A stretch of DNA of 64,000 bases from Janibacter sp. Soil728. Lineage in GTDB: Bacteria > Actinomycetota > Actinomycetes > Actinomycetales > Dermatophilaceae. Position 1 is the first letter of the stretch, and each line of letters begins with the position of its first letter. Positions 1 through 64,000 of this stretch are shown piece after piece. The notes beneath the pieces were generated by a model that saw only the letters and a list, made by a program, of their open reading frames with translations, was not told where the DNA came from and did no database searches. Location of the stretch: assembly GCF_001428305.1 (NCBI RefSeq), contig NZ_LMRZ01000004.1, forward strand, positions 87,879 through 151,878, in the 5' to 3' direction. A program made the position numbers and the translations under genes.

Positions 1-2
1 GG

Positions 3-845
3 AGTGGCGAGGCCGAGCACGCGGTCAACTTCACCGGCGGGATGCACCACGCCATGCGGGGTCGGGCTGCCGGGTTCTGCATCTACAACGACATCGCTGC
101 GGCCATCGCCTGGCTGCTGGAGCAGGGCGTCGAGCGGGTGGCCTACGTCGATGTGGACGTCCACCACGGCGACGGTGTGCAGGAGATCTTCTACGACGAC
201 CCGCGGGTGCTCACGGTCTCGGTCCACGAGTCGGGGCGCACCCTCTTCCCGGGGACCGGATGGCCCGGCGACACCGGGGGCCCGGGTGCAGAGGGCACGG
301 CCGTCAACGTCGCCCTGCCACCGGGCGTCACCGACGGTCCGTGGCTGCGGGCGATCACGTCCGTGGCCGCCCCGGTCGTCCGCGCCTTCGCGCCCCAGGT
401 CCTGGTGACCCAGCACGGCTGTGACACCCACAAGGACGACCCGCTGGCACACATGGCGCTCTCGCTCGACGCGCAGCGGCAGGCGGCCGTCAACCTGCAC
501 CGTCTCGCGCACGAGGTGGCCGACGGGCGATGGCTGGCCGTCGGCGGGGGTGGCTACGACATCGCGAGCGCCGTCCCGCGCGCCTGGACGCACCTGACGG
601 CCATCGCGGCGCACAAGCCGGTGCCGCCCTCGACCGAGACCCCGCAGGCCTGGCGAGACCATGTCGAGCTGGTCGCCGGTCAGGCGGGTCCCACCCGGAT
701 GGGTGATCTCCCCGACAAGGACCTCCCGATCTGGGTGCAGCCCTGGGCCATGGGATACAACCCGCACAGCGGGGTGGACCGAGCGGTGATGGCCACCCGC
801 GAGGCGATCTTCCCCCTGCACGGTCTCGACGTCTGGTACGACTGA
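3..845 (+). CDS. acuC: AcuC-like / histone-deacetylase-fold deacylase (5' end outside window)
   Basis: Cytoplasmic zinc-dependent deacylase of the histone deacetylase/AcuC superfamily, which removes acyl groups from lysine or small amide substrates. The start lies before the window; 280 codons are visible, in frame from base 3. Landmarks are GGMHHA at visible residues 12-17, the metal and charge-relay segment DVDVHHGDG at about 50-58, HGCDTH at about 138-143, and a late glycine-rich GGGGYD turn near the substrate pocket. The 3' end is intact. The substrate cannot be told from sequence; acetoin-linked acetyl-CoA synthetase control is only the family's textbook role. Confidence 0.88.
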   Translation, partial: SGEAEHAVNFTGGMHHAMRGRAAGFCIYNDIAAAIAWLLEQGVERVAYVDVDVHHGDGVQEIFYDDPRVLTVSVHESGRTLFPGTGWPGDTGGPGAEGTAVNVALPPGVTDGPWLRAITSVAAPVVRAFAPQVLVTQHGCDTHKDDPLAHMALSLDAQRQAAVNLHRLAHEVADGRWLAVGGGGYDIASAVPRAWTHLTAIAAHKPVPPSTETPQAWRDHVELVAGQAGPTRMGDLPDKDLPIWVQPWAMGYNPHSGVDRAVMATREAIFPLHGLDVWYD

Positions 846-1014
846 AGACCTGTAATCGAGCGGAAGTCATCGGCGTGTCGGGTGGACTTGGGTGAGATGA
901 ACGCCCTCCCATCTTCCCAGCCGTCACATCTGCCCCTATGGTGGACACCTGCAGGGCTCGTCGAGGTCCGCTGGCATCCGCCGGCGGCACGGTCCTGCGG
1001 ATTACGAGGTGATC

Positions 1015-1212
1015 ATGTCCAACGACCGTCTGGGTGAGGTGCGTTTCCTCACTGTTGCTGAGGTCGCGGCGATCATGCGCGTGTCCAAGATGACCGTGTA
1101 CCGGATGGTCCACAACGGTGACCTGCCGGCCGTGCGCGTGGGTCGCAGCTTCCGGGTCCCCGAGGACGCGGTGCACACGTACCTCGAGACCTCCTTCGTC
1201 GAGACGGCCTGA
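1015..1212 (+). CDS. Small excisionase-type helix-turn-helix DNA-binding protein
   Basis: A 65-residue DNA-binding protein made almost entirely of a MerR/excisionase-like winged helix: LTVAEVAAIMRVSKMTVYRM is the helix-turn-helix and the following VRVGRSFRVPEDAV the wing. It resembles the stand-alone HTH proteins of actinobacteria related in fold to BldC. I chose ATG 1015 (MSNDRLGEV); GTG 1009 lies two codons upstream in frame. The 169-base gap before it shows no clear promoter. The bS22 gene follows. Its likely role is as a small regulator; targets are unknown. It is not an excisionase in context, since no phage genes are near. Confidence 0.85.
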   Translation: MSNDRLGEVRFLTVAEVAAIMRVSKMTVYRMVHNGDLPAVRVGRSFRVPEDAVHTYLETSFVETA

Positions 1213-1370
1213 CCCTCAGCAGCACCCTGAACGAGGCCCCTTGCACGAAGCACTGCGGCGAGCGGATAGACTCTGTCGTCTGACTCGTTCTCGGTGGGGC
1301 CTGCGACTGCAGGACCAGCATCGCTCGAGGCACCACCGTCAGCACTGATCACGACACGAAGGACATCCGC

Positions 1371-1469
1371 ATGGGTTCTGTCATCAAGAAGCGGCGCAAG
1401 CGCATGGCGAAGAAGAAGCACCGCAAATTGCTGCGCAAGACGCGCCACCAGCGTCGCAACAAGAAGTGA
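1371..1469 (+). CDS. 30S ribosomal protein bS22 (AURKAIP1/COX24 domain)
   Basis: A 32-residue, extremely basic peptide beginning MGSVIKKRRKRMAKKKHRKL and ending RRNKK. This is the actinobacterial AURKAIP1/COX24-domain protein seen as an extra subunit (bS22) of mycobacterial 30S ribosomes. The full expected length is present, with a ribosome-binding-like GAAGGA eight bases before the ATG. Upstream, TTGCAC (1241-1246) and TAGACT (1267-1272) resemble promoter hexamers, but the 20-base spacer is long, so I do not list them as a promoter. A strong hairpin follows directly, so it is probably a single-gene transcript. Confidence 0.93.
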   Translation: MGSVIKKRRKRMAKKKHRKLLRKTRHQRRNKK

Positions 1470-1473
1470 CCTC

Positions 1474-1514
1474 ACGAAGGGGGCCCCTCCGCACTGCGGA
1501 CGGGCCCCCTTCGT
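1474..1514 (+). terminator. Intrinsic-type terminator after bS22
   Basis: Perfect 13-bp inverted repeat: ACGAAGGGGGCCC at 1474-1486 pairs with GGGCCCCCTTCGT at 1502-1514 around a 15-base loop. It starts five bases after the bS22 stop. There is no U-tract, as is common in actinobacteria. Confidence 0.85.
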
Positions 1515-1647
1515 CATGCCCGCGGGCGGGTGATCCCTGTCTCTCATCGCCGCAGACGACGCTCGGCCCTCCCGCAGAGGCCGTGGCGAGACTAGGCTGC
1601 GGCGCAGTCCATGACCCGTGGTCTTCGTCCTCAAGGAAGGTGTTCCG

Positions 1648-2699
1648 GTGCCCGAGACCGTTCTCGTTGCAGGCGTCTCCCGCCATCTCGGCGGTGCCTT
1701 CGCACGCCGCCTGAGTCGAGATGATTCCGTGGGCCGGATCATCGGCGTCGACGTCGTGCCACCGCGTCACGGCATCGGTCGCGCGGAGTTCATGCGGGCC
1801 GACATCCGCAGCCCTCTCATCAGCCGGATCATCTCGGGCAATGACGTCGACACCGTCGTCCACATGGGCGTCGTCGCGACGCCGCGCGCGGGTGGGGGAC
1901 GGGCCACACAAAAAGAGGTCAACGTCATCGGCACGATGCAGCTCCTGGCTGCCTGCCAGCGAGCCGAGTCGGTCACCAAGCTCATCGTGAAGTCGACGGC
2001 CGGCGTCTACGGGTCGAGCCCGCGGGACCCGGCGATGTTCACCGAGGACATGTCGGCGAAGAAGATGCCCAGCTCCGGGTGGGCTCGCGACAGCGTCGAG
2101 GTCGAGGGCTATGTCCGTGGGCTCTCCCGCCGTCGTCCCGACATCGAGATCACGACCCTGCGCTTCGCCAATGTCATCGGCCCGCGGATCCGCACCGCCT
2201 TCACCGATCACTTCAGCCTGCCGGTCATCCCGATCCCCTTCGGCTACGACGCCCGCCTCCAGTTCGTCCACGAGGACGACTGCGTGGCCGCGCTCGTCCG
2301 CGCCATCGACCTGCCCGGCCTCGGCGCGGTCAATGTCGCCGGTGACGGGATCATCACCGCCAGTCAGGCGGCCAACCTCGCGGGACGCCCCTTCGTGCTC
2401 GTCCCACGGATGGCCACCGGCACCGTCACGGACCTGGCCAAGAAGTTCGGACTCATCGACATCGGCTCCGACCAGCTCGACCTGCTGAGCTTCGGTCGTG
2501 GGCTGGACACCACCCGCATGCGCGAGGAGCTCGGCTTCGAGCCGGCCTACACGACACGCGCCGCCTACGAGGACTACGCCCGCGCGACGAAGGGCAGGGT
2601 CTTCGACCGGCTGCCCTTCGCCCAGCCCGGATGGTCGGCCGTGCAGGCCGCAGAGGCCGCCATGAGGGCCGTGACGCCTACCCCCGAGAGTGAGAAGTG

Positions 2700-2700
<1 letters not shown>
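1648..2700 (+). CDS. NAD-dependent epimerase/dehydratase-family (extended SDR) protein
   Basis: A 350-residue protein with an N-terminal Rossmann-like fold (VLVAGVSRHLGGAFARRL) and the extended-SDR pattern of VVHMGVV, a GTMQLLAAC helix, STAGVYGSS and later LRFANVIGPR. The usual YxxxK catalytic pair is not evident: where it would be expected the sequence reads WARDSVEVEGY. The glycine motif is also loosened. It may therefore be a non-catalytic or altered relative. Start GTG 1648 is chosen because AAGGAAGG lies seven bases upstream; an in-frame GTG at 1618 lacks this. Its stop overlaps the next gene's ATG, so the two are co-translated. Substrate unknown. Confidence 0.8.
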
Positions 2701-4160
<1,460 letters not shown>

Positions 4161-4165
4161 GAGGA

Positions 4166-4417
4166 GTGGTGAGTCCCCTTCCTGTTGCGCGGGTCGTCAT
4201 GATCGGCCGAGAGGGCTGTCACCTGTGCGATGTGGCCCGCGAGGTCATCCAGGAGGTCGTGGCGCAGACCGGGGACAGCTTCGCCGAGGTCGACATCGAT
4301 GCCGACCCCGAGCTGGCCCGATACACCGACGAGGTGCCGGTCACCTTCGTCGACGGGCGGCAGCACGACTACTGGCGGGTGGACGAAGGGCGGTTGCGCG
4401 CGGCCCTTCGCACGTGA
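4166..4417 (+). CDS. Glutaredoxin-family thiol-disulfide protein (DUF836 type)
   Basis: An 83-residue thioredoxin-fold protein. The redox motif CHLC sits near residues 18-21 after a hydrophobic strand (ARVVMIGREG), and the cis-proline strand VPVTFVDG is present at about 60-67. The length fits the small DUF836 glutaredoxins of actinobacteria. The start is uncertain: tandem GTG codons at 4166 and 4169 follow AGGAGG closely, and ATG 4199 is a shorter option that would remove much of the first strand. It sits last in a tight row with the acyltransferase and immediately before the rex control region, consistent with a redox role. Partner protein unknown. Confidence 0.82.
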   Translation: MVSPLPVARVVMIGREGCHLCDVAREVIQEVVAQTGDSFAEVDIDADPELARYTDEVPVTFVDGRQHDYWRVDEGRLRAALRT

Positions 4418-4450
4418 GCCGGCCCGGCTGTCCACGCCTGATCCGCGACT

Positions 4451-4479
4451 TTGTGCATTTGTTCACAAGAGCGTAATCT
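4451..4479 (+). promoter_or_regulatory. Rex operator overlapping the rex-hem promoter
   Basis: TTGTGCATTTGTTCACAA at 4451-4468 fits the Rex operator pattern TTGTG-N8-CACAA. Its left end doubles as a -35 (TTGTGC, 4451-4456), followed after 17 bases by a -10 (TAATCT, 4474-4479). Rex bound here would cover the -35, so the rex-hem operon is probably repressed by its own first product at low NADH/NAD+. The same arrangement is known for rex-hemACD in Streptomyces coelicolor. Confidence 0.85.
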
Positions 4480-4540
4480 CGAGGTGTTCGGTCGTCAGGT
4501 GGCGTTCGCCCCTGGACCGGGAGAGGAGCCGAGCCAAGCC

Positions 4541-5221
4541 GTGTCCGTCGATCAGGCCGCCAAGCGTGACATCCCCGACGCGACGGTTGCCCGACTCCCC
4601 GGATATCTGCGGGCACTGGGCCAGCTCACCGCCCAGGACGTGCTCTCCGTCTCCTCCGAAGAACTCGCGTACAGCGCCGGGGTGAGCTCGGCCAAGCTGC
4701 GCAAGGACCTCAGCCATCTTGGCTCCTACGGTGTGCGCGGCGTCGGCTACGACGTGGCCCACCTGACCTACCAGATCTCCCGTGCGCTGGGTCTGACCCA
4801 TGACTGGCCGGTCATCATCGTCGGCATGGGCAACCTCGGCCGCGCGCTGGCCTCCTACGGCGGTTTCGCGACCAAGGGCTTCAAGGTCGTGGCTCTCCTG
4901 GACCGCGACCCCCAGCTGGTCGGCGACCGGCTCGACGATCTGACGATCCAGCCGATGGACGAGCTTGCCGACGTCGTCACACCCGGTGAGGCCTGCATCG
5001 GTGTCGTCGCCACCCCGGCTGCCTCCGCCCAGGACGTCGCGGACCTCCTCGTCACCGCCGGGGTCAGCTCCATCCTCAACTTTGCCGCCACCGCGATCCA
5101 GGTTCCCGAAGGGGTCCACATGCGCAAGGTCGACCTGTCCACCGAGCTGCAGATCCTAGCCTTCCACGAGCAGCAGCGCTCTGGTGCCGTGTCCGACGAG
5201 CTGCTGGAGGAGATCGGCTGA
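4541..5221 (+). CDS. rex: Redox-sensing transcriptional repressor Rex
   Basis: A 226-residue homodimeric repressor that senses the NADH/NAD+ ratio. The N-terminal winged helix covers residues 1-80 (IPDATVARLPGYLRAL, then SSEELAYSAGVSSAKLRKDL). The Rossmann domain starts at VIIVGMGNLGRALASY, whose GMGNLG binds the dinucleotide, and a C-terminal swapped helix ends the protein. GTG 4541 is chosen: it removes the non-conserved leader that would otherwise run through the operator, and gives normal family length. It overlaps hemA by one base. As first gene of the haem operon, preceded by its operator, it probably controls itself and haem synthesis. Confidence 0.95.
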   Translation: MSVDQAAKRDIPDATVARLPGYLRALGQLTAQDVLSVSSEELAYSAGVSSAKLRKDLSHLGSYGVRGVGYDVAHLTYQISRALGLTHDWPVIIVGMGNLGRALASYGGFATKGFKVVALLDRDPQLVGDRLDDLTIQPMDELADVVTPGEACIGVVATPAASAQDVADLLVTAGVSSILNFAATAIQVPEGVHMRKVDLSTELQILAFHEQQRSGAVSDELLEEIG

Positions 5222-6495
5222 TGAGCCTCCTCGCCTTCGGCCTCAACCACCGTCGGGCCCCGATCTCCGTCCTGGAGCGGGCCGCCCTCGACGAGGCGAG
5301 CCTGTCGCAGATCATCGCGGCGGCGACGGCCAGCCCCGACATCAGGGAGCACCTGGTCGTCGCGACCTGCAACCGCACCGAGATCTACGCCGAGGTCGCG
5401 GCCTTCCACGGCGCCGTCGCGGACCTCACCGAAGCGCTGACGCAGGCCACGGACATCACCCAGGACGACCTGAAGTCGCACCTGGACCTGCACTACGGCG
5501 ATGCGGCCGTGGCCCATGTCTTCAATGTCGCGGCCGGGCTGGACTCGATGGCGGTGGGGGAGTCCCAGATCCTCGGCCAGATGCGCGATGCACTCGGGCG
5601 AGGGCAGGACGAGGGCCACGTCGGGACCAGCCTCAACGCCCTCATCCAGCAGGCTCTGCGCACCGGCAAGCGGGTCCACTCGGAGACCGCGATCGACGAG
5701 GTCTCTCGTTCGCTCGTGGGCGTGGGCCTCGACGCCGCCGCTGAGCACGTCGGCTCGCTGACCGGTGCGCACGTCCTCGTCGTGGGGGCGGGCGCGATGA
5801 GCGCCCTCGCCGCGACCAGCGCGATCCGCCGCGGGGTCGCCGAGCTCACCGTCGTCAACCGCACGCACGAGCGGGGAGTTGCCCTCGCCGAGCGCCTGGG
5901 CGGTCGGGCCCGCCCGGCCCACGAGATCGCCGAGGCACTTGCCGACGCAGACGTCGTGATCTCCTGCACCGGGTCGACCGGGCTGGCGATCACGCTGCCC
6001 GATGTCGCTGATGCCCAGGTCGCCCGAGGCGGCCTCCCGCAGGCCTTCATCGACCTCGCCCTGCCCCACGACATCGCCCACGACGTGGCGGACCTCAGCG
6101 GGGTCAGCCGACTGGGGCTCGCCGAGCTGGGCGACCGGCTCGGCTCCGGGGGCTCGGTCCCCGAGGTCGAGCAGGCCCGGGCGATCGTCGGCGACGCCGT
6201 CACCAAGCACCTGGGTCGGCGAGCCGCGAACATCGCCGGGCCGACGGTACGGGCCCTGCGCAGTGCGGCCCAGCAGGTCGTCGAGCGCGAGCTGGCCCGG
6301 CTGGGTCAGCGCACCCCCGACATGACCGAGAGTGACCGCGCGGAGGTCGACCTGGCCGTGCACCGCATCGTCGAGAAGCTGCTGCACCAGCCCACCGTGC
6401 GCGCCAAGGAGCTGGCCAGCGACGGTCGCTTCGGCGAGTACGAGGACGCCCTGCACCAGCTCTTCGACCTCCACGCCGAAGGGGGTGCCCTGTGA
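5221..6495 (+). CDS. hemA: Glutamyl-tRNA reductase
   Basis: Catalyses NADPH-dependent reduction of glutamyl-tRNA(Glu) to glutamate-1-semialdehyde, the committed step of C5-pathway tetrapyrrole synthesis. It has 424 residues, normal for the family. The catalytic cysteine lies in [11 protein letters not shown] near residue 50, followed by the conserved [12 protein letters not shown] block and the NADPH fold ([17 protein letters not shown]). The C-terminal dimerisation helices are intact. ATG 5221 overlaps the rex stop, and the next gene starts inside the hemA stop, so translation is tightly coupled through the operon. Expression should follow Rex. Confidence 0.96.
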
Positions 6496-7451
6496 CCTCC
6501 CTTCGTCTTGGTACTCGTCGCTCGGCCCTGGCCATGACCCAGTCCGGGCACGTCGCCGACGCGCTGCGCGCAGCCGGCCACGAGGTCGAGCTCGTCGAGA
6601 TCGTCACCGAGGGTGACACCAACCGCGCCTCGCTCGCGAGCATGGGCGGCACCGGCGTCTTCGCCACGGCCCTGCGCGAGGCGATGCACGCCGGTGAGAT
6701 CGACTTCGCCGTGCACTCCCTCAAGGACCTGCCGACCGCACCCGCCCCGGGACTGGTCATCGCCGCGATCCCTGCGCGGGTCGACCCGCGCGATGCCCTG
6801 TGCGCCCGCGACGGACTCACCCTGGGTGAGCTCGGCGAAGGCGCCGTCGTCGGGACCGGCTCACCGCGACGACGAGCCCAGCTCGCCGCGCTCGGCCTCG
6901 GGTTGGAGTTCCGCGACATCCGCGGCAACCTCGGTACCCGTCTGGCCATGGTCGGCCCGGGCGAGGACCAGCTCGACGCCATCGTCCTCGCGTCCGCCGG
7001 ACTGACCCGACTCGGCCTGCGCGAGCAGATCACCGAGCTGCTCGAACCCATCCAGATGCTGCCCGCCCCCGGGCAGGGGGCCCTGGCCGTCGAGTGCCGT
7101 GAGGGTGACGAGCAGGTGCTCGCCGCCCTTCGCCCGCTCGACCACGCAGACACCCGCGCTGCCGTCACCGCCGAGCGCGGTGTCCTCGCGGAGCTCGAGG
7201 CCGGGTGTGCCGCCCCCGTCGGCGCCCTCGCCGAGGTCGTCGACGACGTCGACGGCCTCGCCATCTCCCTCCGAGCCGTGGTCGCTGCGACCGACGGCAC
7301 CGGAGACCTGCGCCGGTCCATCACCGGCCCGATGAACGAGGCAGAGGACCTCGGTCGTCGCCTCGCCCGCACCCTCGTCGCCGACGGCGCCCCAGAGCTC
7401 GCCGACTTGCAAGCCACCCACCCTTCGACCGCTTCGGAGCATGTCCAGTGA
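6492..7451 (+). CDS. hemC: Hydroxymethylbilane synthase (porphobilinogen deaminase)
   Basis: Joins four porphobilinogen molecules head to tail into hydroxymethylbilane in the cytoplasm. The 319 residues start with [18 protein letters not shown], include the substrate-contact block [10 protein letters not shown] and the catalytic turn GSPRRRAQL, and carry the dipyrromethane cofactor cysteine in [14 protein letters not shown] 6492 overlaps the hemA stop by four bases. It lies between hemA and the hemD fusion, the classical order. No atypical residues noticed. Confidence 0.96.
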
Positions 7452-9088
7452 CCCCCCAGCGCTCTGCCGCAACCCCCTCCGCCGCCTCCCGCCGACCGGC
7501 GCGCGTCGCCTTCGTCGGTGCTGGACCGGGTGATGTCTCACTGATGACCGTTGCCGCGGTCGACCTGCTCGGTCGTGCGGACGCGGTCATCACCGACCAG
7601 CTGACCAACGAGGACATCGTCGCCTCGATGACGGGCGAGGGCGTCGACGTCGTCGACGCCAGCCACGGTGAGCACGGCCAGCAGCTGACGCACGCCATGC
7701 GTGCGCGGCTCGTCGTCAAGACGGCCAAGGCCCACAAGTGCGGTCTCGTCGTGCGTCTCATGGACGGCGACCCAGCGACCTTCAACGGCCTCGCCGAGGA
7801 GGCGCAGGCCCTCGTCAAGGCCGGCATCGACTTCGACATCGTCCCGGGCGTCTCCGCGGTCAGCGCGGTCCCGGCCTACGCCGGTGTGCCGCTGACCTCG
7901 CGCTCGACCAGTGCGCTGCACGTCGTGAGCGTCTCGGGCGGCAAGCGAGCGGACCTGTCCGCGTCGACCGGTGACGACGTCACCCTCGTGCTGCTCGGCC
8001 TGCCCGAGCACCTGAGCCAGGCCTTCACCGACCTGCTGGCTGCGGGCCGTGCGGGCGACACCCCCGTCGCCCTCACCCGCGGTGGCACGACGACGCACCA
8101 GACGACCCGGCAGACCACCCTCGAGGAGGCAGCCGAGACCATCGTCGGCCTCGAGGTGCCGACCCTGGCGGTCATCGGCTCGACCGTGGCACTGCGCGAG
8201 AACCTCTCGTGGTTCGAGACCAAGCCGCTGTACGGCTGGCGCGTGCTGATCCCTCGCACCAAGGACCAGGCCGGTCCGATGACCAAGCAGCTGCTCGGTC
8301 ACGGTGCGACCAGCCAGGTCGTCCCGACGATCAGCGTCGAGCCGCCCCGCACCCCTCAGGCTGTCGAGCGCGCCGTGCGCGGTCTGGTCACCGGGCGCTA
8401 CCAGTGGATCGGGTTCACCTCGGTCAATGCGGTCAAGGCCATCCGGGAGAAGTTCCAGGAGTTCGGTCTGGATGCCCGTGCCTTCTCGGGGCTGAAGATC
8501 GCCGCCGTCGGTGGCGTGACCGCTGATGCCCTGCGCGACTGGGGCCTGGAGCCCGACCTGGTGCCCACCGGTGAGATGTCGGCCAAGGGCCTGCTCGAGG
8601 AGTGGCCTCCCTACGACGAGGTGCTCGACCCGATGGACCGCGTCTTCCTCCCGCGAGCTGACATCGCCACCGACACGCTGGTCGCCGGCCTGCAGGACAT
8701 GGGCTGGCAGGTCGACGACGTGACGGCCTACCGCACCGTGCGGGCCACGCCACCGCCTGCGCCCGTGCGCGATGCGATCAAGCAGGGCGCCTTCGACGCG
8801 GTCGTCTTCACCTCGTCCTCGACGGTGCGCAACCTCGTCGGCATCGCCGGCAAGCCGCACCCGTCCACCGTCATCGCCTGCATCGGCCCGGCAACCGTCA
8901 AGACGGCCGAGGAGGCCGGGCTGCGGGTCGACGTCATGGCGCCCGAGGCGACCGGCGAGAGCCTCGTCGAGGCCCTCGCGGCCCACGGCCGTGAGCTGGC
9001 CGCTGCTGCCCACGAGGCCGGTGAAGAGGTCACCCGTCCGAGCGAGCGGCGCAAGAAGTCGTCGAGCCGGCGCAAGGCGAAGGGGTGA
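7448..9088 (+). CDS. hemD: Uroporphyrinogen-III synthase fused to a degenerate SUMT/CobA-like domain
   Basis: A two-domain protein of 546 residues. Residues 15-255 resemble uroporphyrinogen-III C-methyltransferase ([40 protein letters not shown]). Residues 265-520 form the HemD fold ([31 protein letters not shown]), which cyclises and inverts hydroxymethylbilane. A Lys/Arg/Ser-rich tail ends it. The methyltransferase half departs from the family: the usual RLKGGDPFVFGRG block reads [14 protein letters not shown], and YDRLV reads TDQLT. Methylation may be lost. GTG 7448 overlaps hemC by four bases, and hemB overlaps its stop. Confidence 0.92.
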
Positions 9089-10089
9089 GCCCCACCGGTT
9101 CTCGCCCTGTCGGGCCGGCGATCCGGCCGCGACGACTGCGGGGGAGCATCCCCCTTCGTCGGCTGGTCGCGCAGACCCGGCTGCACCCGGCCGACCTCGT
9201 CCTGCCGGTCTTCGTCCGCGAGGGCATCGACGCGCCCGTGGACATCTCCTCGATGCCGGGCGTCGTGCAGCACACCCTCGAGTCGCTCGTCGACGAGGCA
9301 CGGGCCTGCGTCGACGTCGGCATCGGCGGGATCATGCTCTTCGGTGTCCCGCAGGCCAAGGACGCTCGTGGTTCCGGTGCGGACGACCCGCAAGGGATCC
9401 TCAATGTCGCGACCCGGGCCGTCGTCGATGCGGTCGGAGACCGCCTGGTCGTCATGACCGACCTGTGCCTCGACGAGTTCACCGACCACGGCCACTGCGG
9501 GGTGCTGACGACGGCCTCGGACGGGAGCATCGTCGTCGACAACGACGCGACCCTCGAGCGCTACGCCGACATGGCCCTGGCCCAGGCGGCCGCGGGCGCC
9601 CACGTGCTCGGGCTGTCCGGGATGATGGACGGTCAGGTCGGCCACGTGCGCGCGGCCCTCGACGAGGCCGGGTACACCGACACGCTCGTGCTGGCCTACG
9701 CCGCCAAGTACACCTCGGCGCTCTACGGGCCCTTCCGAGAGGCCGTCCAGTCCTCGTTGCGCGGCGACCGGGCGACCTACCAGCAGGACCCCGCCAACGC
9801 GACCGAGTCCCTGCGCGAGATCGAGCTCGACCTCGCCGAGGGTGCTGACATCATCATGGTCAAGCCGGCCCAGCCGCACCTGGACATCATCGCGGCAGCC
9901 GCCGAGATCTCGCCCGTGCCCCTTGCCGCCTACCAGATCTCGGGGGAGTACGCCCAGATCGTCGCGGCCGCCGAGCGCGGCTGGATCGACCGGGACGCGG
10001 CCGTCTTCGAGTCGCTGCTGCACATCAAGCGGGCAGGTGCGCAGATCGTGCTCACCTACTTCGCGCTCGAGGTCGCGGGTCGGCTGTGA
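9085..10089 (+). CDS. hemB: Delta-aminolevulinic acid dehydratase (porphobilinogen synthase)
   Basis: Condenses two 5-aminolevulinate molecules to porphobilinogen. The 334 residues contain both catalytic lysines: LAYAAKYTSALYGPFR (A-site) and IIMVKPAQPHLD (P-site Schiff base). The metal-site segment reads DLCLDEFTDHGHCG: two of the three classical zinc cysteines remain and the middle one is Asp, a pattern intermediate between zinc and magnesium types. GTG 9085 overlaps hemD. A MarR-family gene starts within its stop codon. It acts upstream of hemC although placed downstream. Confidence 0.96.
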   Translation: MSPTGSRPVGPAIRPRRLRGSIPLRRLVAQTRLHPADLVLPVFVREGIDAPVDISSMPGVVQHTLESLVDEARACVDVGIGGIMLFGVPQAKDARGSGADDPQGILNVATRAVVDAVGDRLVVMTDLCLDEFTDHGHCGVLTTASDGSIVVDNDATLERYADMALAQAAAGAHVLGLSGMMDGQVGHVRAALDEAGYTDTLVLAYAAKYTSALYGPFREAVQSSLRGDRATYQQDPANATESLREIELDLAEGADIIMVKPAQPHLDIIAAAAEISPVPLAAYQISGEYAQIVAAAERGWIDRDAAVFESLLHIKRAGAQIVLTYFALEVAGRL

Positions 10090-10568
10090 GCGAGGAGACG
10101 CGCTGGCTGAGCGCGCGGGAGCAGGAGCACTGGCGTGCCTACCTGCGCGGGTCGCGCCTGCTCGAACGCGCGCTCGTCGACGACCTCGCGCCGCTGAACA
10201 TCCAGCTGACCGAGTACGAGCTGCTCTCGATGCTCTCGGAGTCGCCCGATCAGCGCACCCGGATGTCGCGGTTGGCCGACGACATCATCCAGTCACGCTC
10301 TCGGGTCACCCACACGGCCACCCGGCTGGAGAAGCGCGGCTGGGTCGAGCGCTGTCGCTCCGACGACGACGGCCGCGGCGTCGAGATCTCGCTGACGGAT
10401 GCCGGACGCGAGGCGCTCCAAGAGCTGTCGCGGGTACACGTCGAGTCGGTCCGACGGCACCTCGTGGACGCCCTGACGCCCGACGAGTTCGAGGGGCTGG
10501 GGGTCGCGATGGCTGCGCTGCGTGACCGGATGGCTCCTGCCCACCACGAGATCGGCCTCGACGACTGA
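10086..10568 (+). CDS. MarR-family transcriptional regulator in the haem operon
   Basis: A 160-residue winged-helix dimer of the MarR family. An N-terminal dimerisation helix precedes [13 protein letters not shown], then the recognition region [20 protein letters not shown], the wing ([20 protein letters not shown]) and a long C-terminal helix. GTG 10086 overlaps the hemB stop by four bases, so it is translated from the same message. hemL follows 85 bases later. Being embedded in the operon suggests a link to tetrapyrrole or redox control, but neither the ligand nor an operator can be seen; it could equally act elsewhere. Confidence 0.9.
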
Positions 10569-10653
10569 GCTCTCGGGGGCTCACGGCCGCGGGCAGCCTG
10601 CGCCCCCGAGTCCCCCCGAAGGTCTGCGTGGCAGGGTTTGGGAGGATCGGGGT

Positions 10654-11985
10654 ATGACGCTCTCGACGACTGGTTCGCAGGCCCTCTTCGACCGTGCCCG
10701 CACGGTGATCCCCGGTGGGGTCAACTCTCCGGTGCGCGCCTTCGGCGGAGTCGGTGGCGTGCCGCGCTTCATCGACAGCGCGAAGGGAGCCTGGCTCACC
10801 GACGTCGACGGCAACCGGTATGTCGACCTCGTCTGCTCCTGGGGACCGATGATCCTCGGTCACACGCACCCCGACGTGCTCGCTGCGGTGACCGCTGCCG
10901 CGGCCAAGGGATTCTCCTTCGGCACCCCGAGTGAGAACGAGGTGGCACTGGCCGCCGAGATCGTCGACCGGGTCGAGCCGCTGGAGCAGGTGCGGCTGGT
11001 CTCCTCCGGTACCGAGGCGACCATGTCCGCCCTTCGCCTGGCCCGTGGTGCCACCGGACGGTCGGTCGTCGTGAAGTTCGCCGGTTGCTACCACGGCCAC
11101 GTCGACGCCCTTCTCGCGCAGGCCGGCTCGGGTGTCGCGACCTTCGCGCTGCCCGACTCCGCCGGCGTTCCGGCGTCGGCGGCGGGGGAGACCGTCGTCC
11201 TTCCCTACAACGACCTCGCCGCCGTCGAGGAGCTCTTCGCCGTCCGCGGTGAGGAGATCGCCGCGGTCATCACCGAGGCGGCCCCGGGCAACATGGGCGT
11301 CGTCCCGCCGGAGCCGGGCTTCACCGAAGGGCTGCGGCGCGTCACGGCCGCGCACGGCGCCCTGCTCATCAGCGACGAGGTCATGACCGGGTTCCGCGCC
11401 AGCCGTTCCGGTTGGTACGGCCTCGAGACAGGCCCCACCGGTGGCAACCCGGGCGGCTACGCAGGTGGCGCCCCAGACCTCTTCACCTTCGGCAAGGTCA
11501 TGGGCGGCGGTTTCCCGGCCGCGGCCTTCGGCGGTCGCGCCGACCTCATGGCCAACCTCGCCCCGGACGGACCCGTCTACCAGGCGGGCACGCTCTCGGG
11601 GAACCCCGTCGCGACGGCCGCAGGTCTGGCCACCTTGCACGGCTGCACCGAGGGGCTCTACCCACGGCTGGAGTCGACCGCCCGGACCATCGCCGACGCC
11701 GCGTCGGCCGCACTGTCCGCCGAGGGCGTCGCCCATCGCGTCCAGTGGGCCGGCTCGATGTTCTCCATCTTCTTCCGCGACGGGCAGGTGCGCTCCTTCG
11801 CCGATGCGCAGGCCCAGGACACCAGGGCCTACGGCCGCTTCTTCCACGCGATGCTCGAGGCCGGCGTGCACCTGCCGCCCAGCGCCTTCGAGGTCTGGTT
11901 CGTCTCCGACGCCCTTGACGAGACGGCGCTCGACACGATCCGCGCCGCCCTGCCCCTCGCCGCCAAGGCTGCTGCAGCAGCCTGA
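10654..11985 (+). CDS. hemL: Glutamate-1-semialdehyde 2,1-aminomutase
   Basis: A PLP enzyme that converts the hemA product to 5-aminolevulinate. It has 443 residues, standard for the family. Seen are the N-terminal [14 protein letters not shown] block, the [15 protein letters not shown] cofactor loop, [11 protein letters not shown], and the Schiff-base lysine in [20 protein letters not shown] 10654 follows GGGAGGATCGGGG. It completes the C5 route with hemA, hemB and hemC. The 85-base gap after the MarR gene allows a separate promoter, although none is obvious. A structured repeat element begins 26 bases after its stop. Confidence 0.96.
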
Positions 11986-12010
11986 CCGGTTGCCGGCCGT
12001 CGTAGAGGTC

Positions 12011-12115
12011 GGCCCGGAAGGATGGGTCCGCGCGGGCCGAAGTCCTTGGTCATCGTCCGAGCCAGGTGTCGTTCTCGACTTCGGCTCGAGTCGCGCGAAC
12101 CCACCCTTCCCGGCC
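12011..12115 (+). repeat. Dispersed hairpin element, copy A (conserved core with complementary arms)
   Basis: Copy A of an element also found at 45923-46013 on the other strand. The 55-base core, 12037-12091, is 46/55 identical to copy B. Within it CCGAAGTC (12037-12044) pairs with GACTTCGG (12077-12084). Outside it, 12011-12034 pairs with 12092-12115 at about 21 of 24 positions; these arms are unrelated in sequence to those of copy B. It lies 26 bases downstream of the hemL stop, in the same direction. Function unknown: structured 3'-UTR RNA, termination or processing signal, or a mobile hairpin. Confidence 0.8.
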
Positions 12116-12161
12116 TTCCCCTTCGTCCCTCAGGTGACCCAGCCCGGCGTCGAACTGCGGG

Positions 12162-12189
12162 GTTGGCTGACGCCAGAACGTCAGCCAAC
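12162..12189. terminator. Perfect inverted repeat between convergent hemL and the spermidine-synthase-like gene
   Basis: GTTGGCTGACG at 12162-12172 is perfectly complementary to CGTCAGCCAAC at 12179-12189 around the loop CCAGAA. It lies 31 bases past the stop of the leftward gene and 177 past hemL. The location between convergent genes favours a transcription terminator for the leftward gene; a protein-binding site cannot be excluded. Confidence 0.6.
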
Positions 12190-12219
12190 TGGGCACAACG
12201 ACGCCAACCCGGGCAGGGG

Positions 12220-12897
12220 TCAGGCGCGGGTGAGGTAGAGCGCGTACTCGAGGCGACGCCCTTCGCGCTCGACCTCGAGGAGCACCTCGTCGGTGGGTGC
12301 GAGGGCCTCGAGGCTGGCCAGCAGGGCGGGCTCGCGCTGGGCCGCCCAGATCGCGAGGACACCGCCGGACGTCACTCGGGAGAGGGCTGCCTGCAGGGCA
12401 TCGGCACGGGGGAGACCCTCGTTGCCCTCGCGGACGAGGAAGCGCGGTCCGTTGTCGAGGAGCACGAGGTCCCACGGTCCGGCCGGGTCGGCCGCGCCCT
12501 GCAGCACGCGGTCGACGTCACCGGCGTGGACCGTGACGCGCGGGTGCCGGGCCACGAGGCCGAGGGTCGGGGCGAGGCCCAGCCGAGCCCACCCGACGAG
12601 GTCCTCCTCGATCTCCACCACGTCGACGTGTCGCACCCGCTTGTCCTTGAGTACCTGCCAGGTGGTGAATCCCAGTCCGAGCCCGCCGACGAGGACCCGG
12701 GCGGGAGCCTCGGTGCGAGCCAGTGCCTCCTGCGCGAGGGCCACCTCGATCGAGGTGTCGAGACTGTCCATGGCGAAGACCCCGGCGACGACCAGCTCGT
12801 GCACGACTCCCGACCCGTCGGGGTCCGGACGCTCGCGCAGGGCGATCTCGCCCCGGGGGGTGGTCGCCGACACGATCGTCTCGAAGGGGGTGTCCAT
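12220..12897 (-). CDS. Spermidine-synthase-like Rossmann methyltransferase-fold protein
   Basis: A 225-residue protein with the spermidine/spermine synthase-like fold: VLVGGLGLGFTTWQVL is the nucleotide-binding glycine loop, VDVVEIEEDLVGWAR the acidic ribose-binding strand, and WDLVLLDNGPRFLV the catalytic-loop region. Length and sequence are short of a true polyamine synthase, and the decarboxy-SAM aspartates are not clearly conserved, so SpeE activity is not claimed. GGAGGA precedes its ATG at 12897. It is divergent from sdhC across 134 bases and convergent with hemL. It is probably cytoplasmic; substrate unknown. Confidence 0.8.
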   Translation of the reverse strand: MDTPFETIVSATTPRGEIALRERPDPDGSGVVHELVVAGVFAMDSLDTSIEVALAQEALARTEAPARVLVGGLGLGFTTWQVLKDKRVRHVDVVEIEEDLVGWARLGLAPTLGLVARHPRVTVHAGDVDRVLQGAADPAGPWDLVLLDNGPRFLVREGNEGLPRADALQAALSRVTSGGVLAIWAAQREPALLASLEALAPTDEVLLEVEREGRRLEYALYLTRA

Positions 12898-13031
12898 GAG
12901 TTCCTCCAGTCAGGCCCCGCAATTTCGGGACATGTGTGTTGTCTATTACGTCACGGTAACCGGAGCAATGTCACATGCGCGAAGGGAGCCCGGGTAGGGT
13001 GTGCCCGCTCACAACGGGGTACCTTGAGCCC

Positions 13032-13745
13032 GTGGCTACTACGACCCTCCCCGCGAAGAAGAAGGGGGTGGCGTCGTCTTCCATCGGGCTCAAATTCCTC
13101 ATGGCAGGCACCGGCGTCATCTTCATCCTTTATGTGCTGCTGCACATGTACGGCAACCTCAAGGCCTTGGCCGGTCAGGAAGCCTTCGATACTTATGCGC
13201 ACCACCTGCGCACCTTCGGTGAGCCGATGCTCCCGTACGGCGGCCTGCTGTGGGTCGTGAGGATCGTGCTGATCCTCGCGCTCGTCGGGCACGTCTACGC
13301 GGCACTGCGGCTCATCGCCCGTAACAATGCGGCGCGACCGGTCAAGTACCAGGTGAAGAAGAACGTCGGCTCGACGCTCGCCTCGCGCACCATGCGCTGG
13401 GGTGGGCTCGCCCTCTTCGCCTTCATCATCTTCCACCTGATCCAGTTCACGATCGTCAAGCCCAACCTCTACGGTGCGGCTGACTCGGAGGCGATCAAGG
13501 AATCTCCCTACGTGATGATCAGCGCAGCCTTCGCGATGTGGTGGGTCCTGCTCATCTACGTGATCGCACTGGTGGCCTTGGGCATGCACCTCTACCACGG
13601 CATCTACAGCGCCTCCCAGACGATGGGTCTGAACAACACCGCAACGGCCCGCGCCCGCGCTCGTGCGATCGGCGCCGTCGTTGCTGCGGTGATCGTGGTC
13701 GGGTTCTTGATCCCGCCCGTCTACATCTTCATCGACAGTCTCTGA
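13032..13745 (+). CDS. sdhC: Succinate dehydrogenase cytochrome b subunit
   Basis: Membrane anchor of respiratory complex II, binding haem b and menaquinone. About 237 residues with five hydrophobic helices, the single-subunit b558 type seen in Bacteroidetes and actinobacteria. Candidate haem-ligand histidines lie in LLHMYGNLK (helix 1), [18 protein letters not shown] and [12 protein letters not shown] 13032 is chosen so that the basic leader (PAKKKG) precedes helix 1. Genes for the flavoprotein and iron-sulfur subunits follow with 16- and 2-base gaps, giving one sdhCAB operon. The upstream 134 bases contain the promoter region shared with the divergent gene, but no clear hexamers. Confidence 0.92.
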
Positions 13746-13761
13746 GCAGGAGCACCGACAC

Positions 13762-15753
13762 ATGACTGAAACTCTCAGCGAGTACTTCTCCGAGGGCACG
13801 CCCATCGCGGACACCAAGGCGCCCGACGTCGCCGACATCAACACGATGTGGACGCAGCACCAGTTCGACTCCGCCCTGGTCAACCCGTCCAACCGTCGCA
13901 AGCTCGACGTGATCATCGTCGGCACCGGACTGGCCGGCGCCTCCGCCGCCGCGACGATGGGAGAGGCCGGCTACAACGTCAAGAGCTTCTTCTACCAGGA
14001 CAGCGCCCGTCGCGCTCACTCGATCGCCGCGCAGGGCGGGATCAACGCCGCGAAGAACTACAACGACGACGGTGACTCGGTCTACCGACTCTTCTACGAC
14101 ACGGTCAAGGGCGGCGACTACCGCAGCCGCGAGTCCAATGTCTTCCGTCTGGCCCAGGTCAGCAGCAACATCATCGACCAGTGCGTCGCGCAGGGTGTTC
14201 CCTTCGCCCGCGAGTACGGCGGTCTGCTGGACAACCGTTCCTTCGGTGGCGTCCAGGTGGCTCGCACCTTCTACGCGGCGGGCCAGACCGGTCAGCAGCT
14301 GCTCATCGGTGCCTACCAGGCCATGGAGCGTCAGGTCGCCAAGGGCACGGTCACCGAGTACAGCCGTCACGAGATGCTCGAGGTCGTCATCGTCGACGGT
14401 GTCGCCCGTGGCATCATCGCGCGGGACATGGTCACGGGTGAGATCGAGACCCACCTGGCCGACGTCGTCGTGCTCGCCAGCGGCGGCTACGGCAACGTCT
14501 TCTTCCTCTCGACCAACGCCATGGGCTGCAATGTCACCGCCGCCTGGCGTGCGCACCGCAAGGGCGCCTACTTCGCCAACCCCTGCTACACGCAGATCCA
14601 CCCGACGTGCATCCCGGTCTCCGGCGACCACCAGTCGAAGCTGACCTTGATGTCGGAGTCGCTGCGCAACGACGGTCGCATCTGGGTGCCCAAGCGCGCC
14701 GAGGACTGCGACAAGGACCCGCGGCAGATCCCCGCGGAGGACCGCGACTACTACCTGGAGCGGATCTACCCCGCCTTCGGCAACCTCGTGCCCCGTGACA
14801 TCGCCTCCCGTCAGGCCAAGAACATGTGCGACGAGGGCCGCGGCGTCGGCCCGCTCGTCGACGAGGTCGACGCGGACGGCAACAAGCGCCAGATGCGTCG
14901 CGGCGTCTACCTCGACTTCGCTGCTGCCATCGAGCGTCTGGGCCGGGCCGCCGTCGAGGAGAAGTACGGCAACCTCTTCGACATGTACGCCCGGATCACG
15001 GGGGAGAACCCCTACGAGGTGCCGATGCGCATCTACCCGGCCGTGCACTACACGATGGGTGGCCTGTGGGTCGACTACGACCTGCAGACCTCGGTCGAGG
15101 GCCTCTTCTCGGTCGGCGAGTCCAACTTCTCCGACCACGGAGCCAACCGCCTGGGCGCCTCCTCGCTCATGCAGTGTCTGGCGGACGGCTACTTCGTCCT
15201 GCCCAACACCATCCGTGACTACCTGGCCAAGGGGCCCTTCGACAAGATCCCCGAGGACCACCCTGCAGTCGTCGAGGCCAAGACCGCCGTCACCGACCGG
15301 ATCGAGAAGTTCCTGTCGATCAACGGTGAGCGCAGTGTCGACTCCTTCCACCGCGAGCTCGGCCACATCATGTGGGAGTACTGCGGCATGGAGCGCACGG
15401 ACGAAGGTCTGCGCAAGGGCATCGCCCTCATCCGTGAGCTCAAGGACGAGTTCTGGAGCAATGTCCGGGTGCTCGGCACCGCGGACTCGCTCAACCAGAG
15501 CCTCGAGAAGGCCGGCCGCGTCGCCGACTTCCTCGAGCTCGGTGAGCTCATGTGCATCGACGCGCTGAACCGTCGCGAGTCCTGTGGCGGCCACTTCCGT
15601 GCCGAGTCCGTGACCGAGGACGGCGAGGCGCTGCGCCACGACGACGAGTTCGCGTATGTCGCGGCCTGGGAGTACGGCGACGATGCACCTGTCCTGCACA
15701 AGGAAGACCTGAACTACAAGTTCATCGAGCTGAAGCAGCGGAGCTACAAGTGA
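13762..15753 (+). CDS. sdhA: Succinate dehydrogenase / fumarate reductase flavoprotein subunit
   Basis: The catalytic subunit of complex II, oxidising succinate to fumarate with covalently bound FAD. It has 663 residues. The FAD-binding fold is [18 protein letters not shown], the flavinylation histidine lies in [17 protein letters not shown], and later come the substrate-loop [11 protein letters not shown] and the C-terminal GGHFRAES block. ATG 13762 follows AGCAGGAGCACC. The length and the sequence following the histidine are of the fumarate-reductase-like (type B) group, which matches the single cytochrome b partner. Confidence 0.96.
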
Positions 15754-15755
15754 GC

Positions 15756-16499
15756 ATGAATCTGACCCTCAAGATCTGGCGCCAGGCCGGACCCACGGCG
15801 AAGGGCGAACTCGTCACCTACCAGGTCGCCGACATCTCTCCGGACATGTCCTTCCTGGAGATGCTCGATGTCCTCAACGAGCAGCTCATCAACGAGGGGA
15901 CCGAGCCGGTCGCCTTCGACAGCGACTGTCGCGAGGGCATCTGCGGCATGTGCGGCCTGATGATCTCCGGTCAGGCGCACGGTCCCGAGCGGACCACCAG
16001 CTGCCAGCTGCACATGCGCTCCTTCCGTGACGGCGAGACCATCACGATCGAGCCGTGGCGGGCCAACGCCTTCCCGATCATCCGGGACCTCGTCGTCGAC
16101 CGGAGCGCCTTCGACCGGATCATCCAGTCCGGTGGCTTCGTCTCCGTCAACACGGGTGCGGCTCCCGAGGCGCACTCGGTGCCGGTGCCGAAGGAGAAGG
16201 CCGACCGGGCCTTCGACTCCGCCAAGTGCATCGGCTGCGGCGCCTGCGTCGCGGCGTGCCCCAATGCCTCGGGCATGCTCTTCCTCGGCGCCAAGGTCAC
16301 CCACCTGGGTGAGCTGCCGCAGGGCCAGCCGGAGCGCAACGGGCGCGTCGTCAAGATGCTCGAGACGCACGACCTCGAGGGCTTCGGTGGTTGCACCAAC
16401 ATCGGCGAGTGCTCCGCGGCCTGCCCCAAGGAGATCCCGCTCGACGTCATCAGCACGCTCAACGCGGACCTGCGCAGGGCCGCTTCCAGCGGGTCCTGA
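15756..16499 (+). CDS. sdhB: Succinate dehydrogenase iron-sulfur subunit
   Basis: Passes electrons from FAD to menaquinone. The 247-residue protein has an N-terminal [2Fe-2S] ferredoxin domain ([10 protein letters not shown] plus a fourth Cys in TTSCQLH) and a C-terminal domain with [12 protein letters not shown] and [16 protein letters not shown], holding the [4Fe-4S] and [3Fe-4S] clusters. ATG 15756 is taken as the start; GTG 15750, overlapping the sdhA stop, is a possible coupled start two codons earlier. It is last in sdhCAB. A lipoprotein gene follows after 35 bases and may be on the same transcript. Confidence 0.95.
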
Positions 16500-16534
16500 G
16501 ACCTGTTGACGAGGGACACCTCATCACCACGCAC

Positions 16535-17395
16535 ATGACACGACCACGGCGCCGCGCCAGCATCCTGCTGACCGGCGTCGTGGCCGTTTCGCTGAGCGGC
16601 TGTGGTCTCGTCGCCGGTGGCGGCGAGCCGGAGTCGTCGACGACACAGGTGCCTCTGACGACGACCACGACGAGCGCGCCGACGGCGTCGTCGTCGACAA
16701 GCAGTGGGTCGACGAAGAACCCACCGAGTGGCAGCAGCATCCTGACGGAATCACGCTCGTACATGGCGGCCACCAACAATGTGACGATCTCCGGCACCCT
16801 CTACGATCCCGACCGCGAGCTGACGGTCACGATCCGCGCCGAGGGCTCCACCGGGGGCCTGCTGTCGACGTCGAAGAGGGCTGGCATCTCCCGCACGACC
16901 TTGTCCGTCCCCGACGGTGGAACCCTGGACACCCTCGCCGTGGGGACCGACCACTATCTCAAGGTCGACAAGGCGTGGCTGGACGCGATGGATGCGCCGC
17001 GCGACAGCTCGTTGCGCAGGCGCACCGGCGCCTGGGTCCAGGTGCCCTTCGACAACTCGCCGATTGATGCCTACCGGCCGCAGACGCTGCTCCAGCAGAC
17101 CTTCTACGGCAAGTCGCTCACTCCCTACGACGCCAAGCAGAGCCCGGCGAGCTTTGACCGGCTCGACGGCCGGGAGACCTACCGGGTGGCGATCCGCAAG
17201 GCGGACGCGTCCGCCGCAGGGGAGCGGATCCTGTGGGTCTCGACCGAGCCGGGGAAGCCGGCCCCGATCCGACTGAGCTACGGCGAGGGTGAGCAGCGTT
17301 CGGTGCTGAAGTACACGCACTGGGGGAGCAGCCGCGAGGACTGGTCGCGCCCCAAGAAGGTCGCGTCCCTCGACGGGCTCAGCGCTGACTTCTGA
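16535..17395 (+). CDS. Secreted lipoprotein, LppX/LprG-like in outline
   Basis: A 286-residue exported lipoprotein. The signal peptide begins MTRPRRRASILLTGVVAVSL and ends in the lipobox LSGC, so the mature chain starts at Cys near residue 23. A Thr/Ser-rich linker spans about 35-65 (TTTTTSAPTASSSTSSGS), and the folded domain covers about 70-286. That domain shows alternating strands ending KYTHWGSSREDW, in the manner of LolA/LppX-fold lipid-binding lipoproteins, but I assign this only from general resemblance. ATG is the only suitable start near the signal peptide. It lies just after sdhB and is convergent with a CPBP protease gene. Ligand unknown. Confidence 0.8.
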   Translation: MTRPRRRASILLTGVVAVSLSGCGLVAGGGEPESSTTQVPLTTTTTSAPTASSSTSSGSTKNPPSGSSILTESRSYMAATNNVTISGTLYDPDRELTVTIRAEGSTGGLLSTSKRAGISRTTLSVPDGGTLDTLAVGTDHYLKVDKAWLDAMDAPRDSSLRRRTGAWVQVPFDNSPIDAYRPQTLLQQTFYGKSLTPYDAKQSPASFDRLDGRETYRVAIRKADASAAGERILWVSTEPGKPAPIRLSYGEGEQRSVLKYTHWGSSREDWSRPKKVASLDGLSADF

Positions 17396-17417
17396 CCGCA
17401 GCCGCGGGGACGGTCAG
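17392..17417. terminator. Candidate bidirectional terminator
   Basis: CTGACCG at 17392-17398 pairs with CGGTCAG at 17411-17417. The repeat overlaps the stop codons of both convergent genes, the lipoprotein on the right-going strand and the CPBP protease on the other. The stem is short, so confidence is moderate. Confidence 0.45.
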
Positions 17418-18184
17418 CCCAGCCAGGTCAGCCGGGTGGCCAGCAGCGCATAGCCGACGAAGGCGACGACGTCGATGACCCAGTGCGCGATGAACATCGG
17501 GGCGACGCGTCGCACGCGCAGGTACACGGCTCCCAGCAGCAGGCCCATCGCCACGTTGCCGACGAAGCCACCCAGACCTTGGTAGAGGTGGTAGCTGCCA
17601 CGCACGAGGGCGCTGACGACGACGATGACCACGGGTGACCAGCCGGCCTCACGCCACCGGGTGAAGAGGTATCCGAGCATGATGACTTCTTCGAGGAGGG
17701 CATTCTGCCCCGCGGCGAGGACGAGCACCGGGATGGCCCACCAGGCTGCGGAGAGGTCGGACGCGGCGATCGTGGTGTTGAGGTCGAGGGCCCGGGCCAC
17801 GAGATAGAGTCCGAGGCCCGGGATGCCGATCGTCGCGGCCAGGGCGAGTCCCTGACCGAGGTCGCGCAGGGGTGCGCGCCTGTCGAGGCCGATGAGACGC
17901 AAGGGGTCCGCGTGCTGGCGCGCGAGCAGGTGCAGCGCGAGTACCACGGGGACGAGGGCCAGGCCGACGCCGACGATCTGGTGGGTCAGGTCGAGCCACG
18001 GGCGGTCCGGCGTCACCGACTGGTTCATCGCGGTGACCTGGCCGGAGAGGCCGCCCTGGGCGGTCAGCTTGCGCGCCAGCGACAGGGCCGACCAGAGCGC
18101 GGAGGCGCCCAGGGAGACGCCGAGGACGAGCAGGGACTCGCTCAGCGCCGTCCGTCGGGGGAGGGCTTCCGGTGCAGCGGACAT
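17414..18184 (-). CDS. CPBP-family intramembrane metalloprotease
   Basis: A 256-residue integral membrane protein with about seven hydrophobic helices, related to CAAX prenyl protease 2 (Abi/CPBP). The catalytic motifs are visible: EEVIMLGYLFTRW (the EExxxR-like motif, with Arg displaced), SYHLYQG carrying the first conserved His, and AHWVIDV with the second His and an acidic residue. Such proteins cleave within or near the membrane; bacterial members are linked to bacteriocin immunity or processing, but nothing here shows a substrate. The ATG at 18184 is followed by a basic/acidic leader (APEALPRRTALSES). A hairpin separates it from the small membrane-protein gene. Confidence 0.86.
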   Translation of the reverse strand: MSAAPEALPRRTALSESLLVLGVSLGASALWSALSLARKLTAQGGLSGQVTAMNQSVTPDRPWLDLTHQIVGVGLALVPVVLALHLLARQHADPLRLIGLDRRAPLRDLGQGLALAATIGIPGLGLYLVARALDLNTTIAASDLSAAWWAIPVLVLAAGQNALLEEVIMLGYLFTRWREAGWSPVVIVVVSALVRGSYHLYQGLGGFVGNVAMGLLLGAVYLRVRRVAPMFIAHWVIDVVAFVGYALLATRLTWLG

Positions 18185-18196
18185 GGCGTCAGCCTA

Positions 18197-18234
18197 GATC
18201 CGCAGCACCCGGGGCCCGGTCCGTGGTGCGGATC
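18197..18234 (-). terminator. Hairpin terminator below the small membrane-protein gene
   Basis: GATCCGCA at 18197-18204 is perfectly complementary to TGCGGATC at 18227-18234, enclosing a second GC-rich pairing (GCACC with GGTGC). It lies just past the stop of the 60-residue gene and before the CPBP gene on the same strand, so it should end the former's transcript. Confidence 0.6.
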
Positions 18235-18241
18235 CAGGGCG

Positions 18242-18424
18242 TCAGTTGAAGGCGAGACGGCTGTAGTACGCGAAGAGCGGCTCGCGGCGCGCGACGCGGA
18301 CGCGGCGGTTCCGGCTGAAGAACTGGAAGGCGGCGATGCCCACCGAGATGACGAGGACGGCCAGCGCGATGCCCACGAGGGCGAGGGCGGCGGTGAGAAA
18401 ACCGGAAATGGTGGCGATGCTCAT
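18242..18424 (-). CDS. Small single-pass membrane protein of unknown function
   Basis: A 60-residue peptide with one long hydrophobic segment, residues 5-34 (ISGFLTAALALVGIALAVLV), followed by a basic stretch (RNRRVRVARR) and an aromatic tail ending AYYSRLAF. Positive charges after the helix predict a cytoplasmic C-terminus. I prefer ATG 18424 because AAAGGA lies nine bases upstream; ATG 18433 would sit directly against that site. It is divergent from a TetR gene across a palindromic operator (18461-18487) and is the probable target of that regulator. Function unknown. Confidence 0.7.
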   Translation of the reverse strand: MSIATISGFLTAALALVGIALAVLVISVGIAAFQFFSRNRRVRVARREPLFAYYSRLAFN

Positions 18425-18460
18425 GATGTGCATTCCTTTCTACATCTGTTGAAGACAGGC

Positions 18461-18487
18461 AAGAATCTACACACGTAGAAGATTCTT
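18461..18487. promoter_or_regulatory. Palindromic operator between TetR gene and small membrane-protein gene
   Basis: AAGAATCT (18461-18468) and AGATTCTT (18480-18487) form a perfect 8-bp inverted repeat spaced by 11 bases, with CTAC and GTAG as an inner pair. Outer GTTGAAGA and TCTTCGTCAAC extend the symmetry imperfectly. It is A/T-rich against its surroundings and lies in the divergent intergenic region, as expected for the TetR protein's own operator. Confidence 0.7.
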
Positions 18488-18554
18488 CGTCAACTCGACG
18501 TCGTCGCCCCCGTGAATACGTCCCTTCGTTCGGGTGGCCGGTAGCGTGGCGGGG

Positions 18555-19148
18555 ATGAGTAGGCACGAGAGCGCACCCCTGTCGCCGCGGATGCACCTGA
18601 TCCTCGAGTCGGCGACCAAGGTTGTCGCGGCCGGTGGCATGCGAGGACTGACCCACCGGGCGGTCGACGCAGAGGCCGGTCTGTCCCAGGGCTCCACCTC
18701 GGGCTACCTGCGCACCCGGCTGGCGCTGGTGTCGGCGCTTGCGGAGTACATCGCCGCCGGACTCATCGACAGTGTCGAGGCGCTGGCGGGGGAGCAGCAG
18801 GCCGGCGAGTCCGATGCCATCGTCGTCGAGCATGCACTCGACCTCTTCGCCGGCTGGCTGCGCGAGCCGGAGGCACTCCTGGCCAAGGCGGAGCTGGGGC
18901 AGGAGGCGATGCGGCAGCCCGAGGTCGCCGAGGCTCTGGAGCCGGCTCGCCAGCGCATCGAGGGGATCGTCGGGCAGATCTTCGTGCGGGCGGGTGTCGA
19001 CGACGTGCAGACCTCCGCGCAGGCGATCATCGCGGCGATGGAGGGTGTCCTGGCCAGTGCGCTGGCGAAGCCGGCGGCCGAGCGTGAGGCCTACGTGCGC
19101 GGGGTCGGCAAGCGCATCATCACGGCCTTCGTCCCCACCGTGGGCTGA
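18555..19148 (+). CDS. TetR/AcrR-family transcriptional regulator
   Basis: A 197-residue repressor. The HTH covers residues 10-55: LILESATKVVAAGGMRGLTH, then VDAEAGLSQGSTSGYLRTRL as the recognition region. The rest is the helical ligand-binding and dimer domain (EGIVGQIFVRAGVDD, AIIAAMEGVLASAL). ATG 18555 follows a GTGGCGGGG stretch; in-frame GTG 18534 is a possible earlier start. It is divergent from the small membrane protein, and the palindrome between them is its likely operator. Inducer unknown. It is convergent, with a three-base gap, with the DUF4126 gene. Confidence 0.9.
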   Translation: MSRHESAPLSPRMHLILESATKVVAAGGMRGLTHRAVDAEAGLSQGSTSGYLRTRLALVSALAEYIAAGLIDSVEALAGEQQAGESDAIVVEHALDLFAGWLREPEALLAKAELGQEAMRQPEVAEALEPARQRIEGIVGQIFVRAGVDDVQTSAQAIIAAMEGVLASALAKPAAEREAYVRGVGKRIITAFVPTVG

Positions 19149-19151
19149 GCG

Positions 19152-19757
19152 TCAGGTCGCTGCTGGTCCGCGGGTGCGACGCCGGCGAAGTCTGGCGTAG
19201 AGGGTGAAGACCTTGATGAGCATCGCCGCGAGGACGATGAGCACGAGCACGACGAGCACCGGCAGGAAGACCGCGACGAGCGCGATGCCCACGGAGGCTC
19301 CGTCCTCGACGGTGGACGCCACGGGCGCCCCCAGGCCGAGGGTCCCGGCGTTGACGACCGGCCGGGCTGCGGCCTTGCCCGTGTGCACGAGCCCCGACAC
19401 GACGACGCCGAGCACGACCCCCACCCAGGCGTGCTCCTGCATCCATGTCGATCCGTCGAGAGTGCTGGCGCCCGCGGTCGCCGCTCCCATCAGACCTCCC
19501 ATGCTGGGTCTGATGAAGGTCTGTACGGCGTCGTTGATGCTGTCGACCGCAGGGATCTTGTCGAGGGTGAGCTCGGTGACGAGGAGCAGCGCCCCGACAC
19601 CGATCGCCCACCACGAATCCATCCACTCCAGGCCGGTCGGCAGCACGACGATGTCGCTGAACCGCGCGAGCAGGGCCACCAGCAGGAAGGGGATGTAGGC
19701 ATTGAGCCCGGCGGCGGCGCTCAGCCCCATCCCGGTCAGTGCGGCGATCATCGACAT
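19152..19757 (-). CDS. DUF4126-family membrane protein
   Basis: A 201-residue integral membrane protein with five to six hydrophobic helices. The opening [20 protein letters not shown], the [20 protein letters not shown] segment and the repeated glycine-rich helices ([28 protein letters not shown]) match the DUF4126 family as I know it. The C-terminal helix is followed by a strongly basic tail (RLRRRRTRG), predicted cytoplasmic. It is convergent with the TetR gene and divergent from metG over 88 bases. No function is established for the family. Confidence 0.82.
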
Positions 19758-19845
19758 GACCTCTCGACGGCGCGGGCGGTCCCCGCGCGCTCACGGCAGG
19801 CTAGCGCCGATGGAAGGGTGGTCCCGGGAACCTAGGATGAGTCGC

Positions 19846-21645
19846 ATGAAGGTTCTCTCCGCTGTTGCCTGGCCGTACGCCAACGGCCCTCGTCACCTCG
19901 GTCACGTCGCCGGTATCGGAGTCCCCTCGGACGTGTTCAGCCGGTACATGCGCATGGCGGGACACGACGTGCTCGTCGTGAGCGGATCGGACGAGCACGG
20001 CACGCCGATCCTCGTGCAGGCCGACAAGGAGGGCATCTCGGCGCACGAGTTCGCCGACCGCAACCACCGGATCATCGCGCAGGAGCTCGTCGACCTCGGG
20101 TGCTCGTACGACTTGTACACGCGCACGACCTCGCGCAACCACTACCGGGTCGTCCAGGACCTCTTCGAGCAGTGCCTGGCCAACGGCTACTTCATCGAGC
20201 AGACCCAGCAGGTCGCGCTCGACCCTCGCACCGGGCGCACGCTGCCTGACCGGTACATCGAGGGCACCTGCCCGATCTGCGGGTACGAGGACGCCCGCGG
20301 CGACCAGTGCGACAACTGCGGCAACCAGCTGGAGCCGACGGATCTGGTGGCGCCGCGCAGCAAGATCGACGGAGCGACCCCGCAGTTCGGCGAGACCGAG
20401 CACTTCTTCCTCGACCTGCCCGCGCTCGCCGATGCGCTGCGGGAGTACCTGCAGGGCCGTGAGGCGACGGGCACGTGGCGCCACAACGTCATCAACTTCA
20501 GCCTCAACATCCTCGACGACATCCGTCCGCGCGCGATGACCCGGGACATCGACTGGGGCATCCCCCTTCCCGGTGAGTACGGGGACAAGTACCCGACCAA
20601 GCGCTTCTACGTGTGGTTCGACGCCGTCATCGGTTATCTGTCGGCCTCCATCGAGTGGGCGCGCCGCACGGGCGACGCGGAGCGCTGGCGTGAGTGGTGG
20701 AACGACGCGGACGCGCAGTCCTACTACTTCATGGGCAAGGACAACATCACCTTCCACAGCCAGATCTGGCCGGCCGAGCTGCTCGCCTACTCCGGCAAGG
20801 GAGCGAAGGGGGGCAAGCCCGGGGCCTTCGGCGAGCTCAACCTCCCGACCGAGGTCGTGGCCAGCGAGTTCCTCACGATGGAGTCCAAGCAGTTCTCCTC
20901 CAGCCGCGGTCACGTCATCGGCCTGCGCCACGTGCTCGAGACCTACGGCCCCGACCCGCTGCGCTACTACATCTGCGCGGCCGGCCCGGAGACCCAGGAC
21001 TCCGACTTCACCTGGCCCGACTTCGTCCAGCGCAACAACTCCGAGCTCGTCGCCGGCTGGGGCAACCTCGTCAACCGCACGGCGTCGATGGTTGCGAAGA
21101 ACTTCGGGGAGATCCCGCAGCCCAGCGACCTCGAGGAGGTCGACTCGGCCGTCCTCTCCCGGGTCGCCGCGGCCTTCGACGAGGTGGGCGGGCTGCTCGC
21201 CCGCAACCGGGTCAAGGCGGCGCTGGCCGAGGTGATGCGCGTCGTGGGCGATGTCAACAAGTACGTGTCGGACACCGAGCCCTTCCGGCTCAAGGGAGAC
21301 GACCAGCGCGAGCGCCTCGCGACGGTCCTGCACACGCTCGTGCAGGCGACGAGCGACTGCAACCTGCTCCTGGCCCCCTTCCTCCCGCACGCGGCCAACC
21401 GGGTCGACGCGGTCCTCGGGGGCGCCGGTGACCTGGTGCCGATGCCTCGCGTCGAAGAGGTCGAGGACCTCGACGGCGGTCCCGGGTACCCGGTGATCAC
21501 CGGTGACTACGCGGGCTTTCCCGCGTGGGCGAGCACCCCTGTGACAGTGGGCAGCCCGATCGCCAAGCCGAGCCCTGTCTTCGTCAAGCTCGACCCCGAG
21601 GAGGTCGTCGCCACGGAGCGTGCGGCCATGTCGGACGACGACTGA
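19846..21645 (+). CDS. metG: Methionyl-tRNA synthetase
   Basis: A class I synthetase charging tRNA(Met), including initiator tRNA. It has 599 residues: the HIGH-type signature [11 protein letters not shown], a zinc-binding insert ([18 protein letters not shown]) with four cysteines, [11 protein letters not shown], and the KMSKS equivalent KQFSSSRG, a common actinobacterial variant. The anticodon-binding helical domain completes it. There is no C-terminal EMAP-like extension. ATG 19846 has AGGA eight bases upstream; ATG 19837, three codons earlier, is an alternative. The tatD gene begins inside the stop codon, a frequent metG-tatD pairing. Confidence 0.96.
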
Positions 21646-22520
21646 TGGCGGGGCGAGACGAGGTCGCGGCGCGGCCGGACCCCCTTCCGCTCGCCGTCGT
21701 CGACAACCACACGCACCTCGACATCCGTCGGCATGACATCCCGGACGCCATCGCACCCGACGGGAGTGACGATCGGACGACCGCCGACGTCGCTGCTGCG
21801 CTTGCGACCGCTGCCTCGGTCGGCGTCGACCGGGTCGTCCAGGTGGGGTGCGACCTGGAGAGCGCTCGGTTCACCGTCGACCAGATCGATCGGCATCCGA
21901 CGATGCTGGGCGCCGTTGCCCTGCACCCCAACGAGATCCCCGAGCTCGCTGAGTCCGGGCGGCTGCAGGACGCGTGGGACGAGATCGATCGCCTTGCCGC
22001 ACACCCGCGGGTGCGCGCCATCGGGGAGACCGGCCTCGACTACTTCCGTACCGGGCCTGAGGGGCACGCTGCGCAGCAGGAGTCCTTCCGCTGGCACATC
22101 GACCTGGCCAAGCGCACCGGCAAGGCCCTGCAGATCCATGACCGCGACAGCCACGAGGACGTCCTGCGGGTGCTCGCCGACGAAGGGGCCCCGCAGACCA
22201 CGGTCCTGCACTGCTTCAGCGGCGACCTCGCGATGGCGCGTGAGTGCGTCGAGCGCGGGTACCTGCTGTCGTTCGCCGGCACCGTGACCTTCAAGAACGC
22301 GGCGGGGCTGCGCGAGGCCCTGGCCCACACGCCCATCGAGCAGGTGCTTGCCGAGACGGATGCGCCGTACCTGACCCCGTCCCCCGAGCGGGGCCGAGCC
22401 AATGCGCCGTACCTGCTGCCGCACACGGTCCGGGTCATGGCGCGCACCCTCGGCGTCGACGTCGCGACCATGTGCACGGCGATCTCCGACAACAGCGAGC
22501 GCGTCTACGGTCCGTGGTAG
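21645..22520 (+). CDS. tatD: TatD-family metal-dependent hydrolase (deoxyribonuclease)
   Basis: A 291-residue TIM-barrel hydrolase. Metal ligands are seen in VVDNHTHLD (first two His), GETGLDY (Glu), LQIHDRD, VLHCFSGD and ETDAPYL (final Asp). Family members have 3'-5' exonuclease activity on DNA or RNA and help DNA repair or quality control. ATG 21645 overlaps the metG stop by one base, so it is co-translated. An N-terminal stretch of about 20 residues (AGRDEVAARPDPLPLAV) precedes the barrel. The substrate here is inferred from family only. Confidence 0.9.
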   Translation: MAGRDEVAARPDPLPLAVVDNHTHLDIRRHDIPDAIAPDGSDDRTTADVAAALATAASVGVDRVVQVGCDLESARFTVDQIDRHPTMLGAVALHPNEIPELAESGRLQDAWDEIDRLAAHPRVRAIGETGLDYFRTGPEGHAAQQESFRWHIDLAKRTGKALQIHDRDSHEDVLRVLADEGAPQTTVLHCFSGDLAMARECVERGYLLSFAGTVTFKNAAGLREALAHTPIEQVLAETDAPYLTPSPERGRANAPYLLPHTVRVMARTLGVDVATMCTAISDNSERVYGPW

Positions 22521-22783
22521 ACGTCACAGGCTGACCCCACACAGGACGATCGACGCTGGTTTTCTGGGGCAGCCCGGGGGTGCAGGTCGCCCCGCAAACG
22601 TGAGCCCCCGGGGTGCTCCGTTATCAAAACTTGACCTTCGAGGGATCGCTGGTGCATCGTGGTCCGCTGTTGGCCGGGGCCGGTTTCCCCTGTTGTTGTT
22701 ACTCGCTGACACTGGTGCCCGCCAACCTTGGGTCCCCGTGCGCGGACCCACCGGTGCCCGGGAAATACGATCATCGGAGCACC
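22521..22783 (+). other. Structured region upstream of rpfB
   Basis: 263 bases between tatD and rpfB. CCCGGGGG (22573-22580) pairs with CCCCCGGG (22605-22612) and may terminate tatD. GGGTCC (22730-22735) pairs with GGACCC (22744-22749) 35 bases before the rpfB start, flanked by the near-identical 11-mers ACTGGTGCCCG and ACCGGTGCCCG. TTATCAAAACTTGACC (22621-22636) is the only A/T-rich patch and may hold the promoter. rpf genes in actinobacteria are often riboswitch-controlled, but I could not match the c-di-AMP (ydaO) consensus. Confidence 0.4.
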
Positions 22784-24004
22784 GTGAGTTCATCCACGAT
22801 CCGTCGCGCCACCCAGGCCGGCGTCGTCTGCGCCCTTGCCCTCGGAGTTTCGGGCGTTGTCGTCATGGACAAGTCCGTCGCACTGTCCGTCGACGGACAG
22901 AAGTCGACCGTCCACTCCTTCGGCGGCACCGTCGCTGATGTCCTCGACAAGCAGGGCATCGAGCTCGGCGAGCACGATGTCGTGACCCCGTCGGTCCAGA
23001 CCTCGGTCGATGACGGTCAGACGATCGTCGTGCGCTACGGCCGCAAGCTCGCGGTCACGGTGGACGGCAAGGAGCGGGTGTACTGGACCACGGCCTCGAC
23101 CGTCGGCGACGCGCTCCAGGAGCTCGGCATCCGCGGTAGCGACGACGCGGTCCTGTCCGCCTCTCGCAGCGCGGGCATCGGTCGTGACGGGCTGGAGCTG
23201 AAGATGTCCACCCCGAAGGACGTCAAGCTGCTCGTCGGCGGCAAGCGCAGCACCGCGACCGTGACGGCGTCGACCGTCAAGGCCGCGCTGAAGGAGGCCG
23301 AGGTCCGCTTCGACTCCAACGACCTCATCAAGCCCGGTGCCTCCACCACGGTGAAGGACGGCATGACGATCCGTGTGGACCGCGTCGACACCAAGGGCGA
23401 TCGGCGCACCGAGAGCATCCCCTTCACCACGGTCGTCAAGAAGGACTCCTCGCTGCTCGAGGGCACGACCAAGGTCGAGCGCGAGGGCCGCGACGGTCAG
23501 CGCACCAACAACGTGAAGCTCGTCTACAAGAACGGCAAGGTCTCCGCCAGCAAGGTGACCAGCAGCAAGGTGACCCGCCAGCCGATCAGCAAGATCGTCA
23601 TCCAGGGCACCAAGGCCAAGCCGGCTCCCGTCGTGAGCACGCCGAAGAAGACCTCGGCCCCCAAGGCCGCTGCACCCGCGCCTGCGCCCAAGCCGTCCGC
23701 GCCGTCGACCCCCACGACGACCTCGGCCCCGGCCCCCACCCAGAGCACGTCCGGCCTCAACCTGGCCAATGCGGACATGTGGGACCGGATCGCCCAGTGC
23801 GAGTCGACCGGTAACTGGTCGATCAACACGGGCAACGGCTACTACGGCGGTCTGCAGTTCGACATCCAGACCTGGCTCGGTGCCGGTGGAGGCGACTTCG
23901 CCCAGCGCGCCGACCTGGCCTCGCGTGGCGAGCAGATCACCGTGGCCAACCGCGTCAAGGCCTCGCGTGGCCTGTCCCCGTGGGGTTGCGCGCACGCGGC
24001 CTGA
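22784..24004 (+). CDS. rpfB: Resuscitation-promoting factor, RpfB type
   Basis: A secreted, membrane-tethered muralytic enzyme that cleaves peptidoglycan and helps dormant cells resume growth. Its 406 residues comprise an N-terminal signal anchor (AGVVCALALGVSGVVV), repeated DUF348 modules (each with a G-x-VADVLxxxG-like motif, about 25-210), a G5 domain (about 215-290, RTESIPFTTVVKKD), an Ala/Pro/Lys linker, and the lysozyme-like core from about 328 (MWDRIAQCESTGNWSINTGN, with the catalytic Glu). Two cysteines bracket the core. GTG 22784 follows CGGAGCACC. It is transcribed alone, between the leader region and a strong terminator. Confidence 0.94.
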   Translation: MSSSTIRRATQAGVVCALALGVSGVVVMDKSVALSVDGQKSTVHSFGGTVADVLDKQGIELGEHDVVTPSVQTSVDDGQTIVVRYGRKLAVTVDGKERVYWTTASTVGDALQELGIRGSDDAVLSASRSAGIGRDGLELKMSTPKDVKLLVGGKRSTATVTASTVKAALKEAEVRFDSNDLIKPGASTTVKDGMTIRVDRVDTKGDRRTESIPFTTVVKKDSSLLEGTTKVEREGRDGQRTNNVKLVYKNGKVSASKVTSSKVTRQPISKIVIQGTKAKPAPVVSTPKKTSAPKAAAPAPAPKPSAPSTPTTTSAPAPTQSTSGLNLANADMWDRIAQCESTGNWSINTGNGYYGGLQFDIQTWLGAGGGDFAQRADLASRGEQITVANRVKASRGLSPWGCAHAA

Positions 24005-24011
24005 TCCGCTC

Positions 24012-24063
24012 CAGCGACGACGGGCCCCCGAGACCTCACGGTCTCGGGGGCCCGTCGTCGCTG
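24012..24063 (+). terminator. Strong hairpin terminator after rpfB
   Basis: A perfect 24-bp inverted repeat, 24012-24035 with 24040-24063, closed by the tetraloop TCAC and containing the run CGGGCCCCCGAGACC. It begins seven bases after the rpfB stop. No U-tract follows beyond CGATTGT. Confidence 0.92.
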
Positions 24064-24103
24064 CGATTGTCGAAGCCATCCCATCGATGAATAGAGTCCC
24101 CTC

Positions 24104-24991
24104 ATGAGCACCGACCTGCCCGAGTCCGCTGGCGGCTCCGGCCTGCTCGGGGCAGGCCGTGTCCGCGAGCTGGCGGAGCAGCTGGGCGTGCGTCCCACCA
24201 AGCAGTGGGGGCAGAACTTCGTGGTCGATGCCAACACGGTGCGTCGCATCGTCCGGGCGGGGGATGTCACGCCCGACGACCACGTCGTGGAGATCGGGCC
24301 CGGTCTCGGCTCGTTGACCCTCGCGCTGCTCGAGCAGGCCTCCCGGGTCACCGCGGTCGAGGTCGACCCCGTGCTGGCATCCGCGCTGCCCGCGACCGTG
24401 GCGGTTCAGCTGCCCGGGGCCCAGGAGCGCCTCGAGGTCGTGCACGCGGACGCCCTGAAGGTCACCGAGCTGCCGGGCCCGGCGCCCACCGCGCTCGTGG
24501 CCAACTTGCCGTACAACATCTCTGTCCCTGTCGTCCTGCACTTCCTGGAGACCTTCCCGAGCATCGAGCGGGTGCTCGTCATGGTGCAGCTCGAGGTCGC
24601 CGAGCGGCTGGCAGCAGGACCGGGGAGCAAGACCTACGGGGTGCCGAGCGTCAAGGCGGCCTGGTGGGCGGAGGTGGGGCTCGCGGGGCGCGTCTCGCGC
24701 AGCATCTTCTGGCCCGTACCGAATGTCGACTCCGGGCTCGTGAAGTTCGTGCGGCACGACCCGCCGGTCACCGAGGCGACGCGCCAGCAGGTCTTCGCGG
24801 TCGTCGACGCCGCCTTCGCCCAGCGCCGCAAGACCCTGCGAGCAGCGTTGCGCGGCATCGCGGGATCCGGTGAGGTGGCCGAGGCGGCTCTCCTCGCGGC
24901 CGGTGTCGACCCGAGAACCCGCGGTGAGCAGCTCGACGTCCTGGCCTTCGCGCGGATCACCGAAGAGCTCATGGCTAGGGTGACGGCATGA
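24104..24991 (+). CDS. rsmA: 16S rRNA dimethyladenosine transferase
   Basis: Dimethylates two adjacent adenines near the 3' end of 16S rRNA (A1518 and A1519 in E. coli numbering), a late step in 30S maturation. The 295 residues show [20 protein letters not shown], the SAM-binding [17 protein letters not shown], the acidic EVDPVL, and the catalytic [12 protein letters not shown]-terminal helical domain follows. ATG 24104 follows the rpfB terminator by 40 bases and heads an operon with ispE and an ABC-F gene, overlapping ispE by four bases. Also known as ksgA. Confidence 0.96.
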
Positions 24992-25926
24992 CCTCTGTGC
25001 TCGAGCTGCCCGCGGCCGTGACCGTGCGTGCGCCGGCCAAGGTCAACCTCGAGCTCTTCGTCGGGCCGCTGCTCGATGACGGCTATCACGCCCTGTCGAC
25101 CGTCTACCAGGCCGTGGGGATCCACGACGACGTGACCGCGGCGGAGTCGAATGAGTGGGGCTGCTCGGTCCGCGGACGCGACGCCGACAAGGTGCCGACG
25201 GACGAGTCGAACCTCGCTCTGCGCGCCGCGCTGGCGCTCGCCGAGCACACCGGTGGTCAGGATCCCGTCCACCTGTCGATCCACAAGCAGATCCCGGTCG
25301 CCGGTGGCATGGCCGGTGGCTCCGCCGATGCTGCCGCTGCGCTCGTGGCGTGCGACGCGCTGTGGGGCACGGCCCTGCCCAAGGAGGAGCTCGAGGAGAT
25401 CGCGGCCGGTATCGGCAGCGACGTCCCCTTCCTCCTGCATGGAGGGACCTGCGTCGGCTCGGGCCGCGGCGAGGTGGTCACCCCGGTGCTGGCGAAGGGG
25501 GCCTACCACTGGGTCTTCGTGCCCTCGGCGGCGACCGGCCTGTCGACGCCGAAGGTGTACTCGGCCTTCGACCGGCGCACTGCAGGCACCGAGGTCCAGG
25601 ACCCGCGGCCGAGCACCGCACTGATGAGCGCGCTGCGATCCGGTGACCCGGCCGCACTGGCGCCCGTGCTCGACAACGACCTGCAGGCCGATGCGATCGC
25701 CCTGCAGCCCGCGATCGGCGAGCTCATCGAGGCCGCGATGGGTTTCGGCGCCCTCGCTGCCATCGTCTCCGGCTCGGGCCCGACCGTCGCGATGCTTGCC
25801 TCGGGGGCCGAGGGCGCCATCGACCTGGCCGTGGCGCTCACTGCGTCCGGCGTTGCCGGGGACGTGCTGCGGGCGACCGGGCCGACGCAGGGCGCCCACG
25901 TCCTGCCCACGGTGCGTGCGAGCTGA
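24988..25926 (+). CDS. ispE: 4-diphosphocytidyl-2-C-methyl-D-erythritol kinase
   Basis: A GHMP kinase phosphorylating CDP-methylerythritol in the non-mevalonate isoprenoid pathway. The 312 residues contain [11 protein letters not shown] (motif 1), the ATP-binding loop [17 protein letters not shown], and motif 3 [13 protein letters not shown]. Its ATG lies within the rsmA stop, and the next gene's ATG overlaps its own stop, so three genes are translationally linked. Pairing with rsmA is common in actinobacteria. Confidence 0.95.
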
Positions 25927-27743
25927 TGGCCACACCTCTCCTCGGAGCGGAATCGCTCCACCTCGAGTACCCCACGCGTGTCGTCTTCGACTCGGTCAGC
26001 CTCGGCATCGAGGAGGGCGACCGGATCGGTCTGGTCGGCCGCAACGGTGACGGCAAGTCGAGCCTGCTGGGCATGCTCGCCGGCACGATCGAGCCGCAGT
26101 CGGGCCGGATCACCCGACGCGGCGGAGTCCGCTTCGGCGTCCTCGCCCAGTCCGACGACCTCGATCCGGACCACACCGTGGGTCACTGCATCGTCGGTGA
26201 TCGACCCGAGCACGAGTGGGCCGGCGACCCTGTCGTGCGCGACGTCATCGGCGGTCTCGTCTCCGACGTGCCGTGGGAGGCGCGCATCGGCGACCTGTCC
26301 GGTGGGCAGCGCCGCCGCGTCGCGCTCGCGGCGCTCCTGGTGCACGACTGGGACCTCGTCGCGCTCGACGAGCCGACCAACCACCTCGACGTCGAGGGCA
26401 TCTCCTGGCTCGCCGAGCACCTCAAGCGGCGCTGGGCCAAGAACCTCGGCGGCCTGCTGGTCATCACTCACGACCGCTGGTTCCTCGACGAGGTCTGCAC
26501 CGAGACGTGGGAGGTCCACGACGGGATCGTCGAGCCCTTCGAGGGGGGCTACGCGGCCTACGTCCTGCAGCGTGTCGAGCGTGACCGGATCAACGCGGCC
26601 ACGGAGACCAAGCGTCAGAACCTCATGCGCAAGGAGCTCGCCTGGCTGCGTCGCGGCGCTCCTGCCCGCACCTCGAAGCCGAAGTTCCGCATCGAGGCCG
26701 CCAATCAGCTCATCGCCGACGTGCCCCCCGTGCGCAACCCCATCGAGCTGCAGCAGATGGCCGTGGCCCGACTGGGCAAGGACGTCATCGACATCGAGGA
26801 CGCCAGCGTCGCCTTCGGCGACCGCACGATCCTGCGCGACATCACCTGGCGGATCGCGCCGGGGGAGCGCACGGGGATCCTCGGCGCCAACGGCGTGGGC
26901 AAGTCGACGCTCCTCGCGCTGATCGCCGGCGACCTGGAACCCTCCAGCGGGCGGGTGAAGCGTGGCAAGACGGTCAAGTTCGGCTTCCTCGACCAGCAGT
27001 TCTCCCAGCTGGCGCAGATCCGTACGGACCGGGTGCGCGAGGTGCTCGCCCGGACCAAGACGACCTTCACGATCGACGGCAAGGACCACACCCCGGCGCA
27101 GCTGCTGGAGCGGCTCGGTTTTGCGAGGGAGCACCTGTCGGCGCGCGTCGGTGAGCTCTCGGGTGGCCAGAAGCGGCGGCTGCAGCTGCTCCTGCTCCTG
27201 CTCGCCGAGCCCAATGTCATCGCCCTGGACGAGCCCACCAATGACGTCGACTCGGACATGCTCGCGGCGATGGAGGACCTGCTCGACTCCTGGCCGGGCA
27301 CGCTCATCGTGATCTCGCACGACCGTTACCTGCTCGAGCGGATCACCGACCAGCAGTACGCGATCCTCGACGGCCGCCTGCGGCACGTCCCGGGTGGCGT
27401 GGACGAGTACCTGCGGCTGCGGGCCGCCCAGGGGAAGACCGGAGGCCCCAGCGCGATGGCAGCCGCCACCTCGACCACGGCGAAGGGGGGAGGGCAGCCC
27501 CCTTCGTCCTCCACGTCGGCGGTCGACCCCGCCGCGCAGCGGGAAGCGCGCAAGAGGATGGCGCGGATCGAGAAGCAGCTGGCCAAGCTCGATGCTCGTG
27601 AGAACAAGCTGCACCACGAGATGGCGGATGCGGTGCACGAGCACACGCGGCTGTCTGAGCTCACTGCGACGCTGGGCGCCATCAGGGACGAGAAGGAGCT
27701 GCTCGAGCTGGAGTGGCTGGAGGCGGCCGAGCTCGTCGACTGA
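25926..27743 (+). CDS. ABC-F family ATPase (Uup/Etta-like, soluble)
   Basis: A cytoplasmic protein of 605 residues with two ABC domains and no membrane segments. Domain 1 has Walker A GRNGDGKSSLL, signature LSGGQRRRVALAA and Walker B LVALDEPTNHLD. An Arg/Lys-rich linker (RRGAPARTSKPKF) leads to domain 2: GANGVGKSTLL, LSGGQKRRLQLL, VIALDEPTNDVD. A C-terminal coiled coil covers about 530-605 (KRMARIEKQLAKLDARE), as in Uup. Such proteins act on ribosomes or nucleic-acid structures. The first Walker A has Asp where Ala or Val is usual. No transporter partner adjoins it. Specific role unknown. Confidence 0.9.
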   Translation: MATPLLGAESLHLEYPTRVVFDSVSLGIEEGDRIGLVGRNGDGKSSLLGMLAGTIEPQSGRITRRGGVRFGVLAQSDDLDPDHTVGHCIVGDRPEHEWAGDPVVRDVIGGLVSDVPWEARIGDLSGGQRRRVALAALLVHDWDLVALDEPTNHLDVEGISWLAEHLKRRWAKNLGGLLVITHDRWFLDEVCTETWEVHDGIVEPFEGGYAAYVLQRVERDRINAATETKRQNLMRKELAWLRRGAPARTSKPKFRIEAANQLIADVPPVRNPIELQQMAVARLGKDVIDIEDASVAFGDRTILRDITWRIAPGERTGILGANGVGKSTLLALIAGDLEPSSGRVKRGKTVKFGFLDQQFSQLAQIRTDRVREVLARTKTTFTIDGKDHTPAQLLERLGFAREHLSARVGELSGGQKRRLQLLLLLLAEPNVIALDEPTNDVDSDMLAAMEDLLDSWPGTLIVISHDRYLLERITDQQYAILDGRLRHVPGGVDEYLRLRAAQGKTGGPSAMAAATSTTAKGGGQPPSSSTSAVDPAAQREARKRMARIEKQLAKLDARENKLHHEMADAVHEHTRLSELTATLGAIRDEKELLELEWLEAAELVD

Positions 27744-27744
27744 C

Positions 27745-27972
27745 TCAGCGGGACAGGTGCTGGGTCAGCATCCAGTCGCACCACTCGACGCTGGCCCGCG
27801 CAGACCTGATGCCGAGCTCCACAGCAGCGAGGTTTGACCAGTTGGCCGCCTGCTCTGCGTCCGAGACCATCCACAGTGACCACACGTCGACGGTCTCGAC
27901 ATCACGCACCGCCTGATCGACATCACCGAGCACCCACGTCTCGTGGGCTCGTCGACCGGTCGAGGTCCTCAA
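27745..27972 (-). CDS. Small hypothetical protein, possibly a gene remnant
   Basis: A 75-codon reading frame ending one base from the ABC-F stop. The peptide is Trp-rich and acidic in its middle (VDVWSLWMVSDAEQAANW, then SVEWCDWMLTQHL). The only start for the full length is TTG 27972, with weak context; GTG codons inside are alternatives. The upstream 37 bases look random. Third positions are G/C-rich but less so than the neighbours. I recognise no family. It could be a real small gene or the 3' end of a decayed one. Confidence 0.35.
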   Translation of the reverse strand: MRTSTGRRAHETWVLGDVDQAVRDVETVDVWSLWMVSDAEQAANWSNLAAVELGIRSARASVEWCDWMLTQHLSR

Positions 27973-28009
27973 TAGGTGACCGGAGAGCTCCCGAAGAAGT
28001 GACTCCTGG

Positions 28010-28516
28010 TCACGCCTCGAAGGGGGCGAGCAGCCGCTTGAGCGCGCGCGTCAGTGCATCCCGCTCGGCGGGTGCCATGTCGTCCAGGAGCTCGCCCTCG
28101 CGCGTCAGCAGGTCGGCCATGGCGGAGTCGACCGCAGCCTGGCCCCCCTTCGTCAGGCGGACGATGACGCCGCGGCGGTCGGAGGGCGAAGGGAGGCGCT
28201 CGACCCATCCCTTGGTCGCCAGGCGGTCGATGCGGTTGGTCATGGTGCCGGACGTCACGAGCGTCTCCTGGACCAGACGACCGGGGGAGAGCTCGTAGGG
28301 CTCGCCGGCGCGGCGCAGCGCGGACAGGACGTCGAACTCCCACCCCTCGAGCTCGTGGCGGGCGAAGGCGGTGGTCCGGTCGAGGTCGAGCAGCCGGGCC
28401 AGCCGGGAGATGCGCGAGAAGACGTGGAGGGGTTCGACGTCGAGGTCTGGGCGTTCGCGCCGCCAGGCCTCGACGATGGCGTCGACGTCGTCGGAGGGAT
28501 CGTGGCGGCTGGTCAT
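28010..28516 (-). CDS. MarR-family transcriptional regulator
   Basis: A 168-residue winged-helix regulator with a fairly long N-terminal helix (DDVDAIVEAWRRERPDL). The DNA-binding core reads ELSPGRLVQETLVTSGTMTN with the wing PSPSDRRGVIVRLTKGG. It is divergent from the methyltransferase gene, with an inverted repeat (28543-28556) lying in the gap close to the likely promoter of that gene. By the usual logic of MarR proteins it represses itself and the divergent tam-VOC pair until a small-molecule ligand binds. Ligand unknown. Confidence 0.9.
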   Translation of the reverse strand: MTSRHDPSDDVDAIVEAWRRERPDLDVEPLHVFSRISRLARLLDLDRTTAFARHELEGWEFDVLSALRRAGEPYELSPGRLVQETLVTSGTMTNRIDRLATKGWVERLPSPSDRRGVIVRLTKGGQAAVDSAMADLLTREGELLDDMAPAERDALTRALKRLLAPFEA

Positions 28517-28542
28517 GCATCGAGAATACCTGCCATCGTGAA

Positions 28543-28556
28543 TCTTGATGTCGAGA
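28543..28556. promoter_or_regulatory. MarR-type operator and promoter for tam
   Basis: TCTTGATGTCGAGA is an inverted repeat (TCTTGA and TCGAGA, one mismatch, two-base centre), the usual form of a MarR/HTH dimer site. TACGCT at 28576-28581 is a likely -10 for the rightward gene, and the operator abuts its -35 position, so binding would block transcription. Confidence 0.65.
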
Positions 28557-28606
28557 CAAAAGCTTCGTCGGCGGTTACGCTCGTCGGACGCTACCGAGGA
28601 GGCAAC

Positions 28607-29407
28607 ATGACGGTGACCTGGGACCCGAGCCGGTACGGGCAGTTCTCCGACGAGAGAGCGCGTCCCTTCACGGACCTCATGGGTCGCGTCGCGGCCACGG
28701 AGCCGCGTCTCGTCGTCGACCTGGGGTGTGGCAACGGCCCGCTCACCCTCTCGCTCGCCCGACGCTGGCCACAGGCGCGCGTCGTGGGCGTCGACAGCAG
28801 TCCCGAGATGCTGGCGGCAGCCCGGGCCGAGGACACCGACTCACGCATCGAGTGGGTCGAGGCCGACCTCGCCGACTGGGACATCGCCAGTCTGGGTGCC
28901 GCTCCTGACGTCATCGTCAGCAATGCTGCGCTGCAGTGGGTCCCGCGCCACCTGCCGCTCGTCGAGAGCTGGGCCGCGGCGCTCGCGGACGGCGGCTGGT
29001 TCGCCCTGCAGGTGCCGGGCAACTTCGATGCCCCGACGCACGCGCTCATGCGCGAGGTGGCGGTCGACCACCCGCGCAGCGGCGAGCTCGAGGCGGCGAC
29101 CGATCGCTACGGGGCCGGCGATCCCTCGACCTACCTCCAGGTCCTCACCGCGGCTGGGCTCGCCGTGGACGCGTGGGAGACGACCTACACGCACGTGCTC
29201 GACCCGCAGGCCGAGAGCGACAACCCGGTGCTGGACTGGGTCTCGGGCACGGGGTTGCGCCCGATGCTCGAGGTGCTGACGGACGAGACCGAGCGCGCGG
29301 ACTTCCTCGCGACCTACGCCGAGCGGGTCGGCGAGGCCTATCCGCGGACCCCGGCGGGCGTGCTGCTGGCCTTCCGTCGAGTCTTCGCGGTGGGGCACAA
29401 GGCATGA
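28607..29407 (+). CDS. tam: Trans-aconitate 2-methyltransferase-like SAM methyltransferase
   Basis: A class I methyltransferase of 266 residues. It starts with the characteristic TWDPSRYGQFSDERARPF, then the SAM loop VVDLGCGNGPLTLSLA, the acidic GVDSSPEM, and SNAALQWVPRH. In E. coli Tam methylates trans-aconitate, a by-product that inhibits aconitase; the WDP-xxY start is shared. ATG 28607 follows GAGGAGG. Its stop overlaps the start of a VOC gene. Control by the divergent MarR protein is likely. Confidence 0.88.
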   Translation: MTVTWDPSRYGQFSDERARPFTDLMGRVAATEPRLVVDLGCGNGPLTLSLARRWPQARVVGVDSSPEMLAAARAEDTDSRIEWVEADLADWDIASLGAAPDVIVSNAALQWVPRHLPLVESWAAALADGGWFALQVPGNFDAPTHALMREVAVDHPRSGELEAATDRYGAGDPSTYLQVLTAAGLAVDAWETTYTHVLDPQAESDNPVLDWVSGTGLRPMLEVLTDETERADFLATYAERVGEAYPRTPAGVLLAFRRVFAVGHKA

Positions 29408-29760
29408 GCGTCGGCCTGCACCATGTCCAAATCGCCTGCCCGGCAGGCAGCGAGGACGCGCTGAGGGCCTTCTACTCCGGGGTTCTCGGGCTGCCGGAGA
29501 TCGCCAAGCCGCCCGTGCTGGCCGCCCGGGGCGGCGCGTGGTTCCGGGTCGGTGACCACGAGCTGCACTGCGGGGTCGAAGGGGACTTCCGCCCGGCGCT
29601 CAAGGCACACCCGTGCCTGCTCGTGGAGGACGTCGAGGGCGTGGCAGCGGCCGTCCTCGCGGCAGGTGGCGAGGTGCGCTGGGACGAGGCGATCCCCGGC
29701 ATCCGCCGCTTCCACACCGATGACCCCGTGGGCAACCGCGTCGAGCTGCAGCAGGCCTGA
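29404..29760 (+). CDS. VOC-superfamily (glyoxalase-like) protein
   Basis: A 118-residue single-module protein of the vicinal oxygen chelate fold: LHHVQIACPAGSEDALRAFY as the first beta-alpha unit with His, WFRVGDHELHCGV as the middle strand with His, and HTDDPVGNRVELQ at the end with the Glu ligand. These resemble glyoxalase/bleomycin-resistance proteins. ATG 29404 overlaps the methyltransferase stop by four bases, so the two act together. A short hairpin (29796-29818, CTGCCG with CGGCAG) and the CCTAGG palindromes follow. Substrate unknown. Confidence 0.87.
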   Translation: MSVGLHHVQIACPAGSEDALRAFYSGVLGLPEIAKPPVLAARGGAWFRVGDHELHCGVEGDFRPALKAHPCLLVEDVEGVAAAVLAAGGEVRWDEAIPGIRRFHTDDPVGNRVELQQA

Positions 29761-29820
29761 GCGACAGGCGCCCGGCCGGCCCGCCGCGACCGGACCTGCC
29801 GACCAGGGCAACCGGCAGAC

Positions 29821-29844
29821 CTGCATTGCCCTAGGGCAATGCAG
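29821..29844. repeat. CCTAGG-centred perfect palindrome, copy 1
   Basis: A 24-bp perfect palindrome: GCATTGCCCTAGGGCAATGC with CT and AG added at the ends. It lies 61 bases past the VOC stop, between convergent genes. Its centre is 30 bp from that of copy 2. As RNA it would fold into a 10-bp stem with the loop CUAG. Confidence 0.9.
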
Positions 29845-29851
29845 GAAAGCG

Positions 29852-29873
29852 TGCATTGCCCTAGGGCAATGCA
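29852..29873. repeat. CCTAGG-centred perfect palindrome, copy 2 (contains the tetR stop codon)
   Basis: A 22-bp perfect palindrome with the same 20-base core as copy 1. On the minus strand its left half encodes Ala-Leu-Pro-stop, the last codons of the leftward TetR gene (stop at 29861-29863). Copies 1 and 2 are separated by GGAAAGC plus end bases. Confidence 0.9.
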
Positions 29874-30493
29874 GGTCCACCCAGACCGGCGAGGCCGCCC
29901 CAGGCGAGGCCGGCCATGTGGGAGGCCACGACCTCCTTGTCGGGAGCGCGGGTCTCGAGCCACCACTGACCGGTGAGGGAGACGAGACCGACCAGCATCT
30001 GCGCGTACATCGGCGCGTGCTCGGCGTCCAGATCGCGCACCGCGAAGGCATCGGAGAGCAGGTGGGCCACCTCCGCCGCCACATCTGACAGGAGCGAGGC
30101 GTAGGTGCCGGAGGGAGCCTCCCCCGAGACATCGCGCACGAGGATGCGGAAGCCGTCGGGTGAGCCCTCGATGTAGTCGAGCAGCGCCAGCGCTGCGCGC
30201 TCGATCGTCTCCCGGTCGGTGCCACCGGCGGTCAGGGCCGCTGTCACCCGGACGGTCAGCGCGCTGAGCTCGCGGTCGACGACGACGGCGTAGAGGCCCT
30301 CCTTGCCGCCGAAGTGCTCGTAGACGACGGGCTTGGAGACCGCTGCCGTGGCGGCGATCTCCTCCACGGAGGTGCCGTCGATCCCCTTCGCCGCGAAGAC
30401 TCCTCGGCCCACGGCCACGAGCTGCTCCCGACGGGCGGCACCCGTCATCCGAGGTCGCCGGGGGAGGCGTGCCGCGTCCTGCTGATCGGTCAT
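29861..30493 (-). CDS. TetR-family transcriptional regulator
   Basis: A 210-residue repressor. A basic leader (ARLPRRPRMTGAARREQL) precedes the HTH, GRGVFAAKGIDGTSVEEIAA then TAAVSKPVVYEHFGGKEGLY, the most typical TetR recognition region. The ligand domain follows. The last three residues, Ala-Leu-Pro, and the TAG stop are supplied by a repeated palindrome, so the natural C-terminus may have been replaced. A tRNA gene lies divergently 67 bases away. No target is apparent nearby. Confidence 0.9.
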   Translation of the reverse strand: MTDQQDAARLPRRPRMTGAARREQLVAVGRGVFAAKGIDGTSVEEIAATAAVSKPVVYEHFGGKEGLYAVVVDRELSALTVRVTAALTAGGTDRETIERAALALLDYIEGSPDGFRILVRDVSGEAPSGTYASLLSDVAAEVAHLLSDAFAVRDLDAEHAPMYAQMLVGLVSLTGQWWLETRAPDKEVVASHMAGLAWGGLAGLGGPALP

Positions 30494-30560
30494 GCGCCCA
30501 TTGTCCGTGATGACCGGCGGCGGGAGTCGACTACCCTGACCCGTGCCGCTTCGGTGGCGT

Positions 30561-30639
30561 TCCCCGGTTGGTCTGCCGGCAGGGCCCGCCTGACTTTGAA
30601 TCAGGACTAGCGACGTAGGTTCGACTCCTACCCGGGGAG
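30561..30639 (+). tRNA. tRNA-Gln (anticodon UUG)
   Basis: Acceptor TCCCCGG (30561-30567) pairs with CCGGGGA (30632-30638), discriminator G 30639. The anticodon stem CCTGA/TCAGG encloses CTTTGAA, anticodon TTG at 30596-30598. The T-arm is GTAGG-TTCGACT-CCTAC. The D-arm GGTC/GGCC has one G-U pair and a nine-base loop; an extra base precedes the anticodon stem and the variable region is nine bases long. CCA is not encoded. The identity rests on the anticodon only. Confidence 0.75.
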
Positions 30640-30667
30640 CTCATCCGTCTTCAGGGACAATCACCTC

Positions 30668-32053
30668 GTGACCGCACCACACGAGACGCCCACCCGACGT
30701 CGGCGCAGCCTCCCCCGCACGCTGATCACCGGAGTCCTCGTCCTCGCCCTCGTCGCGATGTTCGCCGCCGGTGTCGTGTCCTTCCTGCCCGGCGGGCTCG
30801 CCGGACTGACCGGCCGGGTCGGGCCGCCCGAGGTCGAGGGCAAGGTGCTGTGGACGAGCGAGGACCTCGCGATCCAGCTGGGGCCCAACGGTTGGCTCAC
30901 CCACCCCGGCGAGGGCGGCGACTACGTCGCCCGCAATGTGCGCACCGGCGCGTCGTGGACCATCGGCGACCTCTCCTCCCGACGGGAGATCACCCCTGAC
31001 GGGGTCGTCGTGCAGCCCGAGGGGCAGCGGATCCTCGTGCAGCGCGAGGGAGCCACGCACACGACCAGCACGACCAAGATCCTCGCGGAGTTCGGCGACG
31101 ACCGGCTCTGGCCGGGCACCAACAGCCAGTTCGTCGGCGTGAGCGAGCGCCATGTCGCCGTGCTCACCTGCCTGGCCCCGAAGCCGTCGAGGCTCATGGA
31201 CGAGGTCGAGGGAGGGCGCGCCGTCCTCGCCGGGGTCGACCTCCGGGACGCCTCGGTCGACTGGACCCGGGACACGGGGGCAGGCTGCGGGAGCGACGTG
31301 GTCCAGGGCTTCTACCCGAGCACATTGCCCGCGCAGCGCTACCTCCTCCTCGAGCCGGCCGAGGAGCAGGTCATGGCGGTGGACCTGGACACCGGCTCGG
31401 TCGCCCAGCGGTGGTCCGGGGCCAAGCGCCACTGGTTCGCCGTCCAGGGCGAGCACGTGCTCGCGACGGACGGGCAGGGGGCCGCGACGTGGAGCTCCCT
31501 GCGCACCGGCAAGCAGATCGCCGAGGTGAGCTGTCCGTTGATGTCCATCGGCAACCCGGGGGACGTCTCGCGCCAGCTCTCGCCGGAGGCGACGCCCTTC
31601 GTCGAGTGCCGCGACAGCGTCCAGGTGGTCGACGAGGACGGGTTCACCGAGATCACCACGCCGCCCTTCGACGAAGGGGAGCCGATCTCCGACGGCGACG
31701 AGGTGGCTGTCGGGCACCTGGTCCTGCGGCGGGAGGGTGCCGTCATCCACCTGAGCGACGGACTGACCGGCGAGGCCATCGGCGACCTCGACGTCCCGGA
31801 GGACTTCCAGGTCGGGCGCTACGCACCATCGGGTCGGCTGCTCCACTTCGTGGCCTGGAAGGACGGCGGCCCCCGCAACACCGGCAGCTACCGTGCCTTC
31901 GACACGATGACCGGCGAGCTGGTGGTCTCGACCGGTGAGGGGATGCGCACCGGTGCCGACGCCTCGCCCGACGGGATCATCGTCGTCGAGTCCGATGACG
32001 AGGACCTCGAGGGGACCCGGCTCTGGGTCGCCGGGACGAAGGAGGCCTCGTGA
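30668..32053 (+). CDS. Membrane-anchored beta-rich (PQQ/propeller-like) protein, paralogue 1
   Basis: A 461-residue protein of unknown function. An Arg-rich cytoplasmic start (TPTRRRRSLPR) is followed by one helix (about 17-38), and the remaining 420 residues are predicted outside the membrane. The domain consists of repeated strand units such as EQVMAVDLDTGSVAQRW, typical of quinoprotein-like beta propellers. Four cysteines (about 168, 207, 289, 314) have counterparts in the next gene's product, suggesting two disulfides. GTG 30668 is the start. The stop overlaps the next gene by four bases. It follows the tRNA closely. Not seen: catalytic residues. Confidence 0.8.
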   Translation: MTAPHETPTRRRRSLPRTLITGVLVLALVAMFAAGVVSFLPGGLAGLTGRVGPPEVEGKVLWTSEDLAIQLGPNGWLTHPGEGGDYVARNVRTGASWTIGDLSSRREITPDGVVVQPEGQRILVQREGATHTTSTTKILAEFGDDRLWPGTNSQFVGVSERHVAVLTCLAPKPSRLMDEVEGGRAVLAGVDLRDASVDWTRDTGAGCGSDVVQGFYPSTLPAQRYLLLEPAEEQVMAVDLDTGSVAQRWSGAKRHWFAVQGEHVLATDGQGAATWSSLRTGKQIAEVSCPLMSIGNPGDVSRQLSPEATPFVECRDSVQVVDEDGFTEITTPPFDEGEPISDGDEVAVGHLVLRREGAVIHLSDGLTGEAIGDLDVPEDFQVGRYAPSGRLLHFVAWKDGGPRNTGSYRAFDTMTGELVVSTGEGMRTGADASPDGIIVVESDDEDLEGTRLWVAGTKEAS

Positions 32054-33408
32054 GTGCGACGCCCAGCAAGAGCGCCGACCTGGCCAAGCTCGTGGCAGCC
32101 TTCGTCGTCGCGGCGCTCGCCGTTGCCCTCGGCGGGTGGTGGCTGTTGACCAGGACCGGTGGTGTCGACGGTCGGGTCTTCCACAGCGGTGATCGTCCGG
32201 CCAGCATGACCATCGGACCCAATGGATGGTTCGCCTACTCCGACGACGAGGGCGAGTGGGTCGAGCACGCTCCGACCGGTGAGCGCTGGGGAGGCGAGCG
32301 GCTCTACGGCTCGCCCGTCCTGACCTCCGACGGGACAGCGGTGTCGACCCTGGGTCCGGACGTGCGCATCGCCCGAGCGAGCGGCCTCGTGGTCACAGAG
32401 GGCAGCGACCTGCTGGTGGCCCACGGCGACAAGGAGCTGCTGCCCGGCGACGAGGTCGAGGTCATCGGCTTGTCGACGCAGCACGCGGCCGTCGTCTCGT
32501 GCCTGTCGCCCGCCGGCCAGGCCCGTCTCGGCAAGGACGTCCCCGGCGGACGCCTCGTCGTCTCCGGCGTCGCGCTCGAGGACGGTCAGGTGGACTGGAG
32601 CCACGACACCGAGGTTGGTTGCGCGACCAGGCTCGCGACCCTCTACCCGCACGGTCTGCCCGAGCAGCGTCACGTGCTGCTCACCCCCGCGGAGGAGACC
32701 ACCCAGGCACTGGACCTCGACACCGGCGCGATCGCGGAGACCTGGCAGCAGGCTCCGCGCGGTCGCGTCATCGTCCGCCAGGACGAGGCGGTCCACCGGT
32801 CCGGCGACACGGTGAGCGTGACCTCCCTTCGGTCGGGCAAGGAGCTGGCACGCACCAGCTGCCCCGGAGCGCGGCTCGACGGGATCGGTGAGTCCGGTGG
32901 ACGTCTGGCCGCGGAGGGGACGCCGCTCGTGCGCTGCGGTGACAGCGTGCGGCTGCTCGGGGACGACGGGTTCGTCACCGTCGACAGCCCGCCGGTCGAG
33001 GAGAGCCAGGAGGTCGCCGACGGCCACTCGGTCGTCTTCGACCGCTTCCTCATCTCACGCAGCGGAGACTCGCTGACCCTCCGGGATGCGTTGGTGGGCA
33101 AGGATGTCGGGGCCGTCGATGTCCCCGAGGGATATCGCATCTCGACCAACGACCTGCGCGGGCGACTCATCGTCTTCTACCGTCCGGCGGACAAGTTGTT
33201 GAGCGATGCGGCGGAGAGCTCCTTCCACATCGTCGACACCCGCACCGCCGCGCTCGTGGCCACGACGGACAACGACCTGTCGCCCGGGGCCGAGGTGTCG
33301 ACGGACGGGTACGCCGTCCTCGGCGAGTTCGTGGAGCGGCGCCGCACCCGACCGTCGTACAGCAAGGCCTGGCTCGTCGGGGTCGAGGACGTGCAGCGGC
33401 CGTCCTGA
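32050..33408 (+). CDS. Membrane-anchored beta-rich (PQQ/propeller-like) protein, paralogue 2
   Basis: A 452-residue paralogue of the preceding product, same plan: short cytoplasmic start, helix at about 12-33, then an extracellular beta-rich domain. Shared blocks include IGPNGW, the VDWSHDTEVGC segment (VDWTRDTGAGC in paralogue 1), AEETTQALDLDTGAIAETW and four cysteines (about 151, 191, 271, 296) with almost equal spacing to those in paralogue 1. It appears to be an old tandem duplication whose products may pair. GTG 32050 overlaps the upstream stop. Function unknown; a surface binding or sensing role is only a guess. Confidence 0.8.
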   Translation: MSATPSKSADLAKLVAAFVVAALAVALGGWWLLTRTGGVDGRVFHSGDRPASMTIGPNGWFAYSDDEGEWVEHAPTGERWGGERLYGSPVLTSDGTAVSTLGPDVRIARASGLVVTEGSDLLVAHGDKELLPGDEVEVIGLSTQHAAVVSCLSPAGQARLGKDVPGGRLVVSGVALEDGQVDWSHDTEVGCATRLATLYPHGLPEQRHVLLTPAEETTQALDLDTGAIAETWQQAPRGRVIVRQDEAVHRSGDTVSVTSLRSGKELARTSCPGARLDGIGESGGRLAAEGTPLVRCGDSVRLLGDDGFVTVDSPPVEESQEVADGHSVVFDRFLISRSGDSLTLRDALVGKDVGAVDVPEGYRISTNDLRGRLIVFYRPADKLLSDAAESSFHIVDTRTAALVATTDNDLSPGAEVSTDGYAVLGEFVERRRTRPSYSKAWLVGVEDVQRPS

Positions 33409-33435
33409 CGGTCGGTCCCTCGGCGCCGTCGACCG
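33409..33435. terminator. Candidate bidirectional terminator
   Basis: CGGTCG (33409-33414) and CGACCG (33430-33435) form an inverted repeat between the stop codons of convergent genes. The stem is only six pairs, so this is a weak candidate. Confidence 0.35.
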
Positions 33436-33436
33436 C

Positions 33437-34069
33437 TCAGCCGATCTCCTCGCCCGAGAGGGCCTTGGCCGCCAGGCGCTCCTCCTCGCTGACCTCCCAC
33501 ACCTCCCAGGCCGCATGGAGGGCGATGAGGATGATGGCGCAGCCCAGGACCAGGTCCGGCCAGCCGGACGATGTCCACAGCGTCACGACGGCCATGCCGA
33601 TGACGGCGACGTTGACGAGCACGTCGTTGCGCGCGGAGAGGAAGGCCGCTCGGCTGAGCGAGCCCCCGGCGTGCCGCACACCCGCCAGCAGCCATCCGCT
33701 CGTGCCGTTGACGACGATCGCGCCGAGCGAGGCGAGGACGACGGGCAGCACCTCGGGGGCGACCGGGTCGGCGAAGCGACGGGCCGCCTCGACACCGGCC
33801 ACCGTTGCCGGTACGAGGATTGCCAGGGCCATCGCCTTGCCCATCAGGGCGCGCCGGGCGAGCGGCCAGCCGAGCGCCACGAAGATCAGCAGGTTGATCG
33901 CGGTGTCCTCGAGGAAGTCGACGCTGTCCGCGAGCAGCGACACCGACCCGGCGCCCAGGGCGACGGTGAACTCGACGAAGAAGTAGGCGAAGTTGAGCAG
34001 CGCCACGACGAGCACGAGCCGTCGCAGTCGGCGAGCGTCGATCCCCAGAGGGTGCACGGTTGCGCTCAT
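33437..34069 (-). CDS. Cation diffusion facilitator-like transporter
   Basis: An integral membrane protein of 210 residues with the CDF pattern: helix 1 VLVVALLNFAYFFVEFTVAL, helix 2 with SLLADSVDFLEDT (a DxxxD-type metal site), then four more helices. The second metal site, usually HxxxD in helix 5, reads ARNDVLVNV here, so one ligand appears changed. No cytoplasmic CDF C-terminal domain is present; it stops at an acidic tail (EVSEEERLAAKAL). ATG 34069 is chosen for family alignment. It overlaps by position with the neighbouring divergent frame's upstream ATG. Likely exports divalent metal; ion unknown. Confidence 0.82.
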   Translation of the reverse strand: MSATVHPLGIDARRLRRLVLVVALLNFAYFFVEFTVALGAGSVSLLADSVDFLEDTAINLLIFVALGWPLARRALMGKAMALAILVPATVAGVEAARRFADPVAPEVLPVVLASLGAIVVNGTSGWLLAGVRHAGGSLSRAAFLSARNDVLVNVAVIGMAVVTLWTSSGWPDLVLGCAIILIALHAAWEVWEVSEEERLAAKALSGEEIG

Positions 34070-34121
34070 GCCGCGACGATATCGGCTTGCGGTGCCGCCC
34101 TCCTCGGCGCTCAATGGTCTG

Positions 34122-34688
34122 GTGAGCGCACCGCGGACCGTCGTGCTGGTCGAGGGGGAGAGCGACCGGCTGGCGCTGCGCGCGCTCGCACCCCGGCTCG
34201 GGATCGACCTCGCCGAGACCGACGTCGCAGTGCTGCCCATGGGTGGCGTCACCAATGTTCGGACCTTCGCCGAGCGCCACGGCCCCCACGGTCTCGGTCA
34301 GCGGGTCCTCGGCCTCTACGACGTCGGCGAGGAGCGTCATGTCCGAAGGGGGTTGCTCGCCGCCGGCCTGCCCGTGGACGAGGCGACCGGTCCGGCAGGG
34401 AGGGGCTTCCACGCGTGCCACGTCGACCTCGAGGACGAGCTGCTGCGTGCGCTCGGGACGGACGGCGCCGAAGCCGTGATCGAGTCGGCAGGCGAGGGGC
34501 GCTCCCTTCGTCTGCTGGCGAGGATGCCTGCGCAGCAAGGCTGGTCGCGGGAGAAGGTGCTCCGACGGTTCCTGGGCTCGCAGTCGGGACGCAAGGCACG
34601 CTATGCCGGGCTCTTCGTCGATGCCATGCCCCTCGAGCAGGCGCCCGCACCGCTGGTGGCCCTCCTCGAGCAGGTCGGTGCCACGTAA
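34122..34688 (+). CDS. Stand-alone TOPRIM-domain protein (OLD nuclease-like)
   Basis: A 188-residue protein beginning with a TOPRIM domain: RTVVLVEGESDRLALRALA carries the catalytic Glu, VAVLPMGGVTNVRTF the second block, and VLGLYDVGEE the DxD position, where only the first Asp is obvious. In the OLD family this domain is the nuclease joined to an ABC-type ATPase; here there is none. The C-terminal part (LLRALGTDGAEAVIE, KVLRRFLGSQSGRKARYA) resembles the helical end of such proteins. GTG 34122 is chosen over ATG 34068, which overlaps the divergent gene. The histidine-phosphatase gene follows by nine bases. Activity unknown. Confidence 0.75.
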   Translation: MSAPRTVVLVEGESDRLALRALAPRLGIDLAETDVAVLPMGGVTNVRTFAERHGPHGLGQRVLGLYDVGEERHVRRGLLAAGLPVDEATGPAGRGFHACHVDLEDELLRALGTDGAEAVIESAGEGRSLRLLARMPAQQGWSREKVLRRFLGSQSGRKARYAGLFVDAMPLEQAPAPLVALLEQVGAT

Positions 34689-34697
34689 CCTGCAGGC

Positions 34698-35375
34698 GTG
34701 CGACTCCTCCTCATCCGCCATGGCCAGACTCCCAACAACGTCTCGGGTGCGCTCGACACCGCCTTCCCGGGCGCAGGCCTGACCGACCTCGGGCAGGCGC
34801 AAGCGGCCGCGGTCCCGGCCGCGCTCGCCGACGAGGACGTCAGCGCGGTCTACGCCTCGCCGCTCGTGCGGACCCAGCTGACGGGCAACCCACTGGGCGT
34901 GGAGCGCAGGATCGAGGTGCACGTGCGCGAGGGGCTCGAGGAGATCGCAGCCGGCGCCTTCGAGATGCGCTCGGACCAGGAGGCGGTCGAGGCCTACCTC
35001 GGCGGGTTGGCGGCCTGGCTGCACCGGGACCTCGATCACGCCCTGCCGGGCGGGACCACCGGCCACGACTTCATGGATCGCTACGACCGTGCGGTGCGGG
35101 GCATCGCCGAGCGGCACGGTCGGGAGGACACCGTCGCCCTCTTCAGCCACGGTGCCGCCATCCGCGTCTTCGCGACCCTCGCGGCCGGACTCGACGCCGA
35201 CGAGGTCGAGGGCATGTGGATCAACAACACGGGCATGATCCTGCTCGAGGGACACCCGAGCGACGGCTGGGGGCTCGTGCGCTGGACTGGTGAGCCGCTC
35301 GGTGGTGCCCACCTGGCGGGGGTCCGCGCCCACGACGTCACGGGTGAGGCGATCGACGAGGAGCTCGACGACTGA
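34698..35375 (+). CDS. Histidine phosphatase (phosphoglycerate-mutase-like) family protein
   Basis: A 225-residue cytoplasmic phosphatase. The phospho-histidine motif LLLIRHGQTPNN is at the N-terminus, the conserved arginine follows in YASPLVRTQLTGNPL, the acidic general-acid residue lies in the GLEEIAAG block, and the second histidine in ALFSHGAAIRVF. Length and the GTTGHDFMDRYDRAV helix match the broad-specificity branch rather than glycolytic mutase. GTG 34698 starts it nine bases after the TOPRIM gene, so the two are likely co-transcribed. Substrate unknown. Confidence 0.9.
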   Translation: MRLLLIRHGQTPNNVSGALDTAFPGAGLTDLGQAQAAAVPAALADEDVSAVYASPLVRTQLTGNPLGVERRIEVHVREGLEEIAAGAFEMRSDQEAVEAYLGGLAAWLHRDLDHALPGGTTGHDFMDRYDRAVRGIAERHGREDTVALFSHGAAIRVFATLAAGLDADEVEGMWINNTGMILLEGHPSDGWGLVRWTGEPLGGAHLAGVRAHDVTGEAIDEELDD

Positions 35376-35387
35376 CTGCGATGTCCG

Positions 35388-36338
35388 TCAGCGGGCGAAG
35401 TCGTCCGTCGCCCGCACGATGATCCCGTCCGTGACCTCGGCGCCGCTGTGGTCCTCGCCCTCCACGACGTGCAGCGTGGCGAGCGGCAGACGCTCGACGA
35501 GGCGATGGACCACGCCCAACGGTGCGGCGATGTCGAGCCGGCCCCTGACGAGAACCGCGGGGATGCCCGCGATCGAGTCGAGGCGCCCGCTGATCCCGTC
35601 CGGTGGCAGGAAGCCGTAGTGGCCGAAGACGTGGGTCACGAGTCGAGCGAACCCCAGAGCGAAGGTGGGATCCGCGTAGCGCGGGCTGGCCACGGGCGGC
35701 CCGGTCAGCGTGGCCAGACGCTCCTCCCAGTCGCACCATGCCCGGGCGGCTCGGTGGTGGACCGCTGGATCGGGGTCCGCGAGCAGCTCGTGGATCGCGG
35801 CGGGCAGATTGCCGCCACGTTCGACGTCCGGGACGAGGGAGCGCAGGGAGTCGAAGGCCTCCGGGTAGACCTCACCCATCGTCCAGGTGAGCCAGTCGAC
35901 CTCCTCGCGGGTGGTCGTCACGGCGCCCCAGAAGACCATCTCGCTGACCCGCTCGGGGTGGGTGACCGCATAGGCCAGGCCCAGCGTCGAACCCCACGAC
36001 CCACCGAGGACGAGCCACCGGTCGACGCCGTGAAGGGCGCGCAGTGCCTCGATGTCGGCGATCAGGTGCTGCGTCGTGATCGTCGACAGGTCAGCGTGCG
36101 GGTCGCTCGCCAGCGGTCGGCTGCGCCCGCAGCCCCGCTGGTCGAAGAGGGTCACGCAGTAACGGTCGGGGTCGAAGTAGCGGCGCCACCACGGTGCGGC
36201 GCCGGACCCGGGTCCTCCGTGCAGGACGACAGCGGGCTTGCCCGTCGGGTTGCCGACCCGCTCCCAGTGCACGTGGTGACCGTCGGAGGTGTCGAGCACG
36301 CCCTCCTCGAAGGGGTCGACGAGCGGGTACCGGGCCAT
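35388..36338 (-). CDS. pip: Proline iminopeptidase (alpha/beta hydrolase)
   Basis: An S33 peptidase removing N-terminal proline. The 316 residues show LHGGPGSGAAPWWRRYFDP (oxyanion hole), LFDQRGCGRSRP, the nucleophile elbow LGGSWGSTLGLAY with catalytic Ser, GRLDIAAPL (Asp) and GEDHSG (His). The start ATG 36338 lies three bases after the nagA stop, so it belongs to the leftward gntR-ptsC-nagA unit. A peptidase in an amino-sugar operon could serve use of peptide remnants from cell wall or chitinous material (inference). Confidence 0.93.
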   Translation of the reverse strand: MARYPLVDPFEEGVLDTSDGHHVHWERVGNPTGKPAVVLHGGPGSGAAPWWRRYFDPDRYCVTLFDQRGCGRSRPLASDPHADLSTITTQHLIADIEALRALHGVDRWLVLGGSWGSTLGLAYAVTHPERVSEMVFWGAVTTTREEVDWLTWTMGEVYPEAFDSLRSLVPDVERGGNLPAAIHELLADPDPAVHHRAARAWCDWEERLATLTGPPVASPRYADPTFALGFARLVTHVFGHYGFLPPDGISGRLDSIAGIPAVLVRGRLDIAAPLGVVHRLVERLPLATLHVVEGEDHSGAEVTDGIIVRATDDFAR

Positions 36339-36341
36339 CTC

Positions 36342-37450
36342 TCAACCCTCCCAGATGCCCTGACGCATGACCGCTGAGACCGTGAGTCCCTCGTCGAGCA
36401 CGACGAGGTCGGCGCGGGCGCCCGCCTCGACCCGTCCGACATCGGTGAGTCCGAGAGCGGCGGCCGGAGCCCGGGTGGCTGCGTCCACCGCTTGCTCGAG
36501 CGTGAATCCGCTCGCCACCGAGTGCCGAACCGCTCCCGCCATCGTGAGCGTGGACCCCGCGATGGCGCCGCTGGGTGTGCGCGCCACCCCGTCACGCACC
36601 TGCACGTGGATCGGGCCCAGGTGGTAGTCGCCGTCGTCCGCTGCCGCCGCGCCCATGGCGTCGGTGACGAGCATGATCCGCCCCGGCGCGGCAGCCAGGG
36701 CCAGGCGAAGCATGGCCGGGTGCACGTGCACCCCGTCGGAGATCAGCTCGACCCACACGCGCTCGTCCTCGAGCAGGGCGGCGATCGGGCCGGGGCGGCG
36801 GTGGTGCAGCCCGCGGATCTGGTTGAAGAGGTGCGTTGCGACGCTCGCCCCGGCATCGATCGCTTCACGGGCCTGCTCCCAGCTCGCGTCGCTGTGGCCG
36901 ACCCCGACCACGACACCTGCGTCGGCGATCCGGTGGACCGCGTCCATCGCGCCGTCGAGCTCGGGGGCGATCGTCACCATCCGCAGGGCATCGCCTCCGG
37001 CAGCGAGCAGTCGGTCGACGTCCGCGGGCGAAGGGGGACGCAGCAGGCTCGGCTCGTGGGCGCCGCAGAAGTCCCGCGACAGCCACGGTCCCTCGAGGTG
37101 GACCCCGGCGAGGACTCCGTCGGTGACGAGCTCGCCCAGGACGCGGACGTGACGCTCCAGCTGCGGCACCTCGTCGGTGACGAGGCTGGCCACCAGGCTC
37201 GTCGTGCCGTGGCGCAGGTGGGCGGCGGCCACGTCCATGGCCTCGTCGGCGTCGCCGACGGTGAAGGAGGCCCCGCCACCGCCATGACAGTGCGCGTCGA
37301 CGAAGCCCGGCACGAGGGTGCCCGTCAGGACCACATCGGCAGGCGAGGGGGGACCCCCTTCGCCCACCTCCTCGATGCGCTCGGACACCACGCGCACCCA
37401 CCCCGGGGCGAGCGTGCGCCCCGGGGTGACGATGCGATCGGCGGTGAGGA

Positions 37451-37454
<4 letters not shown>
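36342..37454 (-). CDS. nagA: N-acetylglucosamine-6-phosphate deacetylase
   Basis: Removes acetate from GlcNAc-6-phosphate to give GlcN-6-phosphate. The 370-residue amidohydrolase has VDAHCHGGGG (metal His), GVHLEGPWLS (Glu ligand), VGHSDASWEQ, ATHLFNQIRGLHHR (His), SDGVHVH and VTDAMG (catalytic Asp). ATG 37454 overlaps the IIC stop by four bases. It takes the product of the PTS uptake encoded beside it; the next step is provided by the SIS-domain gene across the control region. Confidence 0.95.
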
Positions 37455-38715
<1,261 letters not shown>

Positions 38716-38719
<4 letters not shown>

Positions 38720-39465
38720 GAGCGATTCCCTTCGGGTGGTGCCGGGGTTGGGTCGTCGTCCCGGCTCAACGACATGTGCAGCTGGTAGCGGTCCCCGCGG
38801 TAGCGGGAGATCACGTGCTCGACCGGGTGGCCGAGACTGGTGGAGAGGCGACGAAACACGAGGAGGGGAGTGTGCTCCGGGCTGGCGAGCACTCGAGCGA
38901 CGCGGCCCTGGGCGCTCTCGCCCCAGAGGGTCTGCTCGGCGGCGTCGATGACGATGTCGTACTCGTCGGCGAGGAGCGCGTAGAGCGAGTCGCCGAGGTC
39001 GTGGGAGTCCAGGTCGGGCAGCAGGGCGGCCGAGTACCAGCTCTCCTCGAGGGCGATGGGCTGACCGTCGGCGAGACGGAGTCGGTCGACTCGCCAGGCG
39101 TGAGAGCCGCCGAGCCAGTCCATGACCTCCCTTGGGGGAGCGGTGAGCTCGATGTCAAGGAGTCGGGTCGAGGGCTCGAGGCCGCGGCGGCGCATGTCCT
39201 GGCTGAAGCTCGCGAGGTGCAGTCGGCTCTCGAGGCGCGGTCGCGCGACAAAGGTGCCCTTGCCGTGGACCCGGTGCAGCAGACCGTCGCCGATGAGGGT
39301 CTCGATGGCCTTGCGCACCGTGGAGCGTGAGACGTCGAAGCTGACCATGAGCTCGCGCTCGGAGGGGATGGCTGCGTCCGGGCCCAGCTGTCCGGCGAGC
39401 TCGGTGAGGGCGTCGCGCAGCTGGACGTGCTTGGGGCGTGGCCCCGACAGGGGTGCTCGTGGCAC
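38716..39465 (-). CDS. GntR/HutC-family regulator of the GlcNAc locus (DasR/NagR-like)
   Basis: A 249-residue repressor. The winged helix spans about 10-75 (VQLRDALTEL, IPSERELMVSFDVSRSTVRK), and the UTRA effector domain covers 90-245 (LHLASFSQDMRRRG, RLRLADGQPIALEESWY), which in DasR and NagR binds GlcN-6-P or GlcNAc-6-P. GTG 39465 is chosen because GAGG lies eight bases upstream; ATG 39543 would translate through the palindrome TGGTACGTACCA. It is first gene of gntR-ptsC-nagA-pip and divergent from the SIS operon, so it probably controls both. Confidence 0.88.
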
Positions 39466-39494
39466 TTCCGGATCCTCACCTTCATTGGTACGGT

Positions 39495-39508
39495 CTGGTA
39501 CGTACCAG
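39495..39508. promoter_or_regulatory. GntR operator in the nag divergent control region
   Basis: CTGGTACGTACCAG is a perfect 14-bp palindrome. A half-site TGGTACGG lies nine bases to its left (39486-39493). The pattern matches the GntR/HutC style of the DasR dre site (TGGTCTAGACCA) with a different centre. Placement between the divergent gntR and SIS operons supports joint repression by the GntR protein. Confidence 0.75.
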
Positions 39509-39544
39509 TGAGGATCCACGTCGAGGTGGGAGGTGTCAAGCATC

Positions 39545-40576
39545 GTGACCGTGATGGCCGACGAGATCGCCGAGCAGCCGGAGGCGATCCGACGCACCCT
39601 TGCCGCGCTGCTTCCTCTGCGCGCCGACCTCTGCACCCTCTTCGCCGGTCACCGTCGTGTCCTCTTCGTCGCGCGCGGTTCCAGCGACAACGCCGCGATC
39701 TACGGCCGCTATCTCCTGGAGGCCTGCGCCGGGGTGAGCGCCGCGCTCGCTGCCCCGAGCATCGCCACCCACTACCGCGCGGACCTCGACCTCACCGACA
39801 CGCTGCTCGTGGCGGTGTCGCAGTCAGGGGCGACGACGGAGATCATCGAGTGCGTCGACTGGGCGCGCTCCCACGGTGCCGCGATCGTGTCCGTGACCAA
39901 TGTCGCCGGCTCCCCCCTGGCGAAGGGGGCGGACGTCGCCCTGATCACCCGGGCGGGGCCGGAGATGGCCGTGCCGGCCACGAAGACCTATCTCACGCAG
40001 CTGGTTGCCATGGCCGTGCTCGCCGACGCCCTCGGCGCCGACCTCGAGCCCGATCTCGCCGGAGTCGCTGACGAGGTGGCCTCGGCGGTGGCGTGCGTCG
40101 AGCTCGTCGATCCTGCGGTCGGCCTGCTGCGCGATGCCGCGCATGTCGTCGTCACGGGTCGTGGCCTGTGCCTGGGGACAGCGCTCGAGACCGCGCTGAA
40201 GATCGAGGAGACCTGTCTGATCCCGGTGCGCGGGTACTCGTACGCCGACCTGCGCCACGGACCGATCTCGGTCATCGAGCCCTCCGTCGTCGCGGTGCTC
40301 TTGGCTGCCTCCGACGGGCCGATGCTCGAGCCCTTGACGGACCTTGCCGATGACCTGCGCCGCAGAGGGGCGCGGGTCGTCGGCATCGGTGGGGACGCCC
40401 CCTTCGCCCGGGCCTGCGACGTGCACGTGCCCGGACCGGACCTGCCGGAGCCGGTCGCACCCCTCGGGCTCGTCGTGCCCGCCCAGCTGCTCGTCGAGCG
40501 GCTCGCGCGGGCGCGTGGTCACGACCCTGACAACCCCCGCGGTCTGGCCAAGGTCACCCGCACCGACTCACACTGA
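39545..40576 (+). CDS. SIS-domain sugar isomerase, candidate GlcN-6-P deaminase (NagB-II / GlmS-like)
   Basis: A 343-residue protein with two SIS domains resembling the isomerase half of GlmS, without the glutaminase half: VLFVARGSSDNAAIYGRYLL, LVAVSQSGATTEIIE, TKTYLTQL, and ALKIEETCLIPVRGYSYAD. Proteins of this kind (NagB-II) convert GlcN-6-P to fructose-6-P and ammonia. The locus lacks a classical nagB, so this gene fills that step (inference). GTG 39545 has GGGAGG about ten bases before it; GTG 39533 and ATG 39554 are alternatives. EIIB follows after 27 bases. Confidence 0.82.
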   Translation: MTVMADEIAEQPEAIRRTLAALLPLRADLCTLFAGHRRVLFVARGSSDNAAIYGRYLLEACAGVSAALAAPSIATHYRADLDLTDTLLVAVSQSGATTEIIECVDWARSHGAAIVSVTNVAGSPLAKGADVALITRAGPEMAVPATKTYLTQLVAMAVLADALGADLEPDLAGVADEVASAVACVELVDPAVGLLRDAAHVVVTGRGLCLGTALETALKIEETCLIPVRGYSYADLRHGPISVIEPSVVAVLLAASDGPMLEPLTDLADDLRRRGARVVGIGGDAPFARACDVHVPGPDLPEPVAPLGLVVPAQLLVERLARARGHDPDNPRGLAKVTRTDSH

Positions 40577-40603
40577 TCCACCACCACTGAAAGGGACTTC
40601 ACC

Positions 40604-40837
40604 ATGGCAACCAAGGCAGAGCAGATCCTCGCCGGCCTCGGCGGCGCGGACAACATCGTCGAGATCGAGCCGTGCATCACCCGGCTGCGGACCGAGGTCA
40701 AGGACGGGTCCTTGGTCGACCAGGCCGCGCTCAAGGCGGCGGGCGCCCACGGAGTCATGGCTCAGGGCACGGTCGTCCAGGTCGTCGTCGGCCCCGAGGC
40801 GGACAACCTCGCGGACGACATCGAGGACCTGATGTGA
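40604..40837 (+). CDS. PTS glucose-family EIIB component
   Basis: A 77-residue phosphocarrier. The phosphorylated cysteine sits in NIVEIEPCITRLRTEVKD, the hallmark of the glucose/GlcNAc EIIB fold. It receives phosphate from the EIIA encoded next and passes it to sugar held by EIIC. ATG 40604 follows AAAGGGAC. Its stop overlaps the EIIA start by four bases. The stand-alone domain explains why EIIC in the opposite operon lacks one. Confidence 0.93.
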   Translation: MATKAEQILAGLGGADNIVEIEPCITRLRTEVKDGSLVDQAALKAAGAHGVMAQGTVVQVVVGPEADNLADDIEDLM

Positions 40838-41292
40838 GCGAGGTGCTCGCCCCCTGCGCGGGGAGGGTCCTGCCCATCACCGAGTGCGTCGACGAGGTCT
40901 TCGCCGGGCAGCTCGTCGGTCCCGGGCTGGTCATCGAGCCGCCGGACGGCATCCAGACCGTGGTCGCCCCCATCGCCGGGGCGGTCATGAAGATCCACCC
41001 CCATGCCTTCGTCGTCGTGGGGGAGGGCGCCGGCGTGCTCGTCCACCTCGGGATCAACACGGTGCGGCTCGAGGGGGCGGGCTTCGAGGTGCACACGACC
41101 CAAGGGTCCACCGTCTCGGTGGGGGACCCGATCATCTCCTGGGACCCCGCCACGCTCCCGAGCGAGGCTGCGGGACAGGCGATCTCGCGTCAGGTGCCCG
41201 TGGTGGTCCTTGACGCCCCCGCCGACTCGCTCGACCTGTCGGACCTGCCCGCCGACGTCGTCCCCGGCGCCTCCCTCTTCGCATTGCCCTAG
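40834..41292 (+). CDS. crr: PTS glucose-family EIIA component
   Basis: A 152-residue beta-sandwich phosphocarrier. The active histidine lies in VLVHLGINTVRLEG near residue 75, with the partner histidine in IHPHAFVVV. It accepts phosphate from HPr and gives it to EIIB; in many bacteria it is also a regulator. GTG 40834 overlaps EIIB. The last residues, Ala-Leu-Pro, and the TAG stop are supplied by the repeated palindrome at 41281-41300, as in the TetR gene at 29.9 kb, so the C-terminus may have been changed by that element. Confidence 0.93.
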   Translation: MSEVLAPCAGRVLPITECVDEVFAGQLVGPGLVIEPPDGIQTVVAPIAGAVMKIHPHAFVVVGEGAGVLVHLGINTVRLEGAGFEVHTTQGSTVSVGDPIISWDPATLPSEAAGQAISRQVPVVVLDAPADSLDLSDLPADVVPGASLFALP

Positions 41293-41300
41293 GGCAATGC
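41281..41300. repeat. CCTAGG-centred perfect palindrome, copy 3 (contains the EIIA stop codon)
   Basis: GCATTGCCCTAGGGCAATGC, a perfect 20-bp palindrome identical to the core of copies 1 and 2. It encodes the last three residues and stop of EIIA and lies inside the operon, 33 bases before HPr. As RNA it would make an 8-bp stem with loop CUAG between the two coding regions. Confidence 0.92.
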
Positions 41301-41332
41301 ACACATCCACCGACCACGACCAGGAGCACCAC

Positions 41333-41605
41333 ATGCCCAGTCGCACCGCCACCATCGCCTCGTCCGTCGGCCTCCACGCGCGGCCCGCAGCCCTCTTCGT
41401 CAAGCAGGCCAACGAGTCCGGCCTCGACGTGCAGGTCGCTCGTCCCGGCGAGGAAGCCGTCGACGCGACGAGCATCCTCGGCGTCATGACCCTCGGGGCC
41501 AAGCACGGGGAGCAGGTCGAGATCACCGCCGAAGGGAAGGGGGCCGAGCAGGTGCTCGACGCCCTCGTCACCCTCCTCGAGACCGACCTCGACGCGCAGG
41601 GTTGA
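41333..41605 (+). CDS. ptsH: Phosphocarrier protein HPr
   Basis: A 90-residue carrier between enzyme I and EIIA. The active histidine is in SSVGLHARPAALFVKQAN (position 15). The regulatory-serine region reads DATSILGVMTLGAKHG, with a Ser in the expected place, although no HPr kinase gene is in view. ATG 41333 follows CCAGGAGCACC. The enzyme I frame begins within its stop. The palindrome separating it from EIIA could lower or alter downstream expression. Confidence 0.95.
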   Translation: MPSRTATIASSVGLHARPAALFVKQANESGLDVQVARPGEEAVDATSILGVMTLGAKHGEQVEITAEGKGAEQVLDALVTLLETDLDAQG

Positions 41606-41610
41606 GCCCC

Positions 41611-43296
41611 GTGGCCGACGAGGAGCGCACCCACCGCGGCATCGGGGTGTCCCCGGGCTGTGCCTACGGCCCGGTGGTGCTCGTCTCGCCGCCGGTCCGT
41701 GCGCCCGAGGGCGAGGCGGCAGCGGCCGACCCGCAGCAGGCGCTCACCCAGGTGAAGGCGGCCTTCGAGTCGGTGGCCCGCGACCTCGAGGAGCGGGCCG
41801 GCCGGGTCGAGGACACCGCCGCGGAGATCCTCACGGCCACCGCACTCATGGCCCGCGACAAGGGCCTGCTCAAGGCCGCTGGCACGCACCTGGACGAAGG
41901 GGAGGGGCCCGCGACCGCGATCGAGTCCGCCGTGTCCGAGTTCGTCGTGCAGTTCGAGGCCCTCGGTGGGTACTTCGCCGAGCGGGTCGCCGACCTGCGT
42001 GATGTCGGTGCCCGAGCCGTCGCTGCCGTCCTCGGCGTACCCGCTCCCGGGGTCCCCGACCTCGCCGAGCCCAGCGTGGTGGTGGCGCAGGACCTTGCCC
42101 CGGCGGAGACCGCCGTCCTCGACCGCACCCTCGTCCTGGCCATCGTCACCAGCGGTGGTGGTCGCACGAGCCACACCGCGATCCTCGCCGCCCAGCGAGG
42201 GATCCCCGCCGTCGTGCAGTGCGACCGAGCTCTCGAGCTGCCCGTCGGCGCACTCGTCGCCGTGGACGGTGACCTGGGCACGGTGACCCTGGAGCCGGGT
42301 GAGGCCTTCGTCGCCGACCTCGCCGTGCGCAACGAGCGCCGCACCTCGGCCCTGGACGGGTCCTTCGGACCCGGACGCACCAGCGACGGACATGCCGTCG
42401 CACTCCTGGCCAACATCGGCGATGTGGCGGACGCAGAGGCGGCCGCCGCGCAGGACCTCGAGGGGGTCGGGCTCTTTCGCACCGAGTTCCTCTTCCTCTC
42501 CGCCACCTCGGCCCCGACGCTCGACGAGCAGGCCGAGGTCTACGCCCAGGTGTTCGCACCCTTCGGGCGCCGTCGCGTCGTGGTGCGCACCCTCGACGCA
42601 GGTGCTGACAAGCCGCTCGCCTTCGCCGACCTCGGCCCGGAGGAGAACCCGGCTCTCGGGCGCCGAGGTCTGCGCCTGTCGGCGGAGCGTCCCGACCTGC
42701 TCGACGTCCAGCTGCAGGCGCTCGCCATCGCGACCCGGGAGACCGGCGCGGACGTCCGGGTCATGGCGCCGATGGTGGCCACGGCGGAGGAGGCGGACTG
42801 GTTTGCCCGCCGGGTCCGCGAGCACGGGCTTCCCACGGCTGGTGTGATGGTCGAGGTGCCGGCCGCCGCCCTGCGCTCCCGGCACGTCCTGGCCGACATG
42901 GACTTCGCGAGCATCGGCACCAACGACCTCTCGCAGTACACGATGGCGGCCGATCGGATGCAGGGCGCACTGTCCGAGCTGCTCGATCCGTGGCAACCCG
43001 CAGTGCTCGACCTCGTCGCCGCGACCTGTGCCGGAGGTGCAGCGACCGGCACCCCCGTCGGGGTGTGCGGTGAGGCGGCTGGCGATCCACTCCTGGCGCT
43101 CGTGCTCGTCGGCCTCGGTGTCTCGAGCCTGTCGATGGCCCCGAGCAGGATCCCGATGGTCCGGCTCGCCCTCTCGCGCCACTCGTTGCCCGAGTGCCAG
43201 CGGATCGCGACTGTGGCGCTGGGCGCGCGCACTGCCGCTGCGGCGCGGACTCGCTGCCTCGAGCAGGCCGTGGTGGAGATCACCGACCTGCTCTGA
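41611..43296 (+). CDS. ptsI: PTS enzyme I (phosphoenolpyruvate-protein phosphotransferase)
   Basis: Takes phosphate from PEP and passes it to HPr. The 561 residues show RGIGVSPGCAYGPVVLV at the start, the phospho-histidine in GGGRTSHTAILAAQRGIPAV, the PEP-binding LFRTEFLFL, VMVEVPAAAL, SIGTNDLSQYTMAADR and GVCGEAAGDPL with the catalytic Cys. GTG 41611 is used; TTG 41602, overlapping ptsH, would add three residues. It is the last gene of the rightward PTS operon, giving the whole phosphorelay for GlcNAc in one place. Confidence 0.95.
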   Translation: MADEERTHRGIGVSPGCAYGPVVLVSPPVRAPEGEAAAADPQQALTQVKAAFESVARDLEERAGRVEDTAAEILTATALMARDKGLLKAAGTHLDEGEGPATAIESAVSEFVVQFEALGGYFAERVADLRDVGARAVAAVLGVPAPGVPDLAEPSVVVAQDLAPAETAVLDRTLVLAIVTSGGGRTSHTAILAAQRGIPAVVQCDRALELPVGALVAVDGDLGTVTLEPGEAFVADLAVRNERRTSALDGSFGPGRTSDGHAVALLANIGDVADAEAAAAQDLEGVGLFRTEFLFLSATSAPTLDEQAEVYAQVFAPFGRRRVVVRTLDAGADKPLAFADLGPEENPALGRRGLRLSAERPDLLDVQLQALAIATRETGADVRVMAPMVATAEEADWFARRVREHGLPTAGVMVEVPAAALRSRHVLADMDFASIGTNDLSQYTMAADRMQGALSELLDPWQPAVLDLVAATCAGGAATGTPVGVCGEAAGDPLLALVLVGLGVSSLSMAPSRIPMVRLALSRHSLPECQRIATVALGARTAAAARTRCLEQAVVEITDLL

Positions 43297-43391
43297 GGTC
43301 GGGCTCGGTCGAGCACGGCACGGTCCGGCCGCTACAGTTGGTGAGCGGCCCAGACGGCCAGCCGCACCCCCGAGACCTCGGAGTACACCGC

Positions 43392-44876
43392 GTGAACGAC
43401 GTCCGTCCCGACGCAGTCATCATCCTCGCCGCGGGCGAGGGAACCCGGATGAAGTCGACCCTCCCCAAGGTCCTGCATCCCATCGGCGGTGCCCCTCTCC
43501 TGGGGCACGCGATGCGAGCCGCGGCCGGTGCCGGTGCGAGCGAGACCGTCGTGGTCGTGCGTCACCAACGCGACCGGGTCGCCGCCTTCATCGACGAGTA
43601 CGCGACGCAGGCGCACCTCACCTGCCGCACCGCCGACCAGGACGAGGTCAAGGGCACCGGGCGTGCGGTCGAGTGCGGTCTCGAGGTCCTGCCGGCCGAC
43701 CTGCAGGGCACCGTCGTCGTCACCATGGGTGACGTGCCGCTGCTGTCCGCCGAGACGATCAGCGAGCTGACCCGCGCCCACGTCGGGGCGGGTGCCGCCG
43801 TCACCGTCATCACCTCGGTCCTCGACGATGCCAAGTCCTACGGCCGCATCGTGCGCGATGCCGAGGGCGGCGTCGAGCGGATCGTGGAGTTCAAGGACGC
43901 CACGGAGGCCGAGCGCGGGATCCGGGAGATCAACTCCGGCATCTACGCCTTCGACGCCGCCGTGCTGCGCCGTGAGCTGGCCAATGTCACCTCGGACAAT
44001 GTCCAAGGTGAGAAGTACCTGACCGACGTCCTCCAGCTGGCCCGGGCCGCTGGCGGCACCGTCACCGCGCACGTGCTCACCGACCTCTGGCAGACGGAGG
44101 GCGTCAACGACCGCGTCCAGCTCGCCGAGCTCGGCAAGGTCCTCAACCAGCGCGTCCTCGAGCGCCACATGCGCGCCGGCGTGACGATCGTCGACCCGGC
44201 CACGACGTGGATCGACGTCGACGTGACCATCGGGCAGGACACGCGCGTCCTGCCCGGCACCCAGCTGCTGGGCGCCACGAGCATCGGCGCCGAGGCCACG
44301 ATCGGCCCGGACGTCACCCTCACCGACTGCGAGGTCGGCGACGGCGCCGAGGTCAAGCGCGCCGAGGGCCACCTCGCCGTCATCGGCGCGGGCGCCACGG
44401 TCGGCCCCTTCTCCTACCTGCGTCCGGGCACGGAGCTCGGGGCGAAGGGGAAGATCGGCGGCTTCGTCGAGACCAAGAACGCCAAGATCGGCGACGGGGC
44501 CAAGGTCCCGCACCTCACCTACGCCGGCGACGCCGTGATCGGGGAGGGCGCCAACATCGGCGCCGGCACGATCTTCGCCAACTACGACGGTGTCAGCAAG
44601 CACCAGACCGTCATCGGCAAGCACTCCTTCGTCGGCTCCGACACCGTGCTCATCGCGCCGGTCGAGGTCGCCGACGGTGCCTACGTGGCTGCCGGTTCGG
44701 CCCTCACCGACGCAGTCGGCGCCGGGCAGCTCGGCATCGCCCGTGGCCGCCAGCGCAACATCGACGGCTGGGTTGCCACGCACCGAGCCGGCACCTCGAC
44801 CGACGCCGCCGCACAGGCGGCGACACAGCCCCCTTCGACCGACCCCACCCCCGAGAGCAGCGAGGCCCCCCAGTGA
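43392..44876 (+). CDS. glmU: Bifunctional GlcN-1-P acetyltransferase / GlcNAc-1-P uridyltransferase
   Basis: Makes UDP-GlcNAc for peptidoglycan in two steps. Of 494 residues, about 1-235 are the uridyltransferase (IILAAGEGTRMKSTLPKVLH; YLTDVLQLA). The rest is a left-handed beta helix of hexapeptide repeats with acetyl-transfer residues in GAKGKIGGFVETKNAKIG and NYDGVSKHQTVIGKHSFVG. An Ala/Pro/Thr tail ends it. GTG 43392 is the start; TACAGT about 60 bases earlier may be a -10. prs overlaps its stop by four bases. Being next to the GlcNAc locus it links amino-sugar uptake to wall synthesis. Confidence 0.96.
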   Translation: MNDVRPDAVIILAAGEGTRMKSTLPKVLHPIGGAPLLGHAMRAAAGAGASETVVVVRHQRDRVAAFIDEYATQAHLTCRTADQDEVKGTGRAVECGLEVLPADLQGTVVVTMGDVPLLSAETISELTRAHVGAGAAVTVITSVLDDAKSYGRIVRDAEGGVERIVEFKDATEAERGIREINSGIYAFDAAVLRRELANVTSDNVQGEKYLTDVLQLARAAGGTVTAHVLTDLWQTEGVNDRVQLAELGKVLNQRVLERHMRAGVTIVDPATTWIDVDVTIGQDTRVLPGTQLLGATSIGAEATIGPDVTLTDCEVGDGAEVKRAEGHLAVIGAGATVGPFSYLRPGTELGAKGKIGGFVETKNAKIGDGAKVPHLTYAGDAVIGEGANIGAGTIFANYDGVSKHQTVIGKHSFVGSDTVLIAPVEVADGAYVAAGSALTDAVGAGQLGIARGRQRNIDGWVATHRAGTSTDAAAQAATQPPSTDPTPESSEAPQ

Positions 44877-45844
44877 GCGGCATCCACAGGACCCCGGAGA
44901 AGAACCTCATGGTCTTCTCCGGACGCACCCACCCGGCATTGGCCGACGCCGTTGCGGCGGAGCTCGACATCGAGCTGGTGCCCACGAGCGCGTACGACTT
45001 CGCCAACGGTGAGATCTATGTGCGCTACGAGGAGTCGGTGCGTGGCTGCGACGCCTTCGTGCTGCAGAGCCACTCCACCCCGATCAACGAGGCGATCATG
45101 GAGCACCTGCTCATGGTCGACGCCCTCAAGCGCGCCAGCGCCAAGCGGATCACCGTGGTCATGCCCTTCTACGGGTATGCGCGTCAGGACAAGAAGCACC
45201 GCGGTCGCGAGCCGATCTCGGCGCGTCTGATGGCCGACATGTTCAAGACCGCTGGCGCCGACCGCCTGATCACGGTCGACCTGCACACCGACCAGATCCA
45301 GGGCTTCTTCGACGGCCCGGTCGACCACCTCATGGCGCGACGGATCCTGGCCACGTATGTCAACGAGAAGTACGGCGATCGCAAGCTCGCCGTCGTCTCC
45401 CCGGACGCCGGTCGGATCAAGGTCGCCGAGCAGTGGTCGCGTCAGCTCGGCGGCGTGCCGCTGGCCTTCATCCACAAGACGCGCAACATCGACCGTCCCA
45501 ACGAGTCCCTCGCCAACCGCGTGGTCGGTGAGGTCGAGGGCCGCTGGTGCGTGCTCGTCGACGACATGATCGACACGGCCGGCACGATCACCAAGGCCGC
45601 CGACGCCCTCATGGAGGACGGCGCCGCCGGCGTCATCATCGCTGCCACCCACGCGATCTTCTCCGGTCCGGCCGTCGAGCGGATGCAGGCCTGCGCGGCC
45701 GAGGAGATCATCGTCACCGACACCCTCCCGCTGACGGACGCGCAGCGCTTCGAGGGGCTCACCGAGCTCTCCATCGCCCCGCTCGTCTCCCGCGCGATCC
45801 GCGAGGTCTTCGAGGACGGCTCGGTCACCAGCCTCTTCAACTGA
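44873..45844 (+). CDS. prs: Ribose-phosphate pyrophosphokinase
   Basis: Makes PRPP from ribose-5-phosphate and ATP for nucleotide, His and Trp synthesis. It has 323 residues: the N-terminal LMVFSGRTHPALADAVAAEL, the catalytic flexible loop with Lys/Arg (YGYARQDKKHRGREPISARL), DLHTDQIQGFF, and the PRPP-binding motif CVLVDDMIDTAGTI. GTG 44873 overlaps glmU by four bases, the standard actinobacterial glmU-prs pair. A strong terminator follows. Confidence 0.96.
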   Translation: MSGIHRTPEKNLMVFSGRTHPALADAVAAELDIELVPTSAYDFANGEIYVRYEESVRGCDAFVLQSHSTPINEAIMEHLLMVDALKRASAKRITVVMPFYGYARQDKKHRGREPISARLMADMFKTAGADRLITVDLHTDQIQGFFDGPVDHLMARRILATYVNEKYGDRKLAVVSPDAGRIKVAEQWSRQLGGVPLAFIHKTRNIDRPNESLANRVVGEVEGRWCVLVDDMIDTAGTITKAADALMEDGAAGVIIAATHAIFSGPAVERMQACAAEEIIVTDTLPLTDAQRFEGLTELSIAPLVSRAIREVFEDGSVTSLFN

Positions 45845-45855
45845 CCCGATACGAC

Positions 45856-45889
45856 ACGAGCCCCGCAGCCACCCGGCTGCGGGGCTCGT
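45856..45889 (+). terminator. Hairpin terminator after prs
   Basis: A perfect 15-bp stem, ACGAGCCCCGCAGCC (45856-45870) with its complement (45875-45889), loop ACCC, followed by CGTCTTTGC. It starts 11 bases past the prs stop. Confidence 0.92.
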
Positions 45890-45922
45890 CGTCTTTGCGG
45901 GCGGGCGAGGGCGGGCCCGCGA

Positions 45923-46013
45923 CAGGAGATGTCGGCGCCACTCAAGCCGAAGTCGAGAACGAGAACGCACCCGGACGACGACGAAGGACTTCGGCCGGCG
46001 CCGACGTGTCCTG
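45923..46013 (-). repeat. Dispersed hairpin element, copy B
   Basis: Copy B of the element at 12011-12115, on the opposite strand. Read leftward, the 55-base core (45994 to 45940) carries CCGAAGTC and GACTTCGG with the same 32-base interval and the same flanks, GG before and CTTGAGT after (CTCGAGT in copy A). Outer arms pair here too, GTCGGCGCC (45931-45939) with GGCGCCGAC (45997-46005), extended by CAGGA with TCCTG, but share no sequence with the arms of copy A. It lies 39 bases past the stop of the leftward CGNR gene. Confidence 0.8.
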
Positions 46014-46051
46014 CCGGGGGGTCGCAGAGGGGTCCGCGGGCGCGGGGACGC

Positions 46052-46609
46052 TCAGCCGCCCTGCCGCGACCGGTAGGCAGCGGCGGCGAGCCGGTTGCCG
46101 CAGCCCCCTTCGCAGTAGCGCTTGCTGCGGTTGCGCGAGAGGTCGGCGAGCACGTCGTCGCAGTCGTCGGCGGCGCACACCCGCAACCGGGACAGCTCAC
46201 CGGCACGGATGACGTCGACGAAGGCCATCGCCGCCTCGACCTGCATCCGTCGCGCGAAGGGGGCGTCGGTGTCCGTGGCATGGATGTGCCAGCCGTAGCC
46301 GTCATGGTCGACGAGCTGCGGGAGGGCCCGGCCATCGCGCAGCAGCTCGTTGACCAGCTCGGCCGCAGCCACGTCGTCGTCGGCGGCCTGCCACACGGCA
46401 CGCAGCCGTCCGCGCAGCGCGCGGGCCTGCTCCAGCTCGGCGGCGTCCCCGTCGAAGCGTCCTGTCCAGCCCCAGGTCTCGTAGAAATCCCGAAGGGCCT
46501 CGACGCTCGAGAGGGTGTCCTGCGCGTCATCGGCGCGGATGCCGACAGCGGTGTTGACCAGTGCAGCCGCCGTGCGCAGTGCAATGTCCGTGTCATGGGC
46601 AAAGGCCAT
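46052..46609 (-). CDS. CGNR zinc-finger domain protein (ABATE-domain regulator)
   Basis: A 185-residue probable transcription factor. The N-terminal 120 residues are the ABATE-type region (ALRTAAALVNTAVGIRADD), possibly a stress- or ligand-sensing part. The C-terminal CGNR finger has four cysteines: VCAADDCDDVL then SKRYCEGGCGNRLAAAAYRS, including the name-giving CGNR. It is divergent from an EamA transporter gene with an inverted repeat between, so it probably regulates that gene and itself. The hairpin element copy B lies just beyond its stop. Ligand unknown. Confidence 0.9.
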   Translation of the reverse strand: MAFAHDTDIALRTAAALVNTAVGIRADDAQDTLSSVEALRDFYETWGWTGRFDGDAAELEQARALRGRLRAVWQAADDDVAAAELVNELLRDGRALPQLVDHDGYGWHIHATDTDAPFARRMQVEAAMAFVDVIRAGELSRLRVCAADDCDDVLADLSRNRSKRYCEGGCGNRLAAAAYRSRQGG

Positions 46610-46636
46610 GTTGACTCCTGACGTCGTGGAGGTCTA

Positions 46637-46671
46637 GCGTCATCACCAACAGGTTACGTGACTCATGACGC
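46637..46671. promoter_or_regulatory. Candidate operator between CGNR regulator and EamA transporter
   Basis: GCGTCAT (46637-46643) and ATGACGC (46665-46671) form a perfect 7-bp inverted repeat with 21 bases between, two helical turns apart, in the 73-base divergent gap. This suits binding by a dimer at both promoters. It also argues that the EamA start lies downstream, at 46683. Confidence 0.55.
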
Positions 46672-46682
46672 AAGGAGCAGCC

Positions 46683-47714
46683 GTGCAGGCCGTCATCTCC
46701 ACCCCGCAACGGGCCCCCTTCGTGCTGGGGCTGCTCGTCGCGCTCTTCTCCGCGGCGACCTTCGGCTCCTCAGGCACCTTCGGCGCCTCGCTCCTGGCGA
46801 CAGGGTGGAGTCCCGGCGCCATCGTCACGCTGCGCATCTGCGGCGCGGCGCTGGTGCTGCTCGTCCCGACGGTCATCGCCATGCGCGGCCAGTGGCACCT
46901 GTTGCGCCGCAACGCCCTTCGCATCACGGCGTACGGGCTCTTCGCGGTCGCGGGGTGCCAGTTCGCCTACTTCATGGCGGTCGACCACCTGTCGGTCGGG
47001 GTGGCCCTGCTGCTCGAGTACCTCGCGCCCGTGCTCATCGTGGGCTGGGTCTGGGTCAGGCACGGCCGGCGGCCCTCGCCGCTCACCGCGGCCGGCGTCG
47101 CCGCGGCCGTCCTCGGTCTCGTCCTCGTCCTCGACGTCACGTCCGGGGCCCAGCTCGACCTGGTCGGGGTGCTGTGGGGTCTGCTCGCGGCCGTCGGCCT
47201 CGTGGTCTTCTTCCTCGTCGCAGCGGACGAGCAGGACGCCCTCCCGCCGATCGGTTTCGCCGGTGCGGGCCTGGCCGTGGGTGCCGTGAGCCTGCTCCTC
47301 GCGGCCGCCGTCGGTCTGCTGCCGATGACCGCCAACACCTCTGCCGTCGACCTCGCCGGATGGTCGGCTCCCTGGTGGGTCCCGATCATCGAGCTCGCAG
47401 TCGTCGCGGGCGCTGTCGCCTATGTCTCCGGCATCGCCGCTGCACGCCTGCTCGGCGGCACCGTCGCTTCCTTCGTCGGCCTGAGCGAGGTGCTCTTCGC
47501 TGTCGTCTTCGCCTGGCTGATCGTCGACGAGGCGATGTCTCCGGTGCAGATCGTCGGCGGAGTGGCCGTCCTCGTGGGGGTCGTCGCGGTCAAGCTGGGC
47601 GAAGGGGAACGCAATGGCCCACCGCTGCCCACCGATGATGTGGACGCCGTCCTGATGGCGGTCGCAGATGAGGAGCCGATCCCCGGCTTTGCCGAGTCGC
47701 AGCGGGTCCACTAG
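46683..47714 (+). CDS. EamA/DMT-family transporter
   Basis: A membrane protein of 343 residues with ten helices arranged as two EamA repeats, the fold of drug/metabolite exporters. Repeat 1 starts LGLLVALFSAATFGSSGTFG and contains ALLLEYLAPVLIV; repeat 2 starts WGLLAAVGLVVFFLVAADEQ and contains VASFVGLSEVLFAVVFAWLI, the two copies of the family's conserved pore segment. GTG 46683 is chosen because AAGGAG stands five bases before it; ATG 46665 falls within the probable operator. Probable export of a small metabolite or amino acid. Likely regulated by the divergent CGNR protein. Confidence 0.9.
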   Translation: MQAVISTPQRAPFVLGLLVALFSAATFGSSGTFGASLLATGWSPGAIVTLRICGAALVLLVPTVIAMRGQWHLLRRNALRITAYGLFAVAGCQFAYFMAVDHLSVGVALLLEYLAPVLIVGWVWVRHGRRPSPLTAAGVAAAVLGLVLVLDVTSGAQLDLVGVLWGLLAAVGLVVFFLVAADEQDALPPIGFAGAGLAVGAVSLLLAAAVGLLPMTANTSAVDLAGWSAPWWVPIIELAVVAGAVAYVSGIAAARLLGGTVASFVGLSEVLFAVVFAWLIVDEAMSPVQIVGGVAVLVGVVAVKLGEGERNGPPLPTDDVDAVLMAVADEEPIPGFAESQRVH

Positions 47715-47723
47715 TATCTCGGG

Positions 47724-47899
47724 GTTGCCTCGGCGAGGGACGCTGCACGGTCGCAGCGGTCCGTAATCGACGCGGTGCCGCCCCGTGGGTTCGCCTGCGC
47801 GTCGACATCCCGTCCGCGCCGCGTCCCGCGCCGAGGCCACCGCATCCCCGAGACACTGCCCGCTCCCTTGCGCGGGCCGATCACCACAAGGAGCACCAC
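47724..47899 (+). ncRNA. Structured 5' leader of rplY
   Basis: The 185-base gap before rplY holds nested long-range pairings: TCTCGGGG (47717-47724) with CCCCGAGA (47846-47853), GCCTCGGC (47727-47734) with GCCGAGGC (47830-47837), GGGACGC (47737-47743) with GCGTCCC (47821-47827). Inside, TCGACGC (47767-47773) pairs with GCGTCGA (47799-47805). GCCCGC (47858-47863) and GCGGGC (47872-47877) form a hairpin before the AAGGAG. TTGCCG (47689-47694), 17 bases and TAGTAT (47712-47717) look like the promoter, starting RNA near 47724; the outermost helix would then be incomplete. Autoregulation by L25 is a possibility. Confidence 0.55.
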
Positions 47900-48568
47900 A
47901 TGGCCCACGACGAGATCCGCATCGACTCCGAGACCCGCACCCAGTTCGGCAAGGGCGCGGCCCGCAAGCTGCGTCGCGCCGAGAAGGTCCCCGCCGTCCT
48001 CTACGGCCACGGCGAGGCCCCGGTCCACCTCGCGCTGCCCTTCCACAGCACCTTCCAGGCGCTGAAGAACCCCAACGCGCTGCTCACCATCGCCGTCGAG
48101 GGCGAGGCGGACCAGCTGGCCCTGGCCAAGGACGTCCAGCGCGACCCGATCAAGCCGGTCATCGAGCACGTCGACCTCGTCATCGTCAAGCGTGGCGAGA
48201 AGGTCACCGTCGAGGTCCCCGTCCACATCGAGGGCGACGCCGCTCCCGAGACCGTCGTGACGGTGGACGCCCAGACCCTCGAGATCGAGGCCGACGTCAC
48301 CAACCTGCCCGACAACCTCACCGTCTCCGTCGAGGGCCTCGCGAGCGGCACCATGCTCCACGCCAGCGACGTCGAGATGCCTGCCGGCGCGACGCTCGTC
48401 TCCGACCCGGAGCTGCTCGTCGTCAACATCACCCAGCAGATCTCCGAGGACGAGCTCGAGGCCGAGCTCGCCGACGCCGAGGCCGAGGCCGGCATCGAGC
48501 ACGACGCCCCCGAGGACGAGGCCGCCGAGTCCACCGAGGGTGGCGAGGAGTCCTCCGACAAGGAGTGA
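47900..48568 (+). CDS. rplY: 50S ribosomal protein L25 / general stress protein Ctc
   Basis: Binds 5S rRNA in the large subunit. The 222-residue protein is the long TL5/Ctc form: an N-terminal L25 domain (residues 1-95, TRTQFGKGAARKLRRAEKVP, VLYGHGEAPVHL) and a C-terminal beta domain (about 100-190), ending in a strongly acidic tail (EAEAGIEHDAPEDEAAESTE). ATG 47900 follows AAGGAG. A structured leader precedes and a strong hairpin follows, so it is probably transcribed alone. Its position before pth is standard for actinobacteria. Confidence 0.95.
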   Translation: MAHDEIRIDSETRTQFGKGAARKLRRAEKVPAVLYGHGEAPVHLALPFHSTFQALKNPNALLTIAVEGEADQLALAKDVQRDPIKPVIEHVDLVIVKRGEKVTVEVPVHIEGDAAPETVVTVDAQTLEIEADVTNLPDNLTVSVEGLASGTMLHASDVEMPAGATLVSDPELLVVNITQQISEDELEAELADAEAEAGIEHDAPEDEAAESTEGGEESSDKE

Positions 48569-48582
48569 CCACACGCACCACG

Positions 48583-48622
48583 ACGACGGGCGGGACCTCC
48601 TCACGGGGGTCCCGCCCGTCGT
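48583..48622 (+). terminator. Hairpin terminator after rplY
   Basis: ACGACGGGCGGGACC (48583-48597) is perfectly complementary to GGTCCCGCCCGTCGT (48608-48622), loop of ten bases, 15 bases past the rplY stop and just before the convergent small gene's stop; it may serve both. Confidence 0.9.
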
Positions 48623-48633
48623 CCGTCCTCGCC

Positions 48634-49047
48634 TCAGCGTCGGCCGAAGAGCCCTCCCTCGATGAGCCAGAAGATGGCATCGGAGATCGGTGTCGACCCA
48701 TCACGGCTGTCCAGGAGAGCCGGGCTGGTCGGCCCGGGCACCGGCGTGGGGATGAGGGCCAGGTCCCCGATCTCATCGGCCAGCTCAGTCACCTCGTCGA
48801 GCAGCAGGGTCGCCTGCGCCGGGTGTGACTCCACCTGCTGCCCGGCGAGATCCAGCCCGGCCCGGGCCTCTGCGAGTCGCTGGTGCAGAACCTCGATGTC
48901 GTCCGGCGTCAGATCGTTGTGGGGGTGGGTGTGCACATGCTCGAGGCGGCGACCGATGATGGCCATGCGCATGCGCGCGTTGCGAGCCCGGATGTCGAAC
49001 TCTTCACGGGTGGACGGGTCAGGACGAGGGTGCGAGCCAGGAGCCAT
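48634..49047 (-). CDS. Hypothetical protein, helical, between rplY and pth
   Basis: A 137-residue soluble protein with no signal or membrane segment. It is Arg/His-rich at the start ([20 protein letters not shown]), then a long helical stretch ([36 protein letters not shown]) and a hydrophobic C-terminus ([16 protein letters not shown]). ATG 49047 is chosen; an open frame continues upstream but would run into the pth leader. Codon use matches the neighbours, supporting a real gene. I do not recognise the family. It is convergent with rplY and divergent from pth. Confidence 0.6.
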
Positions 49048-49162
49048 GCTCAGGACGTTGCCACGCGGACGACCGCCTCGCAGGGCGGGCAGCTTCAGGC
49101 TGTGGACGGCTGCGGCGTGGACGTGCGGGACCTCCCTTCGCCATTGCCTAGAGTGGGGCCCC

Positions 49163-49753
49163 GTGAGTGATGACACCTGGCTCGTGGTCGGCCTCGGCAA
49201 TCCCGGCCCTCAGTACGCCGGCAACCGGCACAACATCGGCGCGATGGTCATCGACCACCTCGCCGAGCGAGCAGGGGCTCGGCTGAGGACCCACAAGGCC
49301 GGCGCGAGCGCCGAGTCCATCCGGCTGGGGACGCCTCCCGGCACGCGGGCGATCATCGGGATCCCGCACTCCTACATGAATGTCTCCGGTGGGCCGACCA
49401 AGGGGCTCGCGAGCTTCTTCTCCGTCCCGCCCGAGCGCATGATCGTGCTGCACGACGAGCTGGACATCCCCTTCGGCGAGGTACGCCTCAAGCTCGGCGG
49501 GGGCGAAGGGGGGCACAACGGGCTGCGCTCGATCTCCAGCTCCTTCGGGACCAAGGACTACCTGCGCGTGCGCATCGGCATCGGCCGCCCGCCCGGGCGG
49601 ATGGACGCCGCGTCGTACGTGCTCAAGGACTTCTCGTCGACGGAGCGCAAGGAGCTGCCCTTCCTCATCGACGATGCAGCCGACGCCGTCGAGCTGCTCG
49701 TCGCCAAGGGCCTGACCGACGCCCAGCAGGTCGTGCACGCGCCGCGTCCCTGA
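49163..49753 (+). CDS. pth: Peptidyl-tRNA hydrolase
   Basis: Cleaves peptidyl-tRNA released from stalled ribosomes, recycling tRNA. The 196 residues have [20 protein letters not shown] with the catalytic His and Asn, [25 protein letters not shown] with catalytic Asp, and [18 protein letters not shown] 49163 gives normal length. It is transcribed rightward alone; the next genes are leftward. Paired with rplY as in other actinobacteria, apart from the divergent small gene between them. Confidence 0.96.
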
Positions 49754-49777
49754 GGCACCACCCCGGGACAACGCAGG

Positions 49778-49942
49778 TCAGAGCCCTGCGCCGCCGTTGT
49801 CGTTGCGGGTGCCGATGGTCTCGGCGACAGCCCTGCCGTGACCGTCGTGGTCGCTGCCGCCCTCCATGGACCCGCCTCGCCGCGCGATCACGGTCCCCAA
49901 GCCGCCGCACACCAGCGCCAAGCCTCCGATGATCCACCACAT
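49778..49942 (-). CDS. 54-residue membrane protein, MWW twin 1
   Basis: A short peptide starting MWWIIGGLALVCGGLGTVIA, one glycine-rich membrane helix, then ARRGGSMEGGSDHDGHGRAV and a hydrophilic tail. GGAGGGGG lies ten bases before the ATG. It is a paralogue of the gene at 50094-50258: same length, same MWW start and the same RRGGSME turn after the helix. Its stop is convergent with pth, 24 bases apart. A perfect palindromic terminator lies between the twins. The helix is likely inserted with the tail in the cytoplasm. Function unknown. Confidence 0.7.
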   Translation of the reverse strand: MWWIIGGLALVCGGLGTVIARRGGSMEGGSDHDGHGRAVAETIGTRNDNGGAGL

Positions 49943-50030
49943 GCTGTTCCCCCTCCAGCGGCGGAGCGTCCGCCGCAAGCCAAGCCTCCCAGAAGTCGGA
50001 GTCCGGCGGGGATCGATGATCTGCCGTGAA

Positions 50031-50072
50031 TCGACGAAGGACCGCCCGCTCGAGCGGGCGGTCCTTCGTCGA
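50031..50072 (-). terminator. 42-bp perfect palindrome, terminator between the twin genes
   Basis: A 21+21 bp perfect palindrome with no spacer, centred on CTCGAG, containing CGAAGGACCGCCCGCTC. It stands 21 bases past the stop of twin 2 and before twin 1, all on the minus strand, so it should end the twin 2 transcript. As RNA the loop would be a few bases only. Confidence 0.85.
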
Positions 50073-50093
50073 CCCGGGTGCATCAGTGGCCGG

Positions 50094-50258
50094 TCAGTCC
50101 CTCCTGCTGCGGCGCAACCTCATGCGCTCGAGGACGTGCCGCTGGAACTGCGCGCCCTTGTCGTTGTGGTCAAAGGTCTCCATGGACCCGCCACGCCGGC
50201 CGATGATTGCGCCTAGGCCGGACGCGGCGAGGACGAAACCACCGATCAACCACCACAT
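50094..50258 (-). CDS. 54-residue membrane protein, MWW twin 2
   Basis: Begins MWWLIGGFVLAASGLGAIIG, one glycine-rich membrane helix, then GRRGGSMETFDHNDKGAQFQ and a basic end (ERMRLRRSRRD). It aligns without gaps to twin 1 over the first 27 residues. It starts ten bases after the stop of pspA on the same strand, so it is probably co-transcribed with it. The coupling to pspA suggests a membrane-stress role, perhaps as a small anchor or PspA partner (inference). The Lys/Arg tail is predicted cytoplasmic. Not a known Psp component by sequence. Confidence 0.75.
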   Translation of the reverse strand: MWWLIGGFVLAASGLGAIIGRRGGSMETFDHNDKGAQFQRHVLERMRLRRSRRD

Positions 50259-50268
50259 GCTGCGGCGC

Positions 50269-50985
50269 TCAGCCCTGGTTCTTCAGCGCAGCCAGCCGCG
50301 CCTCGATCTCGGCGTCCTGGCTGTGGTCCTCGAGCTCGGCGAACTGGTCGTCGAGGGAGGCCGACTGCGCCTCGGCGCGACCCTGGACAATCGCCTCCTG
50401 CTCGCGGATCTTCTGCTCGAAGCGGCCGAGGTCGCTCGTGGGGTCCATGACGTCCATCGAGCCGACGGCCTCCTGGACGCGGGACTGGGCCTCGGCGCTG
50501 CGGGCGCGGGCGACGAGAGCCGAGCGGCGGGACTTCAGGTCCTCCAGCTTGGTCTTCATCGTGATCAGGCCGGCCTTGAGCTGCTCGACCTGGGCGTTCT
50601 GCGCCGTGATGGCCGGTTCCGCCGTCTTCGCCTCGTTCTCGTGCTGGATCTGGCGGCCCAGCGCGACCTTGGCGAGGTTGGTGAACTTGTCCGCGCCGGC
50701 CGTGTCCCCGGCAGCGCTGAGCTCGCCGGCCTTCTTGGCGGCCGCAGCGGCCTTGTGGCCCCACTCGGTCGCGGCCTCCTGGTCGCTCCTGAGGTCGCCC
50801 TCGGCCATCCGCACGTGCGCGATCGTCTGGGCCACGGCCTCTTCGGCCTCGGCGATGGAGTTGGTGTAGTCCCGCACGAGCTGGTCGAGCATCTTCTCCG
50901 GGTCCTCGGCACGGTCGAGGAGGCTGTTGATGTTGGCCTTGGCCAGCTGGCTGACGCGGCCGAGGATCGTCTGCTTCTTGGTCAT
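50269..50985 (-). CDS. pspA: PspA/IM30-family membrane-stress protein
   Basis: A 238-residue coiled-coil protein of the PspA/Vipp1 (ESCRT-III-like) superfamily, which coats and repairs stressed inner membrane. It starts QTILGRVSQLAKANINSLLD, the amphipathic helix plus the conserved NxLLDRAEDP turn, followed by long helices (LVRDYTNSIAEAEEAVAQTI; QVEQLKAGLITMKTKLEDLK) to residue 225. ATG 50985 lies close after GAGGAACGC. A TPM-domain gene lies upstream and an MWW small protein downstream on the same strand. No PspF or PspC gene is present; control is not visible. Confidence 0.93.
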   Translation of the reverse strand: MTKKQTILGRVSQLAKANINSLLDRAEDPEKMLDQLVRDYTNSIAEAEEAVAQTIAHVRMAEGDLRSDQEAATEWGHKAAAAAKKAGELSAAGDTAGADKFTNLAKVALGRQIQHENEAKTAEPAITAQNAQVEQLKAGLITMKTKLEDLKSRRSALVARARSAEAQSRVQEAVGSMDVMDPTSDLGRFEQKIREQEAIVQGRAEAQSASLDDQFAELEDHSQDAEIEARLAALKNQG

Positions 50986-51083
50986 GGTGCGTTCCTCCTG
51001 GCGGTGGGACCGCCGGTCGTGGTGCCTGGTGATCGGTTCACTTGCGGATCGGGACAACTCTCGGGGTCCGTCGGACCGTTCGT

Positions 51084-51107
51084 CTGCATTCCCCTAGGGC
51101 AATGCAG
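51084..51107. repeat. CCTAGG-centred palindrome, copy 4
   Basis: A 24-bp palindrome with one mismatch (C at 51091 where G is expected), otherwise identical to copy 1 including the outer CT and AG. It lies 32 bases past the stop of the leftward TPM-domain gene and about 100 bases before the pspA start, that is, at a gene 3' end like the other copies. Confidence 0.88.
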
Positions 51108-51138
51108 GGTCAGGGAGCGAAGGGGGCGTGGCACTGGT

Positions 51139-53232
51139 TCAGAAACGGCCACCTCCGCCGAAGCCGCCTCCGCCGCCGCCCCCGCCGAAGCCGCCGCCAC
51201 CGCCGCCCCCGCCGAAGCCGCCGCCACCGCCACCGCCGCCGAAGCCGCCGGAGGAGCCGCCCCAGCCACCACCTCGGCCGCCGAAGCCGCCGGAGAGGAT
51301 GCCACCGAGGACGAGGGAGCCGATGTCGATGCCGTTGTTGCGGCCACCGCCCATACCGCCGATACCGCCGCCGAAGCCGCTGTAGTCGTCGTCATGGTGG
51401 GAGTTGATGGAGGCGACGACCCGCTCGACGAGCACCTCTGCCTGCGTGAGGTGCTCCGACGCCTGGTCGAGGTCACGGGTGCGCTCGGTGTGCGCGGCGG
51501 CGAGCAGGCGCGAGGCCTCGCGGATCTGGGTGCGCGGTTGCGAGCCCACCATCCCGCGGACGGTGTCGATCTGGCGCTCGGTCGTCACGATGCGGGTGCG
51601 CACGTTTTCGTAGCGGCGGTCGAACTTCTCCGTCCGCTGCGCGGTCCGGTCCGCGTCCTTGCGGTACCGCTCCAGAGCGGTGTCGAGGTAGTGCTCCGCG
51701 CGCTCGAGTGCAGCGAGCGCGCCGAGCACGTCGCCGCCGGATCGGGCTCGGGTGCCCAGCGCGGCCGCCTTCTGGGCCTCGTCGACTGCCGAGACGGTCA
51801 TCTGGTCGTTGGCCTGCAGCCGCTTGGCGTCGATGAGGTCGGAGGAGATGGAGGCGAGCGCCGTGTCGAGCGAGGTGGTGGCGTCATCGAGCACCGCTCG
51901 TGCGGAGATGACCATCTCGAGCCGCGCGTCGGCCTGGCCCAGTGCGTCCTCGGCAGCCCGTGCGGCGGACACGGCCGAAGGGCGGTCCCCGGCGTCGATG
52001 TGCTGCTCACCGGTGGTGACGAAGCCCCGCGCCGACTCGATGAGTCGTGGTGCCTGCTGCATGTGGTCGCTGAGGGTTGTCAGGGACTCGCGGGGGTGGG
52101 TCGCGGACAGCCCGGCCAGCTCTTGGGTGGCGACCGGGATGCGGGCCTCGACCTCGGAGATCCGGGTGCGCAGCGACGCGAGGAACTGGGGGGCATCGGC
52201 CTCGAGATTGCGCAGCTTGGTGAACTCCGCCTCCTGCGCATCCAGCTCGGCGTCGGCCGCGCTCGTCAGGTCGAGGATCTGGGCGAGGCGGGCTCGCTCC
52301 TCGGGCTCGTCGAGCCGGCCGGCCCCGCGAGCGATGTCGAGCTCCTGCTGGATGCGGAAGGCGTCGGCCGCCCGCCCGCGGGCCTCGTCGAGAGCGGTCG
52401 TGAACTGCTGCGTGGCCTGCTCGCCGAACTGGGCCTGGGCGAAGGAGAGCTCCTGGGTCGACGAGCGGATCGCGTTGTCCAGGTCGACGAGCGCGGTCGC
52501 GACCTCCTGTCGCAGCTGATCGGTGCTTTTGGTCGACATGACCGGCGCCGGCTGGTCGATCGGGGGCGGCACCGCGCTGGGCTCCTTCCGGCGCGTGATC
52601 GACCTGATGATCCGGCCGACGATGGGGAGCACGAAGATGACGATGAAGAAGAGCGAGAAGGGGGAGAGGAAGGAGAAGAAGGAGAAGATCCCGCCACCGC
52701 TGCCGCCCCCGCTGCCACCGCTGTCGTCGGAGGCCGGGTCGTCGACCTGGCGCTGCAGGCCGGTGACGGCTGCTGAGACCGCGCCGGTCCAGTCATCGTT
52801 GCCGAGGGCGGGCTCGACGTCGCGGGACTGCACCTGCGTGACATCGGCCTCGCTGAGCCCGGAGTCCCCGGTGGTCCACATGCCATAGGCGCGGTCCTCC
52901 ACGGCCACCGCGAGCAGCACGTCATTGCCACCCATGCCGGACGTCTCGAAGGTCTGCTGCGTCCACTGCGCCCCCGACGACCCGTCGAAGGAGTCGACGT
53001 AGACGACGAAGAGCTGGATCCCGGCGTCCGTGCGCAGGCCGTCGAGCTCGGACTGGAGCACGCTGACGTCGCCGAGGACGTCGGCGCGGTCGGTGATGTC
53101 CTCGGAGACGCTGAACGGGGCGTCGGCCGGGAGTGCCGTGGCGGGGGCGGACGCGGCCCACAGGACGGCGAAGACCGCCACGAGGGCTGCGAGCAGGCTC
53201 GCTGCGCGGTGCGTCCGACTGGTCCCTGTCAC
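51139..53232 (-). CDS. TPM-domain, coiled-coil membrane protein with Gly-rich C-terminus
   Basis: A 697-residue exported protein. A signal peptide (AALVAVFAVLWAASAPATAL) is followed by a TPM (DUF477) domain at about 35-170 (VSEDITDRADVL, LFVVYVDSFDG, DVLLAVAVEDRAYGMWTTGD). A Gly/Ser linker leads to a membrane helix (FLSPFSLFFIVIFVLPIVGR, about 195-215), then about 400 residues of coiled coil. The end is almost pure glycine with Phe. GTG 53232 is chosen as giving a proper signal peptide. TPM domains occur in photosystem repair and membrane-integrity proteins; lying upstream of pspA this fits envelope stress (inference). Confidence 0.85.
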   Translation of the reverse strand: MTGTSRTHRAASLLAALVAVFAVLWAASAPATALPADAPFSVSEDITDRADVLGDVSVLQSELDGLRTDAGIQLFVVYVDSFDGSSGAQWTQQTFETSGMGGNDVLLAVAVEDRAYGMWTTGDSGLSEADVTQVQSRDVEPALGNDDWTGAVSAAVTGLQRQVDDPASDDSGGSGGGSGGGIFSFFSFLSPFSLFFIVIFVLPIVGRIIRSITRRKEPSAVPPPIDQPAPVMSTKSTDQLRQEVATALVDLDNAIRSSTQELSFAQAQFGEQATQQFTTALDEARGRAADAFRIQQELDIARGAGRLDEPEERARLAQILDLTSAADAELDAQEAEFTKLRNLEADAPQFLASLRTRISEVEARIPVATQELAGLSATHPRESLTTLSDHMQQAPRLIESARGFVTTGEQHIDAGDRPSAVSAARAAEDALGQADARLEMVISARAVLDDATTSLDTALASISSDLIDAKRLQANDQMTVSAVDEAQKAAALGTRARSGGDVLGALAALERAEHYLDTALERYRKDADRTAQRTEKFDRRYENVRTRIVTTERQIDTVRGMVGSQPRTQIREASRLLAAAHTERTRDLDQASEHLTQAEVLVERVVASINSHHDDDYSGFGGGIGGMGGGRNNGIDIGSLVLGGILSGGFGGRGGGWGGSSGGFGGGGGGGGFGGGGGGGGFGGGGGGGGFGGGGRF
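51155..51262 (-). repeat. 27-bp tandem repeat encoding the Gly-Phe tail
   Basis: Four units of 27 bp begin at 51155, 51182, 51209 and 51236, each carrying CCGCCGAAGCCGCC on the plus strand and encoding a nine-residue unit of glycines plus one Phe at the C-terminus of the TPM protein. The last unit is partly degenerate. In-frame unit length means copy-number change would lengthen or shorten the tail without a frameshift. Confidence 0.85.
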
Positions 53233-53347
53233 GTGGCCCCCTGGTCCGTGTCCGTCCCGCCGCGGATGACGGTGTCGAGTCGTACGTTGCCACACGGGAG
53301 CCAGCCGTGGCAGGGCTGTCGGTGGGATACGGCAGAATCGAGGAAGA

Positions 53348-56300
53348 ATGACTTCCTCACTCGCCCCGCTCATGAGCGCGATCGCCGGCCTGCCCGGACT
53401 CGCGGACATCCCCCGACACCGCGCCTCGAGCGATCAGGTGGACATCGTCGCCCCGACCGGGTTGCGGGCGCCGACCGTCGCCCTCATCGGTGGCGACGCC
53501 CCCTCGGATGCGCCACGGCTGGTGATCACCTCGACCGCCCGCGAGGCCGATGACATGGCCTCGGCGCTCACGGAGCTCGTCGGCCACGACCTCGTCGCGA
53601 CCTTCCCCAGCTGGGAGACCCTGCCGCACGAGCGGCTCAGCCCCCGCAGCGACACCGTCGGTCGGCGCCTGGCCGTGCTGCGCCGGTTGCGTCACCCCGA
53701 CACGACGGGGGAGGGACACGGCCGACCCGGCTATGTCATCGCCTCCGTGCGGGCCGTCCTCCAGCCGATCGCCAAGGGTCTGGCCGACCTCGAGCCGGTG
53801 CGTCTGAGGGTCGGGGACGAGCGAGCGCTGCCCGAGGTCACCGCGGCGCTCGCCGCAGCGGCCTATGTGCGCACCGATCTCGTCGAGCGACGCGGCGAGT
53901 TCGCCGTGCGCGGCGGCATCCTCGATGTCTTCCCGCCGACCGAGGACTCTCCGGTGCGCGTGGAGTTCTTCGGCGACACCGTCGACGAGATCCGGTGGTT
54001 CAAGGTTGCCGACCAGCGCAGCTCAGACGCGGCGGAGGAGCTGTGGGCGCCGCCGTGCCGCGAGATCCTCCTGACCGACGCGGTCCGGGAGCGGGCCGCG
54101 ACCGTCGCCCAGGAGCTGCCAGGTGTCGCCGACATGCTGCTCAAGGTCGCCGAGGGGATCGCCGTCGAGGGCATGGAGTCCCTCGGCCCGGTCCTCGTCG
54201 ACGGCATGGAGTCGATACTCGACGTGCTGCCGAAGGGGGCGGGCGTCGTCCTCCTCGACCCCGAGCGGGTCCGGGCGCGCGCCCACGACCTCGTCTCGAC
54301 GAGCGAGGAGTTCCTCCAGGCCAGCTGGGCCAACGCCGCGGCCGGCAACGCCGTCCCCGTCGATCTCGAGGGCGTCCTCGGGACCGCCTCGCACTGGACC
54401 TTGGCGCAGGCCCGCGAGCACGCGCTCGACCTCGACCTGCCGTGGTGGACGGTCACCCCCTTCGCCGTCGACGACGAGCTGGCTGCTCTCGCAGCGGACA
54501 TGGACGACCGTGTCGACCACGACCACGTCGGGCTGCGCGTGCCGGCCCAGGAGCCGCCGCACTTCCGGGGCAACACCGAGGCCGCGGTCGCCCAGCTCGC
54601 CGCGTGGAGCGGTGCGGGTTGGCGAGTCGTCGTCGCCACCGATGGCGCAGGTCTGGTCGCGCGCGTCGCGGAGGTCCTCGGCGAGGCGGACGTCGCCACA
54701 CGCACGACCGGACCCGATGATCAGGTCGAGCTCTCGGACGGGATCGTGACGCTGACGCGGGCGAGTCTCGGCACCGGCTTCGTCGCCGAGGAGCAGCGGC
54801 TGGCCGTCATCACGGAGGCCGACCTGCTGGGCTCCAGCGGTACGGGCGCCACGACGCGCGACATGCGGCGGATGCCGTCGCGTCGCCGCAAGCAGGTCGA
54901 CCCCTTGCAGCTGCGCCCGGGCGATCACGTCGTCCACGAGCAGCACGGCGTCGGGTCCTTCGTCGAGATGATCCAGCGGACCGTGCAGGGCGCGACCCGC
55001 GAGTACCTCGTCATCGAGTACGCGCCCTCGCGTCGTGGGCACCCCGGTGACCGACTCTTCGTCCCGACCGACCAGCTCGATCAGGTGACCCGCTATGTCG
55101 GCGGCGACGCACCGCCGCTGAACAAGATGGGCGGCGGCGACTGGCACAAGACCAAGTCGCGGGCCCAGCGACACGTCAAGCAGATCGCTGCCGAGCTGAT
55201 CCGCCTCTACAGCGCACGCATGGCGACACCGGGGCACCCCTTCGGCCCCGACACGCCGTGGCAGCGCGAGCTCGAGGACGCCTTCGCCCACGTCGAGACG
55301 CCCGACCAGCTCGGCACGATCGACGAGGTCAAGGCCGACATGGAGAAGACAGTGCCGATGGATCGGCTCATCTGCGGTGACGTCGGCTACGGCAAGACCG
55401 AGATCGCCGTCCGCGCCGCCTTCAAGGCGATCCAGGACGGCAAGCAGGTCGCGGTGCTCGTGCCGACGACCCTGCTCGTCCAGCAGCACCTCAACACCTT
55501 CTCCGAGCGCTACGCCGGCTTCCCGGTCACGGTCAAGGCGCTCAGCCGGTTCCAGACCGACAAGCAGGCCAAGGAGGTCCTCGAGGGGATGGCCTCCGGG
55601 GCCGTCGACCTCGTCATCGGCACCCACCGGATCCTCGGCAACGAGGTGAAGTTCAAGGACCTCGGCCTGGTCATCATCGACGAGGAGCAGCGCTTCGGCG
55701 TCGAGCACAAGGAACAGCTCAAGGCGATGCGCACCAATGTCGACGTGCTCGCCATGTCGGCCACGCCCATCCCGCGCACCCTGGAGATGGCCGTCACCGG
55801 CATCCGGGAGATGTCCACTCTCGCAACGCCCCCCGAGGAGCGCCACCCGGTGCTCACCTTTGTCGGTGGGTACGAGGAGAAGCAGGTCGCAGCCGCGATC
55901 CACCGTGAGCTGATGCGTGAGGGACAGGTCTTCTTCGTCCACAACAACGTCAGCAGCATCGACCGGACCGCGGCCCGGATCCGGGAGCTCGTGCCGGACG
56001 CCAGGGTCGAGGTCGCCCACGGCAAGATGGGCGAGCACCGCCTCGAGCAGGTCGTCCTCGACTTCTGGGAGCGCCGCTTCGACGTCCTGGTCTGCACGAC
56101 GATCGTCGAGACCGGCCTGGACATCTCCAACGCCAACACCCTGATCCTCGACCGGGCCGACCGCTTCGGCCTCAGCCAGCTGCACCAGCTGCGCGGCCGG
56201 GTCGGCCGGGGCCGGGAGCGGGCCTACGCCTACTTCCTCTACCCGCCGGACAAGCCGCTCACCGAGACCGCCCACGACCGGCTGCAGACCATCGCGAGCA

Positions 56301-56986
56301 ACACCGACCTCGGGTCGGGCATGCAGGTCGCGATGAAGGACCTCGAGATCCGCGGAGCAGGCAACCTCCTCGGTGGCGAGCAGTCCGGGCACATCGCCGG
56401 CGTCGGATTCGACCTCTACGTGCGGATGGTCGGGGACGCGGTCGCCGACTTCAAGGGCGAAGGGGAGGTCGCGCCCGCCGAGGTCAAGATCGAGCTCCCC
56501 GTGGACGCGCACCTGCCGCACGAGTACATCCCGGGGGAGCGGCTGCGTCTCGAGGCGTACAAGAAGTTGGCGTCGGCAGAGACCGAGGCTGACCTGGACG
56601 AGATCATCGAGGAGCTCACCGACCGCTACGGCGAGCCGCCGGAGCCGGTGCGCAACCTCGTCGAGGTCGCGCGGCTGCGCATCGTCGTGCGCTCGGCGGG
56701 CCTGACCGATGTGGTCGCCCAGGGCGGCAATGTGCGTTTCGCCCAGGCCCAGCTGCGGGAGAGCAAGCAGCTGAGGCTGTCGCGGCTCTACCCGAGGTCG
56801 AGCTACAAGGAGGGCACCGGCACGGTGCTCGTCCCCAAGCCCATGACGGCGCGCATCGGGGGCTCGCCACTGCGCGACACGGCGGTGCTGACCTGGGCCA
56901 CTGAGCTGATCCGTCAGGTCATGCTCGATGATGTCATCGTGGACACAGGGGCGACGGCGCCCCGAGACACCTCACGCTCGCGCTGA
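53348..56986 (+). CDS. mfd: Transcription-repair coupling factor Mfd
   Basis: Removes RNA polymerase stalled at DNA damage and recruits UvrA. The 1212-residue protein has the UvrB-homology region (about 30-480; TFPSWETLPHERLSP, GEFAVRGGILDVFPP), the RNA-polymerase-interacting domain (DHVVHEQHGVGSFVEMIQRT), a RecG-like helicase motor (Walker A ICGDVGYGKTEIAVRAAFKA; DEEQRFGVEHKEQL, the DEEQ box; LHQLRGRVGRG), and the C-terminal TRCF domain. ATG 53348 lies 115 bases from the divergent TPM gene. A lipoprotein gene follows after 21 bases. Confidence 0.97.
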   Translation: MTSSLAPLMSAIAGLPGLADIPRHRASSDQVDIVAPTGLRAPTVALIGGDAPSDAPRLVITSTAREADDMASALTELVGHDLVATFPSWETLPHERLSPRSDTVGRRLAVLRRLRHPDTTGEGHGRPGYVIASVRAVLQPIAKGLADLEPVRLRVGDERALPEVTAALAAAAYVRTDLVERRGEFAVRGGILDVFPPTEDSPVRVEFFGDTVDEIRWFKVADQRSSDAAEELWAPPCREILLTDAVRERAATVAQELPGVADMLLKVAEGIAVEGMESLGPVLVDGMESILDVLPKGAGVVLLDPERVRARAHDLVSTSEEFLQASWANAAAGNAVPVDLEGVLGTASHWTLAQAREHALDLDLPWWTVTPFAVDDELAALAADMDDRVDHDHVGLRVPAQEPPHFRGNTEAAVAQLAAWSGAGWRVVVATDGAGLVARVAEVLGEADVATRTTGPDDQVELSDGIVTLTRASLGTGFVAEEQRLAVITEADLLGSSGTGATTRDMRRMPSRRRKQVDPLQLRPGDHVVHEQHGVGSFVEMIQRTVQGATREYLVIEYAPSRRGHPGDRLFVPTDQLDQVTRYVGGDAPPLNKMGGGDWHKTKSRAQRHVKQIAAELIRLYSARMATPGHPFGPDTPWQRELEDAFAHVETPDQLGTIDEVKADMEKTVPMDRLICGDVGYGKTEIAVRAAFKAIQDGKQVAVLVPTTLLVQQHLNTFSERYAGFPVTVKALSRFQTDKQAKEVLEGMASGAVDLVIGTHRILGNEVKFKDLGLVIIDEEQRFGVEHKEQLKAMRTNVDVLAMSATPIPRTLEMAVTGIREMSTLATPPEERHPVLTFVGGYEEKQVAAAIHRELMREGQVFFVHNNVSSIDRTAARIRELVPDARVEVAHGKMGEHRLEQVVLDFWERRFDVLVCTTIVETGLDISNANTLILDRADRFGLSQLHQLRGRVGRGRERAYAYFLYPPDKPLTETAHDRLQTIASNTDLGSGMQVAMKDLEIRGAGNLLGGEQSGHIAGVGFDLYVRMVGDAVADFKGEGEVAPAEVKIELPVDAHLPHEYIPGERLRLEAYKKLASAETEADLDEIIEELTDRYGEPPEPVRNLVEVARLRIVVRSAGLTDVVAQGGNVRFAQAQLRESKQLRLSRLYPRSSYKEGTGTVLVPKPMTARIGGSPLRDTAVLTWATELIRQVMLDDVIVDTGATAPRDTSRSR

Positions 56987-57007
56987 GGACCGACGAAAGG
57001 ACCACCA

Positions 57008-57571
57008 GTGCTCGGTCGACACCCCATCCGTCGCCCCGCTCGGGCGGCCGCACTCGCGGCCGTCGCTGCCCTGACGCTGAGCGCCTGCGGTGGCTCCGAC
57101 GGCGCGCCCGCCGAGGGCAGCAGCGCAGTCGCCGCCGCGGTCGCGGGGGAGGACATCACCGTCGGCGACGTGCAGCGCACGACACGTGAGCTGCGAACCT
57201 TCCTCGAGGCGCAGGCCGCGAGCACCGGCCAGCAGCCGCAGCAGCTCGACGCGGGCAGCGTCGTCACCCTGCTCGTCCAGGCGCCCGCGGTGCTGGACTT
57301 CGCCGAGCAGGAGAAGCTGAAGATCCCGTCCGCCGGATCGGTGCGCCAGAGCGTCGCCGAGGTGTTGCCGGCGCCCTCCGAGGAGACGGTCAACTTCCTG
57401 CGGGCCAACGCGCTCAGCAGCCAGCTCGACCCGAAGACGCGCGACAAGCTCATCGCCCATCTGGAAGAGCAGCAGGTCACGATCAGCCCTCGGTACGCGG
57501 CCGCGACCGGTCAGACCCCCGACTGGCTCGAGCAGCCGGTCGAGCAGCAGGCCCCCGTGGAGGCACCCTGA
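57008..57571 (+). CDS. SurA-N-like secreted lipoprotein
   Basis: A 187-residue exported lipoprotein. The signal peptide, RRPARAAALAAVAALTLSAC, ends in a lipobox whose Cys anchors the protein near residue 27. The mature part (VAGEDITVGDVQRTTRELRT) matches the helical N-terminal domain of SurA/peptidyl-prolyl isomerase-type chaperones, but no parvulin isomerase domain follows. GTG 57008 follows GAAAGGACC. It sits between mfd and mazG, and its stop overlaps the mazG start. Probable periplasmic/wall-side chaperone-like protein; substrates unknown. Confidence 0.8.
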   Translation: MLGRHPIRRPARAAALAAVAALTLSACGGSDGAPAEGSSAVAAAVAGEDITVGDVQRTTRELRTFLEAQAASTGQQPQQLDAGSVVTLLVQAPAVLDFAEQEKLKIPSAGSVRQSVAEVLPAPSEETVNFLRANALSSQLDPKTRDKLIAHLEEQQVTISPRYAAATGQTPDWLEQPVEQQAPVEAP

Positions 57572-58338
57572 CCTCCGGTCGGCTCGTCCTGCTCGCCACC
57601 AGCCCGCGGGTCTCACCCGGCCTGCTGAGTCGTGATGCCTGGCGCTCGATCGAGAGTGCCGACCGGGTCCTGGCCGCTGACAGCGCCGACGTCCTCCCGC
57701 TCGCGCTCGTCGACGACGGCGTCACGGTCGAGGTCATCGGGTCGGACACCGCGCACGAGCGAGCCCGCGAGCTCGTCGAGACGGCGCGCGAGTGCGTCGT
57801 GCTCTGGGCGGGCTCACCCGATGGCGATCCCGGGCTCAGCGACGCGATCGCGGCCGAGGTCTCCCGACTCGAGGACGCGCCCGAGGTCGAGGTGCTCGTC
57901 GGCTCCTGGGACGTCGAGGGCGGACGGCTGCTCGACGCCGTCGCCGTGATGGACCGGCTGCGCTCGCCGGGTGGTTGTGCCTGGGTGGCGGCGCAGGACC
58001 ACGCGAGCCTGGCCCCCTTCGTCATGGAGGAGGCGCACGAGGTGACCGAGGCGCTCGAGGCGGTCATCGTCGACCCCGACGACGTCCGGCTGCGTGCGGA
58101 TCTGACCGATGAGCTCGGCGACCTGCTCTTCCAGGTGCTCTTCCACGCCCGGGTCGCTGCGGACCACGTCGGCGCTCCCTTCACCGTCGACGATGTCGCT
58201 GCCGCGCTCGTCGACAAGCTGGTGCGCCGCAACCCGCACGTTTTCGCGGACGCGCAGGCCGAGACGCTCGCGGAGATCGAGGCGCAGTGGCAGGCGATCA
58301 AGCTGCAGGAGAAGGCCGCGCGCGTCGACCGTGACTGA
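57568..58338 (+). CDS. mazG: Nucleoside triphosphate pyrophosphohydrolase MazG, apparently from a CTG start
   Basis: Hydrolyses non-canonical NTPs to monophosphates, cleaning the nucleotide pool. The MazG domain (about 150-245) has FVMEEAHEVTEALEA and DELGDLLFQVLFHARVA with the metal-binding acids. An N-terminal domain (GRLVLLATSPRVSPGLLSRD, DRVLAADSADVLPLAL) resembles that of other actinobacterial MazG proteins. No ATG, GTG or TTG is in frame for it until GTG 57799. CTG 57568 overlaps the upstream stop as CTGA, with GGAGG four bases before, so I take it as the start: 256 residues. Confidence 0.82.
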   Translation: MTSGRLVLLATSPRVSPGLLSRDAWRSIESADRVLAADSADVLPLALVDDGVTVEVIGSDTAHERARELVETARECVVLWAGSPDGDPGLSDAIAAEVSRLEDAPEVEVLVGSWDVEGGRLLDAVAVMDRLRSPGGCAWVAAQDHASLAPFVMEEAHEVTEALEAVIVDPDDVRLRADLTDELGDLLFQVLFHARVAADHVGAPFTVDDVAAALVDKLVRRNPHVFADAQAETLAEIEAQWQAIKLQEKAARVDRD

Positions 58339-58353
58339 CCGCTCCACCTCTCT

Positions 58354-59487
58354 ATGGTCGTGCGCATGGACCAGCGGATCAGCTTCGTCACCCTCGCCGT
58401 CGCCGACCTCGACGCGAGCCGTCGTTTCTACCTCGACGGGCTGGGCTGGCACGCCGACCTCGACGTGCCGGGCGAGGTCCTGATGATCCGGACCGGCGAG
58501 CAGCTCGTCCTCTCGCTGTGGGACGCGACCCAGTTCGAAGGGGAGGTCGGTCCGATCCGTCGTGGCGAAGGTCTGGCGCCGATCACCTTGGCGCACAATG
58601 TCGCCGCGCCCGCGGAGGTCGACGAGATCCTCGCGCTGGCCCGTTCTGCGGGTTCGTCGGAGGTCGCGTCCGGGCAGGCCCGGGACTGGGGCGGGTACAC
58701 CGGCTACTTCGCCGACCCCGACGGATTTCGCTGGGAGATCGCGCACAACCCGGGGCCGATCGGTCAGGTGGTCCTGCCGCCCTCGTCCCGCGCAGAGGTC
58801 CGGAGCAACGAGCACGGCCAGCCCATCGGTCCGCAGATCGCGGGCTGGACGCCGCCTCCCCACCCGACGATCGAAGCCATCACCGGCGCCCACTGCACCC
58901 TCGAGCCGCTGACCGCAGCCCACACCGACGAGCTCTTCGCCGAGCTCGGCAGCATCGACCACTCGCTGTGGACCTACCTGGGGGAGGACCCGATGACCGA
59001 GGCGGCTCCCTTCGCCCAGTACGTGGCCGGTCGGCTGGACGACGACTCGGTCGAGGTCGTCATCCGTGATGGCGACGGCGTGGCGAGCGGGCTGGTGGCG
59101 CTCATGCGGATCGACACGGCGAACGGCGGCGTCGAGATCGGCAATGTCCTGCTCGGCCCCCGCCTGCAGCGCACCACCGCCGCGACCGAGGCGATGTCGC
59201 TGCTCGCCGGGCACGTCTTCGACCTCGGGTACCGCCGCTACGAGTGGAAGTGCGACTCCCTCAACGCGCCCTCCCGACGCGCGGCCGAGCGGCTCGGCTT
59301 CTCCTACGAGGGCACCTTCCGGCGGCACCGCGTGACGAAGGGGAGGTCCCGCGACACCTCGTGGTTCGCCATGACCCTCGACGACTGGCCGCGCGTGCGG
59401 GCCGCGCACGAGGCGTGGTTGGCCGAGGGCAACTTCGTCCAGGGCGACCAGCGACGCCGACTGGCCGACCTCCTCGCCGCGGGCTGA
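58354..59487 (+). CDS. VOC (glyoxalase-like) and GNAT acetyltransferase fusion protein
   Basis: A 377-residue two-domain protein. Residues 1-150 are a VOC module (ISFVTLAVADLDASRRFYLD, LVLSLWDATQFEGEVG, GYFADPDGFRWEIAHNP). A Pro-rich linker (PIGPQIAGWTPPPHPT) leads to a GNAT domain, about 175-350 (LEPLTAAHTDELFAEL, GGVEIGNVLLGPRLQRT, and YEWKCDSLNAPSRRAAERLG), of the RimJ/RimL type. ATG 58354 or 58366 starts it. The two functions may act on one small molecule such as a toxin. The gene lies 15 bases after mazG and before eno. Substrate unknown. Confidence 0.87.
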   Translation: MVVRMDQRISFVTLAVADLDASRRFYLDGLGWHADLDVPGEVLMIRTGEQLVLSLWDATQFEGEVGPIRRGEGLAPITLAHNVAAPAEVDEILALARSAGSSEVASGQARDWGGYTGYFADPDGFRWEIAHNPGPIGQVVLPPSSRAEVRSNEHGQPIGPQIAGWTPPPHPTIEAITGAHCTLEPLTAAHTDELFAELGSIDHSLWTYLGEDPMTEAAPFAQYVAGRLDDDSVEVVIRDGDGVASGLVALMRIDTANGGVEIGNVLLGPRLQRTTAATEAMSLLAGHVFDLGYRRYEWKCDSLNAPSRRAAERLGFSYEGTFRRHRVTKGRSRDTSWFAMTLDDWPRVRAAHEAWLAEGNFVQGDQRRRLADLLAAG

Positions 59488-59563
59488 CCTCCCTTCGTGA
59501 CCCTCGGTCGGTGAGCGTGTGACGCGGGGCGCGTGGGTGGGTCGGACCGCGACCCGTCCGCTG

Positions 59564-59579
59564 CGAGCGGTTACGCTCG
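59564..59579. promoter_or_regulatory. Inverted repeat and -10 candidate upstream of eno
   Basis: CGAGCG (59564-59569) and CGCTCG (59574-59579) flank GTTA, making a 16-bp inverted repeat over the sequence TACGCT (59572-59577), a plausible -10, about 45 bases before the eno start. The 13-mer GCGGTTACGCTCG (59567-59579) also occurs before tam at 28571-28583. No good -35 is visible. Confidence 0.4.
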
Positions 59580-59600
59580 GACACGTTCTTCCCGTGTTGA

Positions 59601-60905
<1,305 letters not shown>

Positions 60906-60913
60906 TCCAGGTC

Positions 60914-61453
60914 ATGGCAGGTACGCCACGTCGCCGCCCCGCCCGCTCCGGCGGGCCGGGGGCGGCGCGGCGACCCCGCACGACCCGTCCCGCAGGACGC
61001 GCAGGGGCCCGCACGCCGCGGCCGCGGACCGGGGCGGCAGCCCGGCAGGCGCAGCAGCGTCGGGCCGTGATGACGACCCGTCGCTGGGTGGTCCTCGGGT
61101 CACTCGGTCTGCTCCTGGCCGTCATGCTCCTGCCGACCGGCAAGTCCTGGTACGACCAGCGGCAGCGGCTCGCGGAGCTGAACCAGCAGGTCTCTGCGCA
61201 GGAGGCCAATGTCGACACCCTCAAGCGGGAGCGGGACCTGTGGGCGACCGACGAGTACGTCGAGGCGCAGGCTCGCAAGCGACTGAAGTTCGTCATGCCG
61301 GGCGAGCGGGCCTACACGGTCATCGACCCCGACGCGGAGAGCCCAGCGGTCGACCCGCAGACCGGAGCGGTGACGGCACCGTCCACCCAGCCCTGGTACG
61401 AGCAGATCTCCTCCTCCGCGTCGTCCGCCGACAACCCCACCCCAGCGCGGTGA
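60914..61453 (+). CDS. ftsB: Septum formation initiator (FtsB/DivIC family)
   Basis: A bitopic division protein of 179 residues. A long Arg/Pro-rich cytoplasmic tail (about 1-52, RTTRPAGRAGARTPRPRTG) precedes one membrane helix (WVVLGSLGLLLAVMLLP, about 57-73). An extracellular coiled coil follows (QRQRLAELNQQVSAQEANVD, LKRERDLW), then the conserved AQARKRLKFVMPGE segment and a Pro/Ser tail. It joins FtsL and FtsQ in the divisome. ATG 60914 lies eight bases after eno, and its stop overlaps the DUF501 start. Confidence 0.92.
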   Translation: MAGTPRRRPARSGGPGAARRPRTTRPAGRAGARTPRPRTGAAARQAQQRRAVMTTRRWVVLGSLGLLLAVMLLPTGKSWYDQRQRLAELNQQVSAQEANVDTLKRERDLWATDEYVEAQARKRLKFVMPGERAYTVIDPDAESPAVDPQTGAVTAPSTQPWYEQISSSASSADNPTPAR

Positions 61454-61986
61454 GGCCTGACGAGAGGGGCAACGACCTCGACCGTGTCGACCCCGTGGAC
61501 CTGGAGATCGTCCACCGTCAGCTCGGGCGACCGGCTCGGGCGACCGTCGACGTGGCTCATCGCTGCCCGTGCGGGGGGCCCACCGTCCTGCGCACGGAGC
61601 CTCGACTGCCCGGCGGGACCCCCTTCCCCACGACCTTCTACGCGACCTGCCCCCGCCTGACGGGGGCGATATCCACCCTCGAGACCAGCGGGCTGATGGC
61701 GCAGATGTCGCAGCGTCTGCTCGACGACGAGGACCTGGCCGCGCGCTACCGCGCGGCCCACGAGGACTACCTGGCTCGGCGCGCCGAGCTCGGTGACGTC
61801 CCCGAGATCGAGGGCATCTCCGCCGGCGGCATGCCGACGCGCGTCAAGTGCCTGCACGTCCTCGTCGCGCACTCGCTGGCCGCAGGGCCCGGCGTCAACC
61901 CGCTCGGCGACGAGGCCCTCGACCTGCTGCCCCAGTGGTGGTGCACCAGCCCGTGCGTCAGCGCGGACGAAGGGAGCGAGCGATGA
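61450..61986 (+). CDS. DUF501-family protein
   Basis: A 178-residue cytoplasmic protein of a family conserved next to ftsB and ppx in actinobacteria. The block DLEIVHRQLGRPARATVDVA opens the domain; four cysteines occur at HRCPCGGP, FYATCPRL and WWCTSPC, perhaps a metal site. The C-terminal VKCLHVLVAHSLAAGPGVNP is the most conserved part as I recall it. GTG 61450 overlaps the ftsB stop, and the ppx ATG overlaps its stop by four bases. No established function; the context suggests division or polyphosphate metabolism. Confidence 0.9.
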   Translation: MRPDERGNDLDRVDPVDLEIVHRQLGRPARATVDVAHRCPCGGPTVLRTEPRLPGGTPFPTTFYATCPRLTGAISTLETSGLMAQMSQRLLDDEDLAARYRAAHEDYLARRAELGDVPEIEGISAGGMPTRVKCLHVLVAHSLAAGPGVNPLGDEALDLLPQWWCTSPCVSADEGSER

Positions 61987-62978
61987 GAGTCGCCGCCATC
62001 GACTGCGGGACCAACTCGATCCGCCTGCTCATCGCGGACCTCGACGAGGCCGGTGCCGAGACCACGGCCTTGGTCGACGTCGTGCGTCGCGTCGAGGTCG
62101 TGCGTCTTGGACAGGGTGTGGACACCACCGGCTACCTGGCGCCAGAGGCGCTCGCCCGGACCCTGGACATGTGCCGTGAGTACGCGGAGCAGTGCCGTCA
62201 CCACGCAGTGCCACCCGGCAATGTCCGCTTCGTCGCGACGTCGGCCTCGCGGGACGCCAGCAACGCTGACGAGTTCGTCGCCGGTGTGCGTGAGGCCTTC
62301 GGTGACCTCGACGTCGCCCCCGAGGTCGTCGCAGGGTCCGAGGAAGCGGCGCTGAGCTTCACCGGCGCCACGGGTGGGCTGCTCGCGGCCGGCTACGAGG
62401 GGCCCTACCTCGTGGCCGACATCGGCGGTGGCTCGACCGAGCTCGCGCGGGGCACCCACGAGGTCGTCGAGGGTACCTCCCTCGACATCGGCTCCGTGCG
62501 GCTCACCGAGCGGCACCACCGCTCGGACCCGCCCACCCAGGACGTGATCGACGCGGCGCGCTTCGACATCGCCGAGGCGCTGGACGAGGCCGAGGCCCAG
62601 GTCGGCCTCGGTGGCGTCACGACGATCGTCGGTCTGGCCGGGTCGGTCACCACGGTGGCGGCGCTCGCCCTCCAGCTGGACTCCTACGACCCCTCCGCGA
62701 TCCACCTGGCCCACATCTCCATCGACGAGATGATGACCGCCTGCGAGCGGCTGATCCTCAGCACGCGCGCCGAGCGTGCGGCCCAGCCCTTCATGCACCC
62801 GGGTCGGGTCGACGTCATCGGCGCCGGTGCGCTCATCTGGTGGGAGATCCTCGAGCGGGCCCGTGGCGCCAACGGTCCCGACCTCGTCGTGACGGTCTCC
62901 GAGCGCGACATCCTCGACGGCATCGCGCTGTCGATCGTGCATCCTGCTGTCGTGGAGGACGAGTCCACGACGGACTGA
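61983..62978 (+). CDS. ppx: Exopolyphosphatase / pppGpp phosphohydrolase (Ppx/GppA)
   Basis: Cleaves terminal phosphate from inorganic polyphosphate or converts pppGpp to ppGpp. The 331-residue ASKHA-fold protein contains AAIDCGTNSIRLLIADL (phosphate 1 loop), RFVATSASRDASNADEF, VVAGSEEAALSF, the second glycine loop LVADIGGGSTELA, and a C-terminal block with VIGAGALIWW. It lacks the extra C-terminal domains of E. coli Ppx, so it is the short form typical of actinobacteria. ATG 61983 overlaps the DUF501 stop. A tRNA gene lies ten bases downstream. Confidence 0.94.
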   Translation: MRVAAIDCGTNSIRLLIADLDEAGAETTALVDVVRRVEVVRLGQGVDTTGYLAPEALARTLDMCREYAEQCRHHAVPPGNVRFVATSASRDASNADEFVAGVREAFGDLDVAPEVVAGSEEAALSFTGATGGLLAAGYEGPYLVADIGGGSTELARGTHEVVEGTSLDIGSVRLTERHHRSDPPTQDVIDAARFDIAEALDEAEAQVGLGGVTTIVGLAGSVTTVAALALQLDSYDPSAIHLAHISIDEMMTACERLILSTRAERAAQPFMHPGRVDVIGAGALIWWEILERARGANGPDLVVTVSERDILDGIALSIVHPAVVEDESTTD

Positions 62979-62988
62979 CCGTCGTCAC

Positions 62989-63063
62989 GCCCCCGTAGTC
63001 CAACTGGCAGAGACGCGCCACTTAAAATGGCGACCGGTGCGGGTTCGAGTCCCGCCGGGGGCA
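62989..63063 (+). tRNA. tRNA-Leu (anticodon UAA), class I form
   Basis: Acceptor GCCCCCG (62989-62995) pairs with CGGGGGC (63056-63062), discriminator A 63063. The D-arm has GTC/GAC and GG in its loop. Anticodon stem CGCCA/TGGCG encloses CTTAAAA, anticodon TAA at 63023-63025. Variable region is ACCGGT, six bases. The T-arm is GCGGG-TTCGAGT-CCCGC. The total is 75 bases. Leucine tRNAs normally have a long variable arm, so this short form is unusual. Confidence 0.88.
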
Positions 63064-63205
63064 CGTGATGGTTTCGGCGCCGGCCCGAGAGGTAGGACCG
63101 CTGTCCGGGGGTCTGACGAGGTGGTCACACGCCGGAGCTCACGTCGGGTGTCCTCAGTCCTCGATCGTGCCCGACGGCTGTCCCGGGATCCTTCAGGAGG
63201 GCAGG

Positions 63206-63685
63206 TCAGGCGGGGCCGGGCGGGGTGTCGCGGCGGACGAAGGCGACGTCTGCGTCGGGGACGAGCCCGCCGTGGGGGTCGACCAGGGCGGCACGCACGC
63301 GTTCGTGGGACCCGGTGGTCAGTGGCAGCACGCGCGACCCCTGCGGCTGGGGCACGTGCGTCTCGCCCCACTGCTGCAGGGCGACCATGACCGTCTTCAG
63401 CTCCTCGCCCGCTGGCGTGAGGTCGTAGGCGTCGCGGGTGCGCTGTCCGGGCTCCTGGTAGGGCACCCTTTCGAGGACCCCCTGATCGATCAACGACGCC
63501 AACCGGGCGGTGAGGACGTCGGACGCGATGCCCAGGCGGTCGCGCAGCTGGCCGAAGGTCCGCGAGCCGAGGAAGGCCTCGCGGATGATCAGGAAGCTCC
63601 ACGAGTCGCTGAGCACTCCGAGGCTGCGGATGATGGCGCACGGGTTGTCCAGCGCGCGGGCGAGGGTCGGCGACTGTCGTGGCAT
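63206..63685 (-). CDS. HxlR-family transcriptional regulator
   Basis: A 159-residue winged-helix protein with the HxlR (MarR-like) pattern: CAIIRSLGVLSDSWSFLIIR, then EAFLGSRTFGQLRDRLGIAS, LTARLASLIDQGVLERVPYQ and the wing TRDAYDLTPAGEEL. ATG 63685 is chosen since the family starts near this point; an in-frame extension upstream would cross the operator. The last 40 residues are a poorly conserved tail. It is divergent from an MFS gene, with TTGGT-ATA-ACCAA between, so it probably regulates that transporter. Signal unknown. Confidence 0.9.
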   Translation of the reverse strand: MPRQSPTLARALDNPCAIIRSLGVLSDSWSFLIIREAFLGSRTFGQLRDRLGIASDVLTARLASLIDQGVLERVPYQEPGQRTRDAYDLTPAGEELKTVMVALQQWGETHVPQPQGSRVLPLTTGSHERVRAALVDPHGGLVPDADVAFVRRDTPPGPA

Positions 63686-63742
63686 GTGGCCATCCTCCCT
63701 GACCTGATCGGGACGAGGCATGGACAAATGCTCGCCTCTGTG

Positions 63743-63755
63743 TTGGTATAACCAA
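63743..63755. promoter_or_regulatory. Operator between HxlR and MFS genes
   Basis: TTGGT (63743-63747) and ACCAA (63751-63755) form a perfect inverted repeat around ATA, inside a locally A/T-rich patch in the 107-base divergent gap. TATAACCAATTTAG may hold overlapping -10 elements. This is the typical size of an HxlR dimer site. Confidence 0.65.
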
Positions 63756-63792
63756 TTTAGCATCCCTCGCCACGACGCCCAGGAGCCACGGC

Positions 63793-64000
63793 ATGACGCA
63801 CCCCGCGACCAGCACGCTCATCGCCGCCCGGGGCGCTGCGGGCGCTCCGGGACATGCGGGTCGGGCGAGGACCTTCTGGGCTGCCGCCTCCGTGCTCGCC
63901 CTCGCCCTGTGGTCGTCCGGGGCCCCGAGCGTGCTGTACCCGATCTACGCCGCGCGGTGGGATCTGACGCCGATCGTCGTCACGTCGGTCTTCGCGACCT
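63793..64000 (+). CDS. MFS transporter (5' part only; runs off the window)
   Basis: The first 69 codons of a gene continuing past the window. After an Ala/Gly-rich start (TLIAARGAAGAPGHAGRART) a first membrane helix is visible (WAAASVLALALWSSGAPSVL), followed by YPIYAARWDLTPIVVTSVFA, the helix 1-2 region typical of major facilitator transporters with a periplasmic loop rich in aromatic residues. ATG 63793 follows AGGAGCCACGGC. The divergent HxlR gene and its operator suggest inducible export. Full length and substrate cannot be judged. Confidence 0.7.
   Translation, partial: MTHPATSTLIAARGAAGAPGHAGRARTFWAAASVLALALWSSGAPSVLYPIYAARWDLTPIVVTSVFAT

What the first reader, a model, noticed from the sequence alone, without database searches (positions are those of the whole stretch)
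12011..12115. A repeated hairpin element with a conserved core and co-varying arms
Two copies (12011-12115, plus; 45923-46013, minus) share a 55-base core at 46/55 identity. The core has the pair CCGAAGTC/GACTTCGG, exactly 32 bases apart in both, preceded by GG and followed by CTyGAGT. The arms directly outside are unrelated between copies, yet each is self-complementary (about 21 of 24 pairs in A; GTCGGCGCC/GGCGCCGAC plus CAGGA/TCCTG in B). Arms that change in sequence but keep pairing are the hallmark of selected structure. Both copies lie 26-39 bases past a stop codon (hemL; the CGNR gene), in the same direction as that gene. A 3'-UTR RNA motif or a mobile hairpin would fit.
Basis: seen in the sequence. 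Interest (0 to 1): 0.85.

Follow-up and report, generated by a model that had tools for sequence, protein, structure and literature searches.

The report
Janibacter strand-specific repeated hairpin family
The two odd hairpins in this window belong to a family of folding DNA repeats about 120 bases long, seen so far only in the bacterial genus Janibacter, whose folded shape on one particular strand appears to be kept by selection, although what recognises it and what it does are still unknown.

Summary
Both copies are as described (46/55 core identity, 32-base spacing) and belong to a large family. A covariance model of the opposite strand matches 15 of 16 Janibacter genomes, 5-43 matches each; of 396 genomes of the order three match, all Janibacter (strict filter).
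I examined 175 copies at 64 site groups. Stems vary but keep pairing (covariation score 0.430; slid controls at most 0.152).
The strand whose fold is preserved is the OTHER one: in the outer stem G·T outnumber A·C 211:46 there, and 36:12 among in-place changes in 44 ortholog pairs, against the local substitution bias. Ends are sharp, without target duplication, promoter or T-tract. Copies sit mostly 3' of genes, in either orientation at ortholog sites. No Y1 (RAYT) transposase was found in the genus (0/16).
Best reading: a REP-class mobile hairpin acting as a folded single strand, mobiliser unknown; structured RNA is the main rival. In passing: CGAAGGGGG is 42-133-fold over-represented genus-wide, like a DNA-uptake sequence.

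The parts
12003..12119 (-).
   Evidence: R2 match 87.5 bits; 36 similar places in own genome
12015..12033 (.). Copy A outer stem, side next to hemL (pairs with 12093-12112)
   Evidence: Alignment to R2
12034..12035 (-). Copy A internal loop, short side (CC on the - strand)
   Evidence: Alignment to R2
12036..12044 (.). Copy A inner stem GCCGAAGTC (+ strand), pairs with 12077-12085
   Evidence: Sequence and alignment to R2
12045..12076 (.). Copy A apical loop, 32 nt
   Evidence: Sequence
12077..12085 (.). Copy A inner stem, other side (GACTTCGGC on +)
   Evidence: Sequence and alignment to R2
12086..12092 (-). Copy A internal loop, long side (GACTCGA on the - strand; one of the 6 of 175 copies without TCA)
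12093..12112 (.). Copy A outer stem, side away from hemL
   Evidence: Alignment to R2
45913..46028 (+).
   Evidence: R2 match 86.8 bits
45920..45938 (.). Copy B outer stem, side next to the ribose-phosphate pyrophosphokinase gene (pairs with 45998-46016)
   Evidence: Alignment to R2
45939..45945 (+). Copy B internal loop, long side CACTCAA
   Evidence: Alignment to R2
45946..45954 (.). Copy B inner stem GCCGAAGTC (+ strand), pairs with 45987-45995
   Evidence: Alignment to R2
45987..45995 (.). Copy B inner stem, other side
   Evidence: Alignment to R2
45996..45997 (+). Copy B internal loop, short side CG
   Evidence: Alignment to R2
45998..46016 (.). Copy B outer stem, side next to the CGNR gene
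   Evidence: Alignment to R2

Best explanation
SHOWN BY COMPUTATION: a dispersed family, detected only in Janibacter, of discrete elements of about 118 nt, each a long hairpin of two stems separated by an asymmetric internal loop (mostly 7-8 nt ending in TCA plus one base, against mostly 2-4 nt such as AGC, GG, CCA, CCAA or TTA). INFERRED: it is a REP-class non-autonomous mobile hairpin. It spreads and turns over through a folded single strand that an unknown trans-acting factor recognises by the internal loop and the stem ends, as TnpA-REP recognises bulged REPs or integron integrases recognise folded attC. It settles or is tolerated mainly just 3' of genes and between convergent genes. Because changes that disrupt the strand-specific fold are rarer than tolerated ones after insertion, settled copies probably keep some job for that strand (structure, binding site, or 3'-end hairpin).
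For: Dispersed copies with sharp ends and unrelated flanks (64 site representatives); 175 copies at 64 site groups; covariation 0.430 against at most 0.152 for slid controls; outer-stem G·T:A·C 211:46 on the preserved strand, 167:47 the same way in a model-free, symmetrically scored alignment of 114 copies; in-place outer-stem changes 36 to G·T, 12 to A·C in 44 ortholog pairs; substitution rate 0.053 paired, 0.102 unpaired; local transition bias runs the other way; asymmetry in each gene context and in both replication orientations, which fits an element-borne property; ortholog sites occupied in opposite orientation (108 of 274 cross-species pairs), one near-identical whole-unit reversal between sister species (L087/L124: flanks 92%, elements 88% identical); presence and absence at the same site between species; placement 3' of genes as reported for REPs (PMC3733652 abstract).
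Against: No Y1 transposase in 16 of 16 genomes and no other mobiliser identified or searched for; no target duplication; no clean empty site found; in-place selection on the fold is more than a purely selfish element needs; reversed and distant same-site pairs are only modestly more alike than unrelated copies, so inversion and replacement are not told apart; a folded single strand may equally be RNA. The wobble asymmetry falls short of significance (17:9, p 0.17) when mismatches are collapsed to 3-mer contexts, and over all 33 modelled pairs, inner stem included, it is 235:154; in-place inner-stem changes are 5:4.
Confidence: 0.45

Rival explanations
1. Structured RNA: the preserved strand is transcribed (from the convergent neighbour or by wider transcription) and the hairpin works as RNA, e.g. 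a protein-binding, mRNA-stabilising or RNA-end-forming element with the internal loop as recognition site.
For: Covariation, strand-specific G·T tolerance, in-place conservation of stems; a gene read in the preserved strand's direction ends next to the element in 119 of 171 copies.
Against: Asymmetry is present also where no adjacent gene is read in that direction (28:11 and 20:5); co-directional copies are 20 in and 33 against that direction; no promoter-like signal within 120 nt (TANNNT twice in 64 sites); no Rfam match above the gathering score.
Confidence: 0.33
2. Bidirectional intrinsic terminator hairpin between convergent genes, without further recognition.
For: 99 of 175 copies lie between convergent genes, including A and B; strong hairpins.
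Against: At the prs end B's neighbour has its own hairpin between gene and element (read by eye).
Confidence: 0.1
3. Dead MITE-like palindromes whose arms are kept matched by palindrome correction or gene conversion, without selection.
For: Palindromes can be corrected by template switching (recalled, no call); family sharing of arms; an apparent chimera (L141).
Against: Correction has no reason to prefer G·T on one strand against the substitution bias.
Confidence: 0.07
4. Uptake-word hairpin: the stems are inverted pairs of a genus-wide DNA-uptake-like word (CGAAGGGGG) placed at gene ends, like the paired DUS at Neisseria terminators.
For: The word is 42-133-fold commoner than its reversed control in 16 of 16 Janibacter genomes and not enriched to that degree in 23 genomes of 23 other genera. 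31 of 64 site representatives carry CGAAGG/CCTTCG in both arms.
Against: 31 of 64 site representatives have it in neither arm, nor do A and B (sequences). It does not explain the internal loop, inner stem or strand asymmetry.
Confidence: 0.05

Closest known systems
REP / BIME elements with TnpA-REP (RAYT), GTAG-tagged
   Same: Short dispersed palindromes 3' of genes and between convergent genes (PMC3733652, abstract and passages); a bulge in the stem and one folded strand recognised (PMC8266576, passages).
   Different: About 118 nt instead of 20-40; two stems with a 7-8/2-4-nt internal loop; no Y1 transposase in the genus; no GTAG tag seen in the consensus ends.
CGTC-tagged REPs
   Same: Palindromic, no dedicated transposase known (PMC3733652).
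   Different: Reported from five phyla that do not include Actinobacteria (passage); 4-5-nt loops; the CGTC in our stem end (reverse of GACG) is paired, not an unpaired tag.
Integron attC sites
   Same: Function through a folded strand with extrahelical bases (passage in PMC8266576).
   Different: No integrase searched for; copies are dispersed singly, not in a cassette array; consensus boxes of attC were not tested.
MITEs
   Same: Short non-coding, inverted-repeat, multi-copy.
   Different: No target-site duplication, no autonomous partner found (one pair of inverted copies encloses a metabolic-type gene).
DUS inverted pairs at terminators (Neisseriaceae)
   Same: Inverted copies of an over-represented word forming stem-loops at gene ends (PMC3630211, passages).
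   Different: Half of the site representatives lack the word in the stem; extra conserved internal loop.

Membership tests
REP with RAYT | Y1 (IS200/IS605-like) transposase in the genome | tested here: not met
   PF01797: 0 of 16 Janibacter genomes; the same search rings in 5 of 14 control genomes
REP with RAYT | Unpaired GTAG at one end | tested here: not met
   Column composition at both ends of 64 site representatives shows RGCGGRCGAAGGG and CCCTTCGNCMGC, no GTAG
REP class in the wide sense | Dispersed palindrome, mostly 3' of genes / convergent | tested here: met
REP class in the wide sense | Strand-specific folded single strand | tested here: met
   Indirectly, by G·T:A·C in the outer stem 211:46, 36:12 in place; 3-mer collapse p 0.17
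REP class in the wide sense | Actual mobility | tested here: inconclusive
   Dispersal, turnover and orientation changes, but no clean empty site
CGTC-tagged REP | Unpaired CGTC at one end, 20-40 nt palindrome | tested here: not met
   The GACG/CGTC of the ends belongs to the modelled outer stem; element about 118 nt
MITE | Target-site duplication | tested here: not met
   Direct repeats at the ends of 64 representatives no longer than in shuffled pairings
Intrinsic terminator | T-tract after the hairpin | tested here: not met
   AT content of the flanks 0.26-0.32 in 10-nt bins on both sides
Rfam family | Match at or above the gathering score | tested here: not met
   Window: only two tRNAs. 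Five element loci at E<=1: two microRNA matches on the elements, far below gathering (29.3 of 150 and 25.9 of 83 bits)
Structured RNA motif (new) | Significant covariation in the stems | tested here: met
   with a conservative home-made tree-aware null only 4 of 33 modelled pairs reach E<0.05
Structured RNA motif (new) | Transcription of the folding strand | not testable with these tools
   No RNA-seq available; no promoter-like signal
Integron attC | attC boxes and an integron integrase | not tested

The most novel reading that the evidence does not exclude
A new class of strand-specific folded element, RNA or single-stranded DNA, read by an unknown factor through its TCA internal loop and maintained at gene 3' ends across a genus; its stems often embed CGAAGGGGG, itself possibly the first DNA-uptake-type self-recognition word in an actinobacterium.
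Probability: 0.2. Interest if true: 0.85.

Novelty: new variant of a known kind. Interest (0 to 1): 0.62.

Why it matters
GTAG REP palindromes are explained by RAYT transposases. Here is a family with strong structural covariation and in-place, strand-specific conservation in a genus where no RAYT was found, so it points to either an undescribed single-strand recognition system or an undescribed RNA. Counting G·T against A·C changes in ortholog pairs is a simple test for which strand of a palindromic repeat is functional. The companion word CGAAGGGGG, if it is an uptake sequence, would make sequence-specific transformation in Actinobacteria directly testable.

Tried and rejected
RAYT mobilisation: no PF01797 in 16 genomes. 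Known RNA. Phage or plasmid origin: no match to copy A in phage or plasmid records, no viral contig with the core pattern. Terminator with T-tract and own promoter. Target-site duplication. Autonomous transposon between two inverted copies (L106): a metabolic-type gene, judged by eye. Mutational asymmetry as cause of the G·T excess: loops and flanks show the opposite bias (I do not use the Fisher test printed there, which compares unlike counts). Clean empty sites: sought at three sites; species lacking the element have other sequence there, often other hairpins. The uptake-like word as KOPS or Chi: no replication-strand bias, 96:94 in the fetched loci of five genomes.

Results against my reading: the wobble asymmetry loses significance at 3-mer collapse (17:9, p 0.17). 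Over all modelled pairs it is 235:154, because many copies have a shorter inner stem than the model; in-place inner-stem changes are 5:4. Only 69 of 166 same-orientation and 25 of 108 reversed same-site pairs are more alike than 95% of unrelated copies, so the first in-place count (60 pairs) mixes in replacements and was redone on 44 pairs with element identity at least 0.80. That redo takes its pairs from an alignment fitted to R2; the model-free count agrees in direction. Rows dropped: one search used 114 of 130 R1 copies (the rest lacked a recognisable core or full flank); one search kept 175 of 195 aligned matches (second matches on the same site); one search used 169 of 175 by length and 152 after a 92% identity filter. 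The out-group searches scored few candidates per genome (19, 8). One match outside the genus (G094, E 7.2e-4) was not examined. The 175 copies are those in the loci I fetched, not all matches, whose list was cut at the best places.

Full report
CHECK. The finding is exact: core identity 46/55, spacing 32, distances to stop codons 26 and 39. Each strand of each copy folds more stably than all 200 dinucleotide shuffles. At gathering scores Rfam gives only two tRNAs in the window.

A FAMILY. Copy A finds 36 places in its own genome at E<=10, 12 at E<0.01, itself included, and copies in relatives. An exact core pattern over a collection of 84,980 species genomes hits 16 stretches, all Janibacter (J. 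limosus, indicus, anophelis, hoylei, terrae and a MAG; the window's own genome may be left out there). A model built from 39 copies (R1) matches 14 of 16 Janibacter genomes; in 186 genomes of the family it matches those 14 and one of the 170 others, weakly (G094, E 7.2e-4). Reading sites that R1 missed or scored low showed diverged relatives with other inner stems. A second model of 30 diverse copies, built on the opposite strand (R2), matches 15 of 16 Janibacter genomes with 5-43 matches (both strands of one site can count twice). Of 396 order genomes three match, all Janibacter (only 8 candidates scored per genome, so a weak negative).

ANATOMY. In 175 non-redundant copies from the loci I fetched the opposite strand reads: outer stem of 19 modelled pairs; long internal-loop side, mostly 7-8 nt (ACATCAA 31, GACTCAG 22, AGCATCAA 21, GAATCAA 18, GACTCAT 16 and others; TCA in 169 of 175); inner stem of about 9-14 pairs; apical loop; inner stem; short loop side, mostly 2-4 nt (AGC 42, GG 39, CCAA 27, CCA 23, TTA 13 and others); outer stem. 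Homology starts and stops at the stem base; the flanks of 64 site representatives show no run of conserved columns, no promoter-like signal and no T-tract, and no target duplication. Six copies (L089, L128, L150, L166, L167, L168) carry another palindrome inside the apical-loop region, and L141 has a 5' and a 3' arm of two different types.

COVARIATION. On a structure-blind MAFFT alignment of 30 copies 86.6% of cells pair and the covariation score is 0.430; sliding one side gives at most 0.152, and 0 of 500 shuffles reach it. With a home-made tree-aware null 4 of 7,503 column pairs are significant, all four among the 33 modelled pairs. On 152 copies 4 of 6,441 are significant, three in the stem and one between the two sides of the internal loop. 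The tree comes from the same alignment, which makes the null conservative; most modelled pairs do not reach significance.

WHICH STRAND. In a palindrome one transition gives G·T in one strand's hairpin and A·C in the other's, so counting them tells which fold is tolerated. With R2 the outer stem of 175 copies has 211 G·T against 46 A·C, unique contexts 65:20, p 1e-6; over both stems 235:154. Earlier context collapsing on R1 copies gave 54:22 (p 3e-4) and, at 3-mer level, 17:9 (p 0.17). In 44 independent in-place ortholog pairs with element identity at least 0.80, single changes from Watson-Crick were 41 to G·T and 16 to A·C over both stems (p 0.0013): 36:12 in the outer stem (p 0.0007) and 5:4 in the inner; 31 gave other mismatches and 11 pairs changed on both sides to another Watson-Crick pair. 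Paired sites changed at 0.053, unpaired at 0.102. On the preserved strand loops and flanks show more A/G than C/T differences, the opposite bias. The asymmetry is there in each gene context (124:27, 36:3, 28:11, 20:5) and both replication orientations (57:13, 41:8).

PLACE. In the preserved strand's frame 99 of 175 copies lie between convergent genes, 20 and 33 between co-directional genes (read with and against that strand), 19 between divergent genes, 3 inside a predicted ORF and 1 is unclassified (home-made gene finder). Weighted by site group convergent sites are 30.1 of 64; in the window 11 of 64 neighbouring gene pairs are convergent. The 20:33 split is not what sense transcription of the preserved strand would predict.

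TURNOVER. Flank comparison puts the 175 copies into 64 site groups, 20 of them with three or more genomes. Cross-species pairs with both flanks matched are in the same orientation 166 times and reversed 108 times. Behind hemL, read in 15 species (the sixteenth contig ends before the site), the element lies in hemL direction in G000, G012, G006, G011 and G005, reversed in G007 and G003, and in both orientations in G004; G012 has a second, reversed copy. I see none in the other seven. At the prs and L082 sites, species lacking it show short gaps, other sequence or other hairpins. Reversed pairs are only modestly more alike than unrelated copies (bin means 0.68-0.76 against 0.675), so replacement is likely for many, but L087/L124 is a whole unit reversed between close species (elements 88%, flanks 92% identical).

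MECHANISM. No Y1 transposase was found in the genus, so this is not a RAYT REP by membership, although it works like one in design: dispersed 3' palindromes, a bulged stem, one strand that matters (PMC3733652: abstract and passages; PMC8266576: passages). I favour a REP-class mobile hairpin read as a folded single strand and then retained with a role. The step from 'one strand's fold is preserved' to 'single-stranded DNA substrate' is inference; structured RNA is the close rival.

LITERATURE. Searches for Janibacter with palindromic repeats, REP/RAYT with actinobacteria, convergent-gene hairpins, intergenic repeats and MITEs in actinobacteria and structured RNA in Micrococcales listed nothing that by title or abstract start describes this family; I saw listings, and the library holds only open-licence papers.

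IN PASSING. CGAAGGGGG occurs 797-1,860 times in each of 16 Janibacter genomes, about equally on both strands, against 14-34 for the reversed word; 23 genomes of 23 other genera have 13-67. In the window it occurs 26 times against 1.4 expected by an order-2 Markov model, 21 of them in predicted genes, and in the fetched loci of five complete genomes there is no replication-strand bias (96:94). This is the profile of DNA uptake sequences, which a passage of PMC3630211 calls unique to Neisseria and Pasteurellaceae. Searches listed no actinobacterial case by title or abstract start; I also saw passages of PMC6370729. Competence genes were not searched for.

Noticed in passing
genus-wide; window e.g. 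1475, 1505, 6477, 9150, 27481, 27498, 38356, 46104, 58013: CGAAGGGGG (extended G-R-CGAAGGGG-R) is 42-133-fold commoner than its reversed control in 16 of 16 Janibacter genomes (797-1,860 copies), equal on both strands, mostly in genes in the window, without replication-strand bias: a DNA-uptake-sequence-like profile in an actinobacterium.
   Followed up: partly
window 12119-12127 (-): One GACGAAGGG abuts copy A just outside its modelled stem; the word occurs 17 times in the window against 0.76 in shuffles.
   Followed up: no
L089, L128, L150, L166, L167, L168 (elements near 2000 in each): Another palindromic repeat of the type CCTGAGGAG..GCGCAGC..TCTCGAAGGG sits inside the apical-loop region of six copies, as if inserted there; the same repeat is also seen in flanks.
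   Followed up: no
L141:1981-2097: A copy with a 5' arm of one type and a 3' arm of another, an apparent recombinant.
   Followed up: no
L298-L311 intergenic sites; L210 (G001); L200 (G009): The same convergent intergenic sites carry other hairpin or tandem-repeat families in other species, e.g. CGTTGGTGTCACC..GGTGACACCAACG and TTCGCAACTGCTTAGGCTCTTGCGAA.
   Followed up: no
L131:2393-2507: A SAM-IV riboswitch (106.9 bits) lies about 250 nt from an element in G009.
   Followed up: no
G094:C30:31512-31624: The single weak R1 match outside Janibacter in the family search (E 7.2e-4).
   Followed up: no
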